Shown: in pieces, positions 1 through 64,000 of the stretch | How the letters are laid out: every line of letters begins with the position of its first letter | Position numbering within the stretch: position 1 is the stretch's first letter | Assembly (NCBI GenBank): GCA_016744855.1 | Contig: JADGDO010000004.1 | Span: 35,006-99,005, forward strand | Direction of reading: 5' to 3' | Length of the DNA stretch: 64,000 nucleotides | DNA from: Candidatus Fermentibacteraceae bacterium | GTDB lineage: Bacteria > Fermentibacterota > Fermentibacteria > Fermentibacterales > JCC-6 | Program-made: the position numbers and the translations under genes | The notes under the pieces: generated by a model | What the model saw: only the letters and a program-made list of their open reading frames with translations | What the model was told of the DNA's origin: nothing | The model's database searches: none

Positions 1-2321
1 CGAAGAGGAGGCTGAGACTGCATGTTTATTGCTTTTCTGCCTTCAACCTGCCTGTCTCGTGCCGGGCAGATGTGTACGCATGCGCCACAGCCTGTGCAGT
101 CTTCCGGGGCGACCTGGATTGTACACTTGTAATCCTTGAACTTGGCTTTTCCATCTGCTGATTTGAAGGTTTCAGGAGCATCCTTAAGCAGAGCGCCGTC
201 GTAATACTTCATTCTGATAACTGCATGGGGGCAAGCAAGGCTGCAGAGACCGCACTGGATACAGAGGGATTCGTCCCATACAGGGATTTCCAGAGCAATA
301 TTTCTCTTTTCCCACTGAGTTGTTCCAGTTGGCCACGTACCGTCAGCAGGCATAGCACTAACAGGAATGTCATTACCCTTTTGTGCCATGATTTTTGCTG
401 TTACATTCTGAACAAACTCAGGTGCTTCCTCAGGAACAACCGGGGGAATGCTTATTGAGCTGGTGATTTCTTTAGGGTAGCTGACCTCATAAAGGTTAGC
501 AACAGCCTGATCAACAGCAAGGAAGTTCTTCTTAACAACATCTTCACCCTTTTTACTGTAACTTTTCTTGATAGCCCCTTTGATCTTATCAATTGCTGCT
601 TCTCTTTCAAGAACACCGCTGATTGCAAAGAAACAGGTCTGCATGATTGTGTTAATCATAACACCCATGCCAGTTTCACCTGCTACTTTGTAGGCATCAA
701 TTACGTAAAACTTGATGTTCTTCTCAATCATAGACTTCTGAATTTTCCGGGGCAGATTGTCCCAGATTTCTTCAGCGCTATATGGAGTGTTCAGAAGGAA
801 TGTTGCGCCCTTTGCAGCATAATCAAGAACATCGTACTTCTCGATGAATACTGTCTGATGGCATGCTACAAAACTTGCCTGATCGATAAGGCAGGTCCTT
901 CTGATCGGATCAGGTCCAAAACGGAGGTGACTTACAGTAAGAGCACCTGCCTTCTTGGAATCATAAACAAAGTAACCTTGAGCGTAGTTGTCTGTTGTTC
1001 CACCGATAATTTTGATACTGTTTTTGTTAGCACCAACGGTTCCATCAGAACCGAGTCCAAGGAATACTGCCTGATGCAGTCCCTCGGTATCGAGAACAAA
1101 CTCGGGGATATCAATACTGGTGAAAGTTACGTCGTCATTGATACCAACTGTGAAATCGTTTTTCTGATTTCCAGCTGCATTATTGAATACTCCCTTTACG
1201 GATGCAGGAGTAAATTCCTTGCTGGAAAGACCGAAACGTCCTCCGAGAACCTTGATTCCATTTCTACCAGCCACTCTGAGAGCGGTAGAGACATCCTTGT
1301 AGAGAGGCTCTCCATCGTTACCGGGCTCTTTTGTTCGGTCAAGTACGCTGATTGTTTTAACACTCTCAGGAATTGAACCGAGGAAAGCTGATGCATCAAA
1401 TGGGCGGTAAAGACGTACTTTTATAACACCAACTTTTTCACCCTTGGAAGCAAGGTACTCAACTGTTTCATGAGCAACTTCGCATCCAGATCCCATAAGG
1501 ATGATTATGTGTTCAGCGTCAGGTGCACCAACATAATCAAACAGGTTGTAGTGTCTTCCTGTAAGCTTACCAAAAAGATCCATGTATTCCTGAACTATTG
1601 CCGGAGTTGCCTCATAGTAAGGGTTTACACTTTCACGGCCCTGGAAGTATACGTCCGGGTTCTGACTTGTACCGCGAAGCACAGGGTGATTGGGGTTCAA
1701 TCCTCGCTGGCGATGTGCGAATACGAGTTCATCATCCATCATGGCTCTGAGAACACTGTCCTCAAGAGGCTCAATTTTCTGGATCTCGTGACTTGTTCTG
1801 AAGCCGTCAAAGAAGTGTATGAAGGGAATGCGACTTTTCAGAGTTGCAGCATGAGAAATAGCTGCAAGATCAGTTACTTCCTGAACGGAAGCACTTGTAA
1901 GAAGACCGAAACCGGTATTTCTTACGGCCATTACATCACTGTGGTCACCAAAGATGGAGAGTGCCTGGGCAGCAATGCTTCTTGCCGAAACATGAAAGAC
2001 TGTTGGAGTAAGCTCTCCTGCAATCTTGTACATGGTCGGTATCATAAGAAGAAGGCCCTGACTCGCTGTAAATGTTGTGGTAAGGGCTCCTGTCTGCAGG
2101 GCACCATGTACCGCAGCAGATGCTCCGCCCTCACTTTGCATTTCCTGCACCAGGGGTACTGTTCCCCAGATATTTTTCTGGCCGGCTGCCGACCATGTGT
2201 CACTGTGCTCGCCCATTGGGCTGGATGGGGTGATGGGGTAAATTGCCACCACTTCACTAAGCTTGTGAGCGACACGTGCGGCGGCTTCGTTACCGTCGAT
2301 CGTTATCATTTGTCTGCTCAT
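1..2321 (-). CDS. nifJ: Pyruvate:ferredoxin (flavodoxin) oxidoreductase, partial (C-terminus beyond window edge)
   Basis: Reverse-strand translation from ATG at 2321 (MSRQMITIDGNEAAARVAHKLSEVVAIYPITPSSPMGEHSDTW...) is open to position 1; PFOR N-terminal motif YPITPSSPMGE and ferredoxin domain CIQCGLCSLACP / CTGCGACAHTCP. Not in the ORF track because it is open at the edge. Confidence 0.95.
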   Translation of the reverse strand, partial: MSRQMITIDGNEAAARVAHKLSEVVAIYPITPSSPMGEHSDTWSAAGQKNIWGTVPLVQEMQSEGGASAAVHGALQTGALTTTFTASQGLLLMIPTMYKIAGELTPTVFHVSARSIAAQALSIFGDHSDVMAVRNTGFGLLTSASVQEVTDLAAISHAATLKSRIPFIHFFDGFRTSHEIQKIEPLEDSVLRAMMDDELVFAHRQRGLNPNHPVLRGTSQNPDVYFQGRESVNPYYEATPAIVQEYMDLFGKLTGRHYNLFDYVGAPDAEHIIILMGSGCEVAHETVEYLASKGEKVGVIKVRLYRPFDASAFLGSIPESVKTISVLDRTKEPGNDGEPLYKDVSTALRVAGRNGIKVLGGRFGLSSKEFTPASVKGVFNNAAGNQKNDFTVGINDDVTFTSIDIPEFVLDTEGLHQAVFLGLGSDGTVGANKNSIKIIGGTTDNYAQGYFVYDSKKAGALTVSHLRFGPDPIRRTCLIDQASFVACHQTVFIEKYDVLDYAAKGATFLLNTPYSAEEIWDNLPRKIQKSMIEKNIKFYVIDAYKVAGETGMGVMINTIMQTCFFAISGVLEREAAIDKIKGAIKKSYSKKGEDVVKKNFLAVDQAVANLYEVSYPKEITSSISIPPVVPEEAPEFVQNVTAKIMAQKGNDIPVSAMPADGTWPTGTTQWEKRNIALEIPVWDESLCIQCGLCSLACPHAVIRMKYYDGALLKDAPETFKSADGKAKFKDYKCTIQVAPEDCTGCGACVHICPARDRQVEGRKAINMQSQPPL

Positions 2322-2355
2322 GATTACCAGCTTTCGCTAAGGTTACTGTTCATTA

Positions 2356-3738
2356 CTAATACATCTTGCCAAAGGTTCTAGGGAAGGGTACAACATCTCG
2401 GATATTGTCCATTCCGGTAAGGTACAAAAGGAGTCTTTCAAAACCGAGACCAAAACCTGCATGAGGTGCTGTTCCCCAGCGTCTTAGCTCCATGTACCAT
2501 CTGTAGGTCTCCATATCAAGACCCTGTTCCAACGCTCTTTTTTCAAGGATAGGAAGTCGGTGTTCCCGCTGGCTGCCACCGACAAGCTCACCCACACCTG
2601 GGGCGAGAAGATCGCAGGCACGCACGGTTTTGCCGTCATCGTTCACATACATGTAGAAGGGCTTCATGGATGCTGGGTAATCAATCACAAAGACAGGTTT
2701 GCCAAAGTGTTCTTCTGCAAGGAATCTTTCGTGTTCAGTTGCAAGATCATCTCCCCATTCAGGAAGATTTTCAAACTTTTTCCCAGAAGATCTAATGATT
2801 TCAATTGCCTCTGTGTATGTAATTCTACCGAAATCGTTTTCAAGGAGAGACTTATATCTTTCTTTCAGCCCCTTCTCAAAAAATCTTGAAAAGAATTCTA
2901 TGTCCTCACTGCACTTCTCCATGAGATAAGATGCTGTGAATTTAACGAATTTTTCTATAAGGTTGAGGTTGTCCTCCAAGTCGAAGAACGCCATCTCGGG
3001 CTCCAGCATCCAGAATTCGGCACCATGAATGCGGGTATCCGAGGGATCTGCACGAAAGGTGGGACCAAAGGTGTATACCTTTCCAAGTGACAGGGCAAAC
3101 GGCTCTGCTTCGAGCTGGCCACTAACAGTAAGGAAGGCTTTCTTCTTGAAATAGTCTTTTTCGTAGTCGACCGCTCCATCCTTCAGAGGAACCATATCCA
3201 GTGGAAGAGTAGTTAACTGGAATGTTTCACCGGCACCTTCGCAATCGCTTTCGGTAATGAAGGGTGTGTGGACATTGAAGAAACCGTTTTCGTCAAAGAA
3301 TCTGTGTATTGCCATGGAAATGTGGTGACTCATACGGAATGCACTGCTGAAAGTGTTGGTTCTGGAGCGAAGGTGCGGCATTGTTCTGAGGAACTCGAGG
3401 GAATGCCTCTTCTTCTGAAGAGGGTAATCTTCATCCACAGGACCTACAATCTCCAGCTCCACAGCGGAGATTTCTACAGATTGTTCTTTACCCTGACTTG
3501 CAACAACCAATCCCTTAACACGGATACATGCCCCAGTAAGTAAACCGGAGAGTTCTTTGTCTGAGAATAGTTCTCTGTCGAAAACAGCTTGGAGATTATT
3601 TATTGTCGATCCATCGTTCAAGGATGCAAAAGCAACACTTTTGCCTGTTCTAGCAGTTTTCACCCAGCTGTAAACCGTTACGGTCTCTCCGGTATGAACT
3701 CCACCAAGAATTGAATCAATGGTGTTTCGACGGATCAT
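2356..3738 (-). CDS. asnS: Asparaginyl-tRNA synthetase
   Basis: 460 aa class II aaRS; OB-fold N-terminus (VYSWVKTARTGKSVAFASLNDGS), FITESDCEGAGETF, AHAGFGLGFERLLLYLTGMDNIRDVVPFPR motif 3. Confidence 0.95.
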   Translation of the reverse strand: MIRRNTIDSILGGVHTGETVTVYSWVKTARTGKSVAFASLNDGSTINNLQAVFDRELFSDKELSGLLTGACIRVKGLVVASQGKEQSVEISAVELEIVGPVDEDYPLQKKRHSLEFLRTMPHLRSRTNTFSSAFRMSHHISMAIHRFFDENGFFNVHTPFITESDCEGAGETFQLTTLPLDMVPLKDGAVDYEKDYFKKKAFLTVSGQLEAEPFALSLGKVYTFGPTFRADPSDTRIHGAEFWMLEPEMAFFDLEDNLNLIEKFVKFTASYLMEKCSEDIEFFSRFFEKGLKERYKSLLENDFGRITYTEAIEIIRSSGKKFENLPEWGDDLATEHERFLAEEHFGKPVFVIDYPASMKPFYMYVNDDGKTVRACDLLAPGVGELVGGSQREHRLPILEKRALEQGLDMETYRWYMELRRWGTAPHAGFGLGFERLLLYLTGMDNIRDVVPFPRTFGKMY

Positions 3739-3850
3739 TTTGGAACCTCCATATGGGAATAATTAATAAGTACGGGAGAATCGCTAATCTACAAAGAAAG
3801 GTCAACAGAGTCCAATGATAGATAACTGAATAATGGTTTCATGATACTAC

Positions 3851-3882
3851 AAAGAAACCCGCCGACTGAACAAATCGGCGGG
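3851..3882 (-). terminator. Rho-independent terminator-like hairpin read on minus strand (cccgccga-N9-tcggcggg followed by TTTCTTT)
   Basis: 8-bp GC-rich perfect stem 3858-3865/3875-3882 with U-rich tract on minus-strand 3' side; lies upstream of asnS, so it does not terminate asnS. Confidence 0.6.
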
Positions 3883-4020
3883 TCTCCCTGTGACACAATA
3901 CTCTTGAAAGGGTTGTCCAGACTCAGGAGGAGGGATCCTGTTCTGAACACTTCGATATATCCGAACATTTAGTTTTTGTTCCAGGGTTCCCATATTCCTA
4001 CTGGTTGGACACAGAGGGCT
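3851..4020 (-). ncRNA. Candidate structured small RNA (6S-like topology), upstream of asnS
   Basis: Minus strand: closing stem CUCUGUG (4016-4010)/CACAGGG (3892-3886), large internal bubble, rod GGGA..CCUG GAACA / UGUUC..CAGG..UCCC, apical UUCGG-AUAUA-UCGAA hairpin, then terminator hairpin. A weak -10-like TATGTT (4032-4027) sits about 7 nt before the stem. Confidence 0.4.
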
Positions 4021-4074
4021 TACGCAAACATATTCATTCCTGATATTCAAAGGCAGATAAGGTAGCTTATTAGA

Positions 4075-4635
4075 TTGGAACTTCAATTGCATGAAAATTC
4101 TATCGAGCTGGGAGATTCAGCTGCTGAAAAAGCGGTAGCACAGTGTTTTCTGGATCAGCTGAGAAGCTACCCTGATATGCAGATTCAGGACATCTACAAA
4201 TTCGTTTTCCAGGGTGTTATGGGTAGCGGGCATGCCATTCAGAGTGAATCGATTGCTTTTGAGCGATTTCAAGCTGAACTCAGTAACCTTTGTCAGCCTG
4301 ACTCCCCTGAAGAGGTTGTAGAATTCTTGTCTACTAAAATCATACGAGTAAATCTGAGACCTTATGTAAGAAACGGTGGGGATACCAGTTCTCTTTTTAA
4401 GGCATTTGTCCGGACTGGATACACTCACGGAGGATCTGAAAAAGAACTTGGTCCTGTTTGGGAAGTGATTAAGCCTCTTCAAACCAAATTCAACCACGAT
4501 GATATGGATATCTATTTCTCGCTGCAGAGGAAATCCGGTTTTCCTGCAGTTCATCATTCTGGCATCTATAGAGAGTTGTACACACCGTCATATCGAGTGA
4601 TATCAGTAAAGGAGTTATCATGGTCAAGAGAGTAA
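4075..4635 (+). CDS. Conserved hypothetical protein
   Basis: 186 aa ORF (TTG start), coupled to the downstream flavoprotein; motif IYKFVFQGVMGSGHAI. No function recognised. Confidence 0.65.
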   Translation: MELQLHENSIELGDSAAEKAVAQCFLDQLRSYPDMQIQDIYKFVFQGVMGSGHAIQSESIAFERFQAELSNLCQPDSPEEVVEFLSTKIIRVNLRPYVRNGGDTSSLFKAFVRTGYTHGGSEKELGPVWEVIKPLQTKFNHDDMDIYFSLQRKSGFPAVHHSGIYRELYTPSYRVISVKELSWSRE

Positions 4636-5201
4636 CCGCATTTTGCGGAAGCCCTAGAACAGCAGGTAATACTGAAACTTTACTAAGAATTATGCTTGAT
4701 GGAGCAAAGAGCAAGGGAGCATCGATTCAGTTCAGAAAGATAAACACCATGAGTATTAGAGGTTGCCAGGCCTGCGAGTGGTGTAATGACAAATCTGCTG
4801 AATTCTGCATTCAGCAGGATGACATGCAAACTCTTTATCAGGATATCAGGGATTCCGATGCAGTGATATTCGGCACACCGATATATATGTGGCAGATGAC
4901 TGGGCAGATGAAAGTCATGCTTGATCGTCTTTATGGTTTAATCCTTCAAAATTTCGACTCAAAAATTGGTCCCAGAAAAACTGCTATGCTCTTTACTCAA
5001 GCTGCCTCTGAAGGGTCTTTTCAGGCATACATAGACTCCACCGTTGATGTGTTTCGATTTTTAAAATTTGACGTTCAAAATACTCTTGTTGCAGCAGATA
5101 CTGAAGATCCGGAAAAGATCAAGGAGAACAAAGATCTGATGGAAAAGGCGTTTTCTATTGGTCTATCACTTGTGGATTTCGGAAACTCCGATGATGTATA
5201 A
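4620..5201 (+). CDS. NADPH-dependent FMN reductase / iron-sulfur flavoprotein family
   Basis: 193 aa; GSPRTAGNTETLL flavodoxin-like P-loop, CQACEWCNDK cysteines, FGTPIYMWQMTGQMKVMLDRLYGL. Confidence 0.9.
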   Translation: MVKRVTAFCGSPRTAGNTETLLRIMLDGAKSKGASIQFRKINTMSIRGCQACEWCNDKSAEFCIQQDDMQTLYQDIRDSDAVIFGTPIYMWQMTGQMKVMLDRLYGLILQNFDSKIGPRKTAMLFTQAASEGSFQAYIDSTVDVFRFLKFDVQNTLVAADTEDPEKIKENKDLMEKAFSIGLSLVDFGNSDDV

Positions 5202-5883
5202 ATACCTTTTAGTGATTTTGGTTTGTTTTTCTGTTGCTGGAGCAACTCCTCCAGATATTATAACCTCCGATATAATCTTACTGGGTGAATCATCAGAGAA
5301 AGCAGTGTTTCTTGTTAAAACGGGATACAACCTGGGCTCTCATTACTTATGGGAGAGTCGGTGGTACTATCTGTGCATGAATCTATCTGATTTTACTTTT
5401 GAGTATATCTTCCAGGGAAGCATGATCTCTGCTTCTGAAGATTATGGTGGAGTTCGTTATTCTCCCAATTCAGAATCTCTGACTATTCCCGGGGCTCTTC
5501 AGTATTGGGATGTGGATAATATTCAGTTTTATGGTAGCTCATCCTGTTTCATGACGAACTTGGAAGAGATGAATTGTAATCTTATGGATAATTGCCTTCT
5601 TGTAAACAGTGGGGAAAACGAAATTGTGATTCCTGAAGTAAGGTGTTTCGATCCAGGCTATCTGGCAGTATGGAATACTGAATTTCAAGAATTTTTCATT
5701 CAAGAAAGTGACAGTCCAGTCAGAGAAGTGTTTTTCTCAGCGGAGGTACAGGAGTTTGAACCAGCCGCTGGAGTTCAGATAGGAGATGCATTTCTTTACA
5801 TCGGGCAGCTTTCCAGTGAAGATATACCCAGAGGAGTAATTTTGTACATTCCAGATATTTCTCTCTATCAGTTTGGGCTTTGA
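5191..5883 (+). CDS. Hypothetical secreted protein
   Basis: ORF 5158..5883; likely start ATG 5191 giving a signal peptide MMYKYLLVILVCFSVAGATPPD. Confidence 0.6.
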   Translation: MMYKYLLVILVCFSVAGATPPDIITSDIILLGESSEKAVFLVKTGYNLGSHYLWESRWYYLCMNLSDFTFEYIFQGSMISASEDYGGVRYSPNSESLTIPGALQYWDVDNIQFYGSSSCFMTNLEEMNCNLMDNCLLVNSGENEIVIPEVRCFDPGYLAVWNTEFQEFFIQESDSPVREVFFSAEVQEFEPAAGVQIGDAFLYIGQLSSEDIPRGVILYIPDISLYQFGL

Positions 5884-6827
5884 TCTGCCAATGATGGAAC
5901 ATCGCTCATCTGGTATCCAAGCAGTTTGCCCTGCCATGTATCTCTGTACATCAGTTCTCTCTTAACCCTGTTCATAACCGCAAGCTTATTGATAGCCCAC
6001 TCCGGGGCCACAAGCATTCTGGGGGGTGCCTCGCCCGTTACTCTTTGGATCACAATATCCGGACGAATACGCTCGATGAAATCTGCTGCAAGAGCTGCAT
6101 ATTCACTTTTACGGATCAGCTTGAATTCACCCTTCTCGTATTGCTCCTGAAGCCTTGTCTCTTTGATTACATGCAGGTTCTGGAGTTTTACACCAGCCGT
6201 ACTGGAGTTGTTCACGAGTTCCACAGTGGAGAGCATTTCATCTCTTGATTCCCCCGGGAAGCCCAGAATCACATGAGCGGCTGTTCTGATTCCTCTTGAA
6301 TGAAGTCTGTCAAAAGCTTTCTCCGAATCATAAACAGTGTGACCACGGTTCATCCGAAGAAGGGTTTTGTCACATCCACTCTGAACTCCCAGTTCTACCC
6401 ATAAAAAGGTCTCTCTGGAAAGATCCTGCAGGAGGTCAAGAGCTTCTTCGCTGATACTGTCCGGTCTTGTACACAAGGAAAGTCCCCTGATTCCGGGAAA
6501 ATCGAGAGCCTCACGGTACATTTTTTCCAGACTTTTTACATCTTTGTATGTGGTTGTGTAATCGAGAAAGTAAGCAAGATAATGATCTGTCTCGTGCCTT
6601 TCCCGTACATATTCTGTTGCCAGCTCGAGTTGCTGCGTGATAGTCATGCCGGGTTTGTAGTGTTTGGGCTCACTTCCCTCTGGATTGCAGAAAGAACATC
6701 CCCCCGTGCCTAGAAGACCATCTCTGGTAGGGCAGGTGAAACCTCCGGCAATACTGACCTTATACACCTTGTCTCCGAAAATGCTTCTGAAGAAGGCATT
6801 CAGAGAGTAATACCTGTTTTTGTTCAA
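5868..6827 (-). CDS. Radical SAM protein, TIGR01212/YhcC-like
   Basis: 319 aa; GFTCPTRDGLLGTGGCSFCNPEGS, KPGMTITQQLE, LSLCTRPDSISEEALDLL, HVILGFPGESRDEM. Confidence 0.9.
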   Translation of the reverse strand: MNKNRYYSLNAFFRSIFGDKVYKVSIAGGFTCPTRDGLLGTGGCSFCNPEGSEPKHYKPGMTITQQLELATEYVRERHETDHYLAYFLDYTTTYKDVKSLEKMYREALDFPGIRGLSLCTRPDSISEEALDLLQDLSRETFLWVELGVQSGCDKTLLRMNRGHTVYDSEKAFDRLHSRGIRTAAHVILGFPGESRDEMLSTVELVNNSSTAGVKLQNLHVIKETRLQEQYEKGEFKLIRKSEYAALAADFIERIRPDIVIQRVTGEAPPRMLVAPEWAINKLAVMNRVKRELMYRDTWQGKLLGYQMSDVPSLADQSPN

Positions 6828-6867
6828 TTCCCAACTCTCTTTCCTTTGCCGGGATTATAATAAACAC

Positions 6868-7662
6868 ATGGAAAAAGCAGCAGAGATATTCTTCGAGCAT
6901 TTCGGCCTGACTCCAGGTAGCAGTGCAGCGGACATTCACAAGATAGGGGAAGTCTTCGGTAAAGTGCCATGGGAGAATCTTACTAAGTTTCTCATGAATT
7001 CTTCCGGAGAAAAACGACCCAGACTTGCTGGTGAAGTTATGGAAGACCATGTGAATGCAGGAACCGGCGGTACCTGTTACTCCCTTACAGAGACCCTTGG
7101 AACTGTATTTGCAGCGTGTGGGCTTTCGGCGCGCCCACTGACAGGACACATGAAACACGGCAGAAATATCCACTGCGCTCTTCTCGTGGAGGGTGAGGCC
7201 GGTAGGTTTTTGTTTGACCCGGGTTATGTTGTTCCCGGAGCTGTTCAACTTTCTGATTCAGGTAGCGGTCAGATCGAGACAGAGGGCAGAAAGATGCTTT
7301 GGACACCTGTTGCCGGTGGGTGGGAGCTTCATACTGTTGAGAACGGGAATAATCTGCTGAGATACAAGTTGGAGTCAAGAAATCTCTCCAGAGAGGAGTT
7401 TGTAAACTACTGGAGAAATTCATTTGATTCTGCTGGGCTCAATAGTTTGCATCTTAACATGGTTGGCTCTTTGGGCGGAAGAATCAGTGCTCACAATGGA
7501 AACCTTCGGATTATCGGTGGATCCGGAAAAAAGAATCATAAACTTGCTGATGATTATGCTGGGAAAATTGAGCAGTCTTTCGGAATCTCTTCAATTATCG
7601 CAGAAGCTGCCTGGTCAGAGTTGCAGCGGCAGAAGAAAGCGAGAAAAAGTGTCTCTTCCTGA
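6868..7662 (+). CDS. Arylamine N-acetyltransferase/transglutaminase-like fold protein
   Basis: Likely start ATG 6868; VPWENLTKF, Cys in GTGGTCYSLT, His in HCALLVEG, Asp in FLFDPGY, a NAT-like Cys-His-Asp arrangement. Confidence 0.6.
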   Translation: MEKAAEIFFEHFGLTPGSSAADIHKIGEVFGKVPWENLTKFLMNSSGEKRPRLAGEVMEDHVNAGTGGTCYSLTETLGTVFAACGLSARPLTGHMKHGRNIHCALLVEGEAGRFLFDPGYVVPGAVQLSDSGSGQIETEGRKMLWTPVAGGWELHTVENGNNLLRYKLESRNLSREEFVNYWRNSFDSAGLNSLHLNMVGSLGGRISAHNGNLRIIGGSGKKNHKLADDYAGKIEQSFGISSIIAEAAWSELQRQKKARKSVSS

Positions 7663-8209
7663 GTCATTCCCTCCAGCGCTTCCAGTGGTAAGCATTTTAT
7701 ACACAGATATCGAGCCATACAAAAATGCTCTGGTTGATCTCCAGTCTATTTTTGGTGAGCTGGTGCTTTCCAGCGATCCTTATCCTTTCGATATGAGTGA
7801 TTACTACCGGAAAGAGATGGGTCTTGCAATTCAAAGGGTATGGTTGTGTTTTGCTCCGCTTCGTGACCCTTCAGATTTACCCCTCTGGAAGCAGAGTTGT
7901 GTGGAACTGGAGAGAGGAGCAGGTGGCCAGGGTAATAGGCTTGTAAACATTGATCCCGGTTACCTCGATCACGGCAAACTTGTTCTGGCAAGTTGCAAGT
8001 CTGCACCAGACAAAATTTACATGGGACTCGGTGTATACGCTCACACATGCCTGCGCTATAAAAAAGGGGAGTTCCATGGACCGGAACACAGTTTCTCCGA
8101 TTTTATAGATGGCAGGTTTGATGATTTTTTTCTCTCTGCCAAACAGCTACTCAGAAAGCTCCTCAGAGAGAAACGTTCGACAGATCTACCCTTGCAAGAG
8201 AAGCCATAG
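7649..8209 (+). CDS. DUF4416 family protein
   Basis: In-frame GTG at 7649 of ORF 7424..8209; FGELVLSSDPYPFDMSDYYRKEMG, RLVNIDPGYLDHGKLVLASCK, IYMGLGVYAHTCLRYKKGEF. Confidence 0.8.
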   Translation: MSLPESFPPALPVVSILYTDIEPYKNALVDLQSIFGELVLSSDPYPFDMSDYYRKEMGLAIQRVWLCFAPLRDPSDLPLWKQSCVELERGAGGQGNRLVNIDPGYLDHGKLVLASCKSAPDKIYMGLGVYAHTCLRYKKGEFHGPEHSFSDFIDGRFDDFFLSAKQLLRKLLREKRSTDLPLQEKP

Positions 8210-9350
8210 CACCCTCTAGCTGCTGATCTGAGAGACACCCAAAGCTGAATCTGAGGTGCTGTTTTCCCGTTTCACCAAATGCGTCACCCGGGATCGTTGC
8301 GATTGAATGCTTTTCTATCAGGTAATCTGCAAGAGCATAGGCATCAAATCTGTCCGGCGTCTTTGCAAGAGTGAAGAATCCGCCTCCGGATTCCCGCCAC
8401 TCAATACCATTTGAATTCTGCATTGCCTCTTCACACAGGATACGCCGGTGCTCAACTTCTGCTGAGCGTTTTTCGACCCAGCCACTCAGTTTCAGACATT
8501 CTTCCAGAAGAAGCTGCCCCGGTGTAGAAGGACAAATGACTACAGAGTCCTGAACTTTTAGGGCTTCTGTTAGTATATGATCTGCCCCGAAAAGGTAACC
8601 CAGTCTCCAGCCGGAAAGGCTGAAACTTTTTGAAAAACTGCCTATTGTGAGAACATGTTCTTTTTTTGTTTCAAGCCATGGGTGAAAGTCGCTTCCGGTG
8701 AAATTGAACCTCTCATAGGTTTCATCGATAATCAGAGTGCAATTGTTTTCTTCCGCGAGTTTAACTATTCTGCGCAGCTCTTCTTCCGACAATGCTGATC
8801 CTGTTGGATTTCCAGGATTAACCAACACCATGACTTTAGCTCCCGGAATTCTTTCCTCAAGTTTTTCCCATGGTAAATTCCAGCGGGAATCCTCTGACAT
8901 CGGGATGGAGTCCAGTTCAAGATTTGAAAACTGAATAGCAAAGACATGATCAAAATAGTAGGGTTCAAGAACTACAACTCGATCACCAGGGTCTGCTACA
9001 GCCATTAGAGCAGAAACGAAAGCCTGACTCGCTCCACAGGTAAGATGCAGCTCTCCTGCAGCATCGAGACTTATTCCTCTTCTCTCTCTGAACTCTTCGG
9101 TGAGAGCTGTTCTGGTAGAGATGAGGCCGGGGTCGGGGCTGTAAAAATGGAATCCAGCACTCCCCATTTTTTTCTTCATTGCTTCAATTGCCTCAAATGG
9201 CGGGTCGTACCAGGGAACAGCCTGTGCCATTGAGAATATCTCCTGCCCACTGCTTCTCATCTCCCTGACTTTGTTCATTATAGAGTGGATTGGTGGCATA
9301 TGAATCTGTTGTGTTCTCTTTGATGTTTTTACCCGCATTCTGTTCCCCAT
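8163..9350 (-). CDS. Pyridoxal-phosphate-dependent aminotransferase class I/II
   Basis: 395 aa; VLVNPGNPTGSALSEEEL, PLP-Lys motif SFSKSFSLSGWRLGYLFG. Confidence 0.9.
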   Translation of the reverse strand: MGNRMRVKTSKRTQQIHMPPIHSIMNKVREMRSSGQEIFSMAQAVPWYDPPFEAIEAMKKKMGSAGFHFYSPDPGLISTRTALTEEFRERRGISLDAAGELHLTCGASQAFVSALMAVADPGDRVVVLEPYYFDHVFAIQFSNLELDSIPMSEDSRWNLPWEKLEERIPGAKVMVLVNPGNPTGSALSEEELRRIVKLAEENNCTLIIDETYERFNFTGSDFHPWLETKKEHVLTIGSFSKSFSLSGWRLGYLFGADHILTEALKVQDSVVICPSTPGQLLLEECLKLSGWVEKRSAEVEHRRILCEEAMQNSNGIEWRESGGGFFTLAKTPDRFDAYALADYLIEKHSIATIPGDAFGETGKQHLRFSFGCLSDQQLEGAMASLARVDLSNVSL

Positions 9351-9413
9351 TCAGGTTGGAGTGTCAGTTTCCCGATGAATGATTTATAAAAGGGGGAGCA
9401 AAGAAGGGAAAGA

Positions 9414-10277
9414 ATGAAAATACTTGTTGATTCTGGAGTTGTTTTCCACGACGCTGAAATTCTCTCTCAATGCCTGTCGTCAAAGGGACATGAGGTTCTT
9501 CAGATCAAGGCAGAAGGCGACAATTTAGAGTCAGTTTTTGATGTGCTTGTTTCCTACGGTCCGCTTAGTGCTTCTTACGGGTCGCCTTTAGTCCGAGCTT
9601 TTTCCAGGCATTCCGGAAACTCTGTTTTTATTTTTCCCAGCAAATCTGCAATTCCTGTTGATTTTCCGCACCAATCTGCTGTAATTCCACAGTCGCTTGA
9701 TACCCGGATGTTTTCTACAGTTTCCAGGACAGGGACAGGGATCATTCTTGGTATGGGCAGTTTTGACCCTGCCTGCGGCCACAAAACTCTGGTAAAGGCA
9801 ATGCGTATGGTGAATTCCGATTACCGTGCAGTTATTGTCGGTGCTGAGGGCTACTATTCTACAAACCAGATGAATGAGTATGTCCGGAAGTTGGGATTGG
9901 GAAATAGGGTTTCTTTCTTCTGCGAAAGTGAGAATGTAAAGTTTGAGTCCTACGGTTTAGTTGATTTGGGCGTTATTACCAGCCTTAGCCACAGGGTTGT
10001 TTCATATCCTGCAATGGAATTAATGGCAAGGGGAATTCCGCTTCTTTCTTCCTCCTCTGGCGGATTGAATAGTCTTGTTAACGATGGAGTTACATGTCTT
10101 CTTCATTCTCCCGGAAACTGCAGCCAGCTTGCCCGTCAGATTAACCATCTTATAGATAACAGGGGTCTCGCTGAAATGCTCTCATCCAATGCACGTTCCT
10201 ACTGTGAGAAGCATCTTTCTTTTGATGTTGTTGGGACCCGGTGGACGGAAGAATTGGAACAACTTTGCTTTTCATGA
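9414..10277 (+). CDS. Glycosyltransferase (GT-B, family 4/1-like)
   Basis: 287 aa; KTLVKAMRMVNSDYRAVIVGAEG, SYPAMELMARGIPLLSSSSGGLNSLVNDGVTCLL. Confidence 0.8.
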   Translation: MKILVDSGVVFHDAEILSQCLSSKGHEVLQIKAEGDNLESVFDVLVSYGPLSASYGSPLVRAFSRHSGNSVFIFPSKSAIPVDFPHQSAVIPQSLDTRMFSTVSRTGTGIILGMGSFDPACGHKTLVKAMRMVNSDYRAVIVGAEGYYSTNQMNEYVRKLGLGNRVSFFCESENVKFESYGLVDLGVITSLSHRVVSYPAMELMARGIPLLSSSSGGLNSLVNDGVTCLLHSPGNCSQLARQINHLIDNRGLAEMLSSNARSYCEKHLSFDVVGTRWTEELEQLCFS

Positions 10278-10311
10278 TGTACACTATTTAAAGATAAATG
10301 AAAGGATTTGT

Positions 10312-11118
10312 ATGAAGTTTTCAATATTGATTGTTTTGGCTATGACTTTCTCTTGTTTTGCCTATGGCTCAACCTGGGATTGGGGAGAGTACACACGCAG
10401 GTATGAGGAAAATACGGCCTGGGGACCCGGAGAAAGACTTGTTTTCAGTGTTGAGTATGGAATCATCAAGGCAGGTACAGCAACACTTAGTGTTACGGGA
10501 CCCGTCGATCACGAAGGTCTTTTAGCCTATACGATTACAGCAGAAGCGAATTCTAATCCTGCTTTCAGCAGTTTCTTCGAAGTAAGAGACATCAATGAAG
10601 CACTTCTTGACATCGTTCAGCTCCACTCTCTCACCTACATGAAGAGCATCGAAGAAGGGGATTTTACCAGTAGAGAAGAAATGTATTTCGATCAGGAAGC
10701 AGGTCTTGCTTACTACCCCGAGGAGGAGGATCCTGAATTAGCTGAAATGCCCATTCCTCCACACGCACTGGATGTTCTCAGCGCTTTTTACTACGCAAGA
10801 ATCCAGCCACTCGAGCCCGGTGGTAATTTTTGTATCGATGTGCATGTCGATAATGATAATTATCCCATGGAAGTTAGAGTTCTCGAGCGTGAGAGAATTC
10901 GTACAAGAGCAGGCAGTTTTGAGTGTATTCAACTGCAGCCAGTTTTACGGGGTGATGGTATTTTCAAGCAGCAAGGTGAGATATTTATATGGGTAACAGA
11001 TGATGAGAGGCACATGCCTGTTCTTATGAGTGCTTCAATTATTATCGGCGAGATAACCTGCATGTTGGAAGACTATACTGCAGGTACTCCTCTGGTAGTT
11101 GAGAACCCGTTTCAATGA
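10312..11118 (+). CDS. DUF3108 domain-containing secreted protein
   Basis: Likely start ATG 10312 (signal peptide MKFSILIVLAMTFSCFAYG); GERLVFSVEYGIIKAGTATLSV typical of DUF3108. Confidence 0.75.
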   Translation: MKFSILIVLAMTFSCFAYGSTWDWGEYTRRYEENTAWGPGERLVFSVEYGIIKAGTATLSVTGPVDHEGLLAYTITAEANSNPAFSSFFEVRDINEALLDIVQLHSLTYMKSIEEGDFTSREEMYFDQEAGLAYYPEEEDPELAEMPIPPHALDVLSAFYYARIQPLEPGGNFCIDVHVDNDNYPMEVRVLERERIRTRAGSFECIQLQPVLRGDGIFKQQGEIFIWVTDDERHMPVLMSASIIIGEITCMLEDYTAGTPLVVENPFQ

Positions 11119-12029
11119 TTTCAAATGAGCTAAAACATCACCTGGAGGCAACTGTTGAGAAGCTTGCGTCCATTGGAATTTCCGTTGCCGAGAAGAAAGA
11201 GTTGCCCTACGGGATCCAACTGACCCTTTCGGGTAATGAAACCTCCTGCAAAATCAACCTCTATCATTCCCGTAAGAAGGGTAATTCAGTTGTCCAAGCA
11301 GGTGGAGACAAATCCCTTCTCAATGTAATATTCAAACAGCGTTCTAGCACTTTGGAACCTACTGTAAGTATTCCTCAAGGCATCCGTGCGGGAAGTGACG
11401 AAGCAGGTAAGGGGGAATATTTTGGCCCCTTGGTTGCAGCAGCTGTGGCCTGCGATCAGTCAACCGCAAGAAAACTGGTTGAACTGGGAGTTGCCGATTC
11501 AAAGAAGCTCTCTGCAGGAAAGATTCGAGAATTGTACGAAAAGATAACGATAATGGGTGATGTCAAATATGCTGTATGTTCAATTTTACCAAGAGAATAC
11601 AACAGGCTATTTTCTGTTTTTCAGCAGAAAAAAAGGAACAGTCTTGACATTTTGGCAATGACTCATGGCAAAGCTTTTAAGCAGCTGCTATCTGATGGAA
11701 CAGATCCAGGGTACATAGTTATTGATAAATTCTGTGAGATGGGAAGGCTTCGCCCCTGGCTTCCTGAGCTCGCAGCTGAGGTGGAACTCAGGGTTCGAGC
11801 TGAGGACTCCGAACCATCAGTTGCCGCGGCATCCATTATTGCAAGAAGTGTTTATCTTGATGAGTTAGCAAGACTGTCGAGCTCATGCGGAGTTAATCTC
11901 AAGCCCGGTGCCGGTGCCGGAGTGGATGCTATCGGGAGAACACTGGTTGCTCTAAAGGGCGAAGCTATTCTGCTTGATACTGCCAAAGTCCACTTCGCAA
12001 ATACAGGCAAGATAACAAGGAGGCCTTGA
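11115..12029 (+). CDS. rnhC: Ribonuclease HIII
   Basis: 304 aa; N-terminal TBP-like domain plus RAGSDEAGKGEYFGPLVAAAVAC and AEDSEPSVAAASIIAR. Confidence 0.9.
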   Translation: MISNELKHHLEATVEKLASIGISVAEKKELPYGIQLTLSGNETSCKINLYHSRKKGNSVVQAGGDKSLLNVIFKQRSSTLEPTVSIPQGIRAGSDEAGKGEYFGPLVAAAVACDQSTARKLVELGVADSKKLSAGKIRELYEKITIMGDVKYAVCSILPREYNRLFSVFQQKKRNSLDILAMTHGKAFKQLLSDGTDPGYIVIDKFCEMGRLRPWLPELAAEVELRVRAEDSEPSVAAASIIARSVYLDELARLSSSCGVNLKPGAGAGVDAIGRTLVALKGEAILLDTAKVHFANTGKITRRP

Positions 12030-12147
12030 CCTGACGGGATTTGATTGAGATAATTGCGAAGATTTGGGCCAGAAGGTCCATGATTCAGGGGTGGATCAAA
12101 AAACATGCAATCTGTTATTGAAACTTGAAAATCCGGAGGGATTACAA

Positions 12148-12477
12148 ATGAGATTTTTCGCAATCGCTACACTGGTTCTTGCTATGGCAATTTTTGGAAT
12201 GGGTTGTGGCGAAGCCACAGATGAAGCAGCTCCTGTAGAAGAAGAAGTTGTTGAAGAAGTTGCTCCAGTAGAAGAAGTTGCCCCAGTAGAAGAAGTAGTT
12301 GTTGAAGAAGTAGTTATTGAAGAAGTTATCGAGGGCGAAGAAGTTATCGCTGAGGGCGAAGAGATGCTTGAAGAAGCCGAAGAAATGCTTGAAGAAGCTG
12401 AAGAAATGATCGAAGAGGGCGAAGAGCTTATCGAAGATGGCGAAGAGCTTATCGAAAACGTCGGAGACGTTCTTTAG
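12148..12477 (+). CDS. Highly acidic Glu-rich repeat lipoprotein
   Basis: Likely start ATG 12148 after RBS GGAGGG; signal peptide/lipobox MRFFAIATLVLAMAIFGMGC then VEE(V)n and five (EExLEEx) heptads; strong terminator downstream. Confidence 0.75.
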   Translation: MRFFAIATLVLAMAIFGMGCGEATDEAAPVEEEVVEEVAPVEEVAPVEEVVVEEVVIEEVIEGEEVIAEGEEMLEEAEEMLEEAEEMIEEGEELIEDGEELIENVGDVL

Positions 12478-12498
12478 TATTTCCAGTTAAAGTTTATT

Positions 12499-12529
12499 TG
12501 GGACGGCTTTTTGGCCGTCCCTTTTTTTG
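12499..12529 (+). terminator. Rho-independent terminator
   Basis: gggacggc-ttttt-ggccgtccc followed by TTTTTTT. Confidence 0.9.
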
Positions 12530-12672
12530 TAATGATAGCAGCATATGGTGTTTACAGCTATACTCTACCTTAATTAATCCGTATTCCTTTAACTTGACTT
12601 TCTTCGCCACTTTGCATACAGAAATCCCGGCAGTATTATCAACTCCTAGTTAAACTATCGGGAGGTTTACGG

Positions 12673-15600
12673 ATGATCCGGCTGATTCCTTCATTTATCA
12701 TTGACCAATTAAAGAATGAGAACTGTAATGGTGAGTTCAAAGCAACAACTGTCTTCGTAGATATTGTAGGATTCACATCGATGACACAAGCTCTGATGGC
12801 GAATGGTAAAGAGGGCGCTGAAGTTCTTGCTGATTCAATTAACGCAGTATTTTCACCGGCAATTCAAGCAATTAGCATAAGTGGCGGGTTTGTTTCATCA
12901 TTTGCAGGAGATGCTTTTACAGCTATTTTTCCTGATGAATCAGTTTCAATAAATCAATCTCTTTCAGCTGCTCTTCGTTTGCAGAAGATCTTCCATGGCC
13001 AGGAGGCACAGCTGACAAAGTTCGGTTTGTTCAAATTGTCTGTTCGAATCGGTATGTCTCATGGCTCTGTTTCCTGGGGAATCTATCCCAGCCGTATCCA
13101 GAGCAGTTACTATTTCAGCGGGACTGCTATTCTTGCTTCAAAACAAAGTGAAATAGCTGCAGCCAACGGTGAAGTTATTGTCGACAGTCAGATAATCTCA
13201 CGGGCAGGTGAACTTGAAGGTTTTTTTGTTCAAAACAAGACCGGCAGTTATCACACTCTTCTTGCTCTTCCACCGGTAGCATACCTTCTATCAGTAGGCG
13301 ATATTTCTGATGCCGATTCTTTCCTTCAGAATTCATTTATCCCGGAAGAAATTCTCAAACTGAGCAGCAGAGGAGAGTTCCGGGATATAGTTTCATGCTT
13401 CATCTCATTCTCTACAGAAGGAGATTTAGAGGAGAAAGTTACCCGCGTGATTAGACTTGCTGATAGTTTCGGAGGGTATTTCAACAAAATTGACATCAGT
13501 GGTAGAAAAGGATCAATACTGGTTCTTTTCGGAGCACCGCGCAATCCCGGGAATCTTTACAATCGCGCTATAAATTTCGCGCTTTCTGTAAATGAAATTA
13601 GCTCGATAGAAGCCTGTATCGGATTAACATATGGAACTGCATTTACGGGTTTCGTCGGCAGTGAGTTGTTCTGTGAGTATACCGCTCTCGGATCTGTTGT
13701 GAACCTCTCCGCCCGATTTACAGAGAGAAATGAGCCTAATGCTATTTACACTGATTATGCTGTGTCAAAACAAGCAGGGTTACGCTTCGAAATCCATGAG
13801 TTAATGCCGGAGAGATTCAAAGGGTTTTCCGGGGTGATTCCTGTATACAGCTTAATCGGGAAAAAAGGAAATGCACATTTCTCATTTTCTGCATGTCAAC
13901 TAGTAGGACGACTTCCTGAGTTGCATAAATTAACCAAGTTGATTCAACCGCTTTACGAATGCAGATTCGCTGGTGTCGTTTATCTTTACGGCAATCCGGG
14001 TGTTGGCAAATCAAGGCTTGTAAATGAACTAGTTCAACAGCATAGATTCCGGACAGCTGTAATGCAGACTGACAGTATTTTAAGAAAGGCTTTGAACCCC
14101 TTTGCATATTTCTTCAACCTGTATTTCGAGTTGAGTTCCAGTTCTTCGCCCGAGAATAGAGCTGCTGGATTCGGGAAGAAATATCTTCAGCTGATCAGGC
14201 AAATAGAGGATTTACCCGTCAAGATTCTGTCATCCACAAGGCGAATCGGACTTCTGAAGGAACTCAGCAGGGTAGAATCAGTAATCAGTGCCATTGTTGG
14301 AGTGTTTCAAGATGGGTCAATTTATGATGTCATAGACCCTCAGGACAGAGCTGTTGCAACAGAACAGGCGATCAAGGTTTTTTTTAAAGCTTTGAGTTTG
14401 ACTGAACCTCTAATTCTTCTTATTGAAGATATCCAGTGGCTCGACTCTGCTTCAATAGACGTTATTAAAATGCTAACTCGAAGCATTGAGAGATATCCGT
14501 TAATCGTTATTGCAAGTAGCCGATTTAATGATGATGGCTCGAAACCGGAGTTACAACTGGATGATTCTGTTCCAAGGCATTCAATGGTTCTCAGTGGTTT
14601 ATCTGATACAGCGTCAAGAGAGCTTATCGAAGATTGTCTAGCCGGGAAAATAGATGACGAGTTGGCAGAATACTTTCAGTCGCGCACACAGGGGAACCCT
14701 TTCTATACAGAACAATTCTGTCTTTACCTTCTTGAAAGCCGGAGTATCACTTTGCAAGAAGATTGTTACATTCTGGAGAGGGAGTCAGCTGATATTCCAG
14801 CCGATATCAACATGATTCTTATTGCCCGTATTGATCGGTTGTCTTCTGAGTTAAAAGAAACTGTACAAATCGCATCAGTTCTTGGTAGAGAATTTGAAGT
14901 GCATGTTTTGAAAACCCTGATAAGACTTCTACGAGCAACGGCTGACAGCAATGCCCCGGTCGGATCAATAGACTCAGAAATTTCTCCCCTGATTCAGATG
15001 GTGGAAGAACAAAAAATCTGGTCGGCTCTCAGTGAAATACGATACATCTTCAATCATGTTCTTTTAAGAGATGCAGTGTACGATATGCAGCTGAGAACCC
15101 GATTGCGGTTAATTCATAAACTTGCGGGAGATGCTATTGCAGAGCTCTATACCGATCTTGAAACAACATTCGTTGACTGCGCATTTCATTACGAGCAAGC
15201 GGAAGACTGGCAAAATGCAATGGAGTACTGTGCAAGGGCCAGCGAGCACTTCAGAGAATCTGTCAGGTACGATGATGCCTTAACCTACTCATCGAAAGCT
15301 CTTTCTCTCTCCCTTGAAATATCAGGAGAGAGGCACCAGAGAACAGCCGATTTATATAACTCCATTGGAAGAGTTTATCATGAAAAATCGGAATATGATA
15401 CAGCTTTATCATTTCACCGAAAGGCTTTGCAAATCAGAAAAGAATTACTGGGAGAAAAGCATACTTCTACCGCTGAATCATACAACTATATCGGAGAGGC
15501 ATATCTGCGAAACGGTCTCTATGACACAGCATTGGAGTACCACAACAAAGCCCTTGCTATCAGGAGCGATCTTCTGAGTGAAAAAAATGTTTTTTCTGCA

Positions 15601-16449
15601 ACCACTTTCAGCAATATTGGAGAAGTTTACTGGAAAAAGGGTATCTTTGGCAAAGCATTGAAGTATCATGAAAAAGCTCTTTCGATCAGGAAGGAAATTG
15701 TGGGGGAGATTCACCCTTCTGTTGCAACTTCCTACAACAATTTGGGGCTGGTTCACTCAGACAAGGGCGACTATGACCTTGCACTTGCCTTTTACGATAA
15801 AGCCCTGGCTATACAGAAAAAATTGCTGGGTGATAACCATCCCGATACGGCCGCATCTTACAGCAATATTGGAATGATTCACTGGAGAAAGAAGGATTAC
15901 GACACTGCTCTGCTGCTAATCAACAGGGCACTTTCTATACAGATAGAGCTGCTTGGCGAAAAGCAATGGTATGCTTCGACTTCCTATAACAACATTGGGT
16001 CGGTTCATTATGAGAGGAAAGAATACGATACTGCTCTCGAGTTTTACAACAAAGCTCTTGCAATTCAGAAGGAATTACTCGGGGAGAAACACTGGTACAC
16101 AGCAACTGCTTACAGTAACATAGGCTCAGTCTATTACAGTAAGAAAGACAATGACATGGCCTTGGATTTTTACAAGAAGGCCCTCTCTATTCAAAAGTAT
16201 CACCAGGGCAAAAAGCATCCTGATACAGCCCTATCTTATTATTGCGTAGGTCTTGTCTTAAGGGACATGGGTGACAATGAGGATGCGCTGAACAATTTCA
16301 ACAAGGCACTCTCTATTCAGAAAGAATTACTGGGTTCTGAGCATCCCCACACAGTCATGTGTATTAAGAGCATAGCTGATATTTATCGCAGAATCGGTGA
16401 TGTTGACAAGGCAGATCCTATCTCCAAAGAAACAGACAGTGTTGAGTAA
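12673..16449 (+). CDS. Adenylate/guanylate cyclase-domain protein with second cyclase-like domain, AAA/STAND-type NTPase and C-terminal kinesin-light-chain-type TPRs
   Basis: 1258 aa; cyclase 1 TTVFVDIVGFTSMTQAL...GGFVSSFAGDAFTAIF; cyclase-like 2 ACIGLTYGTAFTGFVGSELFCEYTALGSVVNLSARF; Walker A YGNPGVGKSRL, Walker B ILLIEDIQWLD; nine 42-aa TPR units. Confidence 0.9.
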   Translation: MIRLIPSFIIDQLKNENCNGEFKATTVFVDIVGFTSMTQALMANGKEGAEVLADSINAVFSPAIQAISISGGFVSSFAGDAFTAIFPDESVSINQSLSAALRLQKIFHGQEAQLTKFGLFKLSVRIGMSHGSVSWGIYPSRIQSSYYFSGTAILASKQSEIAAANGEVIVDSQIISRAGELEGFFVQNKTGSYHTLLALPPVAYLLSVGDISDADSFLQNSFIPEEILKLSSRGEFRDIVSCFISFSTEGDLEEKVTRVIRLADSFGGYFNKIDISGRKGSILVLFGAPRNPGNLYNRAINFALSVNEISSIEACIGLTYGTAFTGFVGSELFCEYTALGSVVNLSARFTERNEPNAIYTDYAVSKQAGLRFEIHELMPERFKGFSGVIPVYSLIGKKGNAHFSFSACQLVGRLPELHKLTKLIQPLYECRFAGVVYLYGNPGVGKSRLVNELVQQHRFRTAVMQTDSILRKALNPFAYFFNLYFELSSSSSPENRAAGFGKKYLQLIRQIEDLPVKILSSTRRIGLLKELSRVESVISAIVGVFQDGSIYDVIDPQDRAVATEQAIKVFFKALSLTEPLILLIEDIQWLDSASIDVIKMLTRSIERYPLIVIASSRFNDDGSKPELQLDDSVPRHSMVLSGLSDTASRELIEDCLAGKIDDELAEYFQSRTQGNPFYTEQFCLYLLESRSITLQEDCYILERESADIPADINMILIARIDRLSSELKETVQIASVLGREFEVHVLKTLIRLLRATADSNAPVGSIDSEISPLIQMVEEQKIWSALSEIRYIFNHVLLRDAVYDMQLRTRLRLIHKLAGDAIAELYTDLETTFVDCAFHYEQAEDWQNAMEYCARASEHFRESVRYDDALTYSSKALSLSLEISGERHQRTADLYNSIGRVYHEKSEYDTALSFHRKALQIRKELLGEKHTSTAESYNYIGEAYLRNGLYDTALEYHNKALAIRSDLLSEKNVFSATTFSNIGEVYWKKGIFGKALKYHEKALSIRKEIVGEIHPSVATSYNNLGLVHSDKGDYDLALAFYDKALAIQKKLLGDNHPDTAASYSNIGMIHWRKKDYDTALLLINRALSIQIELLGEKQWYASTSYNNIGSVHYERKEYDTALEFYNKALAIQKELLGEKHWYTATAYSNIGSVYYSKKDNDMALDFYKKALSIQKYHQGKKHPDTALSYYCVGLVLRDMGDNEDALNNFNKALSIQKELLGSEHPHTVMCIKSIADIYRRIGDVDKADPISKETDSVE
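15270..16410 (+). repeat. Approximately nine 126-bp coding repeats encoding 42-aa TPR units
   Basis: Recurrent YDTALeyynKALaIqkeLLGeKHpdTAtSYnNIGsVyy(r)K at 42-aa spacing. Confidence 0.85.
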
Positions 16450-16455
16450 CTTTTT

Positions 16456-18336
16456 TTACAATCCAGATATCCCACCTATCAGGTCATTCATTGCGGCGGG
16501 ATTTGATTGATTCTTCATTCCGGGCAGGCACTGTGAAATAAATTTAGGTTTTGAATGATCTTCCTTCAGTGCTCCAAAAATATCAAATTCAGTCGACTTG
16601 CCGAATGAAATCAGATCCCCTCCTGTAGCATGGGCAATGAATCTTCCAAGCCTTCTTCCAGGGGAGCTTTCAACAAACTTAAGATTGCTCTGTACCGGGT
16701 CTACAATAAGCACCGGAATCCCCTGTCTACCGAGGTGTACTGCCTGTTTCCTTACCCTGTTGTAGATGTCAGAATTCCAGATGTCTCCGACCGGGACCGG
16801 TTCCGGGTAACAGTCCGATACAAGGATTACGAAGCTCTTTTCCGCATTTGACTTTGAAATTCTCCGTAATTCAGCTGCCGAGAGGGAGAGGAGTTCATCA
16901 ATCGGGCTAGTCCCCTGAGGTTGCAGTTCACTGATTCTGCCGAAGACCCTCAATCTGTTTCTTACTGGAGGGAAGAGAACAACAGGCCTTCCATTCCTTA
17001 TCGCAGAAAGACCAACCCTTGAAGACTGATCAAAGACATTGTTGAAAAGACCATCAAGCATTACTCCCAGATCCCGGAGGTATTCCTGTGATGATCTGCT
17101 ACCATCAATTGCAAGCATACAAACGGCTCTTGGTTTGGAAGATTTTTCCCATTTCCGCCAGTGCTGTTTTTTCAAAGGCATAAAAGGCAGTTTCTCTCCT
17201 GCTTTCGCAGCTGCTCGTACTGACAAGAGAGGATTGATTTCCTTGAAGTCATTTGTGTGAACAGCTCTGATAGGTCTGCCCATGATCGGATCTTTTATCA
17301 TCCTGGAGGAACTTTTTGTTCTTCCTGACCCTGAAGTACCCAGGGAAGATGAAAATTTCCCGACCTCTCTAAAGAACTTGTTTCTCATTGCACGGGAGAG
17401 GCCTCCGAGTATTCCTGCACTTTTCCCTTCGTAAAGAATTTCCATACCGGTTGTAGTTGAATCGGTGCTTCTTATTGAAGCAAAGACCTGAGAGAGGATA
17501 TTATCGGTAAGCTCCTGCATACTTCTTGATGCGATATTCTTCTCTCCACGGCGAGCCATCTCAACAGCATATTTCACTGATTTGCTGATTTCCAGAGATT
17601 CAGGTTGTGCCCCGTTTGATCCACTGGATCGGTGACCTAAAGCCAGTGGAGCAACAATATTGAGATGATGACCTGAGACTTCCTTCTCTCCCAGAAGAGC
17701 CGCAAGAGCAATACTGCTTCTGAACAAAGACAATTCACCCCGGTGCCCCTGCACCTGCAAAGAAGAGCATGTGAATGCGCAAGCCTTGAGGAACCAGCCG
17801 GGAACCCTTACTTCCCCTATGTATCTCCGGGCCTTCAGAGCAGTTTCCAACAGATCCGAGGGCTTTGAAGAAGAGAAATGTGCAGCAAGCACCCCCAGTC
17901 TTTCAGCGGGACATAACAATGTCTTAAGAAGAGCAGATAACCCGAAATTGTCAAGTAGTCTTCCCCGGATATCTCCGGTCAGAGAAACTGTGCCTAGAAC
18001 TGGCTTTGCTGATTCAAGAACCATGTCTTGAATGTTGTCTCTGAACAGATCGAGATGTTCCATTATGAGTATGCTGTTTGAGCTGTTCTGTATGAGCCCT
18101 TTTCTTTTTCGAAGCTGACCCTCGGCCAGGAGTGCTGTGAGATCAATACCACCAGCTAGAGCTTCTGGATCGACGCCCAGTGGAATTCTCACAGAATCTA
18201 TGTACAATTCGGTTTCGTTTATCAACTCGCTTTTACCGGTGCCGGAGGATCCCCGGAGAAGAACACCACCGATCAAAGGATCAGTAACCAGAAGTGCAGT
18301 TGCTAGGGCAGCATTTGCCTGGTGAAGAGGGATCAA
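16456..18336 (-). CDS. Magnesium chelatase subunit D-like protein (AAA plus VWA)
   Basis: 626 aa; GVLLRGSSGTGKSELI, VWA-like CMLAIDGSRSSQEYLRDLGVMLDGLF, overlaps the chelatase I-like gene. Confidence 0.8.
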   Translation of the reverse strand: MIPLHQANAALATALLVTDPLIGGVLLRGSSGTGKSELINETELYIDSVRIPLGVDPEALAGGIDLTALLAEGQLRKRKGLIQNSSNSILIMEHLDLFRDNIQDMVLESAKPVLGTVSLTGDIRGRLLDNFGLSALLKTLLCPAERLGVLAAHFSSSKPSDLLETALKARRYIGEVRVPGWFLKACAFTCSSLQVQGHRGELSLFRSSIALAALLGEKEVSGHHLNIVAPLALGHRSSGSNGAQPESLEISKSVKYAVEMARRGEKNIASRSMQELTDNILSQVFASIRSTDSTTTGMEILYEGKSAGILGGLSRAMRNKFFREVGKFSSSLGTSGSGRTKSSSRMIKDPIMGRPIRAVHTNDFKEINPLLSVRAAAKAGEKLPFMPLKKQHWRKWEKSSKPRAVCMLAIDGSRSSQEYLRDLGVMLDGLFNNVFDQSSRVGLSAIRNGRPVVLFPPVRNRLRVFGRISELQPQGTSPIDELLSLSAAELRRISKSNAEKSFVILVSDCYPEPVPVGDIWNSDIYNRVRKQAVHLGRQGIPVLIVDPVQSNLKFVESSPGRRLGRFIAHATGGDLISFGKSTEFDIFGALKEDHSKPKFISQCLPGMKNQSNPAAMNDLIGGISGL

Positions 18337-19424
18337 TTTTTACTCTCCAGGCTTTCACGCCAGTTCCAGATTTTACCGGCATCTTTGCCTTTACCGTAGT
18401 TGGAGTAACCGGTTTGGAGGGCTTTCAGTATCTCATTTTTGTCTGGAGCACTTTTCAGACCGCCTTCTCGGGTTCTGTGGCTCACACACATAGGTGCTAC
18501 TTTTTTAAGGCATTCAAACGTTACACTACTTTTGTTGTCAAAAGCCGCTAAAGCCCTTGCAGCTCTAAGTGTTACTATATCAGCTCTCTGCCCATCAAGG
18601 CCCATTCCCGCCATTGCTGCAGCAACGGTTCCGAGCATTCCCAACGGTAGATCAACCGAAGACAGTTTTGTACGGGCAAGGCTAATGCTATTTCGAAGGG
18701 ATTCGTTCTGTTTTGAAAAAACCCTATTGAAATCGATTGGGCTTTCGCCGTATGCAAGCACTCTCTGCACTATTTCAATTCTTTTATCCGGTTCATCGAT
18801 GGTTTCAATCGATACGCTGAGAGCAAAACGATCGAGTATCTGTGGTCTCAGTCTGCCTTCCTCCGGGTTCATGGTTCCGAGAAGAATGAATTTTGCAGGA
18901 TGTGTTACAGAAATATTGTCTTTCTCCACAGAGTTAACGCCGGAAGCAGCACAGTCAAGAATGTTATCTGCGATGTTATCCGGTAGCAGATTTACCTCAT
19001 CGATGTAGAGTACCTGATTGTTAGCTGCTGCCAGTAGTCCTGGCTCGAACTCAATTTTTCCCTCCCTGAGAAGACTATCCATTTTAACAGCACCCAGCAG
19101 GCTGTCCTGATCGGCACCGAGAGGAACATTAACAAGTTCAGGTTTTAACTCAAAAGAGTTTCCTGGGTTTGCTTTGCAATCAGGGCACATGAGAGCGCCA
19201 TCTGGCAGGCAGTGGTATGAGCAATGATTCACCTTAACTGCGGGAAGAATCTGTGGCATTGCTCTTACAAGGGTTGATTTACCAGTGCCTTTCTGGCCCG
19301 TGAGTAAAACACCTCCCATGCCGGGATCTATCGCTAAAAGGATTAGAGCAAGTTTTGCATCACTCTGACCAACAATACCGGAGAATGGGTAGGAAGAAGA
19401 AATTTCCACAGCCAAAACCTCCAT
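18333..19424 (-). CDS. Magnesium chelatase ATPase subunit I-like protein
   Basis: 363 aa; PFSGIVGQSDAKLALILLAIDPGMGGVLLTGQKGTGKSTLVRAM, LYIDEVNLLPDNIADNILDCAASGVNSVEKDNISVTHPAKFILLGTMNPEEGRLRPQILDRFALSV. Confidence 0.9.
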   Translation of the reverse strand: MEVLAVEISSSYPFSGIVGQSDAKLALILLAIDPGMGGVLLTGQKGTGKSTLVRAMPQILPAVKVNHCSYHCLPDGALMCPDCKANPGNSFELKPELVNVPLGADQDSLLGAVKMDSLLREGKIEFEPGLLAAANNQVLYIDEVNLLPDNIADNILDCAASGVNSVEKDNISVTHPAKFILLGTMNPEEGRLRPQILDRFALSVSIETIDEPDKRIEIVQRVLAYGESPIDFNRVFSKQNESLRNSISLARTKLSSVDLPLGMLGTVAAAMAGMGLDGQRADIVTLRAARALAAFDNKSSVTFECLKKVAPMCVSHRTREGGLKSAPDKNEILKALQTGYSNYGKGKDAGKIWNWRESLESKN

Positions 19425-19435
19425 CTTCGGGTTTC

Positions 19436-20584
19436 CTATTCAGGTAGTTCGAAAACATATATTTCGGGAATGTTAACTGGATCAAGAGAGAATCCCAGCA
19501 GGCCATGTTCGGAGATATTCCACCACATCATTCCAGATCCAATCGTCTCTTCTGGGTCTATTCCACATAATTCCACATCGAACAGCAATGCTCCACTGTA
19601 ATCGTATACTTCGAAAAGGAATCTGTCGGAGTGACCGTTCAGTACCCATATCCGCCCCAGATTATCAGCATGGAGACCCTGAGGGGGAATGGTGTATCGA
19701 AATTCAAGAGGAGTGTAATTAACAGGTTCGCCGGAAGATCTGGCACTATACATTGTGTTGAAGCGTTCTGTTTCATTAGCCAGTTCTTCGCTGGTTTTCC
19801 TTAGTGGGGTGATCTCTTTCTCTATCGTCAGGAAACACTCACCCAGGCTGTTGAAACCTTGTATTACATACTGATCTGTCGAGGCAGGTGCCACGAAAGT
19901 ATTTCCCTGAGAGTCGCATGTGAATCCGCACGAGAAGACAGAGTTTTGTATCATACTGCTGAGATCACCCGGAATAAGCAGAGCCCTGTTTGTGAAGAAG
20001 GTATCAACCGGGCAGAGATCGATTCCAAAAGAGCAAACAGAATACTCTGTCTCATAGCCTGACTCAGTACTGTTCATGAACATGATTCCACCAGAGAAGT
20101 TGTCCGGGCTGCTCTGTTCTGCCCAGTATGGAAAGATTGATTCCAAATTTTCTTCAATGTCATAAAGGAAAGTACCGTCGTTGCTGTATACCGATATTTT
20201 TCTGATTGAACGGTCAAAGATTAGCATGCTGTCCCCGTTTAGGGGTACAAGGGCGTCTGGACTGTTGAATTCTCCCGGACCGCTTCCTCTTCGCCCTGCC
20301 CTGGAAAGAAACTCACCTTCTGAAGAGAATATGTAAGCAGCCGCTGTCAGTCTGTCCAGAACTGCGATATTGCCGTTAGAAAGATGATCTGCGTCAGAGA
20401 CTGCACCAAGAGTGAATAGGGTGTCATACTCACCAGCACAGATGATTGCTTTCGGGGATATTGAATAGCGTGTGATTTCGTATATCGGATCAGAACCTTG
20501 TTCCTGAAAGTTGCATGCAGGTAACAGCACAATAAAGGTAAGTAAAACAAATTCAAGAAAGACAGTATTCTGTTTTAGAGACAA
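19436..20584 (-). CDS. 6-bladed beta-propeller-type lipoprotein
   Basis: 382 aa; lipobox LLPACNF; GNIAVLDRLTAAAYIFSSEGEFLSRAGRRGSGPGEFNSPDALVPLNGDSMLIFD propeller repeats. Confidence 0.7.
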   Translation of the reverse strand: MSLKQNTVFLEFVLLTFIVLLPACNFQEQGSDPIYEITRYSISPKAIICAGEYDTLFTLGAVSDADHLSNGNIAVLDRLTAAAYIFSSEGEFLSRAGRRGSGPGEFNSPDALVPLNGDSMLIFDRSIRKISVYSNDGTFLYDIEENLESIFPYWAEQSSPDNFSGGIMFMNSTESGYETEYSVCSFGIDLCPVDTFFTNRALLIPGDLSSMIQNSVFSCGFTCDSQGNTFVAPASTDQYVIQGFNSLGECFLTIEKEITPLRKTSEELANETERFNTMYSARSSGEPVNYTPLEFRYTIPPQGLHADNLGRIWVLNGHSDRFLFEVYDYSGALLFDVELCGIDPEETIGSGMMWWNISEHGLLGFSLDPVNIPEIYVFELPE

Positions 20585-20727
20585 TCAGGACTCCCGTCAT
20601 TGGTATGTTCTAACTCTTATACATGAATTATACGAATTTAGCAGATGATTATGCAAAAAAGTATAGATATACTGAAATATCAGGATGTGCTTTTATTGTA
20701 GGGTGATTCCGTCGGGAGAAGTGTGAC

Positions 20728-21192
20728 CTATATAGAGACAGCTACAAAATATCCCATCATTACAACATACAGCAGAGTGGCTACACAGCTTCTCCAGAGT
20801 CTGGACGGGGACTTTACAGGGTCTGTGAAATAGCGATAACCGTGCAGTAGACCCGCCTGAAGCAGATAGAAAGCATACCCGGAAAGAACAAGGATCAGAG
20901 CATGCTTAGGCCAGTTGCAGACTGTGGAAAGTATTCCCATAAAACCGAAGGCAAGGTTTGCAAACCCGACTTCGAACATCCAGTCGGGCTTATCTGTTTC
21001 CCAACCCAATCTCTTCATATCTGATTTGTAGAAAACTACATGTCTTACAAAAGAAAGAACACCAACAATACCAACTGTTGATAAGGTAACAATTCTGAGT
21101 GCCAGATGCGGTTGCTCAGCCATGTAGAAGAAGCCGAAAAAGATTCCTGCTGTTCCAGCAATCATGCTGACAATACTAATTAGTCCGGACAT
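20728..21192 (-). CDS. Small integral membrane protein, function unknown
   Basis: 154 aa with several predicted TM segments; immediately downstream of the helicase gene. Confidence 0.6.
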   Translation of the reverse strand: MSGLISIVSMIAGTAGIFFGFFYMAEQPHLALRIVTLSTVGIVGVLSFVRHVVFYKSDMKRLGWETDKPDWMFEVGFANLAFGFMGILSTVCNWPKHALILVLSGYAFYLLQAGLLHGYRYFTDPVKSPSRLWRSCVATLLYVVMMGYFVAVSI

Positions 21193-21194
21193 TA

Positions 21195-23489
21195 TTACCT
21201 CCTGTGTTTCAGTGAAACTTTCCCATTTCTTATCACGCGAAGAGGAAACCAGTGGTCTGGGAGATGGTTGAAGTATGGAGCTCTTATAAACCTGCCTCCG
21301 AGAAGAATCAAATCTGCTTTCTGCTCGCTGTTTCTTATCAATCTGCCTGCGGCCTGGATAACTCTGTTAATGCCGGGGATTGCAAAAGCATGAAGGAAAC
21401 CGTCTCTATTTGTCTTATCATATCTTTCTTGGAGAAGCTTTTGTCTCAGAGAAATAGATGGCAGGGAAGGTCCTGCAATGAAGCATCCACGGAGATCCGG
21501 AATACTCAGATCGACTCCTTCTGCGAAGAGACCCCCGGCCACGGCAAGAATGAGATGATCCCCTTCATTTATCTGCTCAACGAAGTCTGCTCTATCTCTT
21601 TCAGTCATCTCTCTACGTTGTGCTATAAGATCGAGACCGGCGTCTTCTGCTGCAAGTGCTATCTTTTCCATCCAGGAAAACGAGGGGAAGAAAGCCATCC
21701 AGGTTCCGGGTGTTTTATTTCTGGCACCTCTCAGTTTTCCTACAATCAATTCTGTCTGCTCATCACGATACCTGTAGCGAGTATTAATGCCGGTATCTAC
21801 CCACACTGCAAGATTTTCAGGAGGAAATGGCCAACCGACAGCCCTGGATGTGAGTATATCGCTTTTACCCATTCCCAGCTCTTCTGAGAAGTGGTTTAGA
21901 GGTTCAAGAGTTGCTGAAAAACCTGTTACACTTGAACACCTGGAATGCTCTTCTGTTATAAATGTTGAAGGGTCGGTACAGTACCACTGGATCAGAGTAT
22001 CAGCTCCCTCCTTACGGGCTAGAAGATGAAATCTTTCATCCCGTCTTTCCGCTACCCTTGAAAAACCGGTGATTGCTCTGCTGAGAAGGGTTGCCTCTTT
22101 AGGTGCTTTCGTGTCGCCGCCTAATAATTTCTGCCATCTTCGTCTGTTGATTCCCGGAAGGCCAATGTCGTCATGCAGACGTATTTCATTTTCCCGGTTT
22201 GTCCACGGTTGCTCCGCATATGCCTGAAGAAGTTTTCTCCATGGACGAAGGAGGTTTTGAAGTTTTCTGTTGCCTTTGGCATACTTCCAGGTTGTCTCCA
22301 TCCAGTGTGTTTTTATCTCGGGAGACCAGATTCCCCTTACTCTTTCAGGAAGGTTGGCGGCTTCATCAATAAGCAGTACACATCTTGAAGCGGTTTCATC
22401 ATCATCAAAAAACCTCTTTAGCCTGATCCCGGGATCGAATACGTAGTTGTAATCGCATGCAATAAGGTCGCATCTTTGTGAAATATAGAGGGCCAGTTCA
22501 AAAGGGCAGACTTCTGCAGAGACTGATTCACGCATTATGTCTTCAGGTCTCATCAGAACCAGGTCAGTAAGTTTTTGAATAACACCAGACGTTTTTATCC
22601 TGCTTCCGAATTCATCAGCATACGGACAGAGTTCGGGATTGCACCTTTCAAAATCCATTGGGCATGAATTTTCTCGCGAGGAGAGAATTATTGTACGAAG
22701 TGGAAAACCATCCCTAATGAACTTATCCATTGTTTCTGCAAGTATTTTCTTCTGTGTGTTTTTTGCAGTGAGGAAAAAAAGGATTCTCCAGTTTGTAACG
22801 ACAGGTGGAATTGCTCCCGTCAGCACTGCTGCAGTCTTACCGGTTCCGGTCGGAGCCTGGATAAGAAGTTCCTCCCTTTTCGTACCAGCGTCCTGTACAG
22901 AATTAATTATCTCTTCCTGCCCAGGTCTTGTGCTGTCAAAGGGGAAGCTCATGGTCTCCAGGGCCGTATTAAGTTTGAGATGTCTTTCCCATTCACTCTG
23001 AACAAAAAGGGAAACATCTTCCAGAAAACCATTCCACAGATTTGTCATTTTGGCATCGGAGGGGTCAATAGGAAATTCAAGAGATTCCTGTGAGTCGGGG
23101 TCGGTGTAGAGCATCGCCGCATTCTCACATCCGAGTGCGTGGGCATAGAAGAGAACCTGAAGAAGGTGGTGTGTTGCCGGCAATTCCGGCATGGGTTGTG
23201 CTGTTTTAACCTCAATGACTGTCTTGCCGTCTTCAGATAGCAGATCGGCTCTTCCTGTTATCCTGAAGTGTATTCCATTCTTTTCTGTCAGAAGCATTGC
23301 TGGAATTTCCGAAATTAAATTTCTCTCTTCCGAGAGCTCTTTCTGTTTCCTGATGTGCTCTTTTTGCCTGGTTTGCAGATCGATGGACGCATCGCTGCTT
23401 CTCAGCGTGTCAGGCGGGCGGCAAAGGCCTATCAGAACCTTTATTGCAGATTTTACAGTACCGGTCTCTCTATCAAACGGAATGAGCAT
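21195..23489 (-). CDS. PD-(D/E)XK nuclease fused to XPD/DinG-type SF2 helicase with Fe-S cysteines
   Basis: 764 aa; N-terminal FRITGRADLLSEDGKTVIEVKTAQ...HLLQVLFYAHAL (Cas4/RecB-like), Walker A LIQAPTGTGKTAAVL, Fe-S-type Cys SCPMDFERCNPELCPYADEF...CPFEL, LLIDEAANLPERVRG, motif VI NRVIQAAGRLIRN. Confidence 0.85.
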   Translation of the reverse strand: MLIPFDRETGTVKSAIKVLIGLCRPPDTLRSSDASIDLQTRQKEHIRKQKELSEERNLISEIPAMLLTEKNGIHFRITGRADLLSEDGKTVIEVKTAQPMPELPATHHLLQVLFYAHALGCENAAMLYTDPDSQESLEFPIDPSDAKMTNLWNGFLEDVSLFVQSEWERHLKLNTALETMSFPFDSTRPGQEEIINSVQDAGTKREELLIQAPTGTGKTAAVLTGAIPPVVTNWRILFFLTAKNTQKKILAETMDKFIRDGFPLRTIILSSRENSCPMDFERCNPELCPYADEFGSRIKTSGVIQKLTDLVLMRPEDIMRESVSAEVCPFELALYISQRCDLIACDYNYVFDPGIRLKRFFDDDETASRCVLLIDEAANLPERVRGIWSPEIKTHWMETTWKYAKGNRKLQNLLRPWRKLLQAYAEQPWTNRENEIRLHDDIGLPGINRRRWQKLLGGDTKAPKEATLLSRAITGFSRVAERRDERFHLLARKEGADTLIQWYCTDPSTFITEEHSRCSSVTGFSATLEPLNHFSEELGMGKSDILTSRAVGWPFPPENLAVWVDTGINTRYRYRDEQTELIVGKLRGARNKTPGTWMAFFPSFSWMEKIALAAEDAGLDLIAQRREMTERDRADFVEQINEGDHLILAVAGGLFAEGVDLSIPDLRGCFIAGPSLPSISLRQKLLQERYDKTNRDGFLHAFAIPGINRVIQAAGRLIRNSEQKADLILLGGRFIRAPYFNHLPDHWFPLRVIRNGKVSLKHRR

Positions 23490-23648
23490 GAGCCTTGTTC
23501 TTCCGGGTTATTGGTTTGGTTCTTTCTTGCAATATAGTTTTTTAGCAGATAGCGGACAGGATATACAAGATGTGGGTATGTTTTTTTTCGGGAGCTTTAA
23601 GGGGGGTGTTTTCTGTATATTCCCTTATCAAAAACAAAAGGAGATTTT

Positions 23649-24857
23649 ATGCAGAAAAAACCGCTAATCAGTGCTTCGGAAAGACTTACTAAGCTTCCAC
23701 CATACCTGTTTGCAGAGTTAGACAGACAGAAGAAAGCAGCCAGAAAAAGAGGACTTGATCTCATAGATTTCGGTATTGGAGATCCCGACATGCCAACGCC
23801 GGATGAAATCGTTGAGGCCGGGCAGAATGCAGTAGCCGACCCTGCAAACCACAGATACCCCGATGGGGCCGGTTGTGATTCTTTCAGGAATGCCTGCAAG
23901 ATGTGGATGAAAAGCCAGTTCAATGTAGAATGTGAAACTGGTGCTGTCATCGGCTCAAAAGAAGGAATTGCACATATTCCGATGGTCTTCTGCAACAGGG
24001 GTGACCTTGTACTTGTTCCCAACCCGGGATACCCTGTTTACAGGGCTTCTGCCATACTTGCAGACGCTATTCCGGTAGACCTGCCTCTTCTTGGAGAGAA
24101 CAACTTCCTTCCGGATTTCAAAAACATACCGCCAGCCGTTCTCAGAGAAGCAAAGGTTTTGTTCCTTAACTACCCCAATAATCCAACAGGTGCTGTCGTT
24201 ACCTTAGAGCAGATGACTGAAATTGTTGAATTCGCAAGGGCAAATAATCTGCTACTTGTAAGCGACAACTCATATAGTCACATCAGGTTTGATGGAGAAA
24301 AACCTATGAGTTTTCTTCAGGTTCCGGGTGCAGAAGATGTTGTTCTCGAATTCCACAGTTTATCGAAAACATTCAACATGACAGGTTGGAGAATCGGTTT
24401 TGTAGCTGGTGGAGCGGATCTGGTGAATACCTTTATCGGTGCGAAGGAAAACATAGATAGTGGTGCATTTACAGCAGTTCAAAAAGCAGCTGAAATAGCG
24501 ATGGGTATGCCTGGTAATCTTTTTGAAAAGAGAATGGAAGTCTACAGAGAAAGACGCGATATTCTTGTCGAAGGTCTTAAGAAGCTCAACTGGGACATTT
24601 TTGATTCACCGGGTACTTTCTATGTGTGGGTGAAGCTTCCAAGGGGAGCTGATTCCATGGTTTTTGCCAGGAAAATGATTAATCATGCAGGTATTGTTAT
24701 TACACCAGGAAGTGGTTTTGGCACCTGGGGAGAGGGTTACATTCGTTTTGCACTGACCATCCCTTCGGCCCGAATTCACCAGGCTCTAGGAAGACTTGAG
24801 CAGATGGAGTTACAAAAGGGAAGGCTTCTCAAATGGTTGAAAAAAACAGGGGACTGA
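23649..24857 (+). CDS. dapL: LL-diaminopimelate aminotransferase-like class I/II aminotransferase
   Basis: 402 aa; DFGIGDPDMPTPDEIVEA, NYPNNPTGAVVTLEQM, SLSKTFNMTGWRIGFVAG. Confidence 0.8.
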   Translation: MQKKPLISASERLTKLPPYLFAELDRQKKAARKRGLDLIDFGIGDPDMPTPDEIVEAGQNAVADPANHRYPDGAGCDSFRNACKMWMKSQFNVECETGAVIGSKEGIAHIPMVFCNRGDLVLVPNPGYPVYRASAILADAIPVDLPLLGENNFLPDFKNIPPAVLREAKVLFLNYPNNPTGAVVTLEQMTEIVEFARANNLLLVSDNSYSHIRFDGEKPMSFLQVPGAEDVVLEFHSLSKTFNMTGWRIGFVAGGADLVNTFIGAKENIDSGAFTAVQKAAEIAMGMPGNLFEKRMEVYRERRDILVEGLKKLNWDIFDSPGTFYVWVKLPRGADSMVFARKMINHAGIVITPGSGFGTWGEGYIRFALTIPSARIHQALGRLEQMELQKGRLLKWLKKTGD

Positions 24858-25186
24858 CAGGTACCCTCTCTCTTGAGGGGATTGCAGTAACTCTCCGGCT
24901 CGGGGTATTCCCATTTGAGAGAGTTGAGCCCAGAAAAATCAAACTTGATCTGAAATGGACCGGAGAAATTCTCGCAGGTGGAATTGCTGTTGTCGATTAT
25001 TCACAGGTGTGCACAGCTCTACAAGATAGGCTTGAACCTGAATATCTATACCTTGAGGAACTCGCAAGAGATGCAATGGCTATTCTAGAAAGTCGCTGGT
25101 CAGGGAATTGGATAGTATCTGTACACAAAGATCACCCACCTACAGATCTACCAATGGAAAGGGCCACTGTAACCATTGGAGAATAG
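24833..25186 (+). CDS. folB: Dihydroneopterin aldolase
   Basis: 117 aa; LSLEGIAVTLRLGVFPFERVEPRKIKLDL; followed by folK. Confidence 0.8.
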   Translation: MVEKNRGLTGTLSLEGIAVTLRLGVFPFERVEPRKIKLDLKWTGEILAGGIAVVDYSQVCTALQDRLEPEYLYLEELARDAMAILESRWSGNWIVSVHKDHPPTDLPMERATVTIGE

Positions 25187-25676
25187 ATCATTTGCTCTCG
25201 GGTTGGGAGGGAATCTCGGTGACGTTCGTTCTGCTATGAGAACGTCAGTGGAAAAGCTTCTTGACGATGAAAGAATTTCTGAACTAAAAGTCTCTTCCCT
25301 GTATCAGACCCCTCCCTGGGGGGATGTTCAGGGTGGTGATTTTTTAAATGCTGCTGTCTGTGGATTGTGGTACGGAGACGATCTTGAACTTTTGGAGCTT
25401 TGTCGCTTGTTGGAGGGATGCTTTTCCAGTCCAGTTAAGAAAAATGGAGGAGCCAGAGAGCTCGATGTTGATATTCTTTTTCTTGAGGGTGGCATTTCCA
25501 GTGCAGAACTTACACTGCCCCATCCCCGAATGACTCTCAGACGATTTGTGCTTGTTCCTCTTGCCGAAGTCTGGTTTTTGAAAGTGCCCGGTCTTTCCAC
25601 AACACCAGCTATGCTTCTAAAGCGCGTACCTGATTGCTCTTCTATTATATTCCAAGGGGAATTGCATTCACTCTGA
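25176..25676 (+). CDS. folK: 2-amino-4-hydroxy-6-hydroxymethyldihydropteridine diphosphokinase
   Basis: 166 aa; ALGLGGNLGDVRSAM, SLYQTPPWGDVQGGDFLNAAV, RELDVDILFLEG, LPHPRMTLRRFVLVPLAEV. Confidence 0.92.
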   Translation: MENRSFALGLGGNLGDVRSAMRTSVEKLLDDERISELKVSSLYQTPPWGDVQGGDFLNAAVCGLWYGDDLELLELCRLLEGCFSSPVKKNGGARELDVDILFLEGGISSAELTLPHPRMTLRRFVLVPLAEVWFLKVPGLSTTPAMLLKRVPDCSSIIFQGELHSL

Positions 25677-25693
25677 AAGGGAGCTTAAACCGT

Positions 25694-26347
25694 TTGAAAA
25701 GTGCTAGGTATCTTGTTGTTGAAGGCCCTGTTGGGGTAGGGAAAACAAGCCTCGCCAGGAAGCTGGCTTCAAGGCTTGAAGGACGTGCTGTTCTGGAGGA
25801 AACGGGAGAGAATCCATTCCTGAAGCTCTTTTACAGAGACAGGGAAAAATACGGATTCCAGGCTCAGATTTCTTTCCTGCTTGCCAGATATGTTCAGCAG
25901 AGCAGGCTGATTCATCCTGATCTCTTCAGTAGTTATCTGGTTTCAGATTTTTTGTTCGGCAGAGGAATGGTTTTTGCTCGTGTAAGTCTTGAGCCGGAGG
26001 AATTGGCTCTTTATCAGCGGTTGATGGATCAACTTAATCCGCGCGTCCCGTCCCCTGATCTCGTGATATATCTGCAGGCGTCTACCGGTGTGCTTCTTGA
26101 TCGAATCAACAGATTCGGAAGAAATTTTGAACGTGATATGGACAGAACCTGGCTTGAGGAGCTTGTAGATTCATACAACAGTTGGTTTTTAAGGGACAGG
26201 CAGTATCCTGTTCTTGTGGTTAACACAGATTCAGTTGATTTTTGTGAAGATGAGATAGCGTTTGAAGGTCTTGTTGAGGCCATTGCGGCCCACTCCGGTG
26301 GCATACAGGGTTATAATCCCATGCCGCGTAAGGGAATGCTGATTTGA
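25694..26347 (+). CDS. Deoxynucleoside kinase (dAK/dGK-like)
   Basis: ORF 25634..26347; likely TTG 25694 with RBS AAAGGGAG; RYLVVEGPVGVGKTSLARKLASRL, DFLFGRGMVFA. Confidence 0.85.
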   Translation: MKSARYLVVEGPVGVGKTSLARKLASRLEGRAVLEETGENPFLKLFYRDREKYGFQAQISFLLARYVQQSRLIHPDLFSSYLVSDFLFGRGMVFARVSLEPEELALYQRLMDQLNPRVPSPDLVIYLQASTGVLLDRINRFGRNFERDMDRTWLEELVDSYNSWFLRDRQYPVLVVNTDSVDFCEDEIAFEGLVEAIAAHSGGIQGYNPMPRKGMLI

Positions 26348-27195
26348 TAGTAACAGACAGTGAGCAAAGTGCAGCGAAGATTTGTGCAGATTGGCGAGCA
26401 GAGGGACTCTCTATCGGTTTTGTACCTACAATGGGAGCTCTTCACCGAGGTCACGAGAGCCTTGTTGAGTTAGCTTCTTCTTCTTCTGACAGGGTTGTAG
26501 TAAGCATTTTTGTGAACCCTTCCCAGTTTGGACCGAGTGAAGATCTTGATAGCTACCCGAGAACTCTGGAAGAGGACTGTAATAAAGTTAGGGAACTCGG
26601 TGCTTCTCTTGTTTTTGCTCCAAAGGCTGATGCTGTGTACAGTTCAGGTTTTTCTACTGGAGTAAGTGTTTCTAACGTGAGTGATGGTCTTTGCGGGGCT
26701 TTCAGAAGAGGTCATTTCGATGGAGTGACAACTGTGTGTGCAGTATTGTTCGGCATTGTGAGACCGGACAGAGCTGTTTTTGGGATGAAAGATGCTCAGC
26801 AGGTGGCTGTTATCAAACGCATGGTATCAGATCTGCGATTGGGAATCGAAATTATAGCAGCTCCCATAGTTAGGGAATCTGATGGTCTTGCCCTTAGCAG
26901 TAGAAATCAATATCTCTCTTTTGAAGAGCGTCAGCAGGCCTCTACGATAAGTACTGCTCTCAGAAACGCTTCTGATCTTGCCCTTTCCGGTGAGAAAAGT
27001 TGCAAAGTGATTAAAAATGCCTTTCTTGTTGCCCTTGAGCACTCAGACCTTCTTAGAGTGCAATACGTTGAAACAGTTGATCCCGATACCATGATCGGGG
27101 TTGAAACTACCGAAAAACGGGTTCTCCTGGCAGTAGCGGTATTTGCCGGGAAGACCAGACTGATAGACAATATTCTGATTGAGTCGGAGGTTTAG
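26344..27195 (+). CDS. panC: Pantothenate synthetase
   Basis: 283 aa; GFVPTMGALHRGHESLV, VSIFVNPSQFGPSEDLDSYPRTLEED, RESDGLALSSRNQYLS. Confidence 0.96.
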   Translation: MIVTDSEQSAAKICADWRAEGLSIGFVPTMGALHRGHESLVELASSSSDRVVVSIFVNPSQFGPSEDLDSYPRTLEEDCNKVRELGASLVFAPKADAVYSSGFSTGVSVSNVSDGLCGAFRRGHFDGVTTVCAVLFGIVRPDRAVFGMKDAQQVAVIKRMVSDLRLGIEIIAAPIVRESDGLALSSRNQYLSFEERQQASTISTALRNASDLALSGEKSCKVIKNAFLVALEHSDLLRVQYVETVDPDTMIGVETTEKRVLLAVAVFAGKTRLIDNILIESEV

Positions 27196-27197
27196 AT

Positions 27198-27557
27198 TTG
27201 CTTAGATGTTTTTTAAAGTCCAAGTTGCACCGGGTTGTTGTTACCCAGGCAGAGCTGGATTATATGGGATCTATCACAATTGACAGAGATATGATGGATC
27301 TTGCGGGAATGCTTCCTAACGAGAAAGTGCTCGTGGCAGATATCAATACTGGAAACCGGTTCGAAACCTATATTCTTGAAGGGCAGCGGGGAAGCGGTAC
27401 AATATGCATAAACGGAGCTGCGGCAAAGCTGTGCAATCCTGGTGACAGGGTGATTATCCTTCAGTTTGCATGGCTCGATATAGATAAAGAACAGATCCCT
27501 TCGCCCGTGGTAGTTGTTGCTGACGATTCCAACCTCAATTGCAGGGAGCTTAAATGA
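27198..27557 (+). CDS. panD: Aspartate 1-decarboxylase
   Basis: 119 aa; KSKLHRVVVTQAELDYMGSITID (cleavage GS), NGAAAKLCNPGDRVIILQF. Confidence 0.95.
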   Translation: MLRCFLKSKLHRVVVTQAELDYMGSITIDRDMMDLAGMLPNEKVLVADINTGNRFETYILEGQRGSGTICINGAAAKLCNPGDRVIILQFAWLDIDKEQIPSPVVVVADDSNLNCRELK

Positions 27558-28510
27558 TTACAGCAGCTGTGATTCTTGCGGCCGGTATGGGCAAAAGAAT
27601 GAAATCTGATTTACCCAAGGTATTGCATCCTGTTCTTGCGAAGCCCATGGTTGAAAGAGCCGCCGGAACAGCAGAGGCTGCTGGTGTTACAGAAATAACT
27701 GTTGTTATCGGACACGGCCGTGAGAAAGTGATTCCCATCCTCGAGAAAAACGGCTGGAACTGGGCAGTACAGGAAGAACAGCTAGGAACTGCGCATGCGG
27801 TGAGTTGTGCCCTGGAGCAGGTAAAGAATGCAGACGAAGTTGTCATTCTTATGGGAGATGTTCCATTGCTCAGGGAAGAAACTGTAAGTGAACTTCTTCA
27901 GGCTCGTCGTCGAACAGACTCAGCTCTGGCAGTACTCACAACAACCCCTCCTGATGTTACAGGGTATGGAAGAATTATTCTTGACAGTGAGGGTTTGATT
28001 GACAGAATTATTGAGGAAAAAGATGCTACCTCTGAAGAGAAGAAGTGTACAGTAATAAATACAGGGATTATGGTGTTTGATGGATCAATTTTAGCTGAAG
28101 TGCTGGCGGCAATTGATAATCAGAATGCACAGAAGGAATTTTACCTTACAGATGCCGTAGCAGTTGTGAGGGAAATGGGAAGAAAAGCTTTGCCTGTTTT
28201 TACTGTAAACTGGCAGGAAGTTGCCGGAGTCAACAATCCCGTTCAGCTTGCCCGTTGTACCTCAGAAATGAAGAGAAGAGTTGTAGAATCACATCTTATG
28301 AGTGGAGTTGTTATTCCTGATCCTGACTCGGTCTGGATTGAAGATTCCGTTGTAATAGGAAAAGGTTCTGTGATCGGTCGAAACTGCAGACTCTCAGGGG
28401 AGGCCGTAATCGGTACCGGAGTTATTGTGGGAGACGGTTCTATAATTGAAGATATTGTTATCGCACCGGATGAAATTATTGAAGAATTCTCAGTATTCGG
28501 AGTAGAGTAA
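27554..28510 (+). CDS. glmU: UDP-N-acetylglucosamine pyrophosphorylase, GlmU-like, with short C-terminal LbH region
   Basis: 318 aa; AAVILAAGMGKRMKSDLPKVLHPVLAKPMVE, EEQLGTAHAV, VILMGDVPLL, EFYLTDAVAV; only about 70 aa of hexapeptide repeats. Confidence 0.85.
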   Translation: MITAAVILAAGMGKRMKSDLPKVLHPVLAKPMVERAAGTAEAAGVTEITVVIGHGREKVIPILEKNGWNWAVQEEQLGTAHAVSCALEQVKNADEVVILMGDVPLLREETVSELLQARRRTDSALAVLTTTPPDVTGYGRIILDSEGLIDRIIEEKDATSEEKKCTVINTGIMVFDGSILAEVLAAIDNQNAQKEFYLTDAVAVVREMGRKALPVFTVNWQEVAGVNNPVQLARCTSEMKRRVVESHLMSGVVIPDPDSVWIEDSVVIGKGSVIGRNCRLSGEAVIGTGVIVGDGSIIEDIVIAPDEIIEEFSVFGVE

Positions 28511-29007
28511 TGAGCGAACGGTTATGGGCTCCCTGGAGACATGATTATGTGACTTCTCCAGCAGATGGGAAGAGTGGATGTGTGTTCTGTGGAATCGGGG
28601 AAGATGATCCCTCCAATGACCGGGAGAACCTGATACTCCATCGCGCAGAGCATGCTTTTGTGGTTTTGAATAGATTTCCATATATCAATGGTCATTTGAT
28701 GATTGTTCCCTTTCGTCATGTCGGGGATATCTCTTCTCTTAAAAAGGAAGAGAGATGTGAGATAATGGAGCTCATTATGCAATCAGAAGAGGCTTTACGG
28801 ATGGGTATGAAATGCCAGGGAATGAATGGTGGGTGGAATATCGGTTCAGCCGGAGGAGCTGGAATACCCGGTCATCTGCACGTCCACGTTCTTCCACGGT
28901 GGAACGGTGATACTAATTTTATGACTACCGTTGGTTCAATCAGAGTTGTTTCCCAGTCCCTTGAGACTGCTATGGATCAACTCAATCCGTATTTTGGAGG
29001 AAATTAG
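28510..29007 (+). CDS. HIT family protein
   Basis: 165 aa; CVFCGIGEDD, NGHLMIVPFRHVGDI, GIPGHLHVHVLPRW. Confidence 0.93.
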   Translation: MSERLWAPWRHDYVTSPADGKSGCVFCGIGEDDPSNDRENLILHRAEHAFVVLNRFPYINGHLMIVPFRHVGDISSLKKEERCEIMELIMQSEEALRMGMKCQGMNGGWNIGSAGGAGIPGHLHVHVLPRWNGDTNFMTTVGSIRVVSQSLETAMDQLNPYFGGN

Positions 29008-29529
29008 TTGGCCGGAACTTCAACCAGACGAAAGAGAAGTAACAAGAGGAAAGTACTTCCTGTCGTGCTTGTTTCTCTGGCTGCAGGGTGTTTGATTACC
29101 CTTGCTCTCGTCTATTCACCGGCATGGTTCGAAAGTGAAAGCCTACCGGATTCACTGGTATCAGTTTTCCAATTCGGCGATTCTGCTCCACCGCCTGATA
29201 CAATTCTTATACAGGTTCGAAACGGTGCAGGAGTGTCTGACCTTGCCGGTCGGGCACAGAGTTTTCTTGAGACCAGGGGTGGGGACGTTACATTTTATGC
29301 ACCGGGGCCTCCACTTAATGCCGAAGATATGGATTATAGTATTACAGTGATTCTTTCTCACGACACGTCTTTTTCTGCAGCGCGGGAAGTTGCTGATGTA
29401 ATTGGTGTCGGAGATTCATCAATTGTAATGATGCTTCCTCCACCAGGGCAGATTGCCCCCGTGGATGTAACGATAATACTGGGAAGGGATCGTAACGATC
29501 CCTCTGATTTTATACCATACAGGGACTAA
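29008..29529 (+). CDS. LytR C-terminal domain-containing membrane-anchored protein
   Basis: TTG start; one N-terminal TM; ILIQVRNGAGVSDLAGRAQSFLETRGGDVTFYAP. Confidence 0.7.
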   Translation: MAGTSTRRKRSNKRKVLPVVLVSLAAGCLITLALVYSPAWFESESLPDSLVSVFQFGDSAPPPDTILIQVRNGAGVSDLAGRAQSFLETRGGDVTFYAPGPPLNAEDMDYSITVILSHDTSFSAAREVADVIGVGDSSIVMMLPPPGQIAPVDVTIILGRDRNDPSDFIPYRD

Positions 29530-29593
29530 CAAATTGACTGGAAAATATCACTGGCAGTTAGCCCCCTGGATATGACCAATGCCCTGAAGGGCC

Positions 29594-30028
29594 TTGAGAG
29601 CGGAGGATTTTTTGAGTACTGAAAATGAAAGCCCCGATGTACTTGAACAGATAGTTGAAGCTGTTCACCAGCGACACGGATATCATGTTGAGGCATTGGA
29701 TATGTCTGAATTCCCACTTACGATGGATATTTTTCTTCTTGCCTCGGCAGACAATAGAATACAATCGAGGGCAATAGCTGATCATGTTGAAAGAACTGCC
29801 AGGGAGCTCGGGTGGAGACTTCACCACAAAGAAGGCTACGATGAGGGAAGTTGGATACTGCTTGATTTCATCGATCTGGTTGTTCACATTTTTCTTCCTG
29901 ATACAAGGAAGTATTACAATATTGAAGCGCTATGGAGCGATGCTCCATCTCTGAAATTTGAAGACAAATCCGGACTGGAAACAGATGAGGAGTTTACATT
30001 TGATATCGCCCCTTCAGATAAGAACTGA
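29594..30028 (+). CDS. rsfS: Ribosome silencing factor
   Basis: 144 aa ORF; FLLASADNRIQSRAIADHVERTARELGWRLHHKEGYDEGSWILLDFIDLVVHIFLPDTRKYYNIEALW. Confidence 0.92.
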   Translation: MRAEDFLSTENESPDVLEQIVEAVHQRHGYHVEALDMSEFPLTMDIFLLASADNRIQSRAIADHVERTARELGWRLHHKEGYDEGSWILLDFIDLVVHIFLPDTRKYYNIEALWSDAPSLKFEDKSGLETDEEFTFDIAPSDKN

Positions 30029-31679
30029 GTTAGCTGCCGCTATGACAGCGGCTCTGGCTTCTAAATTTCAAGTTGAGATTCCTTCCGTCGAAGTTCTTCC
30101 TTCAAGGAATCTGTCATTCGGAGACCTCGCATGCAATTCAGCGATGCCTCTTGCCGGGAAACTGAAAAGATCGCCAAGAGATATAGCCACTGTAATGGCT
30201 GACTCAATCAGCAACAGTTTTCCTCAGGTTGACAAGGTTTCAGTTGACGGGCCCGGTTTTCTCAATATTACACTCTCCGGAGAATATCTGGCTGAATTTA
30301 CCGCAGCAGTTGCTGAACGGGGATTGGGCAGGTTTATTCCCTCTGAGGGCAAGGGCAAAACTGCTCTTGTAGAATTTGTCAGTTCAAATCCCACCGGTCC
30401 CCTCACCGTTGGGCATTGCCGTCAAGCTGTTCTGGGAGATGCTGTTTCACGTTTGCTTGAGGCCGTTGGCTGGAACGTTGAAAGAGAGTACTATTTCAAC
30501 GATGCCGGTAAACAGATGGAAAGACTTGCAGAATCACTTGCCTCCCGCTACATGAACATCCTTGGAGTTGCAATGGAAATTCCTGAGGGTGGCTATCAGG
30601 GGGAGTACATCAAGGACTGGGCAGAGGATTTTCTCAAAGAAAAAGGAGACTCCTTCAAGTGGCCTGAGCAGAAGGATGATTTCAGAGAGTATGCTGCTTC
30701 CAGGGCGTTTGTTCTTATCAGCGAAGATTTAAAGCTTCTTGGTATTACCTTTGATAGATACTTTGCTGAAAGCGAGCTGATTCCGGATGCTGTTGAAAAC
30801 ACTTTGAAGCTTCTCGACACGAAAGAACTGATCTACAAAGACTCTGAAGACCCCCGTAAAATATGGTTGAAACTGTCTGAAATGGGTCGACCGGATGACC
30901 GGGTTGTTGTTCGAGATGACGGCACTTACACATACAGAATGCCTGATATCTCGTATCACCTGAACAAGTTTAAGAGGGATTACGATTTAATAGTTGATAT
31001 ATTCGGTTCAGATCATATTGATACATGCAAAGATGTAGAAACTGTTCTGGGGAACCTTCTCGGAGAAGAAATTGTTAGCACTCGTCTTCGAACGATACTG
31101 CATCAGTTTGTTACACTGGTACGGGGTGGAGAAAAAGTAAAAATGTCTACAAGGGCAGGTAACTTTGTAACTCTTCGTGATCTTGTTGATGAAGTTGGTT
31201 CTGCCGATGTTGTACGGTACATATTCCTTACCAGGAGGGCAGAAGCCCACATGGATTTCGATCTTGAAGCTGCTGGAGCAGACAACGACGAGAACCCGGT
31301 GTTTTATGTTCAGTATGCATTTGCCAGAATATCCGGAATTCTAAGAAAAGTTTCTGATGTTGAATCTCTTCTTCATCTCTGCAACGCAGAAAGATTAGAA
31401 TCGATCCTTACCGGTGACAGGGAGAGAAATCTCATGAGGCTTCTCGAGACTGTTCCTCTTAAGGTTTCCGCTGCTGCAACCTCTTTGGAACCTCACCGGA
31501 TTCCTGATCTTCTTGCTGAGGTTGCCAGAGCTTTTCATGGTTTTTATCAGCATCACAGGGTTGTTGACCCTGATAATAATGAGATAACTGCTGCCCGGCT
31601 TACGTTGTGCATGGCTGTTCGCAGTACTCTTAATGATTTATTAACAATTCTTGGAGTTCGCGCTCCGGAAAAAATGTAG
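30000..31679 (+). CDS. argS: Arginyl-tRNA synthetase
   Basis: ORF 29958..31679; likely TTG 30000 with RBS GATGAGGAG; FVSSNPTGPLTVGHCRQAVLGDAVSRLLEAVGW, KMSTRAGNFVTLRDLVDEVG. Confidence 0.95.
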   Translation: MISPLQIRTELAAAMTAALASKFQVEIPSVEVLPSRNLSFGDLACNSAMPLAGKLKRSPRDIATVMADSISNSFPQVDKVSVDGPGFLNITLSGEYLAEFTAAVAERGLGRFIPSEGKGKTALVEFVSSNPTGPLTVGHCRQAVLGDAVSRLLEAVGWNVEREYYFNDAGKQMERLAESLASRYMNILGVAMEIPEGGYQGEYIKDWAEDFLKEKGDSFKWPEQKDDFREYAASRAFVLISEDLKLLGITFDRYFAESELIPDAVENTLKLLDTKELIYKDSEDPRKIWLKLSEMGRPDDRVVVRDDGTYTYRMPDISYHLNKFKRDYDLIVDIFGSDHIDTCKDVETVLGNLLGEEIVSTRLRTILHQFVTLVRGGEKVKMSTRAGNFVTLRDLVDEVGSADVVRYIFLTRRAEAHMDFDLEAAGADNDENPVFYVQYAFARISGILRKVSDVESLLHLCNAERLESILTGDRERNLMRLLETVPLKVSAAATSLEPHRIPDLLAEVARAFHGFYQHHRVVDPDNNEITAARLTLCMAVRSTLNDLLTILGVRAPEKM

Positions 31680-31691
31680 AGAGGAACAGTC

Positions 31692-32609
31692 ATGTCTGTT
31701 CTTGTTGTTGGTTCTGTGGCTCTTGATACTTTGACCACTCCTGCTGGCAAAGTCGAAGATACACTTGGTGGTTCTGCTGTTTACTTTGGACTCGCTGCGG
31801 GACAGCTCGCAGATGTTCAGATTGTCGGTGTTGTCGGTCCTGATTTCCCCAGCAAGGAAAAAGATTTCCTGCAGGAGAGAAATGTTGATGTCGAGGGCTT
31901 AACTATAGGACGCGGACCCACATTCAGGTGGGAGGGAGTTTACGGTCCAGACTTTGGCGATGCAAAAACTATTCGCACTGAATTGGGTGTTTTTGCTGGC
32001 TTTCAGCCGGTAATACCAGAAGCCTTCCGTAAAACACCATATGTTTTTCTAGCCAATATTGACCCTGATCTTCAGCTCCAGGTTCTTGAACAGGTCGAGA
32101 ATCCCACATGGATTGCCATGGACACAATGAACCTGTGGATAGAACACAAAAAAGAAGTTGTACTAAAAGCAATAAAGAAGGTTGATCTTCTCTTTGTGAA
32201 TGCTTCAGAGGCCAGACAGTTATCAGGAACCAGTGATCTCTTCAGAGCTGGAAGATATATCTTGAAGAGAGGCCCTCGTTTTGTTGTCATCAAACTCGGT
32301 GCAAGTGGCGTTATGGTTCTTGGTGGACCTCAGCCTTTCCTTCTTCCGGCATTCCCCGTGAAAAAGGTTATTGATCCAACCGGTGCGGGTGACAGTTTTG
32401 CCGCAGGTATGCTTGGATTTCTTGCTGGAGTCGGTGGAGAACTAACCTTCAAGAACATCACAAGAGGACTCTGTTATGGCTCTGTTACAGCAAGTTTTGC
32501 TATTGGTGGCTTTGGTGTTGAAGAGTTGAGAACACTGAGCAAGGCCGATATAGACAACAGGTTGAGCTTCTACCTTTCCACTAATCAGCTGGAGAGGATC
32601 AAAGAATGA
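31692..32609 (+). CDS. PfkB/ribokinase-family carbohydrate kinase
   Basis: 305 aa; VLVVGSVALDTLTTPAGKVEDTLGGSAVYFGLAA, DPTGAGDSFAAGMLGFLA. Confidence 0.9.
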   Translation: MSVLVVGSVALDTLTTPAGKVEDTLGGSAVYFGLAAGQLADVQIVGVVGPDFPSKEKDFLQERNVDVEGLTIGRGPTFRWEGVYGPDFGDAKTIRTELGVFAGFQPVIPEAFRKTPYVFLANIDPDLQLQVLEQVENPTWIAMDTMNLWIEHKKEVVLKAIKKVDLLFVNASEARQLSGTSDLFRAGRYILKRGPRFVVIKLGASGVMVLGGPQPFLLPAFPVKKVIDPTGAGDSFAAGMLGFLAGVGGELTFKNITRGLCYGSVTASFAIGGFGVEELRTLSKADIDNRLSFYLSTNQLERIKE

Positions 32610-33640
32610 GCGGAATCGATTACAGAAACAGTGGCGTTGATATAGATGAAGGTCTTAGGGCTGTTGATCTGATGAAGAAGGAAGTCAAAAAAACCTTCAA
32701 CAGCAATGTTCTTTCGGAACTGGGACATTTCGGTGGTCTTTTTAAAGCTGAATTCCCAGGTATGGCAAAGCCTGTTCTCGTAGCCAGTATGGATGGCGTG
32801 GGTACAAAGCTTAAAGTCGCTTCCTTGATGGGTGATTATTCCACAGTTGGTTCTGATCTGGTTAATCACTGTGTAAATGACATTCTTGTTCAGGGGGCAA
32901 ATCCTCTCTTCTTTCTGGATTACATCGCCTGTGGTAAACTTGAAGCATCGGTTGCAGCTCAGATCGTTACCGGTTTAGCAAAAGCTTGTTCTGAGAATGG
33001 GTGTGCTCTTCTGGGTGGTGAAACAGCTGAAATGCCAGGGTTTTACAATGCCGGAGATTATGATGTTGCGGGTACTATTGTAGGCTCTGTCGATCAAAAT
33101 AGTATCATAGACGGTTCTGCTATTCTTCCCGGGCACAAGATTATCGGTCTGCCTTCAAGTGGGCTGCACACAAACGGTTTTTCGCTTGCTCGTGCAGTTC
33201 TGTTCGAGAAAGCGGGTCTTTCGGTTTCAGATCATCACCCTCTTCTCGGGGGGGAGTCCGTGGGGGAAGCTCTTCTGAAGGTTCATCTCAGTTATCTTTC
33301 TTCTATGAAACCACTTCTAGCAGGAAATCTCGTATCAGGTATGGCTCACATAACAGGTGGGGGCATCCCAGGAAATCTGATCAGAGTGTTACCTGCAGGA
33401 TGTGGAGCCTTGATTACACCGGGATGGAATGTTCCTCCAATATTCAAATTGATAAAAGAACTTGGCGGTATTTCTGAAATAGAGATGCGCAGGGCTTTCA
33501 ACCTGGGTGCCGGCTTTCTTATCACTACTGCTCATCCTGATGAGGTAACAGAAATTCTGCTTCAAGCGGGTGAAAAACCATTCCCTGCTGGAGAAATAGT
33601 GAGTGGCGATTCAGTTAAGTACTCTGGTGGAGGAGTTTAA
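32606..33640 (+). CDS. purM: Phosphoribosylformylglycinamidine cyclo-ligase
   Basis: 344 aa; SMDGVGTKLKVA, VNHCVNDILVQGANPLFFLDYIACGKL, LLGGETAEMPGFY, GLPSSGLHTNGFSLAR. Confidence 0.97.
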   Translation: MSGIDYRNSGVDIDEGLRAVDLMKKEVKKTFNSNVLSELGHFGGLFKAEFPGMAKPVLVASMDGVGTKLKVASLMGDYSTVGSDLVNHCVNDILVQGANPLFFLDYIACGKLEASVAAQIVTGLAKACSENGCALLGGETAEMPGFYNAGDYDVAGTIVGSVDQNSIIDGSAILPGHKIIGLPSSGLHTNGFSLARAVLFEKAGLSVSDHHPLLGGESVGEALLKVHLSYLSSMKPLLAGNLVSGMAHITGGGIPGNLIRVLPAGCGALITPGWNVPPIFKLIKELGGISEIEMRRAFNLGAGFLITTAHPDEVTEILLQAGEKPFPAGEIVSGDSVKYSGGGV

Positions 33641-34852
33641 ATGTCTGCTGATTTAGCATCACAGCTTTCTCTTGATCATGGCGGAAAAATACTTCTTGCC
33701 ATAATGGATGGTATCGGGGATATACCTATTCCCCAGTTCGGTGGACTTACACCACTGGAAAAGGCGAATACACCCAACATGGACAAGCTGACTTCTGATG
33801 GGGCGCTTGGACAGCATCTTCCTGTTGCCAGAGGAATTACTCCTGGAAGCGGACCTGGTCATCTGGCTGTTTTCGGATATGATCCTGTGAAATTTCTTGT
33901 CGGCAGAGGAGCACTGGCAGCTCTTGGCATTGGTTTTCAACTTCAGCATGGCGACCTCGCTGCCCGTATCAACTTTTGTACTCTCGGAGAGAACAAGGTT
34001 ATTCTCGACCGCAGAGCAGGTAGAATTTCAACTGAGTTGTGCACTGAACTTGTAGAATCTCTGAAGGGTATAACAATACCCGGGGTCGAGATTTTTGTTG
34101 AACCGGTAAAAGAGCACAGAGCATGTGTTATTTTTCGCTCAAAGGGTCTTTCTGATAGTATCCATGATACTGATCCTGGCCTTGTAGGCGAGCTGCCTCT
34201 TGGAGTAATTGCAACAGCCAAAGGAGCTGAATTTACTGTCGGTGTCGTTGAAGACTTCATCAGTCAGTCCTCTGAGATTCTCAGAGGAAAAGTTCCAGCC
34301 AATGGATTACTGCTACGGGGATTTGCTCTTCATGAAGAAATGCCCACCCTCACAGACCGTTTCAAACTAAATCCCGCAGCAGTTGCTCTCTATCCAATGT
34401 ACCGAGGTGTAGCTTCTCTTGCTGGCATGGAGCAATATGATTCTGTCCCTGCTGACCTTTCCGGCGAAGTGAAAGCTGCAAAAAAAGCAGTGATGGATGG
34501 AAAAGATTTTGTTTTTCTGCACCACAAGTACACAGATAGTTCCGGTGAAGATGGGGATTATGAGAGAAAAGTACGCGAAATTGAGAAGTTTGACAATGCC
34601 ATTCCGGGTCTCCTTGAATGTGGGTTCGATGTCATCTGTATAACAGGTGACCACTCTACACCATGCCCGATGAAACTGCATAGCTGGCATCCGGTTCCTG
34701 TTTTAATCTATGGTGGACCGCAAAGAGCAGGCTGGAGTGCCCGATTCACAGAGAGAGAAGCTTCCGTCGGTGCTCTGGGTACATTCCATGGACACGAGCT
34801 TATGGCTCTGCTTCTTGCTGCTGCCGGAAGGTTGGCCAAGTTCGGTGCATAA
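33641..34852 (+). CDS. apgM: 2,3-bisphosphoglycerate-independent phosphoglycerate mutase, archaeal type (ApgM)
   Basis: 403 aa; ILLAIMDGIGDIPIPQFGGLTPLEKANTPNMDKL, GPGHLAVFGYDP, CITGDHSTPCPMKLHSWHPVPVLIYG. Confidence 0.93.
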   Translation: MSADLASQLSLDHGGKILLAIMDGIGDIPIPQFGGLTPLEKANTPNMDKLTSDGALGQHLPVARGITPGSGPGHLAVFGYDPVKFLVGRGALAALGIGFQLQHGDLAARINFCTLGENKVILDRRAGRISTELCTELVESLKGITIPGVEIFVEPVKEHRACVIFRSKGLSDSIHDTDPGLVGELPLGVIATAKGAEFTVGVVEDFISQSSEILRGKVPANGLLLRGFALHEEMPTLTDRFKLNPAAVALYPMYRGVASLAGMEQYDSVPADLSGEVKAAKKAVMDGKDFVFLHHKYTDSSGEDGDYERKVREIEKFDNAIPGLLECGFDVICITGDHSTPCPMKLHSWHPVPVLIYGGPQRAGWSARFTEREASVGALGTFHGHELMALLLAAAGRLAKFGA

Positions 34853-35834
34853 AAAAGCTTTAGTTTGTCTTTCGGGCGGCGTGGATTCCACTGCCGCCCT
34901 GCTTCGTTGTTACCAGGAGTTCAGTTCTGTCAGAGCTGTCTTTGTTAAAACTGCAGGTATGAATCCCCCTGCTCAGGCGTACGAATCATGCAGAATGCTG
35001 GGGATAGAACTTATCGTGGCAGATGCAAAAGATTTGTTCAACAGAGAAATTCTAGAGTTAACTGAAAAGATTTACAGCTTGGGAGAAACTCCCAATCCGT
35101 GTGCCTTGTGCAATGCAAAAGTAAAGCTGGCTGTTCCATATACGATGCTCGAAGATCAGGAATCCCTCGTTACCGGTCATTACGCAAACTATTCAGAAGG
35201 TCTTCTCAGAAGAGGCTCAGACCCCTCCAAAGACCAATCTTATTTCCTCTCACTTCTACCCCGGAGAGTGCTTGAACGATGCTATTTTCCACTGGCAAAC
35301 AGCATAAAAACTGAGGTTAGGAATGAGGTTCTTGCAAGAGATCTTCCTTTTCTCACTAGCGAAAGTCAGGATCTTTGTTTCTCAAGGAACAAAGCTGGTG
35401 AACCGGGAGATATAGTAGATATAAGCGGTAAAATAGTTGGCAGACACACCGGTCTAGATGCATATACTACTGGGCAAAGAAAGGGTCTTGGAGCCCACAG
35501 CTCAAGGAAATTCGTTGTTGAGTTGGATCTTGAACGGAACAGATTGGTTATCGGTGATGAGGAGAACCTTTACAGTGAATTCTGTTTGCTGAATAGTATC
35601 AACTGGTTGAGAAAGCCTGAGGATAGCAGATTTGATTCACTTATTCAGATACGTTACCGCAAACCGGCAGCAAAAGCTGACATTACTCTTCTCGGAGATG
35701 GTTTGAGTGCATTTGTCAGGTTTTACGATCCACAGAAGGCTGTCGCACCCGGGCAGGTTGGAGCAATTTTTCAGAATGATTTTGTTCTCGGTGGAGGAAT
35801 CATAGGCAAATACAGGGGAGATAATAATGCCTAA
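34845..35834 (+). CDS. mnmA: tRNA-specific 2-thiouridylase-like protein
   Basis: ORF 34710..35834; likely GTG 34845; ALVCLSGGVDSTAAL PP-loop, TPNPCALCNAKVKL, VTGHYAN, SQDLCF, TTGQRKGLG. Confidence 0.85.
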   Translation: MHKKALVCLSGGVDSTAALLRCYQEFSSVRAVFVKTAGMNPPAQAYESCRMLGIELIVADAKDLFNREILELTEKIYSLGETPNPCALCNAKVKLAVPYTMLEDQESLVTGHYANYSEGLLRRGSDPSKDQSYFLSLLPRRVLERCYFPLANSIKTEVRNEVLARDLPFLTSESQDLCFSRNKAGEPGDIVDISGKIVGRHTGLDAYTTGQRKGLGAHSSRKFVVELDLERNRLVIGDEENLYSEFCLLNSINWLRKPEDSRFDSLIQIRYRKPAAKADITLLGDGLSAFVRFYDPQKAVAPGQVGAIFQNDFVLGGGIIGKYRGDNNA

Positions 35835-36732
35835 TAAAATAAAAGAAGAGATAGAAAGACTTAAAAATGAACGTGGCGCTATTATTCTCGCGCACAGTTA
35901 CCAGCCGGGTGTCATACAGGATATAGCCGATTACGTGGGCGATTCCCTTGAGTTATCAAGAATCGCAGCACGGGAATCTGCTGAACTTGTTATTTTCTGC
36001 GGGGTGAGATTTATGGCTGAGACAGCAAAGCTTCTTTCTCCTGAGAGTACTGTTGTTCTTGCCGCACCTGACGCAGATTGTTCACTTGCAGCCTGTATGA
36101 GTGGTGCAGATCTCCGTGAGATGAAAAAGAAGTACCCTGAAGCCACCTCTGTCATGTACGTGAATTCAACCATAGATCTAAAAGCTGAAACATGGGCATG
36201 TTGCACAAGTGCTAATTCAATCGAGGTCGTGGAAGCAGCTCCTTCCGATGAAGTTATTTTCGGACCAGATAGAAATTTGGGTACATGGGTCGCAGCTAAC
36301 ACAGACAAAAAAATACACATCTGGCCCGGTGGATGTCATGCACACAGTGGTGCAGATATTAGAGATTTGCGTGAGAAAAAAGCAGAATGGCCCGACGCAG
36401 AAGTTCTTGTGCACCCTGAATCCCCTTCTGTTTTCCTCTGGGAGGCTGACAAGGTACTGGGAACAGGTGGAATGATTCGCCATATTGAGCAATCCACTTC
36501 CTCCAGATTCATTATTGGTACGGAGGAAGGAATGATTTATCGTCTGGAAACTCTGTTTCCCGACAAGCAGTTTGTTGCAGCTGGAAAAATTTTGTGCCCT
36601 GACATGGCCTTAACAACCCTTGAGCTTGTTTTGAAAGCTCTAGAGTCGAATGATTCTGGAATTGAAATTCCTGCCGAACTGGCCGAACGGGCTGGTGCTG
36701 CTGTTCGAAGAATGACAGAAATTGGCCGTTAG
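35827..36732 (+). CDS. nadA: Quinolinate synthase A
   Basis: 301 aa; AIILAHSYQPGVIQDIADYVGDSLELSR, VYVNSTIDLKAETWACCTSANSIEVVE, IWPGGCHAHSG. Confidence 0.96.
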   Translation: MPNKIKEEIERLKNERGAIILAHSYQPGVIQDIADYVGDSLELSRIAARESAELVIFCGVRFMAETAKLLSPESTVVLAAPDADCSLAACMSGADLREMKKKYPEATSVMYVNSTIDLKAETWACCTSANSIEVVEAAPSDEVIFGPDRNLGTWVAANTDKKIHIWPGGCHAHSGADIRDLREKKAEWPDAEVLVHPESPSVFLWEADKVLGTGGMIRHIEQSTSSRFIIGTEEGMIYRLETLFPDKQFVAAGKILCPDMALTTLELVLKALESNDSGIEIPAELAERAGAAVRRMTEIGR

Positions 36733-36735
36733 AAG

Positions 36736-37431
36736 ATGATCCAAGCTGCTGTTTCACAGGTTTGGTACGATAATACTCCTGATATTCAGAATGAATATGG
36801 TCCTTTTCAGTACGGTCTTAATCATAGCTATCTCTCGTTGCTTGAAAGACCGGGTCTTCTTCCGCTTGCTATTTTGCCGACTATCGCTGTATCACCAGAG
36901 GAAATTCTGAAGAATTTCGATATTCTTGTTCTAACTGGAGGAGGAGATCCATCCCCTTCTTTATTCGGCAGGGAAGACAACGGCAGTCGCAATCCTAGGC
37001 CTTTCCGATCGACTTGGGACCTTAAGCTTTACCATGCTGCAAGGAAATTGGGTATGCCTGTTCTTGGGATTTGTCTTGGTATGCAGCTGATAGCCATTGC
37101 TGAAGGAATTGCATTAATACAGGATATACCACAAACTCCTGTGTTTCATGACGGGTCAGGCTCGAAACCTGCAACTCACTCAGTTGCTATTTCTACAGAC
37201 ACTTTGCTTTATGACTTGTTTGGAGCTGAAATAACAGTTTCTTCCTCGCATCATCAAGCAATCGAAAAGGTGCCACCCGGATATTTGCTTTCTGCTAAGA
37301 GCAGTGATGGGTGTATCGAAGCTATTCAAAGCAAGGACGGACTTGTTCTTGGTGTTCAATGGCATCCCGAGCGGGATTCCACAGGTAAACCGATCCTAGA
37401 CGCACTGGTTCGAATGGTAGGAGCTATATGA
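36736..37431 (+). CDS. Class I glutamine amidotransferase-like (peptidase C26, PuuD-like)
   Basis: 231 aa; LVLTGGGDPSPSLFG, VLGICLGMQLIAIAEG, GVQWHPERD. Confidence 0.9.
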   Translation: MIQAAVSQVWYDNTPDIQNEYGPFQYGLNHSYLSLLERPGLLPLAILPTIAVSPEEILKNFDILVLTGGGDPSPSLFGREDNGSRNPRPFRSTWDLKLYHAARKLGMPVLGICLGMQLIAIAEGIALIQDIPQTPVFHDGSGSKPATHSVAISTDTLLYDLFGAEITVSSSHHQAIEKVPPGYLLSAKSSDGCIEAIQSKDGLVLGVQWHPERDSTGKPILDALVRMVGAI

Positions 37432-38207
37432 TTTATAAGTGTCTGCCTGTAAAGGTGTGCCGGATTTGGGGATCTCTACCACCTTCGAATACAGGTGAGG
37501 AACCAGTTGGAGAAATCTGGTGGTTTTCTGGAGATACAATCCTAGAGAGCAGCGATGGAAGACACAAACCAGCAGCAGATTACTTCGCTCTGAATTCTTT
37601 TCCCTTAATAATCAAAACACTGCATGCTGCAAGGGATCTCTCTGTACAGGTACATCCCGGTAAAGACAGAACTGTACCCATGAAGGATGAATCCTGGGTA
37701 GTTCTTGATGGTACTGGAAAAATTATGCATGGGGCTCTGCCCGGAACCACCCCACTGCAGTTTAAAGAAGCAGTTGAGGATGGATCTGTTGAAACTATTC
37801 TTCGGAGTATCAAAGGAGAGCCAGGAGTTTTTGTTGACCTCCCTGCTGGAACTATCCATGCTCTTGGTGGTGGACTCACAGTACTGGAAGTTCAACTGAA
37901 CTGCGATATTACTTACCGTCTATGGGATTATGCAAGAAAAGACATGAATGGAAATCAGCGTAACCTTCATATCGAGGAAGGACTTGCAGCAATCAACTGG
38001 GAGAATATGGGTAGAGCAACAGAGGTGACCGATGATTTTCTGGAGACAGATCATTACTGCATGAGGAAGGTTAGCTCGGGCAGAATAGAACTCAACCCTC
38101 TGGAAATTATTTTTTTACCGGAAATGCAACAGTGTTTCTTCGCTGACCCTGGGGGAGGAACCATTTCAACAAATTGCAATTCCTGGATTATTGGAGCAAA
38201 AGAATGA
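37428..38207 (+). CDS. manA: Mannose-6-phosphate isomerase, class I
   Basis: 259 aa; PLIIKTLHAARDLSVQVHPGK, VDLPAGTIHALGGGLTVLEVQLNCDITYRLWDYAR. Confidence 0.92.
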   Translation: MIYKCLPVKVCRIWGSLPPSNTGEEPVGEIWWFSGDTILESSDGRHKPAADYFALNSFPLIIKTLHAARDLSVQVHPGKDRTVPMKDESWVVLDGTGKIMHGALPGTTPLQFKEAVEDGSVETILRSIKGEPGVFVDLPAGTIHALGGGLTVLEVQLNCDITYRLWDYARKDMNGNQRNLHIEEGLAAINWENMGRATEVTDDFLETDHYCMRKVSSGRIELNPLEIIFLPEMQQCFFADPGGGTISTNCNSWIIGAKE

Positions 38208-39235
38208 ACCAAAAAAGAGTTTTTGCGGTGATCATGGCCGGGGGGCGCGGCACACGGTTTTGGCCGGCTTCCACTAAATCAAGACCCAAGCAGTTTATGG
38301 ATTTACTAGGTGGCGGAACGATGCTTCAGAAAACTGCAAGCCGTTTTGCTAACATCACAGGACCCGACGGCATAATTGTTGTTACCGGTTCCGACCACGG
38401 GGATATTGCTTCTGGGCAGCTTCCTCTTCTTCCTGGAAAGAATCTTCTTCTTGAGCCTGTGGGAAGGAATACAGCTGCCTGTATTGGTTGGGCGGCTGAA
38501 ACATTGCGGCGCAGAGGTTTTGCTGAAAGCATAATGATTGTTGCTGCCAGCGATCACAAAATAGAGCCTGTGGATGGATTCGAAAAAACAATCTTGAATG
38601 CTGTTGAACTAGCTGAGAAAGGCTATCTCTGCACGATCGGCATTGTACCCGATCACCCAGCTACCGGTTATGGCTACCTGCAGATAGGTGAAGAAGTTAG
38701 TTGTGGTAATGAAGTGATGAGTTTTAGGGAGAAACCGGACTTGGCAACTGCAGCTGATTACGTTGAATCGGGAGAGTACTTATGGAATTCCGGAATGTTC
38801 ATTTGGAGGGTTGACAGTTTTCTTGCAGAATTCGAGAAGCACATGCCATCTCTTTACAGTGAAATCAAGAACCTTCCTGATACTACTTCTCCATCCATAG
38901 AACAATACGGCTCCCTTGAATCCCAGTCAGTTGATTACGGTATTATGGAGAAAACTGAAAAAGCTGTTGTTGTTCCCGCTCTTTTCACCTGGAGTGATAT
39001 TGGAGATTGGCCGGGAGCTAGAGGTGCTGGTGTTTCTAAGGGTGAGAGTATCGTTATTGATTCGGAAAACAGTCTTGTTTTTGATGAAACCGGGAGACTT
39101 ACAGTTATTATGGGATTGAGTAATGTAAGTGTGGTTTCTACTGAAACTGCTATCCTTGTGATGTCAGATTCAAGTTCACAGAGAATAAAAGATGTTGTTT
39201 CGGGATTGGAGAAGACTAAACCTGATCTTATCTGA
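38204..39235 (+). CDS. Mannose-1-phosphate guanylyltransferase
   Basis: ATG 38204; VFAVIMAGGRGTRFWPASTKSRPKQF, EPVGRNTAACIGWAA, WNSGMFIWRVDSF, FTWSDIGDW. Confidence 0.94.
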   Translation: MNQKRVFAVIMAGGRGTRFWPASTKSRPKQFMDLLGGGTMLQKTASRFANITGPDGIIVVTGSDHGDIASGQLPLLPGKNLLLEPVGRNTAACIGWAAETLRRRGFAESIMIVAASDHKIEPVDGFEKTILNAVELAEKGYLCTIGIVPDHPATGYGYLQIGEEVSCGNEVMSFREKPDLATAADYVESGEYLWNSGMFIWRVDSFLAEFEKHMPSLYSEIKNLPDTTSPSIEQYGSLESQSVDYGIMEKTEKAVVVPALFTWSDIGDWPGARGAGVSKGESIVIDSENSLVFDETGRLTVIMGLSNVSVVSTETAILVMSDSSSQRIKDVVSGLEKTKPDLI

Positions 39236-39722
39236 CAATTACAGAAGCACCAACCGGCAGCCAGAAGTAAGCCCAGCGCGCGGTAAAGAAGCCCATTCTG
39301 ACGCATCCATGGGAGAGGGGCTCACCTAGACGATGCTCCACTGACGGCGAAGCCTGATGCAGGCCTATAGCCCCGGAATCCTCAATTGCTTGCCAGTATG
39401 GCATGTGGACACGATAAATACTGGATACAGGACTCCACCTTTTGTAAAGTACTTCGAAGTTACCGCTTGGAGTTGTATGACGTGTTGGTCTGCCTGTAGA
39501 AACCAGTGCAAGATTTGCTTCCTGTTCTCCTTCCAGAAAAACAATAACCTGCTCCTGCTTACTAACCATCGCAAGTCTTTCTCCATGTTCAAAATGTATG
39601 CTTTCTTCCTGAAATGGAAGAAGGGAGATAAATCCCCGGAGCAGCATAAATGGAATAAGAATACAGTTCAGAGATACCTCCTTGTAACTACGTACTCTGC
39701 AATGATAGTTTCTCACGGTCAA
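39228..39722 (-). CDS. L,D-transpeptidase (YkuD family)
   Basis: 164 aa; RPTRHTTPSGNFEVL, IGLHQASPSVEHRLGEPLSHGCVRMGFFTARWAYFWLPVGASVIV (SHGCVRM). Confidence 0.92.
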   Translation of the reverse strand: MTVRNYHCRVRSYKEVSLNCILIPFMLLRGFISLLPFQEESIHFEHGERLAMVSKQEQVIVFLEGEQEANLALVSTGRPTRHTTPSGNFEVLYKRWSPVSSIYRVHMPYWQAIEDSGAIGLHQASPSVEHRLGEPLSHGCVRMGFFTARWAYFWLPVGASVIVR

Positions 39723-39828
39723 GAGGTGCTATGAGTTGACTTCATCGTTGATATGAAGCAGATTTCCACTTGCTGTTCCTTTAGGCAATTTTTGGTGATT
39801 TAATAATAATGATGAATGGAGGATTGAT

Positions 39829-41109
39829 TTGAATTTCGCAAAAGTGTGTGTTTCTGTTGTTGCGGTGCTACTTATTGTTGCCGGGTGTTCTTCACCTGCA
39901 GTTACTGGAATCAAAGTACATATTCAGAATAGTGAATACAATGAGGCTATTCACCTTGCCGACAGTGTAATTGCCGACGGTGAGGGTTCTAATCCGGAGG
40001 TTTGGTACTGGAGAGGCAGAGCCTTCAGCATGATGCGGATCTGGGATGAAGCGGCCGTTTCTTTTGTTCAGGCTTATGAGCTTGATCCTCTTATGGCAGC
40101 AAACCTGTCAAATTACTGGCCCGCATTCTACAACACTGCAGCCGGTTATATTGAAGAAGACAGAACCGAAGACGCTGTAGATATGCTTACGGCAGGTAGC
40201 GAAATCGTTCCTGAGCGCCCTGAGTTTGATCAGATGCTTGGAGACATGGCTTTAAATGAAGGCAATTACGACGAAGCATTGAACTACTTTGAAACTTCAA
40301 TCGAACTTGCAGTCAATCAGGAGCAAGAGCTTCGTGTGAGTATTGATGAGGCTCTTGACCCTGAAATTGCAGCTCAGCTTGAAACAGAGCGCGGTCGCAT
40401 GGTTCAGAGCGTTGTTCTCGCTTCCTACAACTCCGGAGCAATTCTTAAGAGCCTTTATATGAACAGCGAAGATGAAGCAACAGCTGCTGAATACATGAAT
40501 GAAGCAGTTGGTGTCTACACAAGAGCTCTAGAGATTGATCCTTCAAGTGCAGATCTCATGACAGCTCTTGCAGAATTCTATATTCTCTCAGAGCAGTATG
40601 AAGAAGCACTTGCTATCTACGATAATGCTTTGGTAGCGATTGATTCAGGAGTCGAGGATGGTTGGATCGCTGAAGAAGATGCAGCAGATATGAAAGCTGG
40701 AGTTCTTCTTACCAGAGGATTCACCTACATCGAAATGGAAAGATTCGATGAAGGTATCGCTGCTCTTGAAGAGTGCCGAGTACAGATGGGTAACACATAC
40801 CAGGTTCTTGCAATGATCGGTCATGCCAACTTCATCATGGAAAACTACAACGAGTCTCTTGAAGTAATGGGACAGTTGACTACTATGGACGGTCTTACAA
40901 ACGAAGAATATGCTAACGCCTGGTACATGATGTATGCAAACTACATTCGCCTTGAGGATGACAACGATGCTCTTCAGGCAATGCTGACTGCAATTCAGTA
41001 CGATGGTGATAATGCAGATTACTACGAGTACCTTGCACAGACCTACAGTACTCTTGGCCGTAATAACCAGGCCATGGAAGCAATGGAGAAAGCACAGTCA
41101 CTGAGGTAA
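39829..41109 (+). CDS. TPR-repeat lipoprotein
   Basis: 426 aa (TTG start); lipobox LLIVAGCSS; multiple TPR-like helices. Confidence 0.85.
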   Translation: MNFAKVCVSVVAVLLIVAGCSSPAVTGIKVHIQNSEYNEAIHLADSVIADGEGSNPEVWYWRGRAFSMMRIWDEAAVSFVQAYELDPLMAANLSNYWPAFYNTAAGYIEEDRTEDAVDMLTAGSEIVPERPEFDQMLGDMALNEGNYDEALNYFETSIELAVNQEQELRVSIDEALDPEIAAQLETERGRMVQSVVLASYNSGAILKSLYMNSEDEATAAEYMNEAVGVYTRALEIDPSSADLMTALAEFYILSEQYEEALAIYDNALVAIDSGVEDGWIAEEDAADMKAGVLLTRGFTYIEMERFDEGIAALEECRVQMGNTYQVLAMIGHANFIMENYNESLEVMGQLTTMDGLTNEEYANAWYMMYANYIRLEDDNDALQAMLTAIQYDGDNADYYEYLAQTYSTLGRNNQAMEAMEKAQSLR

Positions 41110-41290
41110 TCAGAGCGCGTCCCGCACGTATGTGCGGAAAGCACAGTCACTGAGGTAATCAGAGCGCGTCCCGCACGTATGTGCGGAAAGCACAGTCACT
41201 GCGGTAAACTGAGCGCCTCCCGCACGTATGTGCGGAAGCTCAGTCACTTAGATCATACAGAAGCGCCTCCCGCATTCTTTGCGGGAGGCG
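41089..41290 (+). repeat. 49-bp direct tandem repeat (3 copies plus one diverged copy) spanning CDS 3' end, stop codon and hairpin
   Basis: aaagcacagtcactgaggtaatcagagcgcgtcccgcacgtatgtgcgg starting at 41089, 41138 and 41187; diverged fourth copy from 41236. Confidence 0.95.
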
Positions 41291-41294
41291 TTTT
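41264..41294 (+). terminator. Rho-independent terminator
   Basis: cgcctcccgca-ttctt-tgcgggaggcg followed by TTTT. Confidence 0.85.
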
Positions 41295-41315
41295 GACTTG
41301 GTTGATTTTGTAAAA

Positions 41316-41345
41316 GAAAGAGCCCGGAATTATCCGGGCTCTTTC
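41316..41345. terminator. Hairpin terminator between convergent genes (probably bidirectional)
   Basis: gaaagagcccgga-atta-tccgggctctttc perfect inverted repeat between the converging TPR lipoprotein and BCCP genes. Confidence 0.75.
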
Positions 41346-41359
41346 TCATCGTAATGCGA

Positions 41360-41680
41360 TTACTGCTGCTTCCTCAATCGTACAAGAAGCTGGCTTTTCT
41401 CTACTCTTTCACCTGCGGTAACTGTAACTTCTTCAACAGTGCCTGTGAAAGGTGCTGTGATTTCATTATACATTTTCATAGCATCCAGAATTAGCAGAAT
41501 ATCACCTTTGCTAACTTTACTGCCGGCAGCAGCCTTAATCTCTATTATGGTTCCCGGGATGAAAGCCTTGATGAGACTATCATCTTCTGGGATCCACTTC
41601 TTCCCGTAGGAGTCTGGAATTTCAGTCTCATACAGAGTCTCATCAATGTTGAGTTTTCTTACCTCATTAATTTCTGACAT
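41360..41680 (-). CDS. Biotin carboxyl carrier protein-type biotin/lipoyl domain protein
   Basis: 106 aa; GDILLILDAMKMYNEITAPFTGTVEEVTVTAGERVEKSQLLVRL (AMKM biotinylation motif). Confidence 0.9.
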   Translation of the reverse strand: MSEINEVRKLNIDETLYETEIPDSYGKKWIPEDDSLIKAFIPGTIIEIKAAAGSKVSKGDILLILDAMKMYNEITAPFTGTVEEVTVTAGERVEKSQLLVRLRKQQ

Positions 41681-41701
41681 TCTCTTTGCCTCCTGACTGA
41701 C

Positions 41702-43243
41702 CTAGAGAGGGATATTGCCATGACGGCGGAAGGAATTACCGTGATCCTGCTCGCCGGCAAATTCAAATGCCTTTATGATGATATCTCTTGATTTATGGGG
41801 CTCAGTAAGAATATCCACATAACCCTTCGAGGCAGCTACATAAGGATTTGCGAATTTGTCCTCATATTCCTTGATTTTTTGCTGACGGGTTGCTTCGGGA
41901 TCATCGCTGGCCGCTATCTCTTTCCTGAACACGATATTGGCAGCACCCTCTGCGCCCATTACGGCGATTTCTGCTGTTGGCCATGCAATAACACTGCTGG
42001 CACCGAGGTGTCTGCTGCACATAGCTATATAAGCGCCGCCATAGGCTTTTCGCATGATAACTGTGATTTTGGGTACAGTTGCTTCACTGTATGAATAGAG
42101 AAGCTTAGCTCCATGTCTGATTACACCTGAATGCTCCTGATCAACACCTGGAAGGTAGCCGGGTGTGTCGACAAATGTCAGCAGAGGTATGCCGAAAGCA
42201 TCGCAGAACCTGATAAATCGAGCAGCTTTGTCTGATGCGTTAACATCAAGAACTCCTGCAAGATATTTGGGTTGATTAGCGATGATACCAATTGGTTTTC
42301 CATCCATACGGGCAAATCCAACAACGATATTTCTTGCATACATCTCGTGTACCTGCATGAAATCACTGTTATCTACAAGTCCCTTAATTATATCTGTAAC
42401 ATCATATGGCTTTCTGCGGTTATCCGGAATGATGTTTTCAGGGAGAGAATGCAATGGCGGTTTAGATTCCATTACGGGTGGAGCTTCCAGGCAGTTTGCA
42501 GGCAAGAAGCTGAGTAATCTCTTTATTTGACCGAATGCTTCCTGCTCGGTTTTTGCATAGAAGTGGGCATTTCCGGTGACTGCTGTCTGTGTTTGTGCAC
42601 CACCAAGAACTTCTGCGGAAACATCTTCACCGAGAACTGTTTTAATTACCTGTGGACCGGTAATGAACATATTGGATATTTTCTCAACTACAAAAACAAA
42701 GTCTGTAAGTGCAGGAGAGTAAACAGCACCACCGGCGCATGGACCGAGAATAAGAGAGAGCTGAGGGATGACACCACTGAAAGTAGTATTTCTTAAGAAA
42801 ATTTCCCCGTAGCCATAGAGAGAATCAACACCCTCCTGGATTCTTGCTCCTCCAGAGTCGTTGATACCTATCAGAGGAATTTTCTTTGTACCCGCTCCAT
42901 CCATTATTTTTACAATTTTGGCAGCATGTGCTTTACCGAGCGAGCCACCTGCAACCGTGAAATCCTGTGCAAAGATGGCAATTGGACGCTCATCAATTTT
43001 ACCGAATCCGGTGACAACACCGTCACCTGCAAGTTTTTTTCTATCCATTCCAAAATCTGTGGATGAGTGTTCAACGAAAAGATCAGTTTCAAGGAAAGAA
43101 CCAGAATCAAGTATTTCATCTACTCTTTCTCTTGCAGTGAGTTTTCCTCTCTTCTTCTGCTTCTCGAGAGCAACCTCCCCGCCGCCTTTGAAAAGATTTT
43201 GTACTTTGGAAAGAAAATCATTCATTGATTTTTTGATTGACAT
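41702..43243 (-). CDS. Acyl-CoA carboxylase carboxyltransferase / methylmalonyl-CoA decarboxylase alpha subunit
   Basis: 513 aa; KKRGKLTARERVDEILDSGSFLE, GINDSGGARIQEGVDSLYGYGEIF, PGYLPGVDQEHSGVIRHGAKLLYSYSEATVPKITVIMRKAYGGAYIAM. Confidence 0.93.
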   Translation of the reverse strand: MSIKKSMNDFLSKVQNLFKGGGEVALEKQKKRGKLTARERVDEILDSGSFLETDLFVEHSSTDFGMDRKKLAGDGVVTGFGKIDERPIAIFAQDFTVAGGSLGKAHAAKIVKIMDGAGTKKIPLIGINDSGGARIQEGVDSLYGYGEIFLRNTTFSGVIPQLSLILGPCAGGAVYSPALTDFVFVVEKISNMFITGPQVIKTVLGEDVSAEVLGGAQTQTAVTGNAHFYAKTEQEAFGQIKRLLSFLPANCLEAPPVMESKPPLHSLPENIIPDNRRKPYDVTDIIKGLVDNSDFMQVHEMYARNIVVGFARMDGKPIGIIANQPKYLAGVLDVNASDKAARFIRFCDAFGIPLLTFVDTPGYLPGVDQEHSGVIRHGAKLLYSYSEATVPKITVIMRKAYGGAYIAMCSRHLGASSVIAWPTAEIAVMGAEGAANIVFRKEIAASDDPEATRQQKIKEYEDKFANPYVAASKGYVDILTEPHKSRDIIIKAFEFAGEQDHGNSFRRHGNIPL

Positions 43244-45628
43244 CTAGAACCCCTCCCCGCCAATCGGCGTATTCCTGTTTCTCAATCTTCTTATTAGTAA
43301 AAGTCGTTCATTTGCGTATTGAGGTAAGGAGTAATCGTTCTCTCCGAACCATTTGTATTCAGTTACCGCTTCCTCTATTCTGTTAAGATCCCAAAAGTTG
43401 TCAGCCAGAATAAGTCTGGCCTCAGCATAACCGGGAGATACAACCGATGCTCTTGTGGCGTATTCAAGAGAATTCGTGTAATCACCCGCTGTTCGATAAA
43501 CCTGAGCAGTTATTTTGAGTACTACAGGTCCCTGTCTTCTGGAAAGAGCGATCCCTGCGAGTTCCTCCGCTCGTTCCTGTTCTCCAGACAGGGAATATAA
43601 CCATGCACACTGTGCAACGCCCCAGGGGGGTAGGGAATCTATGTAAACCTCGGTCTGATCAAGAGCTTTCTGCTGCTGTCCGGTGATCCAGAGAGCAGAG
43701 ATATAAGCTGCTTTTTCACACCATTCAGATGTTATAAGATTACTGTTTATTCCCATCATAGTCTCATTTTCCAACAGAATACCAGTTTGCAGATAAGAGA
43801 CTGCAGTCTGAAGTGATCTGTCTCCAGATGATGCAGCGCTGGCGACAGCTGACTGCCAATCACCTTCCCTACAGTCTATCCAGCAATCGAGAGTTAAAGA
43901 CCAGGCGGTCTCATTCTCTCCAGTAGATACTGGTGAGTAATCGATATCTCCTCTGAAGTAAAAGGATTCAACAATCGTGCTAAGAATAGTTGATCCGAGT
44001 TGATCTCTTTGAGATGTCAGTTCATTCAGAGCAGAAACAGGTTGCAGGTAAAGTGGGGTAGTTAGGAATTTCACTGGGTCCAGTGGGTCATAGAACCTGA
44101 ATGCAATTTCTTCCAATTGGGTATCATGTAGAAGATCCCACTTTGCGTAGGTGCAGGTTATACCATCTATGTGAATGGGCACCCACTCCGGAAGTGCTGC
44201 TGCCAGCTGCACCGAACTGAATTGATTCCTTGTGTTGTAAACCAAAAGGTTGAATCCATACTTGTCAAACAGACTTTTTTGCTCTGCTAAGAATCCTTCA
44301 CCAGGAGCTTCGGCTAGCATGAGATACTCCCAATGGAATGATTCCGGAAATAGAAGACACCTGCCGTCAACAAAAAGAGGCAGTCTTTCGCCGAACCTGA
44401 ATTCAAGATATCCAGATATTTCATTCGTGTTAAAAAGCACAGCCTGTTCAAGGAGATCTGGATGCTCTTCGAGAAGATCAGCAAGCTCTACCGGATAAAC
44501 AGACCAATCTACCCCTGTACTGAGTTGTCTGGGAGGGCCAATTTCTCTTGGAACACCGTATAGAAAAGGAATTACTGCAATAATGAAAAACGGGATTGCA
44601 CAGTATTTGGCAGGGATTTTCAGTTTTAGCATACCCGGTACCCAGGCAAGCATTGCCGGTGCGAGAAGTTCCCCGTTTCTTGCTGCAAATACTGTTGCCA
44701 TAATCAGAAGGAAAAGGGCAAAAATTTCGCCACGATCAGGTAGACCTTTTCTGAACCGGATAAGCAGAGCGATTGTGGCTATCCCTAGTGATGAAAAGAG
44801 TATAGCTGTGCGTGATAATATTTTTTCTGGAGCATATCTGGGATCAAAGGGACTCCACCACTCACGAATCGATTGTTTGAAAAGAGGTTGGGCCAGAAAC
44901 GAAGGGAGGTACTCGAGAGTTCTGAACCCATTTGGATGAATTCCACTAACCAGCAGAAGGGCTGCGGGAGGAAGAAGCCATTTCCAGAAATCCTTGTATT
45001 TCCTGTTGAGAAGTTTTTCCATCGCCGGCACCGAAGAGAGGAAGAAGCCCATCACGAAACCCGCATGCACATTTACCCAGAGAATCTGGATAGGGAGGAG
45101 AATCAAAGCAAGTTTCCATGGTTTTGCAAACTTGAATGAAAGAATGTAAAGGTAAACTGAGAAGAAGAATATGCTGAAAAAGTGAGGGCGGGTTATCCAT
45201 CTCGGCTGTGCAAGAGATAACCAGAAAACAGCAAATATGAATGCGAATCCAGGGTCTGCTCCATTTTTAATTGAAGCCTTGAAAGCGAACAAAACCGAAA
45301 GACCAATAAAAAATGCTTTGAGAAGAACGGGACCTGATTCTCCCAGGTGTATCCACGAAAGAGCCATAGCTGATTCGGCCAGCCATTCATGCTGTATCCA
45401 GTATGCTCCCTGCCTCGTCCATGTGAATGGGTCCTCTGTTCTTATCTGTCCAGTTTCAACAATATCAATACCATTTCTCAGATGCCAGAAAAAATTACCG
45501 TTGTGAACAGGAGTGACAGAGAATAATACAGCGATCAGTGTGAGCAGAACACAGAGTACACCTGCTTCAGAATATTTCTCTGATATTTTCAATTCGTCTC
45601 CGGGTAATGGGTGTACCTGAGAATTCAA
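43244..45628 (-). CDS. Large polytopic membrane protein (GT-C-like) with C-terminal TPR-like region
   Basis: 794 aa; FFWHLRNGIDIVETGQIRTEDPFTWTRQGAYWIQHEWLAE then many TM segments; C-terminal helical repeats. Confidence 0.7.
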   Translation of the reverse strand: MNSQVHPLPGDELKISEKYSEAGVLCVLLTLIAVLFSVTPVHNGNFFWHLRNGIDIVETGQIRTEDPFTWTRQGAYWIQHEWLAESAMALSWIHLGESGPVLLKAFFIGLSVLFAFKASIKNGADPGFAFIFAVFWLSLAQPRWITRPHFFSIFFFSVYLYILSFKFAKPWKLALILLPIQILWVNVHAGFVMGFFLSSVPAMEKLLNRKYKDFWKWLLPPAALLLVSGIHPNGFRTLEYLPSFLAQPLFKQSIREWWSPFDPRYAPEKILSRTAILFSSLGIATIALLIRFRKGLPDRGEIFALFLLIMATVFAARNGELLAPAMLAWVPGMLKLKIPAKYCAIPFFIIAVIPFLYGVPREIGPPRQLSTGVDWSVYPVELADLLEEHPDLLEQAVLFNTNEISGYLEFRFGERLPLFVDGRCLLFPESFHWEYLMLAEAPGEGFLAEQKSLFDKYGFNLLVYNTRNQFSSVQLAAALPEWVPIHIDGITCTYAKWDLLHDTQLEEIAFRFYDPLDPVKFLTTPLYLQPVSALNELTSQRDQLGSTILSTIVESFYFRGDIDYSPVSTGENETAWSLTLDCWIDCREGDWQSAVASAASSGDRSLQTAVSYLQTGILLENETMMGINSNLITSEWCEKAAYISALWITGQQQKALDQTEVYIDSLPPWGVAQCAWLYSLSGEQERAEELAGIALSRRQGPVVLKITAQVYRTAGDYTNSLEYATRASVVSPGYAEARLILADNFWDLNRIEEAVTEYKWFGENDYSLPQYANERLLLIRRLRNRNTPIGGEGF

Positions 45629-47084
45629 TGGCTTTCAGGTAAAAACTGTCTTTCAGTAAAGGATCTTCTTCCTGTATCATTCTTCTCATCCAGGCCTCAG
45701 CAACAAGATCCATTGCCATTGGGTCCGGGGAGGAACTTTCGAAGTCAAATATAGCCATTCTGTTCCAGAAGATGTGAGTTTCTTCCATTTCCTTTGGACT
45801 GAACAATAGCCCATGAAGGGTAAAGCTATCCCCTCTGCTCCAGGCTCTGGAAATATGGACTGATCTCTCTCCGATAAATGGAGGTATGGGACCTGATGGA
45901 GAAAACTCAAAGTAGTTCCCGAAGGGATCCGATAGAATTACATCAGATCTAAGTTTCAATGTGTTGACAGCATAAGCAACATAGTAGGTGTCATGTGCGA
46001 TCGGTCTGTATATGTCACCCGGTGGAATGGAATTAAGAACATCAACGGTCCAGAGCATTGCAATGTTGTCTTTACTTCTATCTGAAGAGACCAGCCCGTT
46101 GACTGCAGCAACAGAAACAAGCAGAAGAGCGGTTATTCTGAAAAACAAGCCTTTTTCGAATAGTTTCTCCAGTCCTGAAGCGCATCTGAGAGAAAGAGGA
46201 AGAAGAAGAATCCATAGCTGCCCGGCCGGGTCCGGTAACTCGTATGATGCAAGAAAGAGCAGGGCCAATAAACTTGGAACATCTCTTTCTGCTTTGAATT
46301 TTCCACCAGCTGTTGCAAGAAGAACGAAAACAACTGCTCCAGGAATCCCAATGAATCGAAGTGCCTCGAGTAATCTCTCCAAAGAGGGCAGATTCAACCT
46401 TCCCGAGTGGGCTGTAAAGTAGGAGATGAGTGTATCAAAGCTAGCCGGGTGTCCGTAGTGTGCAATCCTGCAGGTACCTGATCTGAGAGGAATATAGAGA
46501 AGCAGAGTTATTGGAAGAAAAAAGGTAAGTAGAAGAAGCCACTTTTTCTTCAAAGTCTTAAATGATAAGAAGAGCGGAGAACTGAGCAGTGAAATTGGAT
46601 GGCCAGCGAACAAGGCCATTCCTGAAGCGTAGGGAGAGAGTTTGGTATCTTTTAAAGAGATTGCAGTAAGAACCAGTAGGATTGCCAGGGGATATACTTC
46701 AAGACTGTTAAACTGGCTCATTACAGGGGCTGCCGTTAGAAAGAGAACAGATCCGGTTAGTGCTGGTAGGAAGTGTAAACCAGATTTGCGGAATGCAGCC
46801 GTCCCTGCATATAGAGCAATAGCTGCTATGAAGCAGTTCAAGAGCCGTAAGTGTCCATATAGTGGAGAGAAAACTATTGAAAACAATCTGATAAGCATCA
46901 GAAAGAGTGGGTAGCCCGGCGAGTGAGCGATCTGCAGCTCTGATCCACAAACAGCGAATTCTGCACCGTCCGTTGCATCAAACGATGGAGGTCCTGAAAT
47001 CAGTGCTGCCAGGAACAACCCGGCAGCGCAGGCTATTAGAATCAGTTTTCTGCTGTGCATACCACTTGTGCCAGTGAGTCGCAT
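45567..47084 (-). CDS. DUF2723-like membrane protein (candidate GT-C mannosyltransferase fold)
   Basis: 505 aa; DATDGAEFAVCGSELQIAHSPGYPLFLMLIRLFSIV motif plus multiple TM segments. Confidence 0.75.
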   Translation of the reverse strand: MRLTGTSGMHSRKLILIACAAGLFLAALISGPPSFDATDGAEFAVCGSELQIAHSPGYPLFLMLIRLFSIVFSPLYGHLRLLNCFIAAIALYAGTAAFRKSGLHFLPALTGSVLFLTAAPVMSQFNSLEVYPLAILLVLTAISLKDTKLSPYASGMALFAGHPISLLSSPLFLSFKTLKKKWLLLLTFFLPITLLLYIPLRSGTCRIAHYGHPASFDTLISYFTAHSGRLNLPSLERLLEALRFIGIPGAVVFVLLATAGGKFKAERDVPSLLALLFLASYELPDPAGQLWILLLPLSLRCASGLEKLFEKGLFFRITALLLVSVAAVNGLVSSDRSKDNIAMLWTVDVLNSIPPGDIYRPIAHDTYYVAYAVNTLKLRSDVILSDPFGNYFEFSPSGPIPPFIGERSVHISRAWSRGDSFTLHGLLFSPKEMEETHIFWNRMAIFDFESSSPDPMAMDLVAEAWMRRMIQEEDPLLKDSFYLKAIEFSGTPITRRRIENIREIF

Positions 47085-49339
47085 AGAGTTTGTGCCCAGG
47101 GTGTCTGACTGAAGGATTGTTCAAGTTGAGGTACCTCCAGTAAATCACCCCTTCCCTTAAGAATTCCAGCAAGAACTGCTCTGTGAGATGCACTGGAAGG
47201 GTAGCAGTGGGCAGCATATCTTGCTGTAATCTCAGCTTCAGTGAAGTTTCCAGATTCAAGAGCAGCATTAACAGCCAAAGAAAAACTTGCTCTTGTGGGC
47301 GAAAGTGCACCTGCGATTGCTCTGGAAGCATACATCAGAGTGTTTTCCGGATCACCCGCAGCAGAGTACCACATTGCAGCTGTTTCGAGTACTTCAGAGC
47401 CATCAGGCTTTATCAGAAGACAGATGTCCAGAAGATCCTTCCTGTCAGGTTGGCCTGTAGAAATAATTGATGCACGCAGTCTTGCAAGCATAACTGGAAG
47501 ACAGTTTCCTAATTGAAGTTCTGCTTCACTGTAAAGAGAGTCCCAGTCAGCACCGCCAGTTATTGCAGAAAGAGTAATTGTTCTTGCCCAATCAGTAGCA
47601 GCAGCGGCGGGAGAACTCAGAAAAGCAAGAGAATACTGAAGAGACTTAACAGTATCTCCCATTGCCATGTGTGCTGTGGCCATTGATCTCATCAGCATAG
47701 GGTTCATCCCTGAGCGTGAATGTATGTAGTTTAAAGAAGCTGTATCACCGGTCATCGACAAGAAAGAAACTCTCATTGTTATGGCTGAGCTGAGCTCTGA
47801 TTCGTTAGCAGAGTTTGAGTAGAATTCGAAAATGCGGTTAAAAGAAGCTGTATCCGCTCTTGCAAATGCCAGGTTCATCATTACTTTCATCAATGAAGCT
47901 GTGGAATCTCCGCGAGCGATTGTAGTTTCACACACATATCTGGATCTTTCATCCTGCCCCGATAGGTGAGTTGTTTCTCCAAGAGTTAGCCATGAACCTC
48001 CTCCAGCTGCGAGACGAGAAGCGGATTCAAGAGCCAGGTTAATGCGGCTGGATCTGGCAAATGTATCCGTTCTTCTAGCAATTCCCCTCAACCAGGCCCC
48101 CTCTTCCGAAGCAGGTGGAGTTGAAACAACAGCAATCAAAGGTAACGCAAAAAGCATCAGCCAGGCTAATTTCTTTTCTGAGAGGAAAACAATAAGAGGT
48201 AGAACAAAAATGGAAACAAGTACTCCTGTTGAACCCAGAGAAAAACCAACTGGTGATAGTGTCGCTAAGAAAAGAGTAATGGCAAAAAGTGATAGGCGCA
48301 GTTTTGATGGTCCCGGAAGACCTCCTGTGGCAAGTGCCAGACCTGTAAAAACAAGAGTTTCCCATCCAGATGCCCAAGCCAGAGAAAGTGCAACAATTGA
48401 AGCTACTGCCCTGAAATTACCTTTCCAGGAAGTGGCTGCTATAAGCCAGAATGCTGCTATAAGCGCTCCTGCAATTGTTACAGAGTCAGCGAAAGTTACT
48501 CCATTTGAAGGAACTACTGCTACAGCGGCAACAGTACCCAGAATAGCTGCCAATATCAGAGGGAGAAATTGCTTTGATTTCTTTTTAAGGTCATTCCAGC
48601 GATCAATTGCCAGCTCTCTAACAAACCACAGAGAGAGCAGGGAAACAGGTATCATGTCAATAAGATAAACTATGTAATGAGAAGCTCCGGTTGTGGGTGC
48701 CTCTGTAGCAGCGTGCCATTGAAGTAGGGAATGAGTGATGCCGTCACCCGGAAAGAACGGTTGAAAAATAACACCAATCAGATATGGCCATGTAAAGAAT
48801 GTAAGGAAAACAGGTGCAAAAACAATAGTGTTAAGTATTCCCCTGATAATTCTTTTGTTTGGAGCAACTGCCCATGTAAATATACCTGCGAGAATGCATC
48901 CGATAGCTGCTTCAATTCTTATACCTGCAGTAGTTCCATTTAGAGTTACCATAGGATTGAAGAAATTCAGAAGAAACCATACGGTATTACTTCTTTCCAG
49001 AGGAAAATAGCCGATTGCAGAGGTGGTACCGGCCAGTTTGTCAATAATGGGGGGCAGGAGGGTAAGAGTCCATGCTAGAACCATGATTTTAAGAAGTTTT
49101 GCAGCATCGTAACCACTGAATACACGCATAACAAAAACAAGCATGAGTAACGGGAATACATAAGCAACAGGAAAATGCAGCATGAAAGCAGGAGCGGAAA
49201 ATAAGATTCCCATCGAGAATGCTTCCAAAAGATTTCTTACAATAACCGTTACTGCAAAAAGAGCTGCGAGTTGCCATGTCGATGCCGGGAGATCTGTTCC
49301 CCAATTTATAGATCTGTCTATCAAAACCTTTAGTTTCAT
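47042..49339 (-). CDS. Large polytopic membrane protein with C-terminal TPR-like region, function unknown
   Basis: 765 aa; about 12 or more hydrophobic segments then soluble helical-repeat tail. Confidence 0.65.
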   Translation of the reverse strand: MKLKVLIDRSINWGTDLPASTWQLAALFAVTVIVRNLLEAFSMGILFSAPAFMLHFPVAYVFPLLMLVFVMRVFSGYDAAKLLKIMVLAWTLTLLPPIIDKLAGTTSAIGYFPLERSNTVWFLLNFFNPMVTLNGTTAGIRIEAAIGCILAGIFTWAVAPNKRIIRGILNTIVFAPVFLTFFTWPYLIGVIFQPFFPGDGITHSLLQWHAATEAPTTGASHYIVYLIDMIPVSLLSLWFVRELAIDRWNDLKKKSKQFLPLILAAILGTVAAVAVVPSNGVTFADSVTIAGALIAAFWLIAATSWKGNFRAVASIVALSLAWASGWETLVFTGLALATGGLPGPSKLRLSLFAITLFLATLSPVGFSLGSTGVLVSIFVLPLIVFLSEKKLAWLMLFALPLIAVVSTPPASEEGAWLRGIARRTDTFARSSRINLALESASRLAAGGGSWLTLGETTHLSGQDERSRYVCETTIARGDSTASLMKVMMNLAFARADTASFNRIFEFYSNSANESELSSAITMRVSFLSMTGDTASLNYIHSRSGMNPMLMRSMATAHMAMGDTVKSLQYSLAFLSSPAAAATDWARTITLSAITGGADWDSLYSEAELQLGNCLPVMLARLRASIISTGQPDRKDLLDICLLIKPDGSEVLETAAMWYSAAGDPENTLMYASRAIAGALSPTRASFSLAVNAALESGNFTEAEITARYAAHCYPSSASHRAVLAGILKGRGDLLEVPQLEQSFSQTPWAQTLCDSLAQVVCTAEN

Positions 49340-50097
49340 TCGGTCTCCATTTTATAAAATGCCTGCATTGCCGGGTATCCACTCCCGGTATTTTCCCAGT
49401 TAACCCTCGAGATCAACCTGACAGTTGCAAAAAATCCCTGGATATCCATTCCTTCCAGCAATCTGCTCTGTACTCCCAATCCGGTAAAGACTCCCCATCC
49501 CCTGAAATTATTTGTCTCGACAGGAGGAGTGTAAAGGGCAACTGTTAAGTCATTATCTGAGCCGTACTCACTCCAGAATTCGGTAATATCAGTGCAGCAT
49601 TGTGCTTCAGGGACAATTTGCAGTACCACATCCGGCTTGAAGAAGTTAATCAGTTCAAGAACAGTTTGTTGTCTCAACACAGGGTTTTCCCAAAGACTGT
49701 CTGCAAGCAGTTCAGAATTCAGTTGAGGCTCCATTCTTACAGGTATCCCCGATGAATCAGTCCAGATAATCAGGTGGTCTCTAAGCCCTGAGAAGGATGT
49801 TTCCTCAGGGAGTACCAATATGAGAAGCTTGCCTGTGCGATCAAGCTCCTGGGCAATGCTCAGAAAGAAATCTGATTCTGTGCTTTCTGACGCATAAAAC
49901 CTTCCGCCAGCTGTTTCCAAAAGATCAGTAACAGCCTCAGGCATAGAGTCGTCTGGTGAAGGTGAAGCCGTAAATTTTATGAGCATTGCAGTTTCTCCTG
50001 TTTCAGGAAGAGAAGTGCTCTGTCTCTGATATACATTGCTATCGCTATTGCAACCTGTATTTACCATCAGGAGCGTTACAAACAGAACCATATGCAA
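49336..50097 (-). CDS. Hypothetical lipoprotein
   Basis: 253 aa ORF (TTG 50097 or ATG 50091); lipobox-like LLMVNTGC; overlaps the following membrane-protein gene. Confidence 0.6.
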   Translation of the reverse strand: MHMVLFVTLLMVNTGCNSDSNVYQRQSTSLPETGETAMLIKFTASPSPDDSMPEAVTDLLETAGGRFYASESTESDFFLSIAQELDRTGKLLILVLPEETSFSGLRDHLIIWTDSSGIPVRMEPQLNSELLADSLWENPVLRQQTVLELINFFKPDVVLQIVPEAQCCTDITEFWSEYGSDNDLTVALYTPPVETNNFRGWGVFTGLGVQSRLLEGMDIQGFFATVRLISRVNWENTGSGYPAMQAFYKMETE

Positions 50098-50125
50098 AAA
50101 GTGCCCGGTTGTATACCGGGCACCC
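50095..50125 (-). terminator. Rho-independent terminator downstream of metalloprotease gene
   Basis: Minus strand gtgcccggt-ata-caaccgggcac followed by TTTTT; abuts the start of the lipoprotein gene. Confidence 0.75.
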
Positions 50126-50144
50126 TTTTTTGCTATTCTTAAAA

Positions 50145-51860
50145 CTACCTGAGTACGGATACCCGTTCCGTTTCCATAGAATTACCGTGTCTGAGAACTA
50201 CGAAATAAGTTCCAGAGGACAGGTCGTTCCCGAATTCAACAGAATTAAATCCCTGCTGAGCCTCACCTGAGAAGAGAGTTTCAACTCTGCGTCCTGTCAT
50301 ATCGATAATTGAAAGGTCAGCATGGCCGGATGATGGCAGGTTGAATGTAACTGCTGAACCTGCTACCAATGGGTTACTGCCGATTGTCAGCTCTGGTGAA
50401 GTGAAGTTTTCAGTTTCTTCTATACCAGAACTGTAAGTAATTTCGTATTCAAATTCTGCAGTAAAAGATGTTTCAGCCATGAATGCCGGGAAGAAAACTG
50501 CGTAATCGTAACCGGTTGTTGGGACTGCAACTGTTTTGTCACCGGTTGTTGGGTCGCATTCATACCAGTTGAATTCAAAGCTGCTGCCGTTGTAGATAAA
50601 AGCACCAAGGTTCCAGTCGAAGTTGTTCCTACCGTCAAACTCTATCTGAACATAACCGTCCTGATAGTCTGTCAGATCTACTCGTATCCAAGTAATTCCA
50701 AGAGTCTGCATATGATAGGTAGGGTGGGCAGCGTGGTAGTCTTCTGAATATGGAAGGGTAGTAATTCTATTCCATGGAAGAACTATTGCATCAGTGATAC
50801 CTGCTCCTGTAAGCTCATCGTCAAACAGATTGAAGCTTGCGTTATACAGTGATCCGACGAAATATCTCCAAACACCGTATTCCATGAAACCTTTTTCCAG
50901 TGAGCTTCCATGTGAGATAAACATTTCATCCTGTGCGTCCATCATATTGGCACCAGCGCCTTCGGCACAGTTTTCCCATACCTCGCGAACGGCGGTCTCA
51001 TCGAACATAAGACTCATCATTCTAGGCCAGAACATTCCACCGTACCAGTAAGGATTAGCTGAATCAATTCCGAGCCATGGTTTTCTCATAGCTCCACCAC
51101 CGTAGTACCCTTTCCAGTCATTAACATCGTCGTAGACCATGTCTTCCATCCATACGGCACAGTTTTCCATGAACCAGGTGGGTTCCTGCCAGTCATATGA
51201 ACTCTGAATGGCATGCTGAAATTCATGGGCAGCAGTTACCTGATTCAGAGCGGTTCCTTGAGTATTGCTTATAACAATATGGCTTGCACTTGAAGCGTGG
51301 GTGGAGTCCGCTGGCTTGTATTCACCACCGCTGGAGCAGTATCCGCAAATACCAGTGCCAGCGTTTTTGATGTAGATGTCATAAAGATTGTCTCCACCAG
51401 CACCATTATCTGATGGTGGAACAAAGTAACCCATTGTCTCACATTCAGTAACCCAGGAATTGTCGCAATAAGCCGCAATGTTGTTTGCATAGGTCAGAGA
51501 GCTTGCATCAGTTCCCGTGGTTGTATAATGAATTCTGAAATGACCCCCCGGAGAGGCAAAGTTTTGCGGGGTTCCAGAGAGGCTTGGACGATTAACAAGA
51601 GCCATAATTTCCTCGAGGGCTTCTTCTGAAACCTGGTCGCTCAGAAGAACTGCTTCATGAAGCGCAGGGGAGCCGCTCTTCACAGTCTCTGTTCCAAGAG
51701 TGTAGTGAGTTGGAAGTTTTTCTGGACTCATAACACTGTAAACAAAATACAGTGCTCTCTGGTCTACCGAAATATCCTGATCGTTATTTATCCGCTCGAA
51801 AACCGTATCAGCAAAAACGCTGACTGTTAGTACCATCAATAAAACAAGAGCAGTTTTCAT
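50145..51860 (-). CDS. Secreted MXAN_6640-like putative metalloprotease with C-terminal sorting/FlgD-Ig-like domain
   Basis: 571 aa; signal peptide, AAHEFQHAIQSSYDWQEPTWFMENCAVWMED, C-terminal ADLSIIDMTGRRVETLFSGEAQQGFNSVEFGNDLSSGTYFVVLRHG. Confidence 0.8.
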   Translation of the reverse strand: MKTALVLLMVLTVSVFADTVFERINNDQDISVDQRALYFVYSVMSPEKLPTHYTLGTETVKSGSPALHEAVLLSDQVSEEALEEIMALVNRPSLSGTPQNFASPGGHFRIHYTTTGTDASSLTYANNIAAYCDNSWVTECETMGYFVPPSDNGAGGDNLYDIYIKNAGTGICGYCSSGGEYKPADSTHASSASHIVISNTQGTALNQVTAAHEFQHAIQSSYDWQEPTWFMENCAVWMEDMVYDDVNDWKGYYGGGAMRKPWLGIDSANPYWYGGMFWPRMMSLMFDETAVREVWENCAEGAGANMMDAQDEMFISHGSSLEKGFMEYGVWRYFVGSLYNASFNLFDDELTGAGITDAIVLPWNRITTLPYSEDYHAAHPTYHMQTLGITWIRVDLTDYQDGYVQIEFDGRNNFDWNLGAFIYNGSSFEFNWYECDPTTGDKTVAVPTTGYDYAVFFPAFMAETSFTAEFEYEITYSSGIEETENFTSPELTIGSNPLVAGSAVTFNLPSSGHADLSIIDMTGRRVETLFSGEAQQGFNSVEFGNDLSSGTYFVVLRHGNSMETERVSVLR

Positions 51861-51877
51861 TTATTCTCCTAAACAGG

Positions 51878-51902
51878 AACGGGCGGCAGTGCCGCCCGTT
51901 TC
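51878..51902 (-). terminator. Hairpin, probable terminator between the two metalloprotease genes
   Basis: acgggcggca-gtgccgcccgt stem with a weak T-rich tail on the minus strand. Confidence 0.5.
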
Positions 51903-51912
51903 ATAATCAGTG

Positions 51913-53640
51913 TTAGTCAACTATTACAAATCTTGAGGAGCATCCTCCGTCCGGAGCAATAAGTCTGGCGAAATATGTTCCGTTACCCAGTTCATCTGCA
52001 TTGATCGAAATATCAGAGTTTCCGACTGGAAGTTCACCTGCGTGAGCGTTGTGAACAAGTCTTCCTGATACATCATAGATGTTGAGAGTTGAGAAGCCGG
52101 CAGTTGTAAGAGAAACAGTAATTGCAGAATTACCCGACATTGGATTGGTCATCGGGGTCAGTGCAAGAACTTCTGTGGATTCTCCTTCTTCAATTCCTGT
52201 AGCTTCTGAAAGCACAAACTCATAGGTTCCTTCGAAGGTAGAGATAGTGAAGTTCTGGATGACAAGAATAACGTCATCCCAGCCCTCGGCATCAAAGCTG
52301 AGGTTAATGGTGCTTTCTGGGTTGCTTATCTTGTGTGTGTAGTACGAATCTGTTCCATCATCTTTCGTACTGATTACACCGATTCCCCATTCCCAGTTAT
52401 CTCTTGCATCAAAATCAAAATTGAGCCAACCATCGTATTCAGCAACATCGATTGAAATCCAGACCATTCCGAGTGCTTCCGGGCCGTAGACGCTGTCGGT
52501 AAGTAGAATTGGAAGCTCATCCATTGTTACCCTGTTCCATGGCAGAACAAGTGCTCCGGGTGTCCAGAGGGAGGATTCCTCAATTTCATAATGCTCATCA
52601 TCGGCGAGAGCACCCGTGAACCAGCGCCAGCAGGCATAGTCCATCAGCCATGTTTCGAGATCTTTGCCGTAATACCTTGCAGTTCCGTCTATGGCACCGA
52701 GCATATTGGAGCCTACTGTGTCTGCACAGAGTTCCCATACCATTCTAACAGCGTCAGGACTTCCTGTGCTTACTTCCATAAACATCGGCCAAGGGGAACC
52801 GCCGTACCAGTACATTGCTGGACTGCGGATATCTCTCCAGGATTGTCTTATGGCATTCTCACCAGAGTGGAGGTATTGTGCATAACCGTTAGTGTCCCAA
52901 ACTTCGTTCTCGACCCATACAGCGCAGTTTTCTTTGAACCACGTAGGTTCTGCCGCTTCGTAACCTGCCTGTATACCATGCTGAAATTCGTGAGAAGTTG
53001 TTTCACGAAGATTCTCTATACCGTATCCGCTGACATCTTTGCTCATGGCTATGTGACTTGAGTAGTCAGCCTCGGGAGTGGTTGGGTCAGGGAATTCACC
53101 ACCGGTTGAACAGTAGCCCATAGTTCCGGGATTAAGGCTCAAAATATAAACATCGTATTTAGCGCTTCCACCCAGACCAAGGTCCGAAGGAGGAGCTTCA
53201 AAACCAAGATCATCAATTTCCACTGTCCATGAAAGTTCGAATGCGTCTTCGAGCTCATCAACATATGACTGATCCGTGGCGTTAACACCGGTGTCGGTCC
53301 AGTGAATTACAAAGTGTTCTGTTTCAGCCAAGTATTCAGGGCTGCCTACAACAGGTCTTGCCAGAAGCACATCCAGCTCTTCTTTGACAGGTGCTGAGCA
53401 GGAATCATAAAGACGTACAATCATATCAAAAGCAGCTGTGCCGCATGGTTCCTTCGTTGTACCGTCGATAAATTCTGATGGAACAGCACTGCTGTTGTGA
53501 ATGCTGTTGAAGAGGATGAATACAGCCTCGTCTGCTGTCAGAGCATCAGTATTAAGAGCCTGATCAACTCTTGTTGTTACAGCGTCTGCATTTGCAGAGA
53601 CTGCAAGAATCAATGTAAATACAAAAAAAAGTAAACGCAT
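51913..53640 (-). CDS. Secreted MXAN_6640-like putative metalloprotease (paralog) with C-terminal sorting/FlgD-Ig-like domain
   Basis: 575 aa; TSHEFQHGIQAGYEAAEPTWFKENCAVWVENEV; C-terminal STLNIYDVSGRLVHNAHAGELPVGNSDISINADELGNGTYFARL. Confidence 0.8.
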   Translation of the reverse strand: MRLLFFVFTLILAVSANADAVTTRVDQALNTDALTADEAVFILFNSIHNSSAVPSEFIDGTTKEPCGTAAFDMIVRLYDSCSAPVKEELDVLLARPVVGSPEYLAETEHFVIHWTDTGVNATDQSYVDELEDAFELSWTVEIDDLGFEAPPSDLGLGGSAKYDVYILSLNPGTMGYCSTGGEFPDPTTPEADYSSHIAMSKDVSGYGIENLRETTSHEFQHGIQAGYEAAEPTWFKENCAVWVENEVWDTNGYAQYLHSGENAIRQSWRDIRSPAMYWYGGSPWPMFMEVSTGSPDAVRMVWELCADTVGSNMLGAIDGTARYYGKDLETWLMDYACWRWFTGALADDEHYEIEESSLWTPGALVLPWNRVTMDELPILLTDSVYGPEALGMVWISIDVAEYDGWLNFDFDARDNWEWGIGVISTKDDGTDSYYTHKISNPESTINLSFDAEGWDDVILVIQNFTISTFEGTYEFVLSEATGIEEGESTEVLALTPMTNPMSGNSAITVSLTTAGFSTLNIYDVSGRLVHNAHAGELPVGNSDISINADELGNGTYFARLIAPDGGCSSRFVIVD

Positions 53641-53830
53641 GAATCCCCCATTTCGTCATTCTGATAGATACAACAACCCTACCACCTAATCTAGAGTTTT
53701 TCTCCTTCTTTGTCCATAACATCTCCGAGGCGATTCAGTTCCGTTTTTAAAGGTTGCAGCTTACAATTGCTGTCAACATAGTAGGCTCAGTGATTCATTT
53801 TGTTTTATACCCTATTTGAAGGAGAATGCT

Positions 53831-55234
53831 TTGAAAGTTACATTCTACGGAGCTGCAAAGGCTGTTACGGGTTCACAACACCTTTTAGAGGTCGCAGGGA
53901 AGAGGATTCTACTGGACTGCGGGTTGAGCCAGGGAAGGCGAAATGATAGTGAGAGATTGAATAGGGAATACGGTTATGAACCTGCTTCATTGGATGCAGT
54001 TATCCTATCCCACGCTCATATAGATCATTCCGGCAAACTTCCCGGACTCGTTAAGAATGGTTTTAAGGGAATGATATTCTCCACGGGTGCATCCAGAGAT
54101 CTCGCGGCCATAATGCTTCCTGATTCTGCTCACATTCAACAGGCTGATGCTGAGTACCTGAATAAAAAGAGAGCCAAACAAGGGTTGGAACCCATTCAAC
54201 CTCTCTATGATCTCGAGGATGCTCTTTCCGCTATAGAAAAATTTGTTTCCATACCATATGATCTTTCCTTCCCTATCTACCCTGGAATAACTTTACGCTT
54301 TCTTGAAGCGGGACACATTCTCGGCAGTGCTCAGGTAGAGCTGACCATCGAAGAGAACGGAAAGAAACGCACTCTGCTCTTCACTGGAGACCTCGGGCGT
54401 TTTGACAGACCAATTCTTCGCGATCCAGATCTTTCCTCCAGACCCGATTTTCTTATTACTGAAAGTACCTATGGAGGCCGGAATCATGAAGCTCAGGAGA
54501 AATCTCTCTTAGACCTGGAACAGGTTGTAAAACGAACTGCACGACGTGGGGGAAAAGTTGTTATTCCAGCATTTAGTGTTGGAAGAACCCAGGAAGTGCT
54601 TTATTTCCTAAATCTTCTTTTTGTTGCAGGAAGATTGCCAGATATTCCTGTATATGTAGATTCTCCTCTCTCCTTTAACGCAACCGAAGTGTTTAAACTG
54701 CACCCTGAGGTATATGATAAAGAGCTCCGTGATCTGCTTTACGCAGGACACAGCCCATTCCAGTTCAACAACCTTCATTTTGTGCAGAATGTACAGGAAT
54801 CAAAAGCTATCAATTTTGCTAAAGAACCAATGATAATTATCTCAGCTTCAGGCATGTGCGAGAACGGCAGAATAAGGCATCACCTTAAAAACAACATCAC
54901 AGATCCAAGAGCCACTATTGTGCTTGTAGGCTTTATGGCTGAGCATACCCTTGGCCGCAAGATTTCTGAGCGGAGAGACACTGTGAACATATTCGGTGTG
55001 CCATATGCAACTAAAGCAGAGGTCGTCGACATTGACGGATTCAGTGCACATGCAGATTCAGATGCTCTGATGAGGTTTTTCCGGGCGATTGGCGAAAATG
55101 TGAAACAGGTGGCTGTTGTTCACGGTGAAGAAAAATCCGCTGAAGCTCTTGCTAAACTGATACGTGCGGAGAGCAATGCAGAAGTTTCCATACCGGCTCC
55201 AGGGGAATCTATTTCGATTAATGGAACAATATAG
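53831..55234 (+). CDS. MBL-fold beta-CASP RNA-metabolising hydrolase
   Basis: Likely TTG 53831 after RBS AAGGAG; KVTFYGAAKAVTGSQHLLEV, LSHAHIDHSGKLPGLVK, TESTYGGRNHE, PAFSVGRTQEVLYFL, IDGFSAHADSDAL. Confidence 0.92.
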   Translation: MKVTFYGAAKAVTGSQHLLEVAGKRILLDCGLSQGRRNDSERLNREYGYEPASLDAVILSHAHIDHSGKLPGLVKNGFKGMIFSTGASRDLAAIMLPDSAHIQQADAEYLNKKRAKQGLEPIQPLYDLEDALSAIEKFVSIPYDLSFPIYPGITLRFLEAGHILGSAQVELTIEENGKKRTLLFTGDLGRFDRPILRDPDLSSRPDFLITESTYGGRNHEAQEKSLLDLEQVVKRTARRGGKVVIPAFSVGRTQEVLYFLNLLFVAGRLPDIPVYVDSPLSFNATEVFKLHPEVYDKELRDLLYAGHSPFQFNNLHFVQNVQESKAINFAKEPMIIISASGMCENGRIRHHLKNNITDPRATIVLVGFMAEHTLGRKISERRDTVNIFGVPYATKAEVVDIDGFSAHADSDALMRFFRAIGENVKQVAVVHGEEKSAEALAKLIRAESNAEVSIPAPGESISINGTI

Positions 55235-55291
55235 ACGAGCTTGATTATATTTGAGGTATGAATTAACACGTCTCAATAAATCTGGAGTGAC

Positions 55292-56383
55292 TTGATGATA
55301 ATTTTGAATTTTCTGCTTGCTTCTCTAATTTCCGTTACCGGTTTTTCACCGGAATTTCAACCACCATCATGTGGTATTGGTGCTGAGACTGCCGGTGGAG
55401 GCGTCAGGGCTTTTTCAATGGGTGGTGTAAGCGCAGGGCTTGCAGATTCGAATATGGTTTCAGGATCTAATCCTGCAGCTTCAGCATGGGCAGTTAATAC
55501 CGGACTTGCCTGGGGTACAAAAGTTAGAGAGACAAATGACCTCAGTTGGTCAGGTGCATCTTCTTTCCCAGAGGTTTCAATGGTATTTCCGCTTCCTCTT
55601 GATCTGCAATTCTCTGCTCTGATGAGTAGTCGTTCCAGAATCAATATAGAGGATACTATCACTTTCATTGGTGGATCAGGAACAGAGAAGTGGACCGGTA
55701 GTTCCGGTGAATCTTATCTTGGTTTTACTTCAAGGGTCTCTGAACATCTAGCTTTCTCTCTCGGGGGAAAGTGTTTTTTCGGGTCCGCAATGGGTGATGC
55801 AGTTACAGCTCCCACCATTCCAGGTCAGGAGATCTCCCTTGGTAGATCCTTCAGAGATGATCTTTCGTTTTCGCCATCCTGGGGTCCTGTGTTCGGGGCA
55901 TTTATGAATACCCGGTATTTTTCCGCAGGCATGTCTATTGTAACTGACAGATCCGGCGATCTGGATATTAGTCGCGAATACCTGGATGACACTTCCGCAG
56001 AAACTACTGTCAGATATTCTGTACCTGGTGAATTCTCAGCTGGAGTATCGTCACAGGTTCACCCAAGGATTCTTGTGGGCTTAGACTTTTTCGCCAGAAA
56101 AGCTCTTACTATTCTTGAGCAAACTACCGACGAGGGTAGTTATTTAGCCTCAGGTATCGAGATAAATCCCGGTTACGGATTCCGACTTAGGGGCGGTTTC
56201 AGAGCAATGGATGGTTTATGGAGAGATGGTGCATCCAGATACTCTGGTGGTATTGGTTATCTTATCTCGGGTGGCAGGGCTTCTTTTGATATAGGGGCAA
56301 GCTATGAGACCTGGGGTGTGGACGAATCCGAAACAGTCGTTTTCGCTTCAATACGGACGTCAGAGAATTGGCTGGGACGGTAG
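55292..56383 (+). CDS. Putative outer-membrane beta-barrel protein (PorV/FadL-like)
   Basis: 363 aa; signal peptide; GGGVRAFSMGGVSAGLADSNMVSGSNPAASAW and alternating amphipathic strands to the C-terminus. Confidence 0.6.
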   Translation: MMIILNFLLASLISVTGFSPEFQPPSCGIGAETAGGGVRAFSMGGVSAGLADSNMVSGSNPAASAWAVNTGLAWGTKVRETNDLSWSGASSFPEVSMVFPLPLDLQFSALMSSRSRINIEDTITFIGGSGTEKWTGSSGESYLGFTSRVSEHLAFSLGGKCFFGSAMGDAVTAPTIPGQEISLGRSFRDDLSFSPSWGPVFGAFMNTRYFSAGMSIVTDRSGDLDISREYLDDTSAETTVRYSVPGEFSAGVSSQVHPRILVGLDFFARKALTILEQTTDEGSYLASGIEINPGYGFRLRGGFRAMDGLWRDGASRYSGGIGYLISGGRASFDIGASYETWGVDESETVVFASIRTSENWLGR

Positions 56384-57075
56384 TTGTAGTACCTGCCAGG
56401 ATGGAGTCTACCCGGCTTCCGGGTAAACCTCTGGCGGACATCTGCGGTCGACCCATGATTCTCAGGGTTCTTGACGGTGCTGCCGGAGCAAACCCTGATC
56501 GTCTCGTTGTTGCAACAGATTCAGAAGAAATAAAAGCGGTAGTTGCTGCTGCCGGATATGAGGCAGTTATCACCGGTCCCTGCGAAAGCGGTACCCAGCG
56601 AGTTTACAAGGCATGGAAAGCTCTGGGTTGTCCAGGCGAACGAATTATTAATCTCCAGGGGGATGAACCGTTCGTGCAGCCGGGCTGGGTCGAAGCGCTC
56701 ACCAGCCAGGAAATGTTGCCCGAATCGGTCGTAACTCTGGCTAAGAAAGTTCCAGCTGACGTTGGAGAAGATCCATCTGTTGTGAAAGTTGTTACGAATT
56801 CCACAGGGGAAGCTCTTTATTTTTCGAGAAGTATTATTCCCTGGGGAGCTTCTTTTATTCTACACCATCTAGGAGTATACTCTTTTACTCCTGAAAGCCT
56901 TTCGCTTTGTGCCTGTTCTCCCCCCGGAAAGCTATCTCTTCAGGAAAAGCTGGAGCAGCTTGGATGGATGGAGAATGGGATTAAAATCAAGGTTATACCA
57001 GGTGATTGGCACGCAATGGGTGTTGACACACAAGAGGATCTGGAGGAGGCTCGGAAATGGTTCAGAAATTATTAG
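56368..57075 (+). CDS. kdsB: 3-deoxy-manno-octulosonate cytidylyltransferase
   Basis: TTG start; VVVPARMESTRLPGKPLADICGRPMI, NLQGDEPFVQPGW, FSRSIIPW, LGVYSFTPESL. Confidence 0.95.
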   Translation: MAGTVVVVPARMESTRLPGKPLADICGRPMILRVLDGAAGANPDRLVVATDSEEIKAVVAAAGYEAVITGPCESGTQRVYKAWKALGCPGERIINLQGDEPFVQPGWVEALTSQEMLPESVVTLAKKVPADVGEDPSVVKVVTNSTGEALYFSRSIIPWGASFILHHLGVYSFTPESLSLCACSPPGKLSLQEKLEQLGWMENGIKIKVIPGDWHAMGVDTQEDLEEARKWFRNY

Positions 57076-57860
57076 ATTCATCCCTTCCCTTATTTATTCT
57101 GGGACCCTGCGGAATTGAATCCGAAGAACTTGTTTTTACGACTGCAAAATTTGTTGATACCCTTAGAAAAAAGTATGAGGGCAGGGCTGTTTTTGTTTTC
57201 AAAAGCTCTTTCCTCAAGGACAATAGAACATCTGAAGGATCCTGGTCTGGCCCTGGAATTGAAGAGGGGCTTAGAATCCTTGAAGAAGCGGGAAATTCTT
57301 TCCAGCTTCCCTTGATTACTGATATTCACGTTGCTGCTCATGCTGCACCCGTGGCAGAGATTTGTGATATGCTTCAAATACCTGCTTTCCTCTGCCGACA
57401 GACTTCTTTACTGGAGGCAGCAGGGCAGACAGGCATTCCTGTGAATGTAAAAAAAGGGCAATTCATGGCTCCTGAGAACATGAAGGGAGCTGTCGACAAG
57501 CTTATTGCATCCGGCTGTCCTTCCACTTTCCTTACTGAACGGGGCAGTTTTTTCGGTTATGGAGACCTTGTTGTAGACATGCGGTCGCTGACAGTAATGA
57601 AAGGACTCTGCGACGGAGTCATCATGGACCTCACTCATTCACTTCAGAAGCCCGGAGCTGCAGGTAAATTTACTGGCGGGGATAGAACATTTGCCCTCCA
57701 GATGGCTCGAGCGGCAGCAGCATGGGGAATCAAAGGTATGTTTATTGAAGCCCATCCCAAACCGGAAGAGGCTTTAAGCGACAGCGCTGTCATGCTTGAT
57801 TTTTGTGAGGCGGAAGCAGTACTCGAAGCAGCTCTAAATCACTGGGAAGGGAGTTCCTGA
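57057..57860 (+). CDS. kdsA: 2-dehydro-3-deoxyphosphooctonate aldolase
   Basis: 267 aa; FILGPCGIES, FKSSFLKDNRTSEGSWSGPGIEEGLRIL, LITDIHVAAHA, QIPAFLCRQTSLLEAAGQTG. Confidence 0.95.
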   Translation: MVQKLLDSSLPLFILGPCGIESEELVFTTAKFVDTLRKKYEGRAVFVFKSSFLKDNRTSEGSWSGPGIEEGLRILEEAGNSFQLPLITDIHVAAHAAPVAEICDMLQIPAFLCRQTSLLEAAGQTGIPVNVKKGQFMAPENMKGAVDKLIASGCPSTFLTERGSFFGYGDLVVDMRSLTVMKGLCDGVIMDLTHSLQKPGAAGKFTGGDRTFALQMARAAAAWGIKGMFIEAHPKPEEALSDSAVMLDFCEAEAVLEAALNHWEGSS

Positions 57861-58336
57861 TGAAATTCACTGATATCAGACTTTTAGCTGTTGATGTAGA
57901 TGGTACTTTAACTGATGGAAAACTCTTTTACGGTCCAAATGGTGTTTCACAGGCTTTTAATTCCAAAGATGGTGCTGGAATAATGAAACTTATTGAAAAA
58001 GGGGTTGATGTTGCCTTCGTATCTTTCCGCGACTTCAGCTGCACAAGAAGAAGAGCTTCTGATCTGGGAGTGAAACTTCTTTGCCTCGGGAGCCTGGATA
58101 AGGCTGCATCAGTAAAGGGACTTGCCGAACACCTGAATATTCCCCTCTCATCTGTTCTGTTCATGGGCGACGATAGCAAAGATATTCCTGCAATGGAAAT
58201 TGCCGGTAAATCTGCCTGTCCTCGCGACGCATCCGAAGATGTCAGAGATCTCTGTTCGGTTGTAGCAGATTGTGAAGGCGGTTATGGAGCGGTTAGAGAG
58301 ATTGCTGAAATGATCCTGGAGGATTTGAGTGAGTAG
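57860..58336 (+). CDS. kdsC: KdsC-type HAD phosphatase
   Basis: 158 aa; LLAVDVDGTLTDGKLFYGPNG, FMGDDSKDIPAMEIAG, operon position. Confidence 0.92.
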   Translation: MKFTDIRLLAVDVDGTLTDGKLFYGPNGVSQAFNSKDGAGIMKLIEKGVDVAFVSFRDFSCTRRRASDLGVKLLCLGSLDKAASVKGLAEHLNIPLSSVLFMGDDSKDIPAMEIAGKSACPRDASEDVRDLCSVVADCEGGYGAVREIAEMILEDLSE

Positions 58337-59285
58337 CATTTTTGAGGAAGCAGAGCGTGTCTTTGAAATAGAGGTCAAATGGTTGAACTCTATGCTTCCT
58401 TTAAATAGGAGTTCGTTTCCTGCAGCAGTTGAGCTGCTTAATAGATCAAAGGGAAAACTGATTATTTGTGGCATGGGAAAATCAGGTCTTGTAGCCAGAA
58501 AAATCGCTGCAACCATGACCAGTACTGGAACGCCTTCCTACTTTCTTCACCCTGCAGAGGGTATTCACGGCGATGCTGGTATTCTCGCAAGAGGTGATAC
58601 CGCTCTTGTTTTATCTAAAAGTGGCGATACCGCAGAAATTGCAGCACTTCTACCCGTTTTGGGTAGCCTAAACATTCCTGTAGTGGCAATGGTTTCAAAT
58701 GAAAACTCTCTTCTCGGAAGATTTGCCGATGTTGTGCTCAAGCTTCCCGGATTCAAGGAAGCCTGCCCCTATAATCTTGCTCCCACTGCTAGCACAACTG
58801 CCATGATGACCATGGGGGATGCACTGGCTATGGCTATGCTTAAGCTTTCCGGATTTACCCCAGAGGACTTTGCAGAAGTTCACCCCGGAGGATCTCTGGG
58901 AAAAAAACTTCTTATGAGAGTGTCAGACCTTATGACTTCAGAGAATCTACCGCTTCTTTCTCCTGAAAGCCCTCTTACGGCCGCCATTGAGATGATGACG
59001 GAGCATCGTGGTTTGTGCATTGCTACAGACACAGAAAGCCGTCTTGCAGGGATATTTGTCTACGGCGACCTGGGACGACTGATGAGAGACAATATCAGTG
59101 TTTCCGGTCTTTCTCTGAAAGATGTTATGATAAAAAACCCTGCAGTAACGCAGGCTGATGAGCTTCTTGCACTAGCGGTTCAGTCAATGGAGGCCAGGGG
59201 AATAACATCTCTTGTCGTTGTAAATGAAAATTCAATTCCCTTAGGCATTGTTTATCTTCATGATGCACTGGCTCTTGGATTCTGA
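58329..59285 (+). CDS. kdsD: Arabinose-5-phosphate isomerase (SIS plus CBS domains)
   Basis: 318 aa; ICGMGKSGLVARKIAATMTSTGTPSYFLHPAEGIHGDAG, LSKSGDTAEI, HPGGSLGKKLL. Confidence 0.95.
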   Translation: MSSIFEEAERVFEIEVKWLNSMLPLNRSSFPAAVELLNRSKGKLIICGMGKSGLVARKIAATMTSTGTPSYFLHPAEGIHGDAGILARGDTALVLSKSGDTAEIAALLPVLGSLNIPVVAMVSNENSLLGRFADVVLKLPGFKEACPYNLAPTASTTAMMTMGDALAMAMLKLSGFTPEDFAEVHPGGSLGKKLLMRVSDLMTSENLPLLSPESPLTAAIEMMTEHRGLCIATDTESRLAGIFVYGDLGRLMRDNISVSGLSLKDVMIKNPAVTQADELLALAVQSMEARGITSLVVVNENSIPLGIVYLHDALALGF

Positions 59286-59857
59286 TGAATGCCACCGGTA
59301 GAAATCTGTATTTCCCTTATACAGGATTGATTTTTTTGTTTTTCCTGATCGCTTGCGGAGCAGAACCAGAAGACTGGTCTGACGAAGATGGACAGATTCA
59401 GACAGTTGCTGACTTCAGACTAGTTCAAGCAGAGGATGGAATCAGAGATTGGATGCTTTCCGGTGACTCGGCTGTTTACCGGGAAACAGATAGCCTTCTT
59501 TTTATGACAGCGGTCAATATTGTATTCTACGAGAATGATGTTCCAGAAAGTTTTGTGAGAAGTGATACCGGCACTTCCGACATGGTAAATGGAGAAACCA
59601 TTCTCTGGGGAAATGTCCATGCAGAAAACAACTCAGGCAGAACCCTTGAAACCGATCTGCTTAACTGGTCTGATTCTATGGAAACTTTTGATACGGACTG
59701 TCTGGTTACTTTTGTAATCCCGGAAAGCACTGGAACAATAACAACCATTCACGGGAGGGGTGTTATTCTCGATACTGGCCTAAGTGCTGTCGGTGAGGTT
59801 ATTGTTCGAGATTCTTTCACTGCAGTTACTACCGGGGAGTTGCCCTTAGATGATTAA
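59285..59857 (+). CDS. lptC: LPS export periplasmic protein LptC-like
   Basis: 190 aa; lipobox FFLIACGAEPE; position between kdsD and lptA. Confidence 0.8.
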   Translation: MNATGRNLYFPYTGLIFLFFLIACGAEPEDWSDEDGQIQTVADFRLVQAEDGIRDWMLSGDSAVYRETDSLLFMTAVNIVFYENDVPESFVRSDTGTSDMVNGETILWGNVHAENNSGRTLETDLLNWSDSMETFDTDCLVTFVIPESTGTITTIHGRGVILDTGLSAVGEVIVRDSFTAVTTGELPLDD

Positions 59858-60908
59858 ACACTCTGTTTCTATTTGTTTTGTTTTTTTTGTTTGCGCTGTT
59901 TCTTTTGCAGGGGTCTTTACTGTGACTTCTGATAATGCTTCTTCAACTGAACTGGAGAGCGGTGAATCAATTCTGGAATTGTTCGGGAATGTCGTAGTAA
60001 CAGACGATGAAGTAACCGTAACATCTGATTCTGCGACCATTTATCAGGATTCTGAAAGAGCTGAATTTACCGGTAATGTACATGCTGTTGCTGATACCCT
60101 CACTGCAACCGGGTATTTTCTTTCTTATTCCAAAATTACTGGTGTACTTATTCTTTCCGGCAATGCCTCGCTCACTGATGGAGCCTCAACATTAACTGCC
60201 GATCAGGTAGACTGGTTCAGATTCAGAAATATGGCTGCTGCAAAGGGATCTGTTGTTCTTCAGGGAGAGTGGCTTGGAATGGTTCAGGGAGAATATGCAC
60301 TGTACGACAGGGAGAGGCAAAGCCTTTTTGTAACGATTGATCCCGTACTGACCAGGGTTGAGAACTCGGACACTACTATTATCACAGCAGACCGTCTGGA
60401 ATTTTTTGAAGAGGGAGAACGCGCTGAAGCGCAAGGGAATGCTCATGTATCAATGAATTCCGGCGGCATGGAGTCATCCAGTGAATACCTGAGATATTTC
60501 GGAGAAGAAGACCGGATGGAGCTTATCGGTTCTCCTGAAATACTAGCAGAAGAAGGTATTATCAGCGGAGATTGGATGGAAATGTTTTTCAATTCAGGCG
60601 GAGCTGTCAATTTTTTAAGAATTGAGGGTGGGGCTGCAGGAGATCTGGTAGACCTTGAGAGCACCGTGAATTTTACCTCACAAAGGGCTGAATTTGCCTT
60701 TCTTTCCTCTGGAGATGATCTGGACAGCCTCCTTCTTCAGGGTGGGGCTGTTCTTGATGTAGCTGGTGAGGATTCGGTAAGAGTCGAAGTAAATACAATT
60801 AGTGCGGAGGAGATTGTTATCAGATTCCTTTCTGGAGAAGCGGATGAAATCATGGCCCGGGGAGGAGTCCGGGGAACATACAGCTGGAGTGGAGATTTTC
60901 GTGAGTGA
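59850..60908 (+). CDS. lptA: LptA/OstA-like organic solvent tolerance domain protein
   Basis: 352 aa; repeated LELFGNVVVTDDEVTVTSDSATIYQDSERAEFTGNVHAVADTLTATG OstA-type beta-jellyroll motifs. Confidence 0.85.
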   Translation: MIKHSVSICFVFFVCAVSFAGVFTVTSDNASSTELESGESILELFGNVVVTDDEVTVTSDSATIYQDSERAEFTGNVHAVADTLTATGYFLSYSKITGVLILSGNASLTDGASTLTADQVDWFRFRNMAAAKGSVVLQGEWLGMVQGEYALYDRERQSLFVTIDPVLTRVENSDTTIITADRLEFFEEGERAEAQGNAHVSMNSGGMESSSEYLRYFGEEDRMELIGSPEILAEEGIISGDWMEMFFNSGGAVNFLRIEGGAAGDLVDLESTVNFTSQRAEFAFLSSGDDLDSLLLQGGAVLDVAGEDSVRVEVNTISAEEIVIRFLSGEADEIMARGGVRGTYSWSGDFRE

Positions 60909-61644
60909 TCAGAACAAACGAGTCAGGCAGCTGGTAGTTAAAGACCTCGTTAAAACATACAGAAAACGCAAAGTGGTAAACGGTGTTAGTCTGGAAGTGA
61001 AAACCGGAGAGATTGTTGGTTTGCTGGGTCCTAATGGAGCTGGAAAAACAACATCCTTCAATCAGATTGTAGGTTTTATCAGACCGGATTCCGGTAGTGT
61101 TTTTCTTGATGATAACAATATCACAGGACTCCCTATGTACAAGAGAGCGCGCCTAGGTCTCGGCTATCTTCCCCAGGAATCAAGTGTTTTCAGAAAAATG
61201 ACTGTCGAAGATAATTTAATGTGTATCCTTGAAACTATGAAGCTAAGCAAAAAAGAAAGACTCATCAGGCAGGCACGTCTTCTGGAGGAACTCGGAATTA
61301 CCAGATTGGCAAAGCAGAAGGCTTTTACTCTCTCAGGGGGGGAAAGGCGACGGGTTGAAATAGCCCGTGCTCTTGTCACTGAACCTGCATTTTTGCTTCT
61401 CGATGAACCATTTGCAGGGATTGATCCTATTGCAGTCGCAGAAATTCAGGAGATTATCCGCAAACTTGCTGGATTGGGGTTGGGTGTTCTGATTACAGAT
61501 CACAGTGTCAGAGAAACTCTGGCAATAACTGATAGAGCGTATATAATGTATGATGGAAGAGTACTCATTTCCGGATCAGCTGAGGAATTGGCAAATGACC
61601 CGGAAGCAAGAAAAATCTATCTTGGAGAAAGGTTCTCGCTTTAG
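60901..61644 (+). CDS. lptB: LPS export ABC transporter ATP-binding protein
   Basis: GTG 60901; VGLLGPNGAGKTTSFNQIVGFIRPDSG, LSGGERRRVEIARAL, LLDEPFAGIDPIAVAEIQ, YIMYDGRVL. Confidence 0.95.
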   Translation: MSDQNKRVRQLVVKDLVKTYRKRKVVNGVSLEVKTGEIVGLLGPNGAGKTTSFNQIVGFIRPDSGSVFLDDNNITGLPMYKRARLGLGYLPQESSVFRKMTVEDNLMCILETMKLSKKERLIRQARLLEELGITRLAKQKAFTLSGGERRRVEIARALVTEPAFLLLDEPFAGIDPIAVAEIQEIIRKLAGLGLGVLITDHSVRETLAITDRAYIMYDGRVLISGSAEELANDPEARKIYLGERFSL

Positions 61645-61645
61645 C

Positions 61646-63046
61646 ATGCCCGAGCTCAGAACAGAAATAAAACTGTCACAGGTACAGAAACTGGCTATTA
61701 CGCAAAGTCTGCGCCAGCAATTGGAGATCTTGCAGATGCCTTCCTTGGAACTGGATGGCCTTATATCTACTGAGTTATCCGAAAACCCTCTTCTCGAAGA
61801 AAACGAAACTTCTTCCGATAAAATTGAAGAAACTGAATTGTCTCCAGAGGAATCTGAAAGAGACGATACCAAGGAGGAAGACCCGCTTGATATCCTGAAG
61901 GAAATCGATGAAAGTATTGGTACCGCACCGTCCAGTAAATTCCGCGAGGAAGAGCAATGGCGTCCTGAAGCGGCAAACCCGGAGACCCTGAGTGAGTTTC
62001 TTCTCTCACAGCTTGACGGTCTGCAGATGTCCGAAGAACTGGAGAGCGCGGCTATATATGTGATCTATTCTCTCGACAGGAACGGACTTCTTCTGGTACC
62101 TTCAGACCAGCTGCAGATAGGTTGGGATGGTAGGGAGAAAACTCTCAGTGATGCCGTGGCTATCATTCAGACATTCGACCCACCCGGAGTAGCTCAGGAT
62201 TCTGCCAGAAATGTTCTTCTCTTCCAACTCATACGGGAAAACGGTGAAGCTTCAAGAGGTGACCTTGAATTCAAGATAATCAGTCAGTGTTTCAATGAGC
62301 TCGCTGAGAGACGTATTCTTTCTATTGCTTCCACTCTGCTCGTATCTCCTCATGAAGTTGAACTGGCGATAGAGAAGATAAAGAAACTCAATCCTTGGCC
62401 GGGGGCTGAGTTTGCCGGCAGTACCGGTACAACAGTTATCCCTGATGTTATTATTGAGAAGCACGACGATAAATTTATGGTTTTTCTTAATGACAATCGC
62501 TTCCCACACCTTTCGATCAGCGATAGGAATCGCAGGGTACTTGAATCCCCTTCCACAGGAGTGATTGAGAAAGATTATGTGAAGAAGAAGTTTAAAAGAG
62601 CCAGCTGGTTTATTAAAGCAATAAAACAACGACAGGAAACTGTTAAAAAAATATCAAATTTCATTGTTGAGACCCAGTGGGAATTTCTGCTTCACGGTGT
62701 AGAATCACTCAGACCTTTGACACTTCAGGAAGCCGCAAAAGCTCTTGGTTTTAATCAATCGACTATCAGCCGTGCAATCAACGGCAAATACGTGCAGTCT
62801 CCTCAAGGAATTCATGAGATGCGTTATTATTTCAGCAGGGGAAGTGCTGACGCTTCGGTTACAGCGATTTCAGTTAAGGAAGAGATAAAGAGAATTATTG
62901 ACGCTGAAGATGAATCCAAACCCTTCAGCGATGAGAAAATTGCCGACATGCTTAACAACAGCGGAACCACCATTAAAAGAAGAACGGTGGCTAATTACCG
63001 TAAAAAGATGGACATACCTGGCGCTAGAAAAAGAAGGCGCTTCTAA
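61646..63046 (+). CDS. rpoN: RNA polymerase sigma-54 factor
   Basis: ATG 61646; QKLAITQSLRQQLEILQMPSLELDGLISTELSENPLLEEN, RPLTLQEAAKALGFNQSTISRAINGKYVQSPQG, RPON box RRTVANYRKKMDIPGARKRRRF. Confidence 0.97.
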   Translation: MPELRTEIKLSQVQKLAITQSLRQQLEILQMPSLELDGLISTELSENPLLEENETSSDKIEETELSPEESERDDTKEEDPLDILKEIDESIGTAPSSKFREEEQWRPEAANPETLSEFLLSQLDGLQMSEELESAAIYVIYSLDRNGLLLVPSDQLQIGWDGREKTLSDAVAIIQTFDPPGVAQDSARNVLLFQLIRENGEASRGDLEFKIISQCFNELAERRILSIASTLLVSPHEVELAIEKIKKLNPWPGAEFAGSTGTTVIPDVIIEKHDDKFMVFLNDNRFPHLSISDRNRRVLESPSTGVIEKDYVKKKFKRASWFIKAIKQRQETVKKISNFIVETQWEFLLHGVESLRPLTLQEAAKALGFNQSTISRAINGKYVQSPQGIHEMRYYFSRGSADASVTAISVKEEIKRIIDAEDESKPFSDEKIADMLNNSGTTIKRRTVANYRKKMDIPGARKRRRF

Positions 63047-63057
63047 GGGGATTTCGG

Positions 63058-64000
63058 ATGAGTAATGATGTTTTCAAGGGATACAGAGAAGCAACCAGAG
63101 AAATGATGGAAAAATTTGGCATCAGTGTCTGGGACGACATTATTCTTACTGCGGGGCCAAACACTTTTGAAGGGGTCGTTCTTCCTAGAAGTGAAACAGC
63201 TGACGCTAATCATATAGTCATTAAACTGGCTACTGGCTACAATATTGGAATTTTAGCATCCAAGGTTACAGGTGTCAAAATTCTCGGCTCCAAGAATGTT
63301 GTTTTTCAGATACCAGAGCAGGAATTCCCTTTCGATCCATCACATCCGAATGTAAAGCTCTTGGGCACAGGTGGTACAATCGCCAGCAGATTGGATTACA
63401 AAACAGGTGCTGTTATCCCAGCTTTCTCTCCCGGAGAACTCTATGGAGCAGTGCCAGAGCTTGCAGATATATGTAATCTCGAAACAGAGAAGCTGTTCGG
63501 AATATTCAGCGAGGATATGGGCCCCAAAGAGTACATCATCCTAGCAAAAGCAATAGAGAAGGAAATTGAAAAGGGCACCGCCGGAATAATGATCGGCCAC
63601 GGTACTGATACTCTCAGCCACACCGCTGCTGCCCTTACATATATGTGTCAGGACCTGCCGATCCCAGTTGTTCTGGTAGGCAGCCAGAGATCAAGCGATC
63701 GTCCTTCAAGCGATGCTGCTCTAAACCTGATACACGCAGCCAGAACAGCTGCTTTTTTCGATGCTGCAGAGGTTGTTGTGTGCATGTTCGGCCCAACCAG
63801 TGATGACTATGGTCTTTTGCATAGGGGCCCCCAGGTCAGAAAGATGCATTCAAGTTATAGAAGCACTTTCAGAACAATCGGTGACAGACCTCTAGCCATG
63901 GTTGACCGCGATAAATTCACATTTCTGAAGAAAGACTACATCAAGAGAGATCCGACGCGTAAACCCAATATTCGTCCAGTTTTCGATGACAGAGTGGGAA
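63058..64000 (+). CDS. gatD: Glutamyl-tRNA(Gln) amidotransferase subunit D-like (archaeal-type GatD), partial at window end
   Basis: Open from ATG 63058 to window end: DDIILTAGPNTFEGVVLPRSETADANHIVIKLATGYNIGI (GatD-type N-terminal barrel) then asparaginase-fold KLLGTGGTIASRLDYKTGAVIPAFSPGEL, IMIGHGTDTLSHTAAAL, VLVGSQRSSDRPSSDAALNL. Not in ORF track because it is open at the edge. Confidence 0.88.
   Translation, partial: MSNDVFKGYREATREMMEKFGISVWDDIILTAGPNTFEGVVLPRSETADANHIVIKLATGYNIGILASKVTGVKILGSKNVVFQIPEQEFPFDPSHPNVKLLGTGGTIASRLDYKTGAVIPAFSPGELYGAVPELADICNLETEKLFGIFSEDMGPKEYIILAKAIEKEIEKGTAGIMIGHGTDTLSHTAAALTYMCQDLPIPVVLVGSQRSSDRPSSDAALNLIHAARTAAFFDAAEVVVCMFGPTSDDYGLLHRGPQVRKMHSSYRSTFRTIGDRPLAMVDRDKFTFLKKDYIKRDPTRKPNIRPVFDDRVG

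Follow-up and report, generated by a model that had tools for sequence, protein, structure and literature searches.

Genes for a GatDE-type amidotransferase beside GlnRS in a Candidatus Fermentibacteraceae bacterium, on a branch apart from canonical archaeal GatDE

The window, i.e. the whole stretch of 64,000 nucleotides analysed here, ends inside a gatD gene. The reading frame at 63058..63999 (+) is real, starts with ATG and is open at the window end; followed further along its 249-kb contig (C52), it encodes 461 aa (L002:1064-2449). The genes on which the argument rests are the following:

2356..3738, minus strand: asnS (NF003037, 601 bits)
56368..61644, plus strand: kdsB, kdsA, kdsC, kdsD, lptC-like, lptA-like and lptB, read from their translations
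61550..63046, plus strand: rpoN (sigma-54), directly upstream of gatD, read from its translation
63058..64000, plus strand: gatD, codons 1-314 of 461; the whole gene is G000:C52:98063-99448
C19:256539-258191, on another contig than gatD: gatE (TIGR00134, 396 bits; cut-off 319.6)

The spacing between rpoN and gatD is 11 bases, and both the position of gatD after rpoN and the kds/lpt run and the presence of asnS in the window, as put forward in a preliminary description of this DNA, agree with the coordinates. Judged from its kds/lpt lipopolysaccharide genes, the host belongs among the diderm bacteria. Its genome is a 107-contig draft (94.85% complete, 0.53% contamination); relatives with GatE 79-85% identical are GTDB genomes of Candidatus Sabulitectum and Candidatus Fermentibacteraceae, and the GlnRS and GatE hits of genome G060 (locus L112) coincide, down to their contig positions, with those of the same-genus genome G001. 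The host is accordingly closely related to Sabulitectum, a member of Candidatus Fermentibacterota (FCB group, Bacteria). A 164-aa ORF (L002:2446-2940) shares 4 bases with the 3' end of gatD and is perhaps translationally coupled to it; it gave zero matches against the NCBIfam models at E 1e-20, and we take it to resemble adenosine-specific kinases.

Is the product a GatD or a plain L-asparaginase? The former, as the preliminary description had maintained on the strength of a GatD-style N-terminal domain joined to an asparaginase-like one. Residues 24-75 of the window ORF match PF18195 GatD_N (46.8 bits, cut-off 25.7) and residues 98-292 match PF00710 Asparaginase (177 bits), and even this truncated ORF exceeds the cut-off of the NCBIfam GatD equivalog NF003217, on which the full-length protein scores 476 bits (cut-off 310), with 473 bits on TIGR02153 (cut-off 324). 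The top solved-structure matches are the GatD chains of 1ZQ1 (E=7e-113) and 2D6F (E=4e-106), with plain asparaginase structures far behind (best E=4e-36), and the active-site residues are retained, namely Thr in GTGGTIAS, Thr-Asp in HGTDTL and Lys in VRKMH. The equivalog scores and the ranking of structure matches rule out a plain asparaginase. With type I L-asparaginase (TIGR00519) the protein shares its catalytic domain (345 bits), but it adds the GatD_N domain and reaches the GatD equivalog scores. A separate asparaginase-like gene lies elsewhere in the genome (G000:C14:30279-31286).

The partner gene gatE, for which a search had been suggested, is indeed encoded by the host, on contig C19 and over the TIGR00134 cut-off. 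On NF003107, the protein falls slightly under the cut-off (443.5 against 456 bits) because its C-terminal end is missing. Its best solved-structure matches are both GatE structures, and an AlphaFold model of a GatE from the same genus (pLDDT 81.8, pTM 0.81) finds the GatE chains of 1ZQ1 and 2D6F first (E 6e-44 and 1e-42) and GatB after them; E13, H15, E157, E158, E184 and R221 (Mth numbering) are invariant across all aligned GatE and GatB rows. What sets the host lineage apart is the tail: in all four of its rows (the host's own, one from the same genus, one from G016 and one from a further Fermentibacteria MAG) GatE ends at about model position 550-556 of 622 and lacks the last ~60 residues, whereas the tail is present, making the proteins 56-66 residues longer, in 52/52 other bacterial-type and 23/23 canonical rows. 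The insertion and helical domains are retained. No in-frame or neighbouring remnant of the tail occurs at the host locus, where the next ORF is histidine kinase-like. The missing end would be part of a tail that, we infer, binds the tRNA elbow; archaeal GatDE touches the D-loop of tRNA(Gln) (PMC9499178), and with this end lost, substrate recognition is probably altered.

Both genes are nonetheless under strong purifying selection, with pN of 0.10-0.13 and pS of 0.75-0.80 for gatE within the genus, and 0.08 and 0.87, respectively, for gatD (pS near-saturated in both). They are unlinked in the host and adjacent in most other bacteria carrying GatDE; the host gatE adjoins a ptsI-hprK-hpf run (hpf and ptsI read from sequence). 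An hprK neighbourhood is common to host-lineage gatE and the full-length gatE of other Fermentibacterota, which hints at kinship; vertical kinship of the two is rejected by the tree (p=3e-6), although the long branch of host-lineage GatE (length 0.89) may mislead here.

Which other routes to Gln-tRNA(Gln) and Asn-tRNA(Asn) does the host possess? A GatE/GatB search that detects GatB in control bacteria gave no second match in the host genome, and a GatA search with positive controls gave zero matches. The earlier idea that GatDE together with asnS lets the cell drop GatCAB thus stands in so far as neither GatA nor GatB is found there, but the explanation lies elsewhere, because GlnRS and AsnRS provide direct routes to Gln and Asn. 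The genome encodes exactly two PF00749 synthetases, a bacterial GluRS (L004, 478 bits) and a full-length GlnRS (L005, 734 bits). At the position of T. thermophilus R358, which we take to be the residue rejecting tRNA(Gln), this GluRS has Arg, and on this one residue the host's single GluRS is predicted to be discriminating. A look at glnS and at the type of gltX, likewise suggested beforehand, therefore speaks against the proposal that GatDE supplies Gln-tRNA(Gln) in place of the direct route: instead of the non-discriminating GluRS and missing GlnRS that mark the indirect pathway, there is a full GlnRS and, by sequence prediction, a GluRS with Arg at the R358 site. With GlnRS present, GatDE is, on present knowledge, not needed for Gln-tRNA(Gln).

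On the asparagine side, the genome encodes AsnB (L107), and the sole AspRS found in it (L110:1480-2823; G000:C10) is of archaeal type. Its nearest relative is AspRS2 of T. thermophilus (376 bits), a non-discriminating enzyme, and it passes the NF003483 cut-off ('aspartate--tRNA(Asn) ligase'). Pro takes the place of T. kodakarensis K85, presumably a sign of a non-discriminating enzyme, and the W26 site has Gln, matching neither type. Both tRNA(Gln) genes (anticodons TTG and CTG) have U1-A72 and G73, and tRNA(Asn) has G1-C72.

How widespread is this arrangement? Of 42 genomes of the host order, 33 have GatD over cut-off, 35 a GatE match, 37 GlnRS over cut-off and none GatB. A GTDB scan with the GatE alignment returned at least 585 confirmed stretches encoding GatE relatives, and the best 80 of these loci, on which the phylum survey is based, come from about 20 bacterial phyla and two archaeal MAGs: Fermentibacterota, Myxococcota, KSB1, Calditrichota, Coatesbacteria, Marinimicrobia, Ignavibacteria, Gemmatimonadota, Krumholzibacteriota, WOR-3, Planctomycetota, Eisenbacteria, Riflebacteria, Zixibacteria, Latescibacteria, Aminicenantes, Acidobacteriota, Cloacimonadota, Caldisericia and others. 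Fifty genomes with bacterial-type GatE, drawn from the best matches rather than at random, fall into four groups: GlnRS alone in 27, GlnRS together with GatB in 10, GatB alone in 10 and neither in 3 (partial GlnRS in G074, G077 and G100 scored as present, a 173-aa GlnRS-like fragment in G107 as absent). GatB is therefore kept in 10/13 GlnRS-less genomes and absent from 27/37 GlnRS-bearing ones (Fisher p=0.003, kinship ignored). With GatB retained by most genomes that lack GlnRS, GatDE looks accessory in the surveyed bacterial carriers. This retention argues against GatDE as the sole Gln route, although GatCAB may serve Asn in these genomes, and gives no support to the idea that GatDE has taken over the Gln task from GatCAB.

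The residue at the R358 site of GluRS differs among these genomes. Arg is found in nearly all aligned primary GluRS of GlnRS-bearing genomes without GatB (the exception being G065, with Lys); the second GluRS copy shows His in G067 and Lys in G090, and GlnRS-less genomes have K, G, N and E besides R. Three genomes, G067, G086 and G090 (L267, L268, L289, L290, L275, L276), combine GlnRS and GatDE with a pair of GluRS, one member of the pair having a residue other than Arg (His, Asn and Lys, respectively); this copy is possibly a GluRS2 dedicated to tRNA(Gln).

The only recurrent functional neighbour of gatE/gatD is glutamine synthetase, at 7 of the best 80 loci (two in Krumholzibacteriota, one each in Planctomycetota, Latescibacteria and Fermentibacterota, and two in archaeal MAGs), which ties GatDE to glutamine supply. 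At six of them, in several phyla including archaea, a type I glnA adjoins on the same strand; at the seventh (Planctomycetota) the neighbour is a distant glutamine synthetase homologue. One archaeal locus (L308:137-6225) aligns four amide-forming genes in a row: gatD, gatE, glnA and asnA, the last an archaeal AsnRS-like asparagine synthetase A. GlnRS over cut-off occurs in two MAGs that are titled as archaeal and have bacterial-type GatDE (G064, L306:8326-10011, 732 bits; G080:C136:3331-4902, 685 bits), which may stem from mis-binning; an archaeal GluRS (501 bits) is encoded by G064 as well, and an RNA 3'-cyclase gene (TIGR03399, 385 bits) adjoins its GlnRS gene.

In a GatE tree rooted on GatB, the canonical archaeal clade, including M. 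thermautotrophicus and P. abyssi, is separated (support 100/98) from a branch that unites all bacterial-type rows with eight archaeal ones (98/95), and the GatD tree shows the same split (support 100). The archaeal sampling covers one phylum and the two solved structures. In neither tree does the host group with canonical archaeal GatDE, and on this sequence evidence the GatDE of the host belongs to a branch apart from it. Fourteen alignment columns distinguish the two GatE types; at Mth positions 121 and 127, bacterial-type GatE and GatB have Tyr and Pro, canonical GatE Val and Thr. Horizontal transfer or a deep-branching lineage, the two origins initially considered, understates this picture, as the same GatDE type occurs across many bacterial phyla on a branch of its own; the GatE data do not reject a simple division into archaeal and bacterial sequences (p=0.09), so that any transfer may have run either way. 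Another bacterium, G047 (L021, L026), carries canonical archaeal-type GatDE on a long branch, a second, separate occurrence. The archaeal genomes G128 (C102, C30) and G137 (C58, C12) each carry canonical and bacterial-type GatE (572/445 and 487/461 bits).

What, then, does the enzyme do? The genes gatD and gatE, their catalytic residues, fold and purifying selection, the lack of GatA and GatB matches in the host genome and the presence of GlnRS, AsnRS and AsnB are direct observations. The reading that we favour, with about even confidence, is that of an active GatDE-type tRNA-dependent amidotransferase from a widespread, undescribed and mainly bacterial subfamily, working in an accessory role beside GlnRS. 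GatD would hydrolyse glutamine (or asparagine) and pass the ammonia to GatE, which would use ATP to activate, on a mischarged tRNA, the side-chain carboxylate of Glu or Asp and then amidate it; ammonia channelling and ATP-dependent amidation are expected because of family membership and the conserved residues. The first candidate substrate would be Glu-tRNA(Gln) arising from side reactions, as a clean-up or as a back-up under nitrogen stress, and the second Asp-tRNA(Asn) that the archaeal-type AspRS would form. We favour the order clean-up or back-up on Glu-tRNA(Gln), then Asp-tRNA(Asn), then a main Gln route or a substrate other than tRNA. Against an active amidotransferase stand the ~60 missing C-terminal residues of GatE and the unlinked state of gatD and gatE in the host. 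Moreover, no enzyme making Glu-tRNA(Gln) is visible, the one GluRS having Arg at the R358 site, so that the classical substrate may hardly exist.

Could GatDE instead be the main maker of Gln-tRNA(Gln), fed by a non-discriminating GluRS as in archaea, with GlnRS secondary? Conservation of GatD and GatE under selection and the failure to find GatCAB by the GatA and GatB searches would fit, but this is improbable in view of full-length GlnRS in 37/42 genomes of the host order, the Arg of GluRS, the truncated GatE tail and tRNA(Gln) genes that both have U1-A72 and G73 rather than the archaeal A1-U72 (PMC9499178). Amidation of Asp-tRNA(Asn) in parallel to AsnRS, in the way of GatCAB in Thermus, Deinococcus and Bdellovibrio, is rather unlikely. 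In its favour, the sole AspRS found is of the archaeal type, nearest to AspRS2, over the NF003483 cut-off and with the presumed non-discriminating Pro; bacterial-type GatE has the loop Tyr and Pro of GatB, which is able to use both tRNAs. GatCAB alongside GlnRS and AsnRS is, moreover, already known (PMC4206432). However, the W26 site of AspRS matches neither type, tRNA(Asn) has G1-C72, archaeal GatDE serves Glu-tRNA(Gln) (PMC9499178), and AsnB gives Asn synthesis no reason to keep GatDE, which also weakens asparagine prototrophy as an explanation for its retention.

A lineage that has left tRNA altogether, amidating some other carboxylate (a small molecule, a peptide or a cell-wall part), would account for the truncated tail domain and the long GatE branch of the host lineage, and the tRNA role might be dispensable given GlnRS; it is improbable as well, because the remaining bacterial-type GatE rows have a full tail, the host-lineage GatE retains its insertion and helical domains, and the recurrent neighbour is glnA rather than a new pathway. 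That archaeal genes were mis-binned into a bacterial MAG might be suspected of a 107-contig draft, but is refuted for practical purposes: 11 bases separate gatD from the preceding rpoN on a contig of 249 kb, the sister genomes give a matching picture, the same type is carried by MAGs whose titles read chromosome or complete (CP054675, Ignavibacteria; CP070758, Gemmatimonadota; CP070718, Phycisphaerales), and both trees separate the host from canonical archaeal sequences.

The GatDE enzyme family itself is already known, and the sequences are public, automatic annotation likely naming them GatD and GatE. What appears new is the bacterial-type subfamily, how widely it is spread, that it occurs together with GlnRS, and that its GatE can lack the tail; a literature search, to which subscription papers and preprints were out of reach, found no description of bacterial GatDE, and papers on the phylum itself yielded nothing about the enzyme. 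A review describes GatDE as archaea-only (PMC9499178) and states that GlnRS is present in no archaeon; the bacterial genomes contradict the former statement, and two archaeal MAGs with GlnRS stand against the latter. The distribution of GatDE underlies arguments about LUCA and about a co-evolution of GatDE and tRNA that excluded GlnRS from archaea, and its position beside GlnRS in most surveyed carriers makes its actual role a testable question. If an accessory GatDE is real, bacteria would have two parallel routes to Gln-tRNA(Gln), via GlnRS and GatDE, or would amidate Asp-tRNA(Asn) by GatDE. To such a second subfamily, doing one or the other and, in the tail-less Fermentibacterota form, recognising tRNA in a new manner, we would give slightly less than an even chance.

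Two known systems invite comparison with accessory GatDE. With archaeal GatDE (2D6F from M. thermautotrophicus, 1ZQ1 from P. abyssi), the Glu-tRNA(Gln) enzyme that recognises the archaeal A1-U72 of tRNA(Gln) (PMC9499178), the host type shares the two subunits, domain order and fold, as well as the active site of GatD and the metal and phosphate residues of GatE. It differs in forming a separate branch in both trees, in its GatE loop (RKQYLDGSIPTGFQRT in the bacterial type versus canonical RK-VIDGSNT-GFQRT), in being housed by bacteria, mostly with GlnRS, and, in the host, in facing bacterial U1-A72 tRNA(Gln) with a GatE of truncated tail. GatCAB of Thermus, Deinococcus and Bdellovibrio, which coexists with AsnRS and GlnRS (PMC4206432), is likewise a tRNA amidotransferase retained despite both direct synthetases, and its GatB is homologous to GatE, the loop Tyr and Pro being common to GatB and the bacterial type. 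By contrast, the host genome lacks GatA and GatB matches and has AsnB, and its glutaminase is GatD, of the asparaginase type, where GatCAB employs GatA, of the amidase type.
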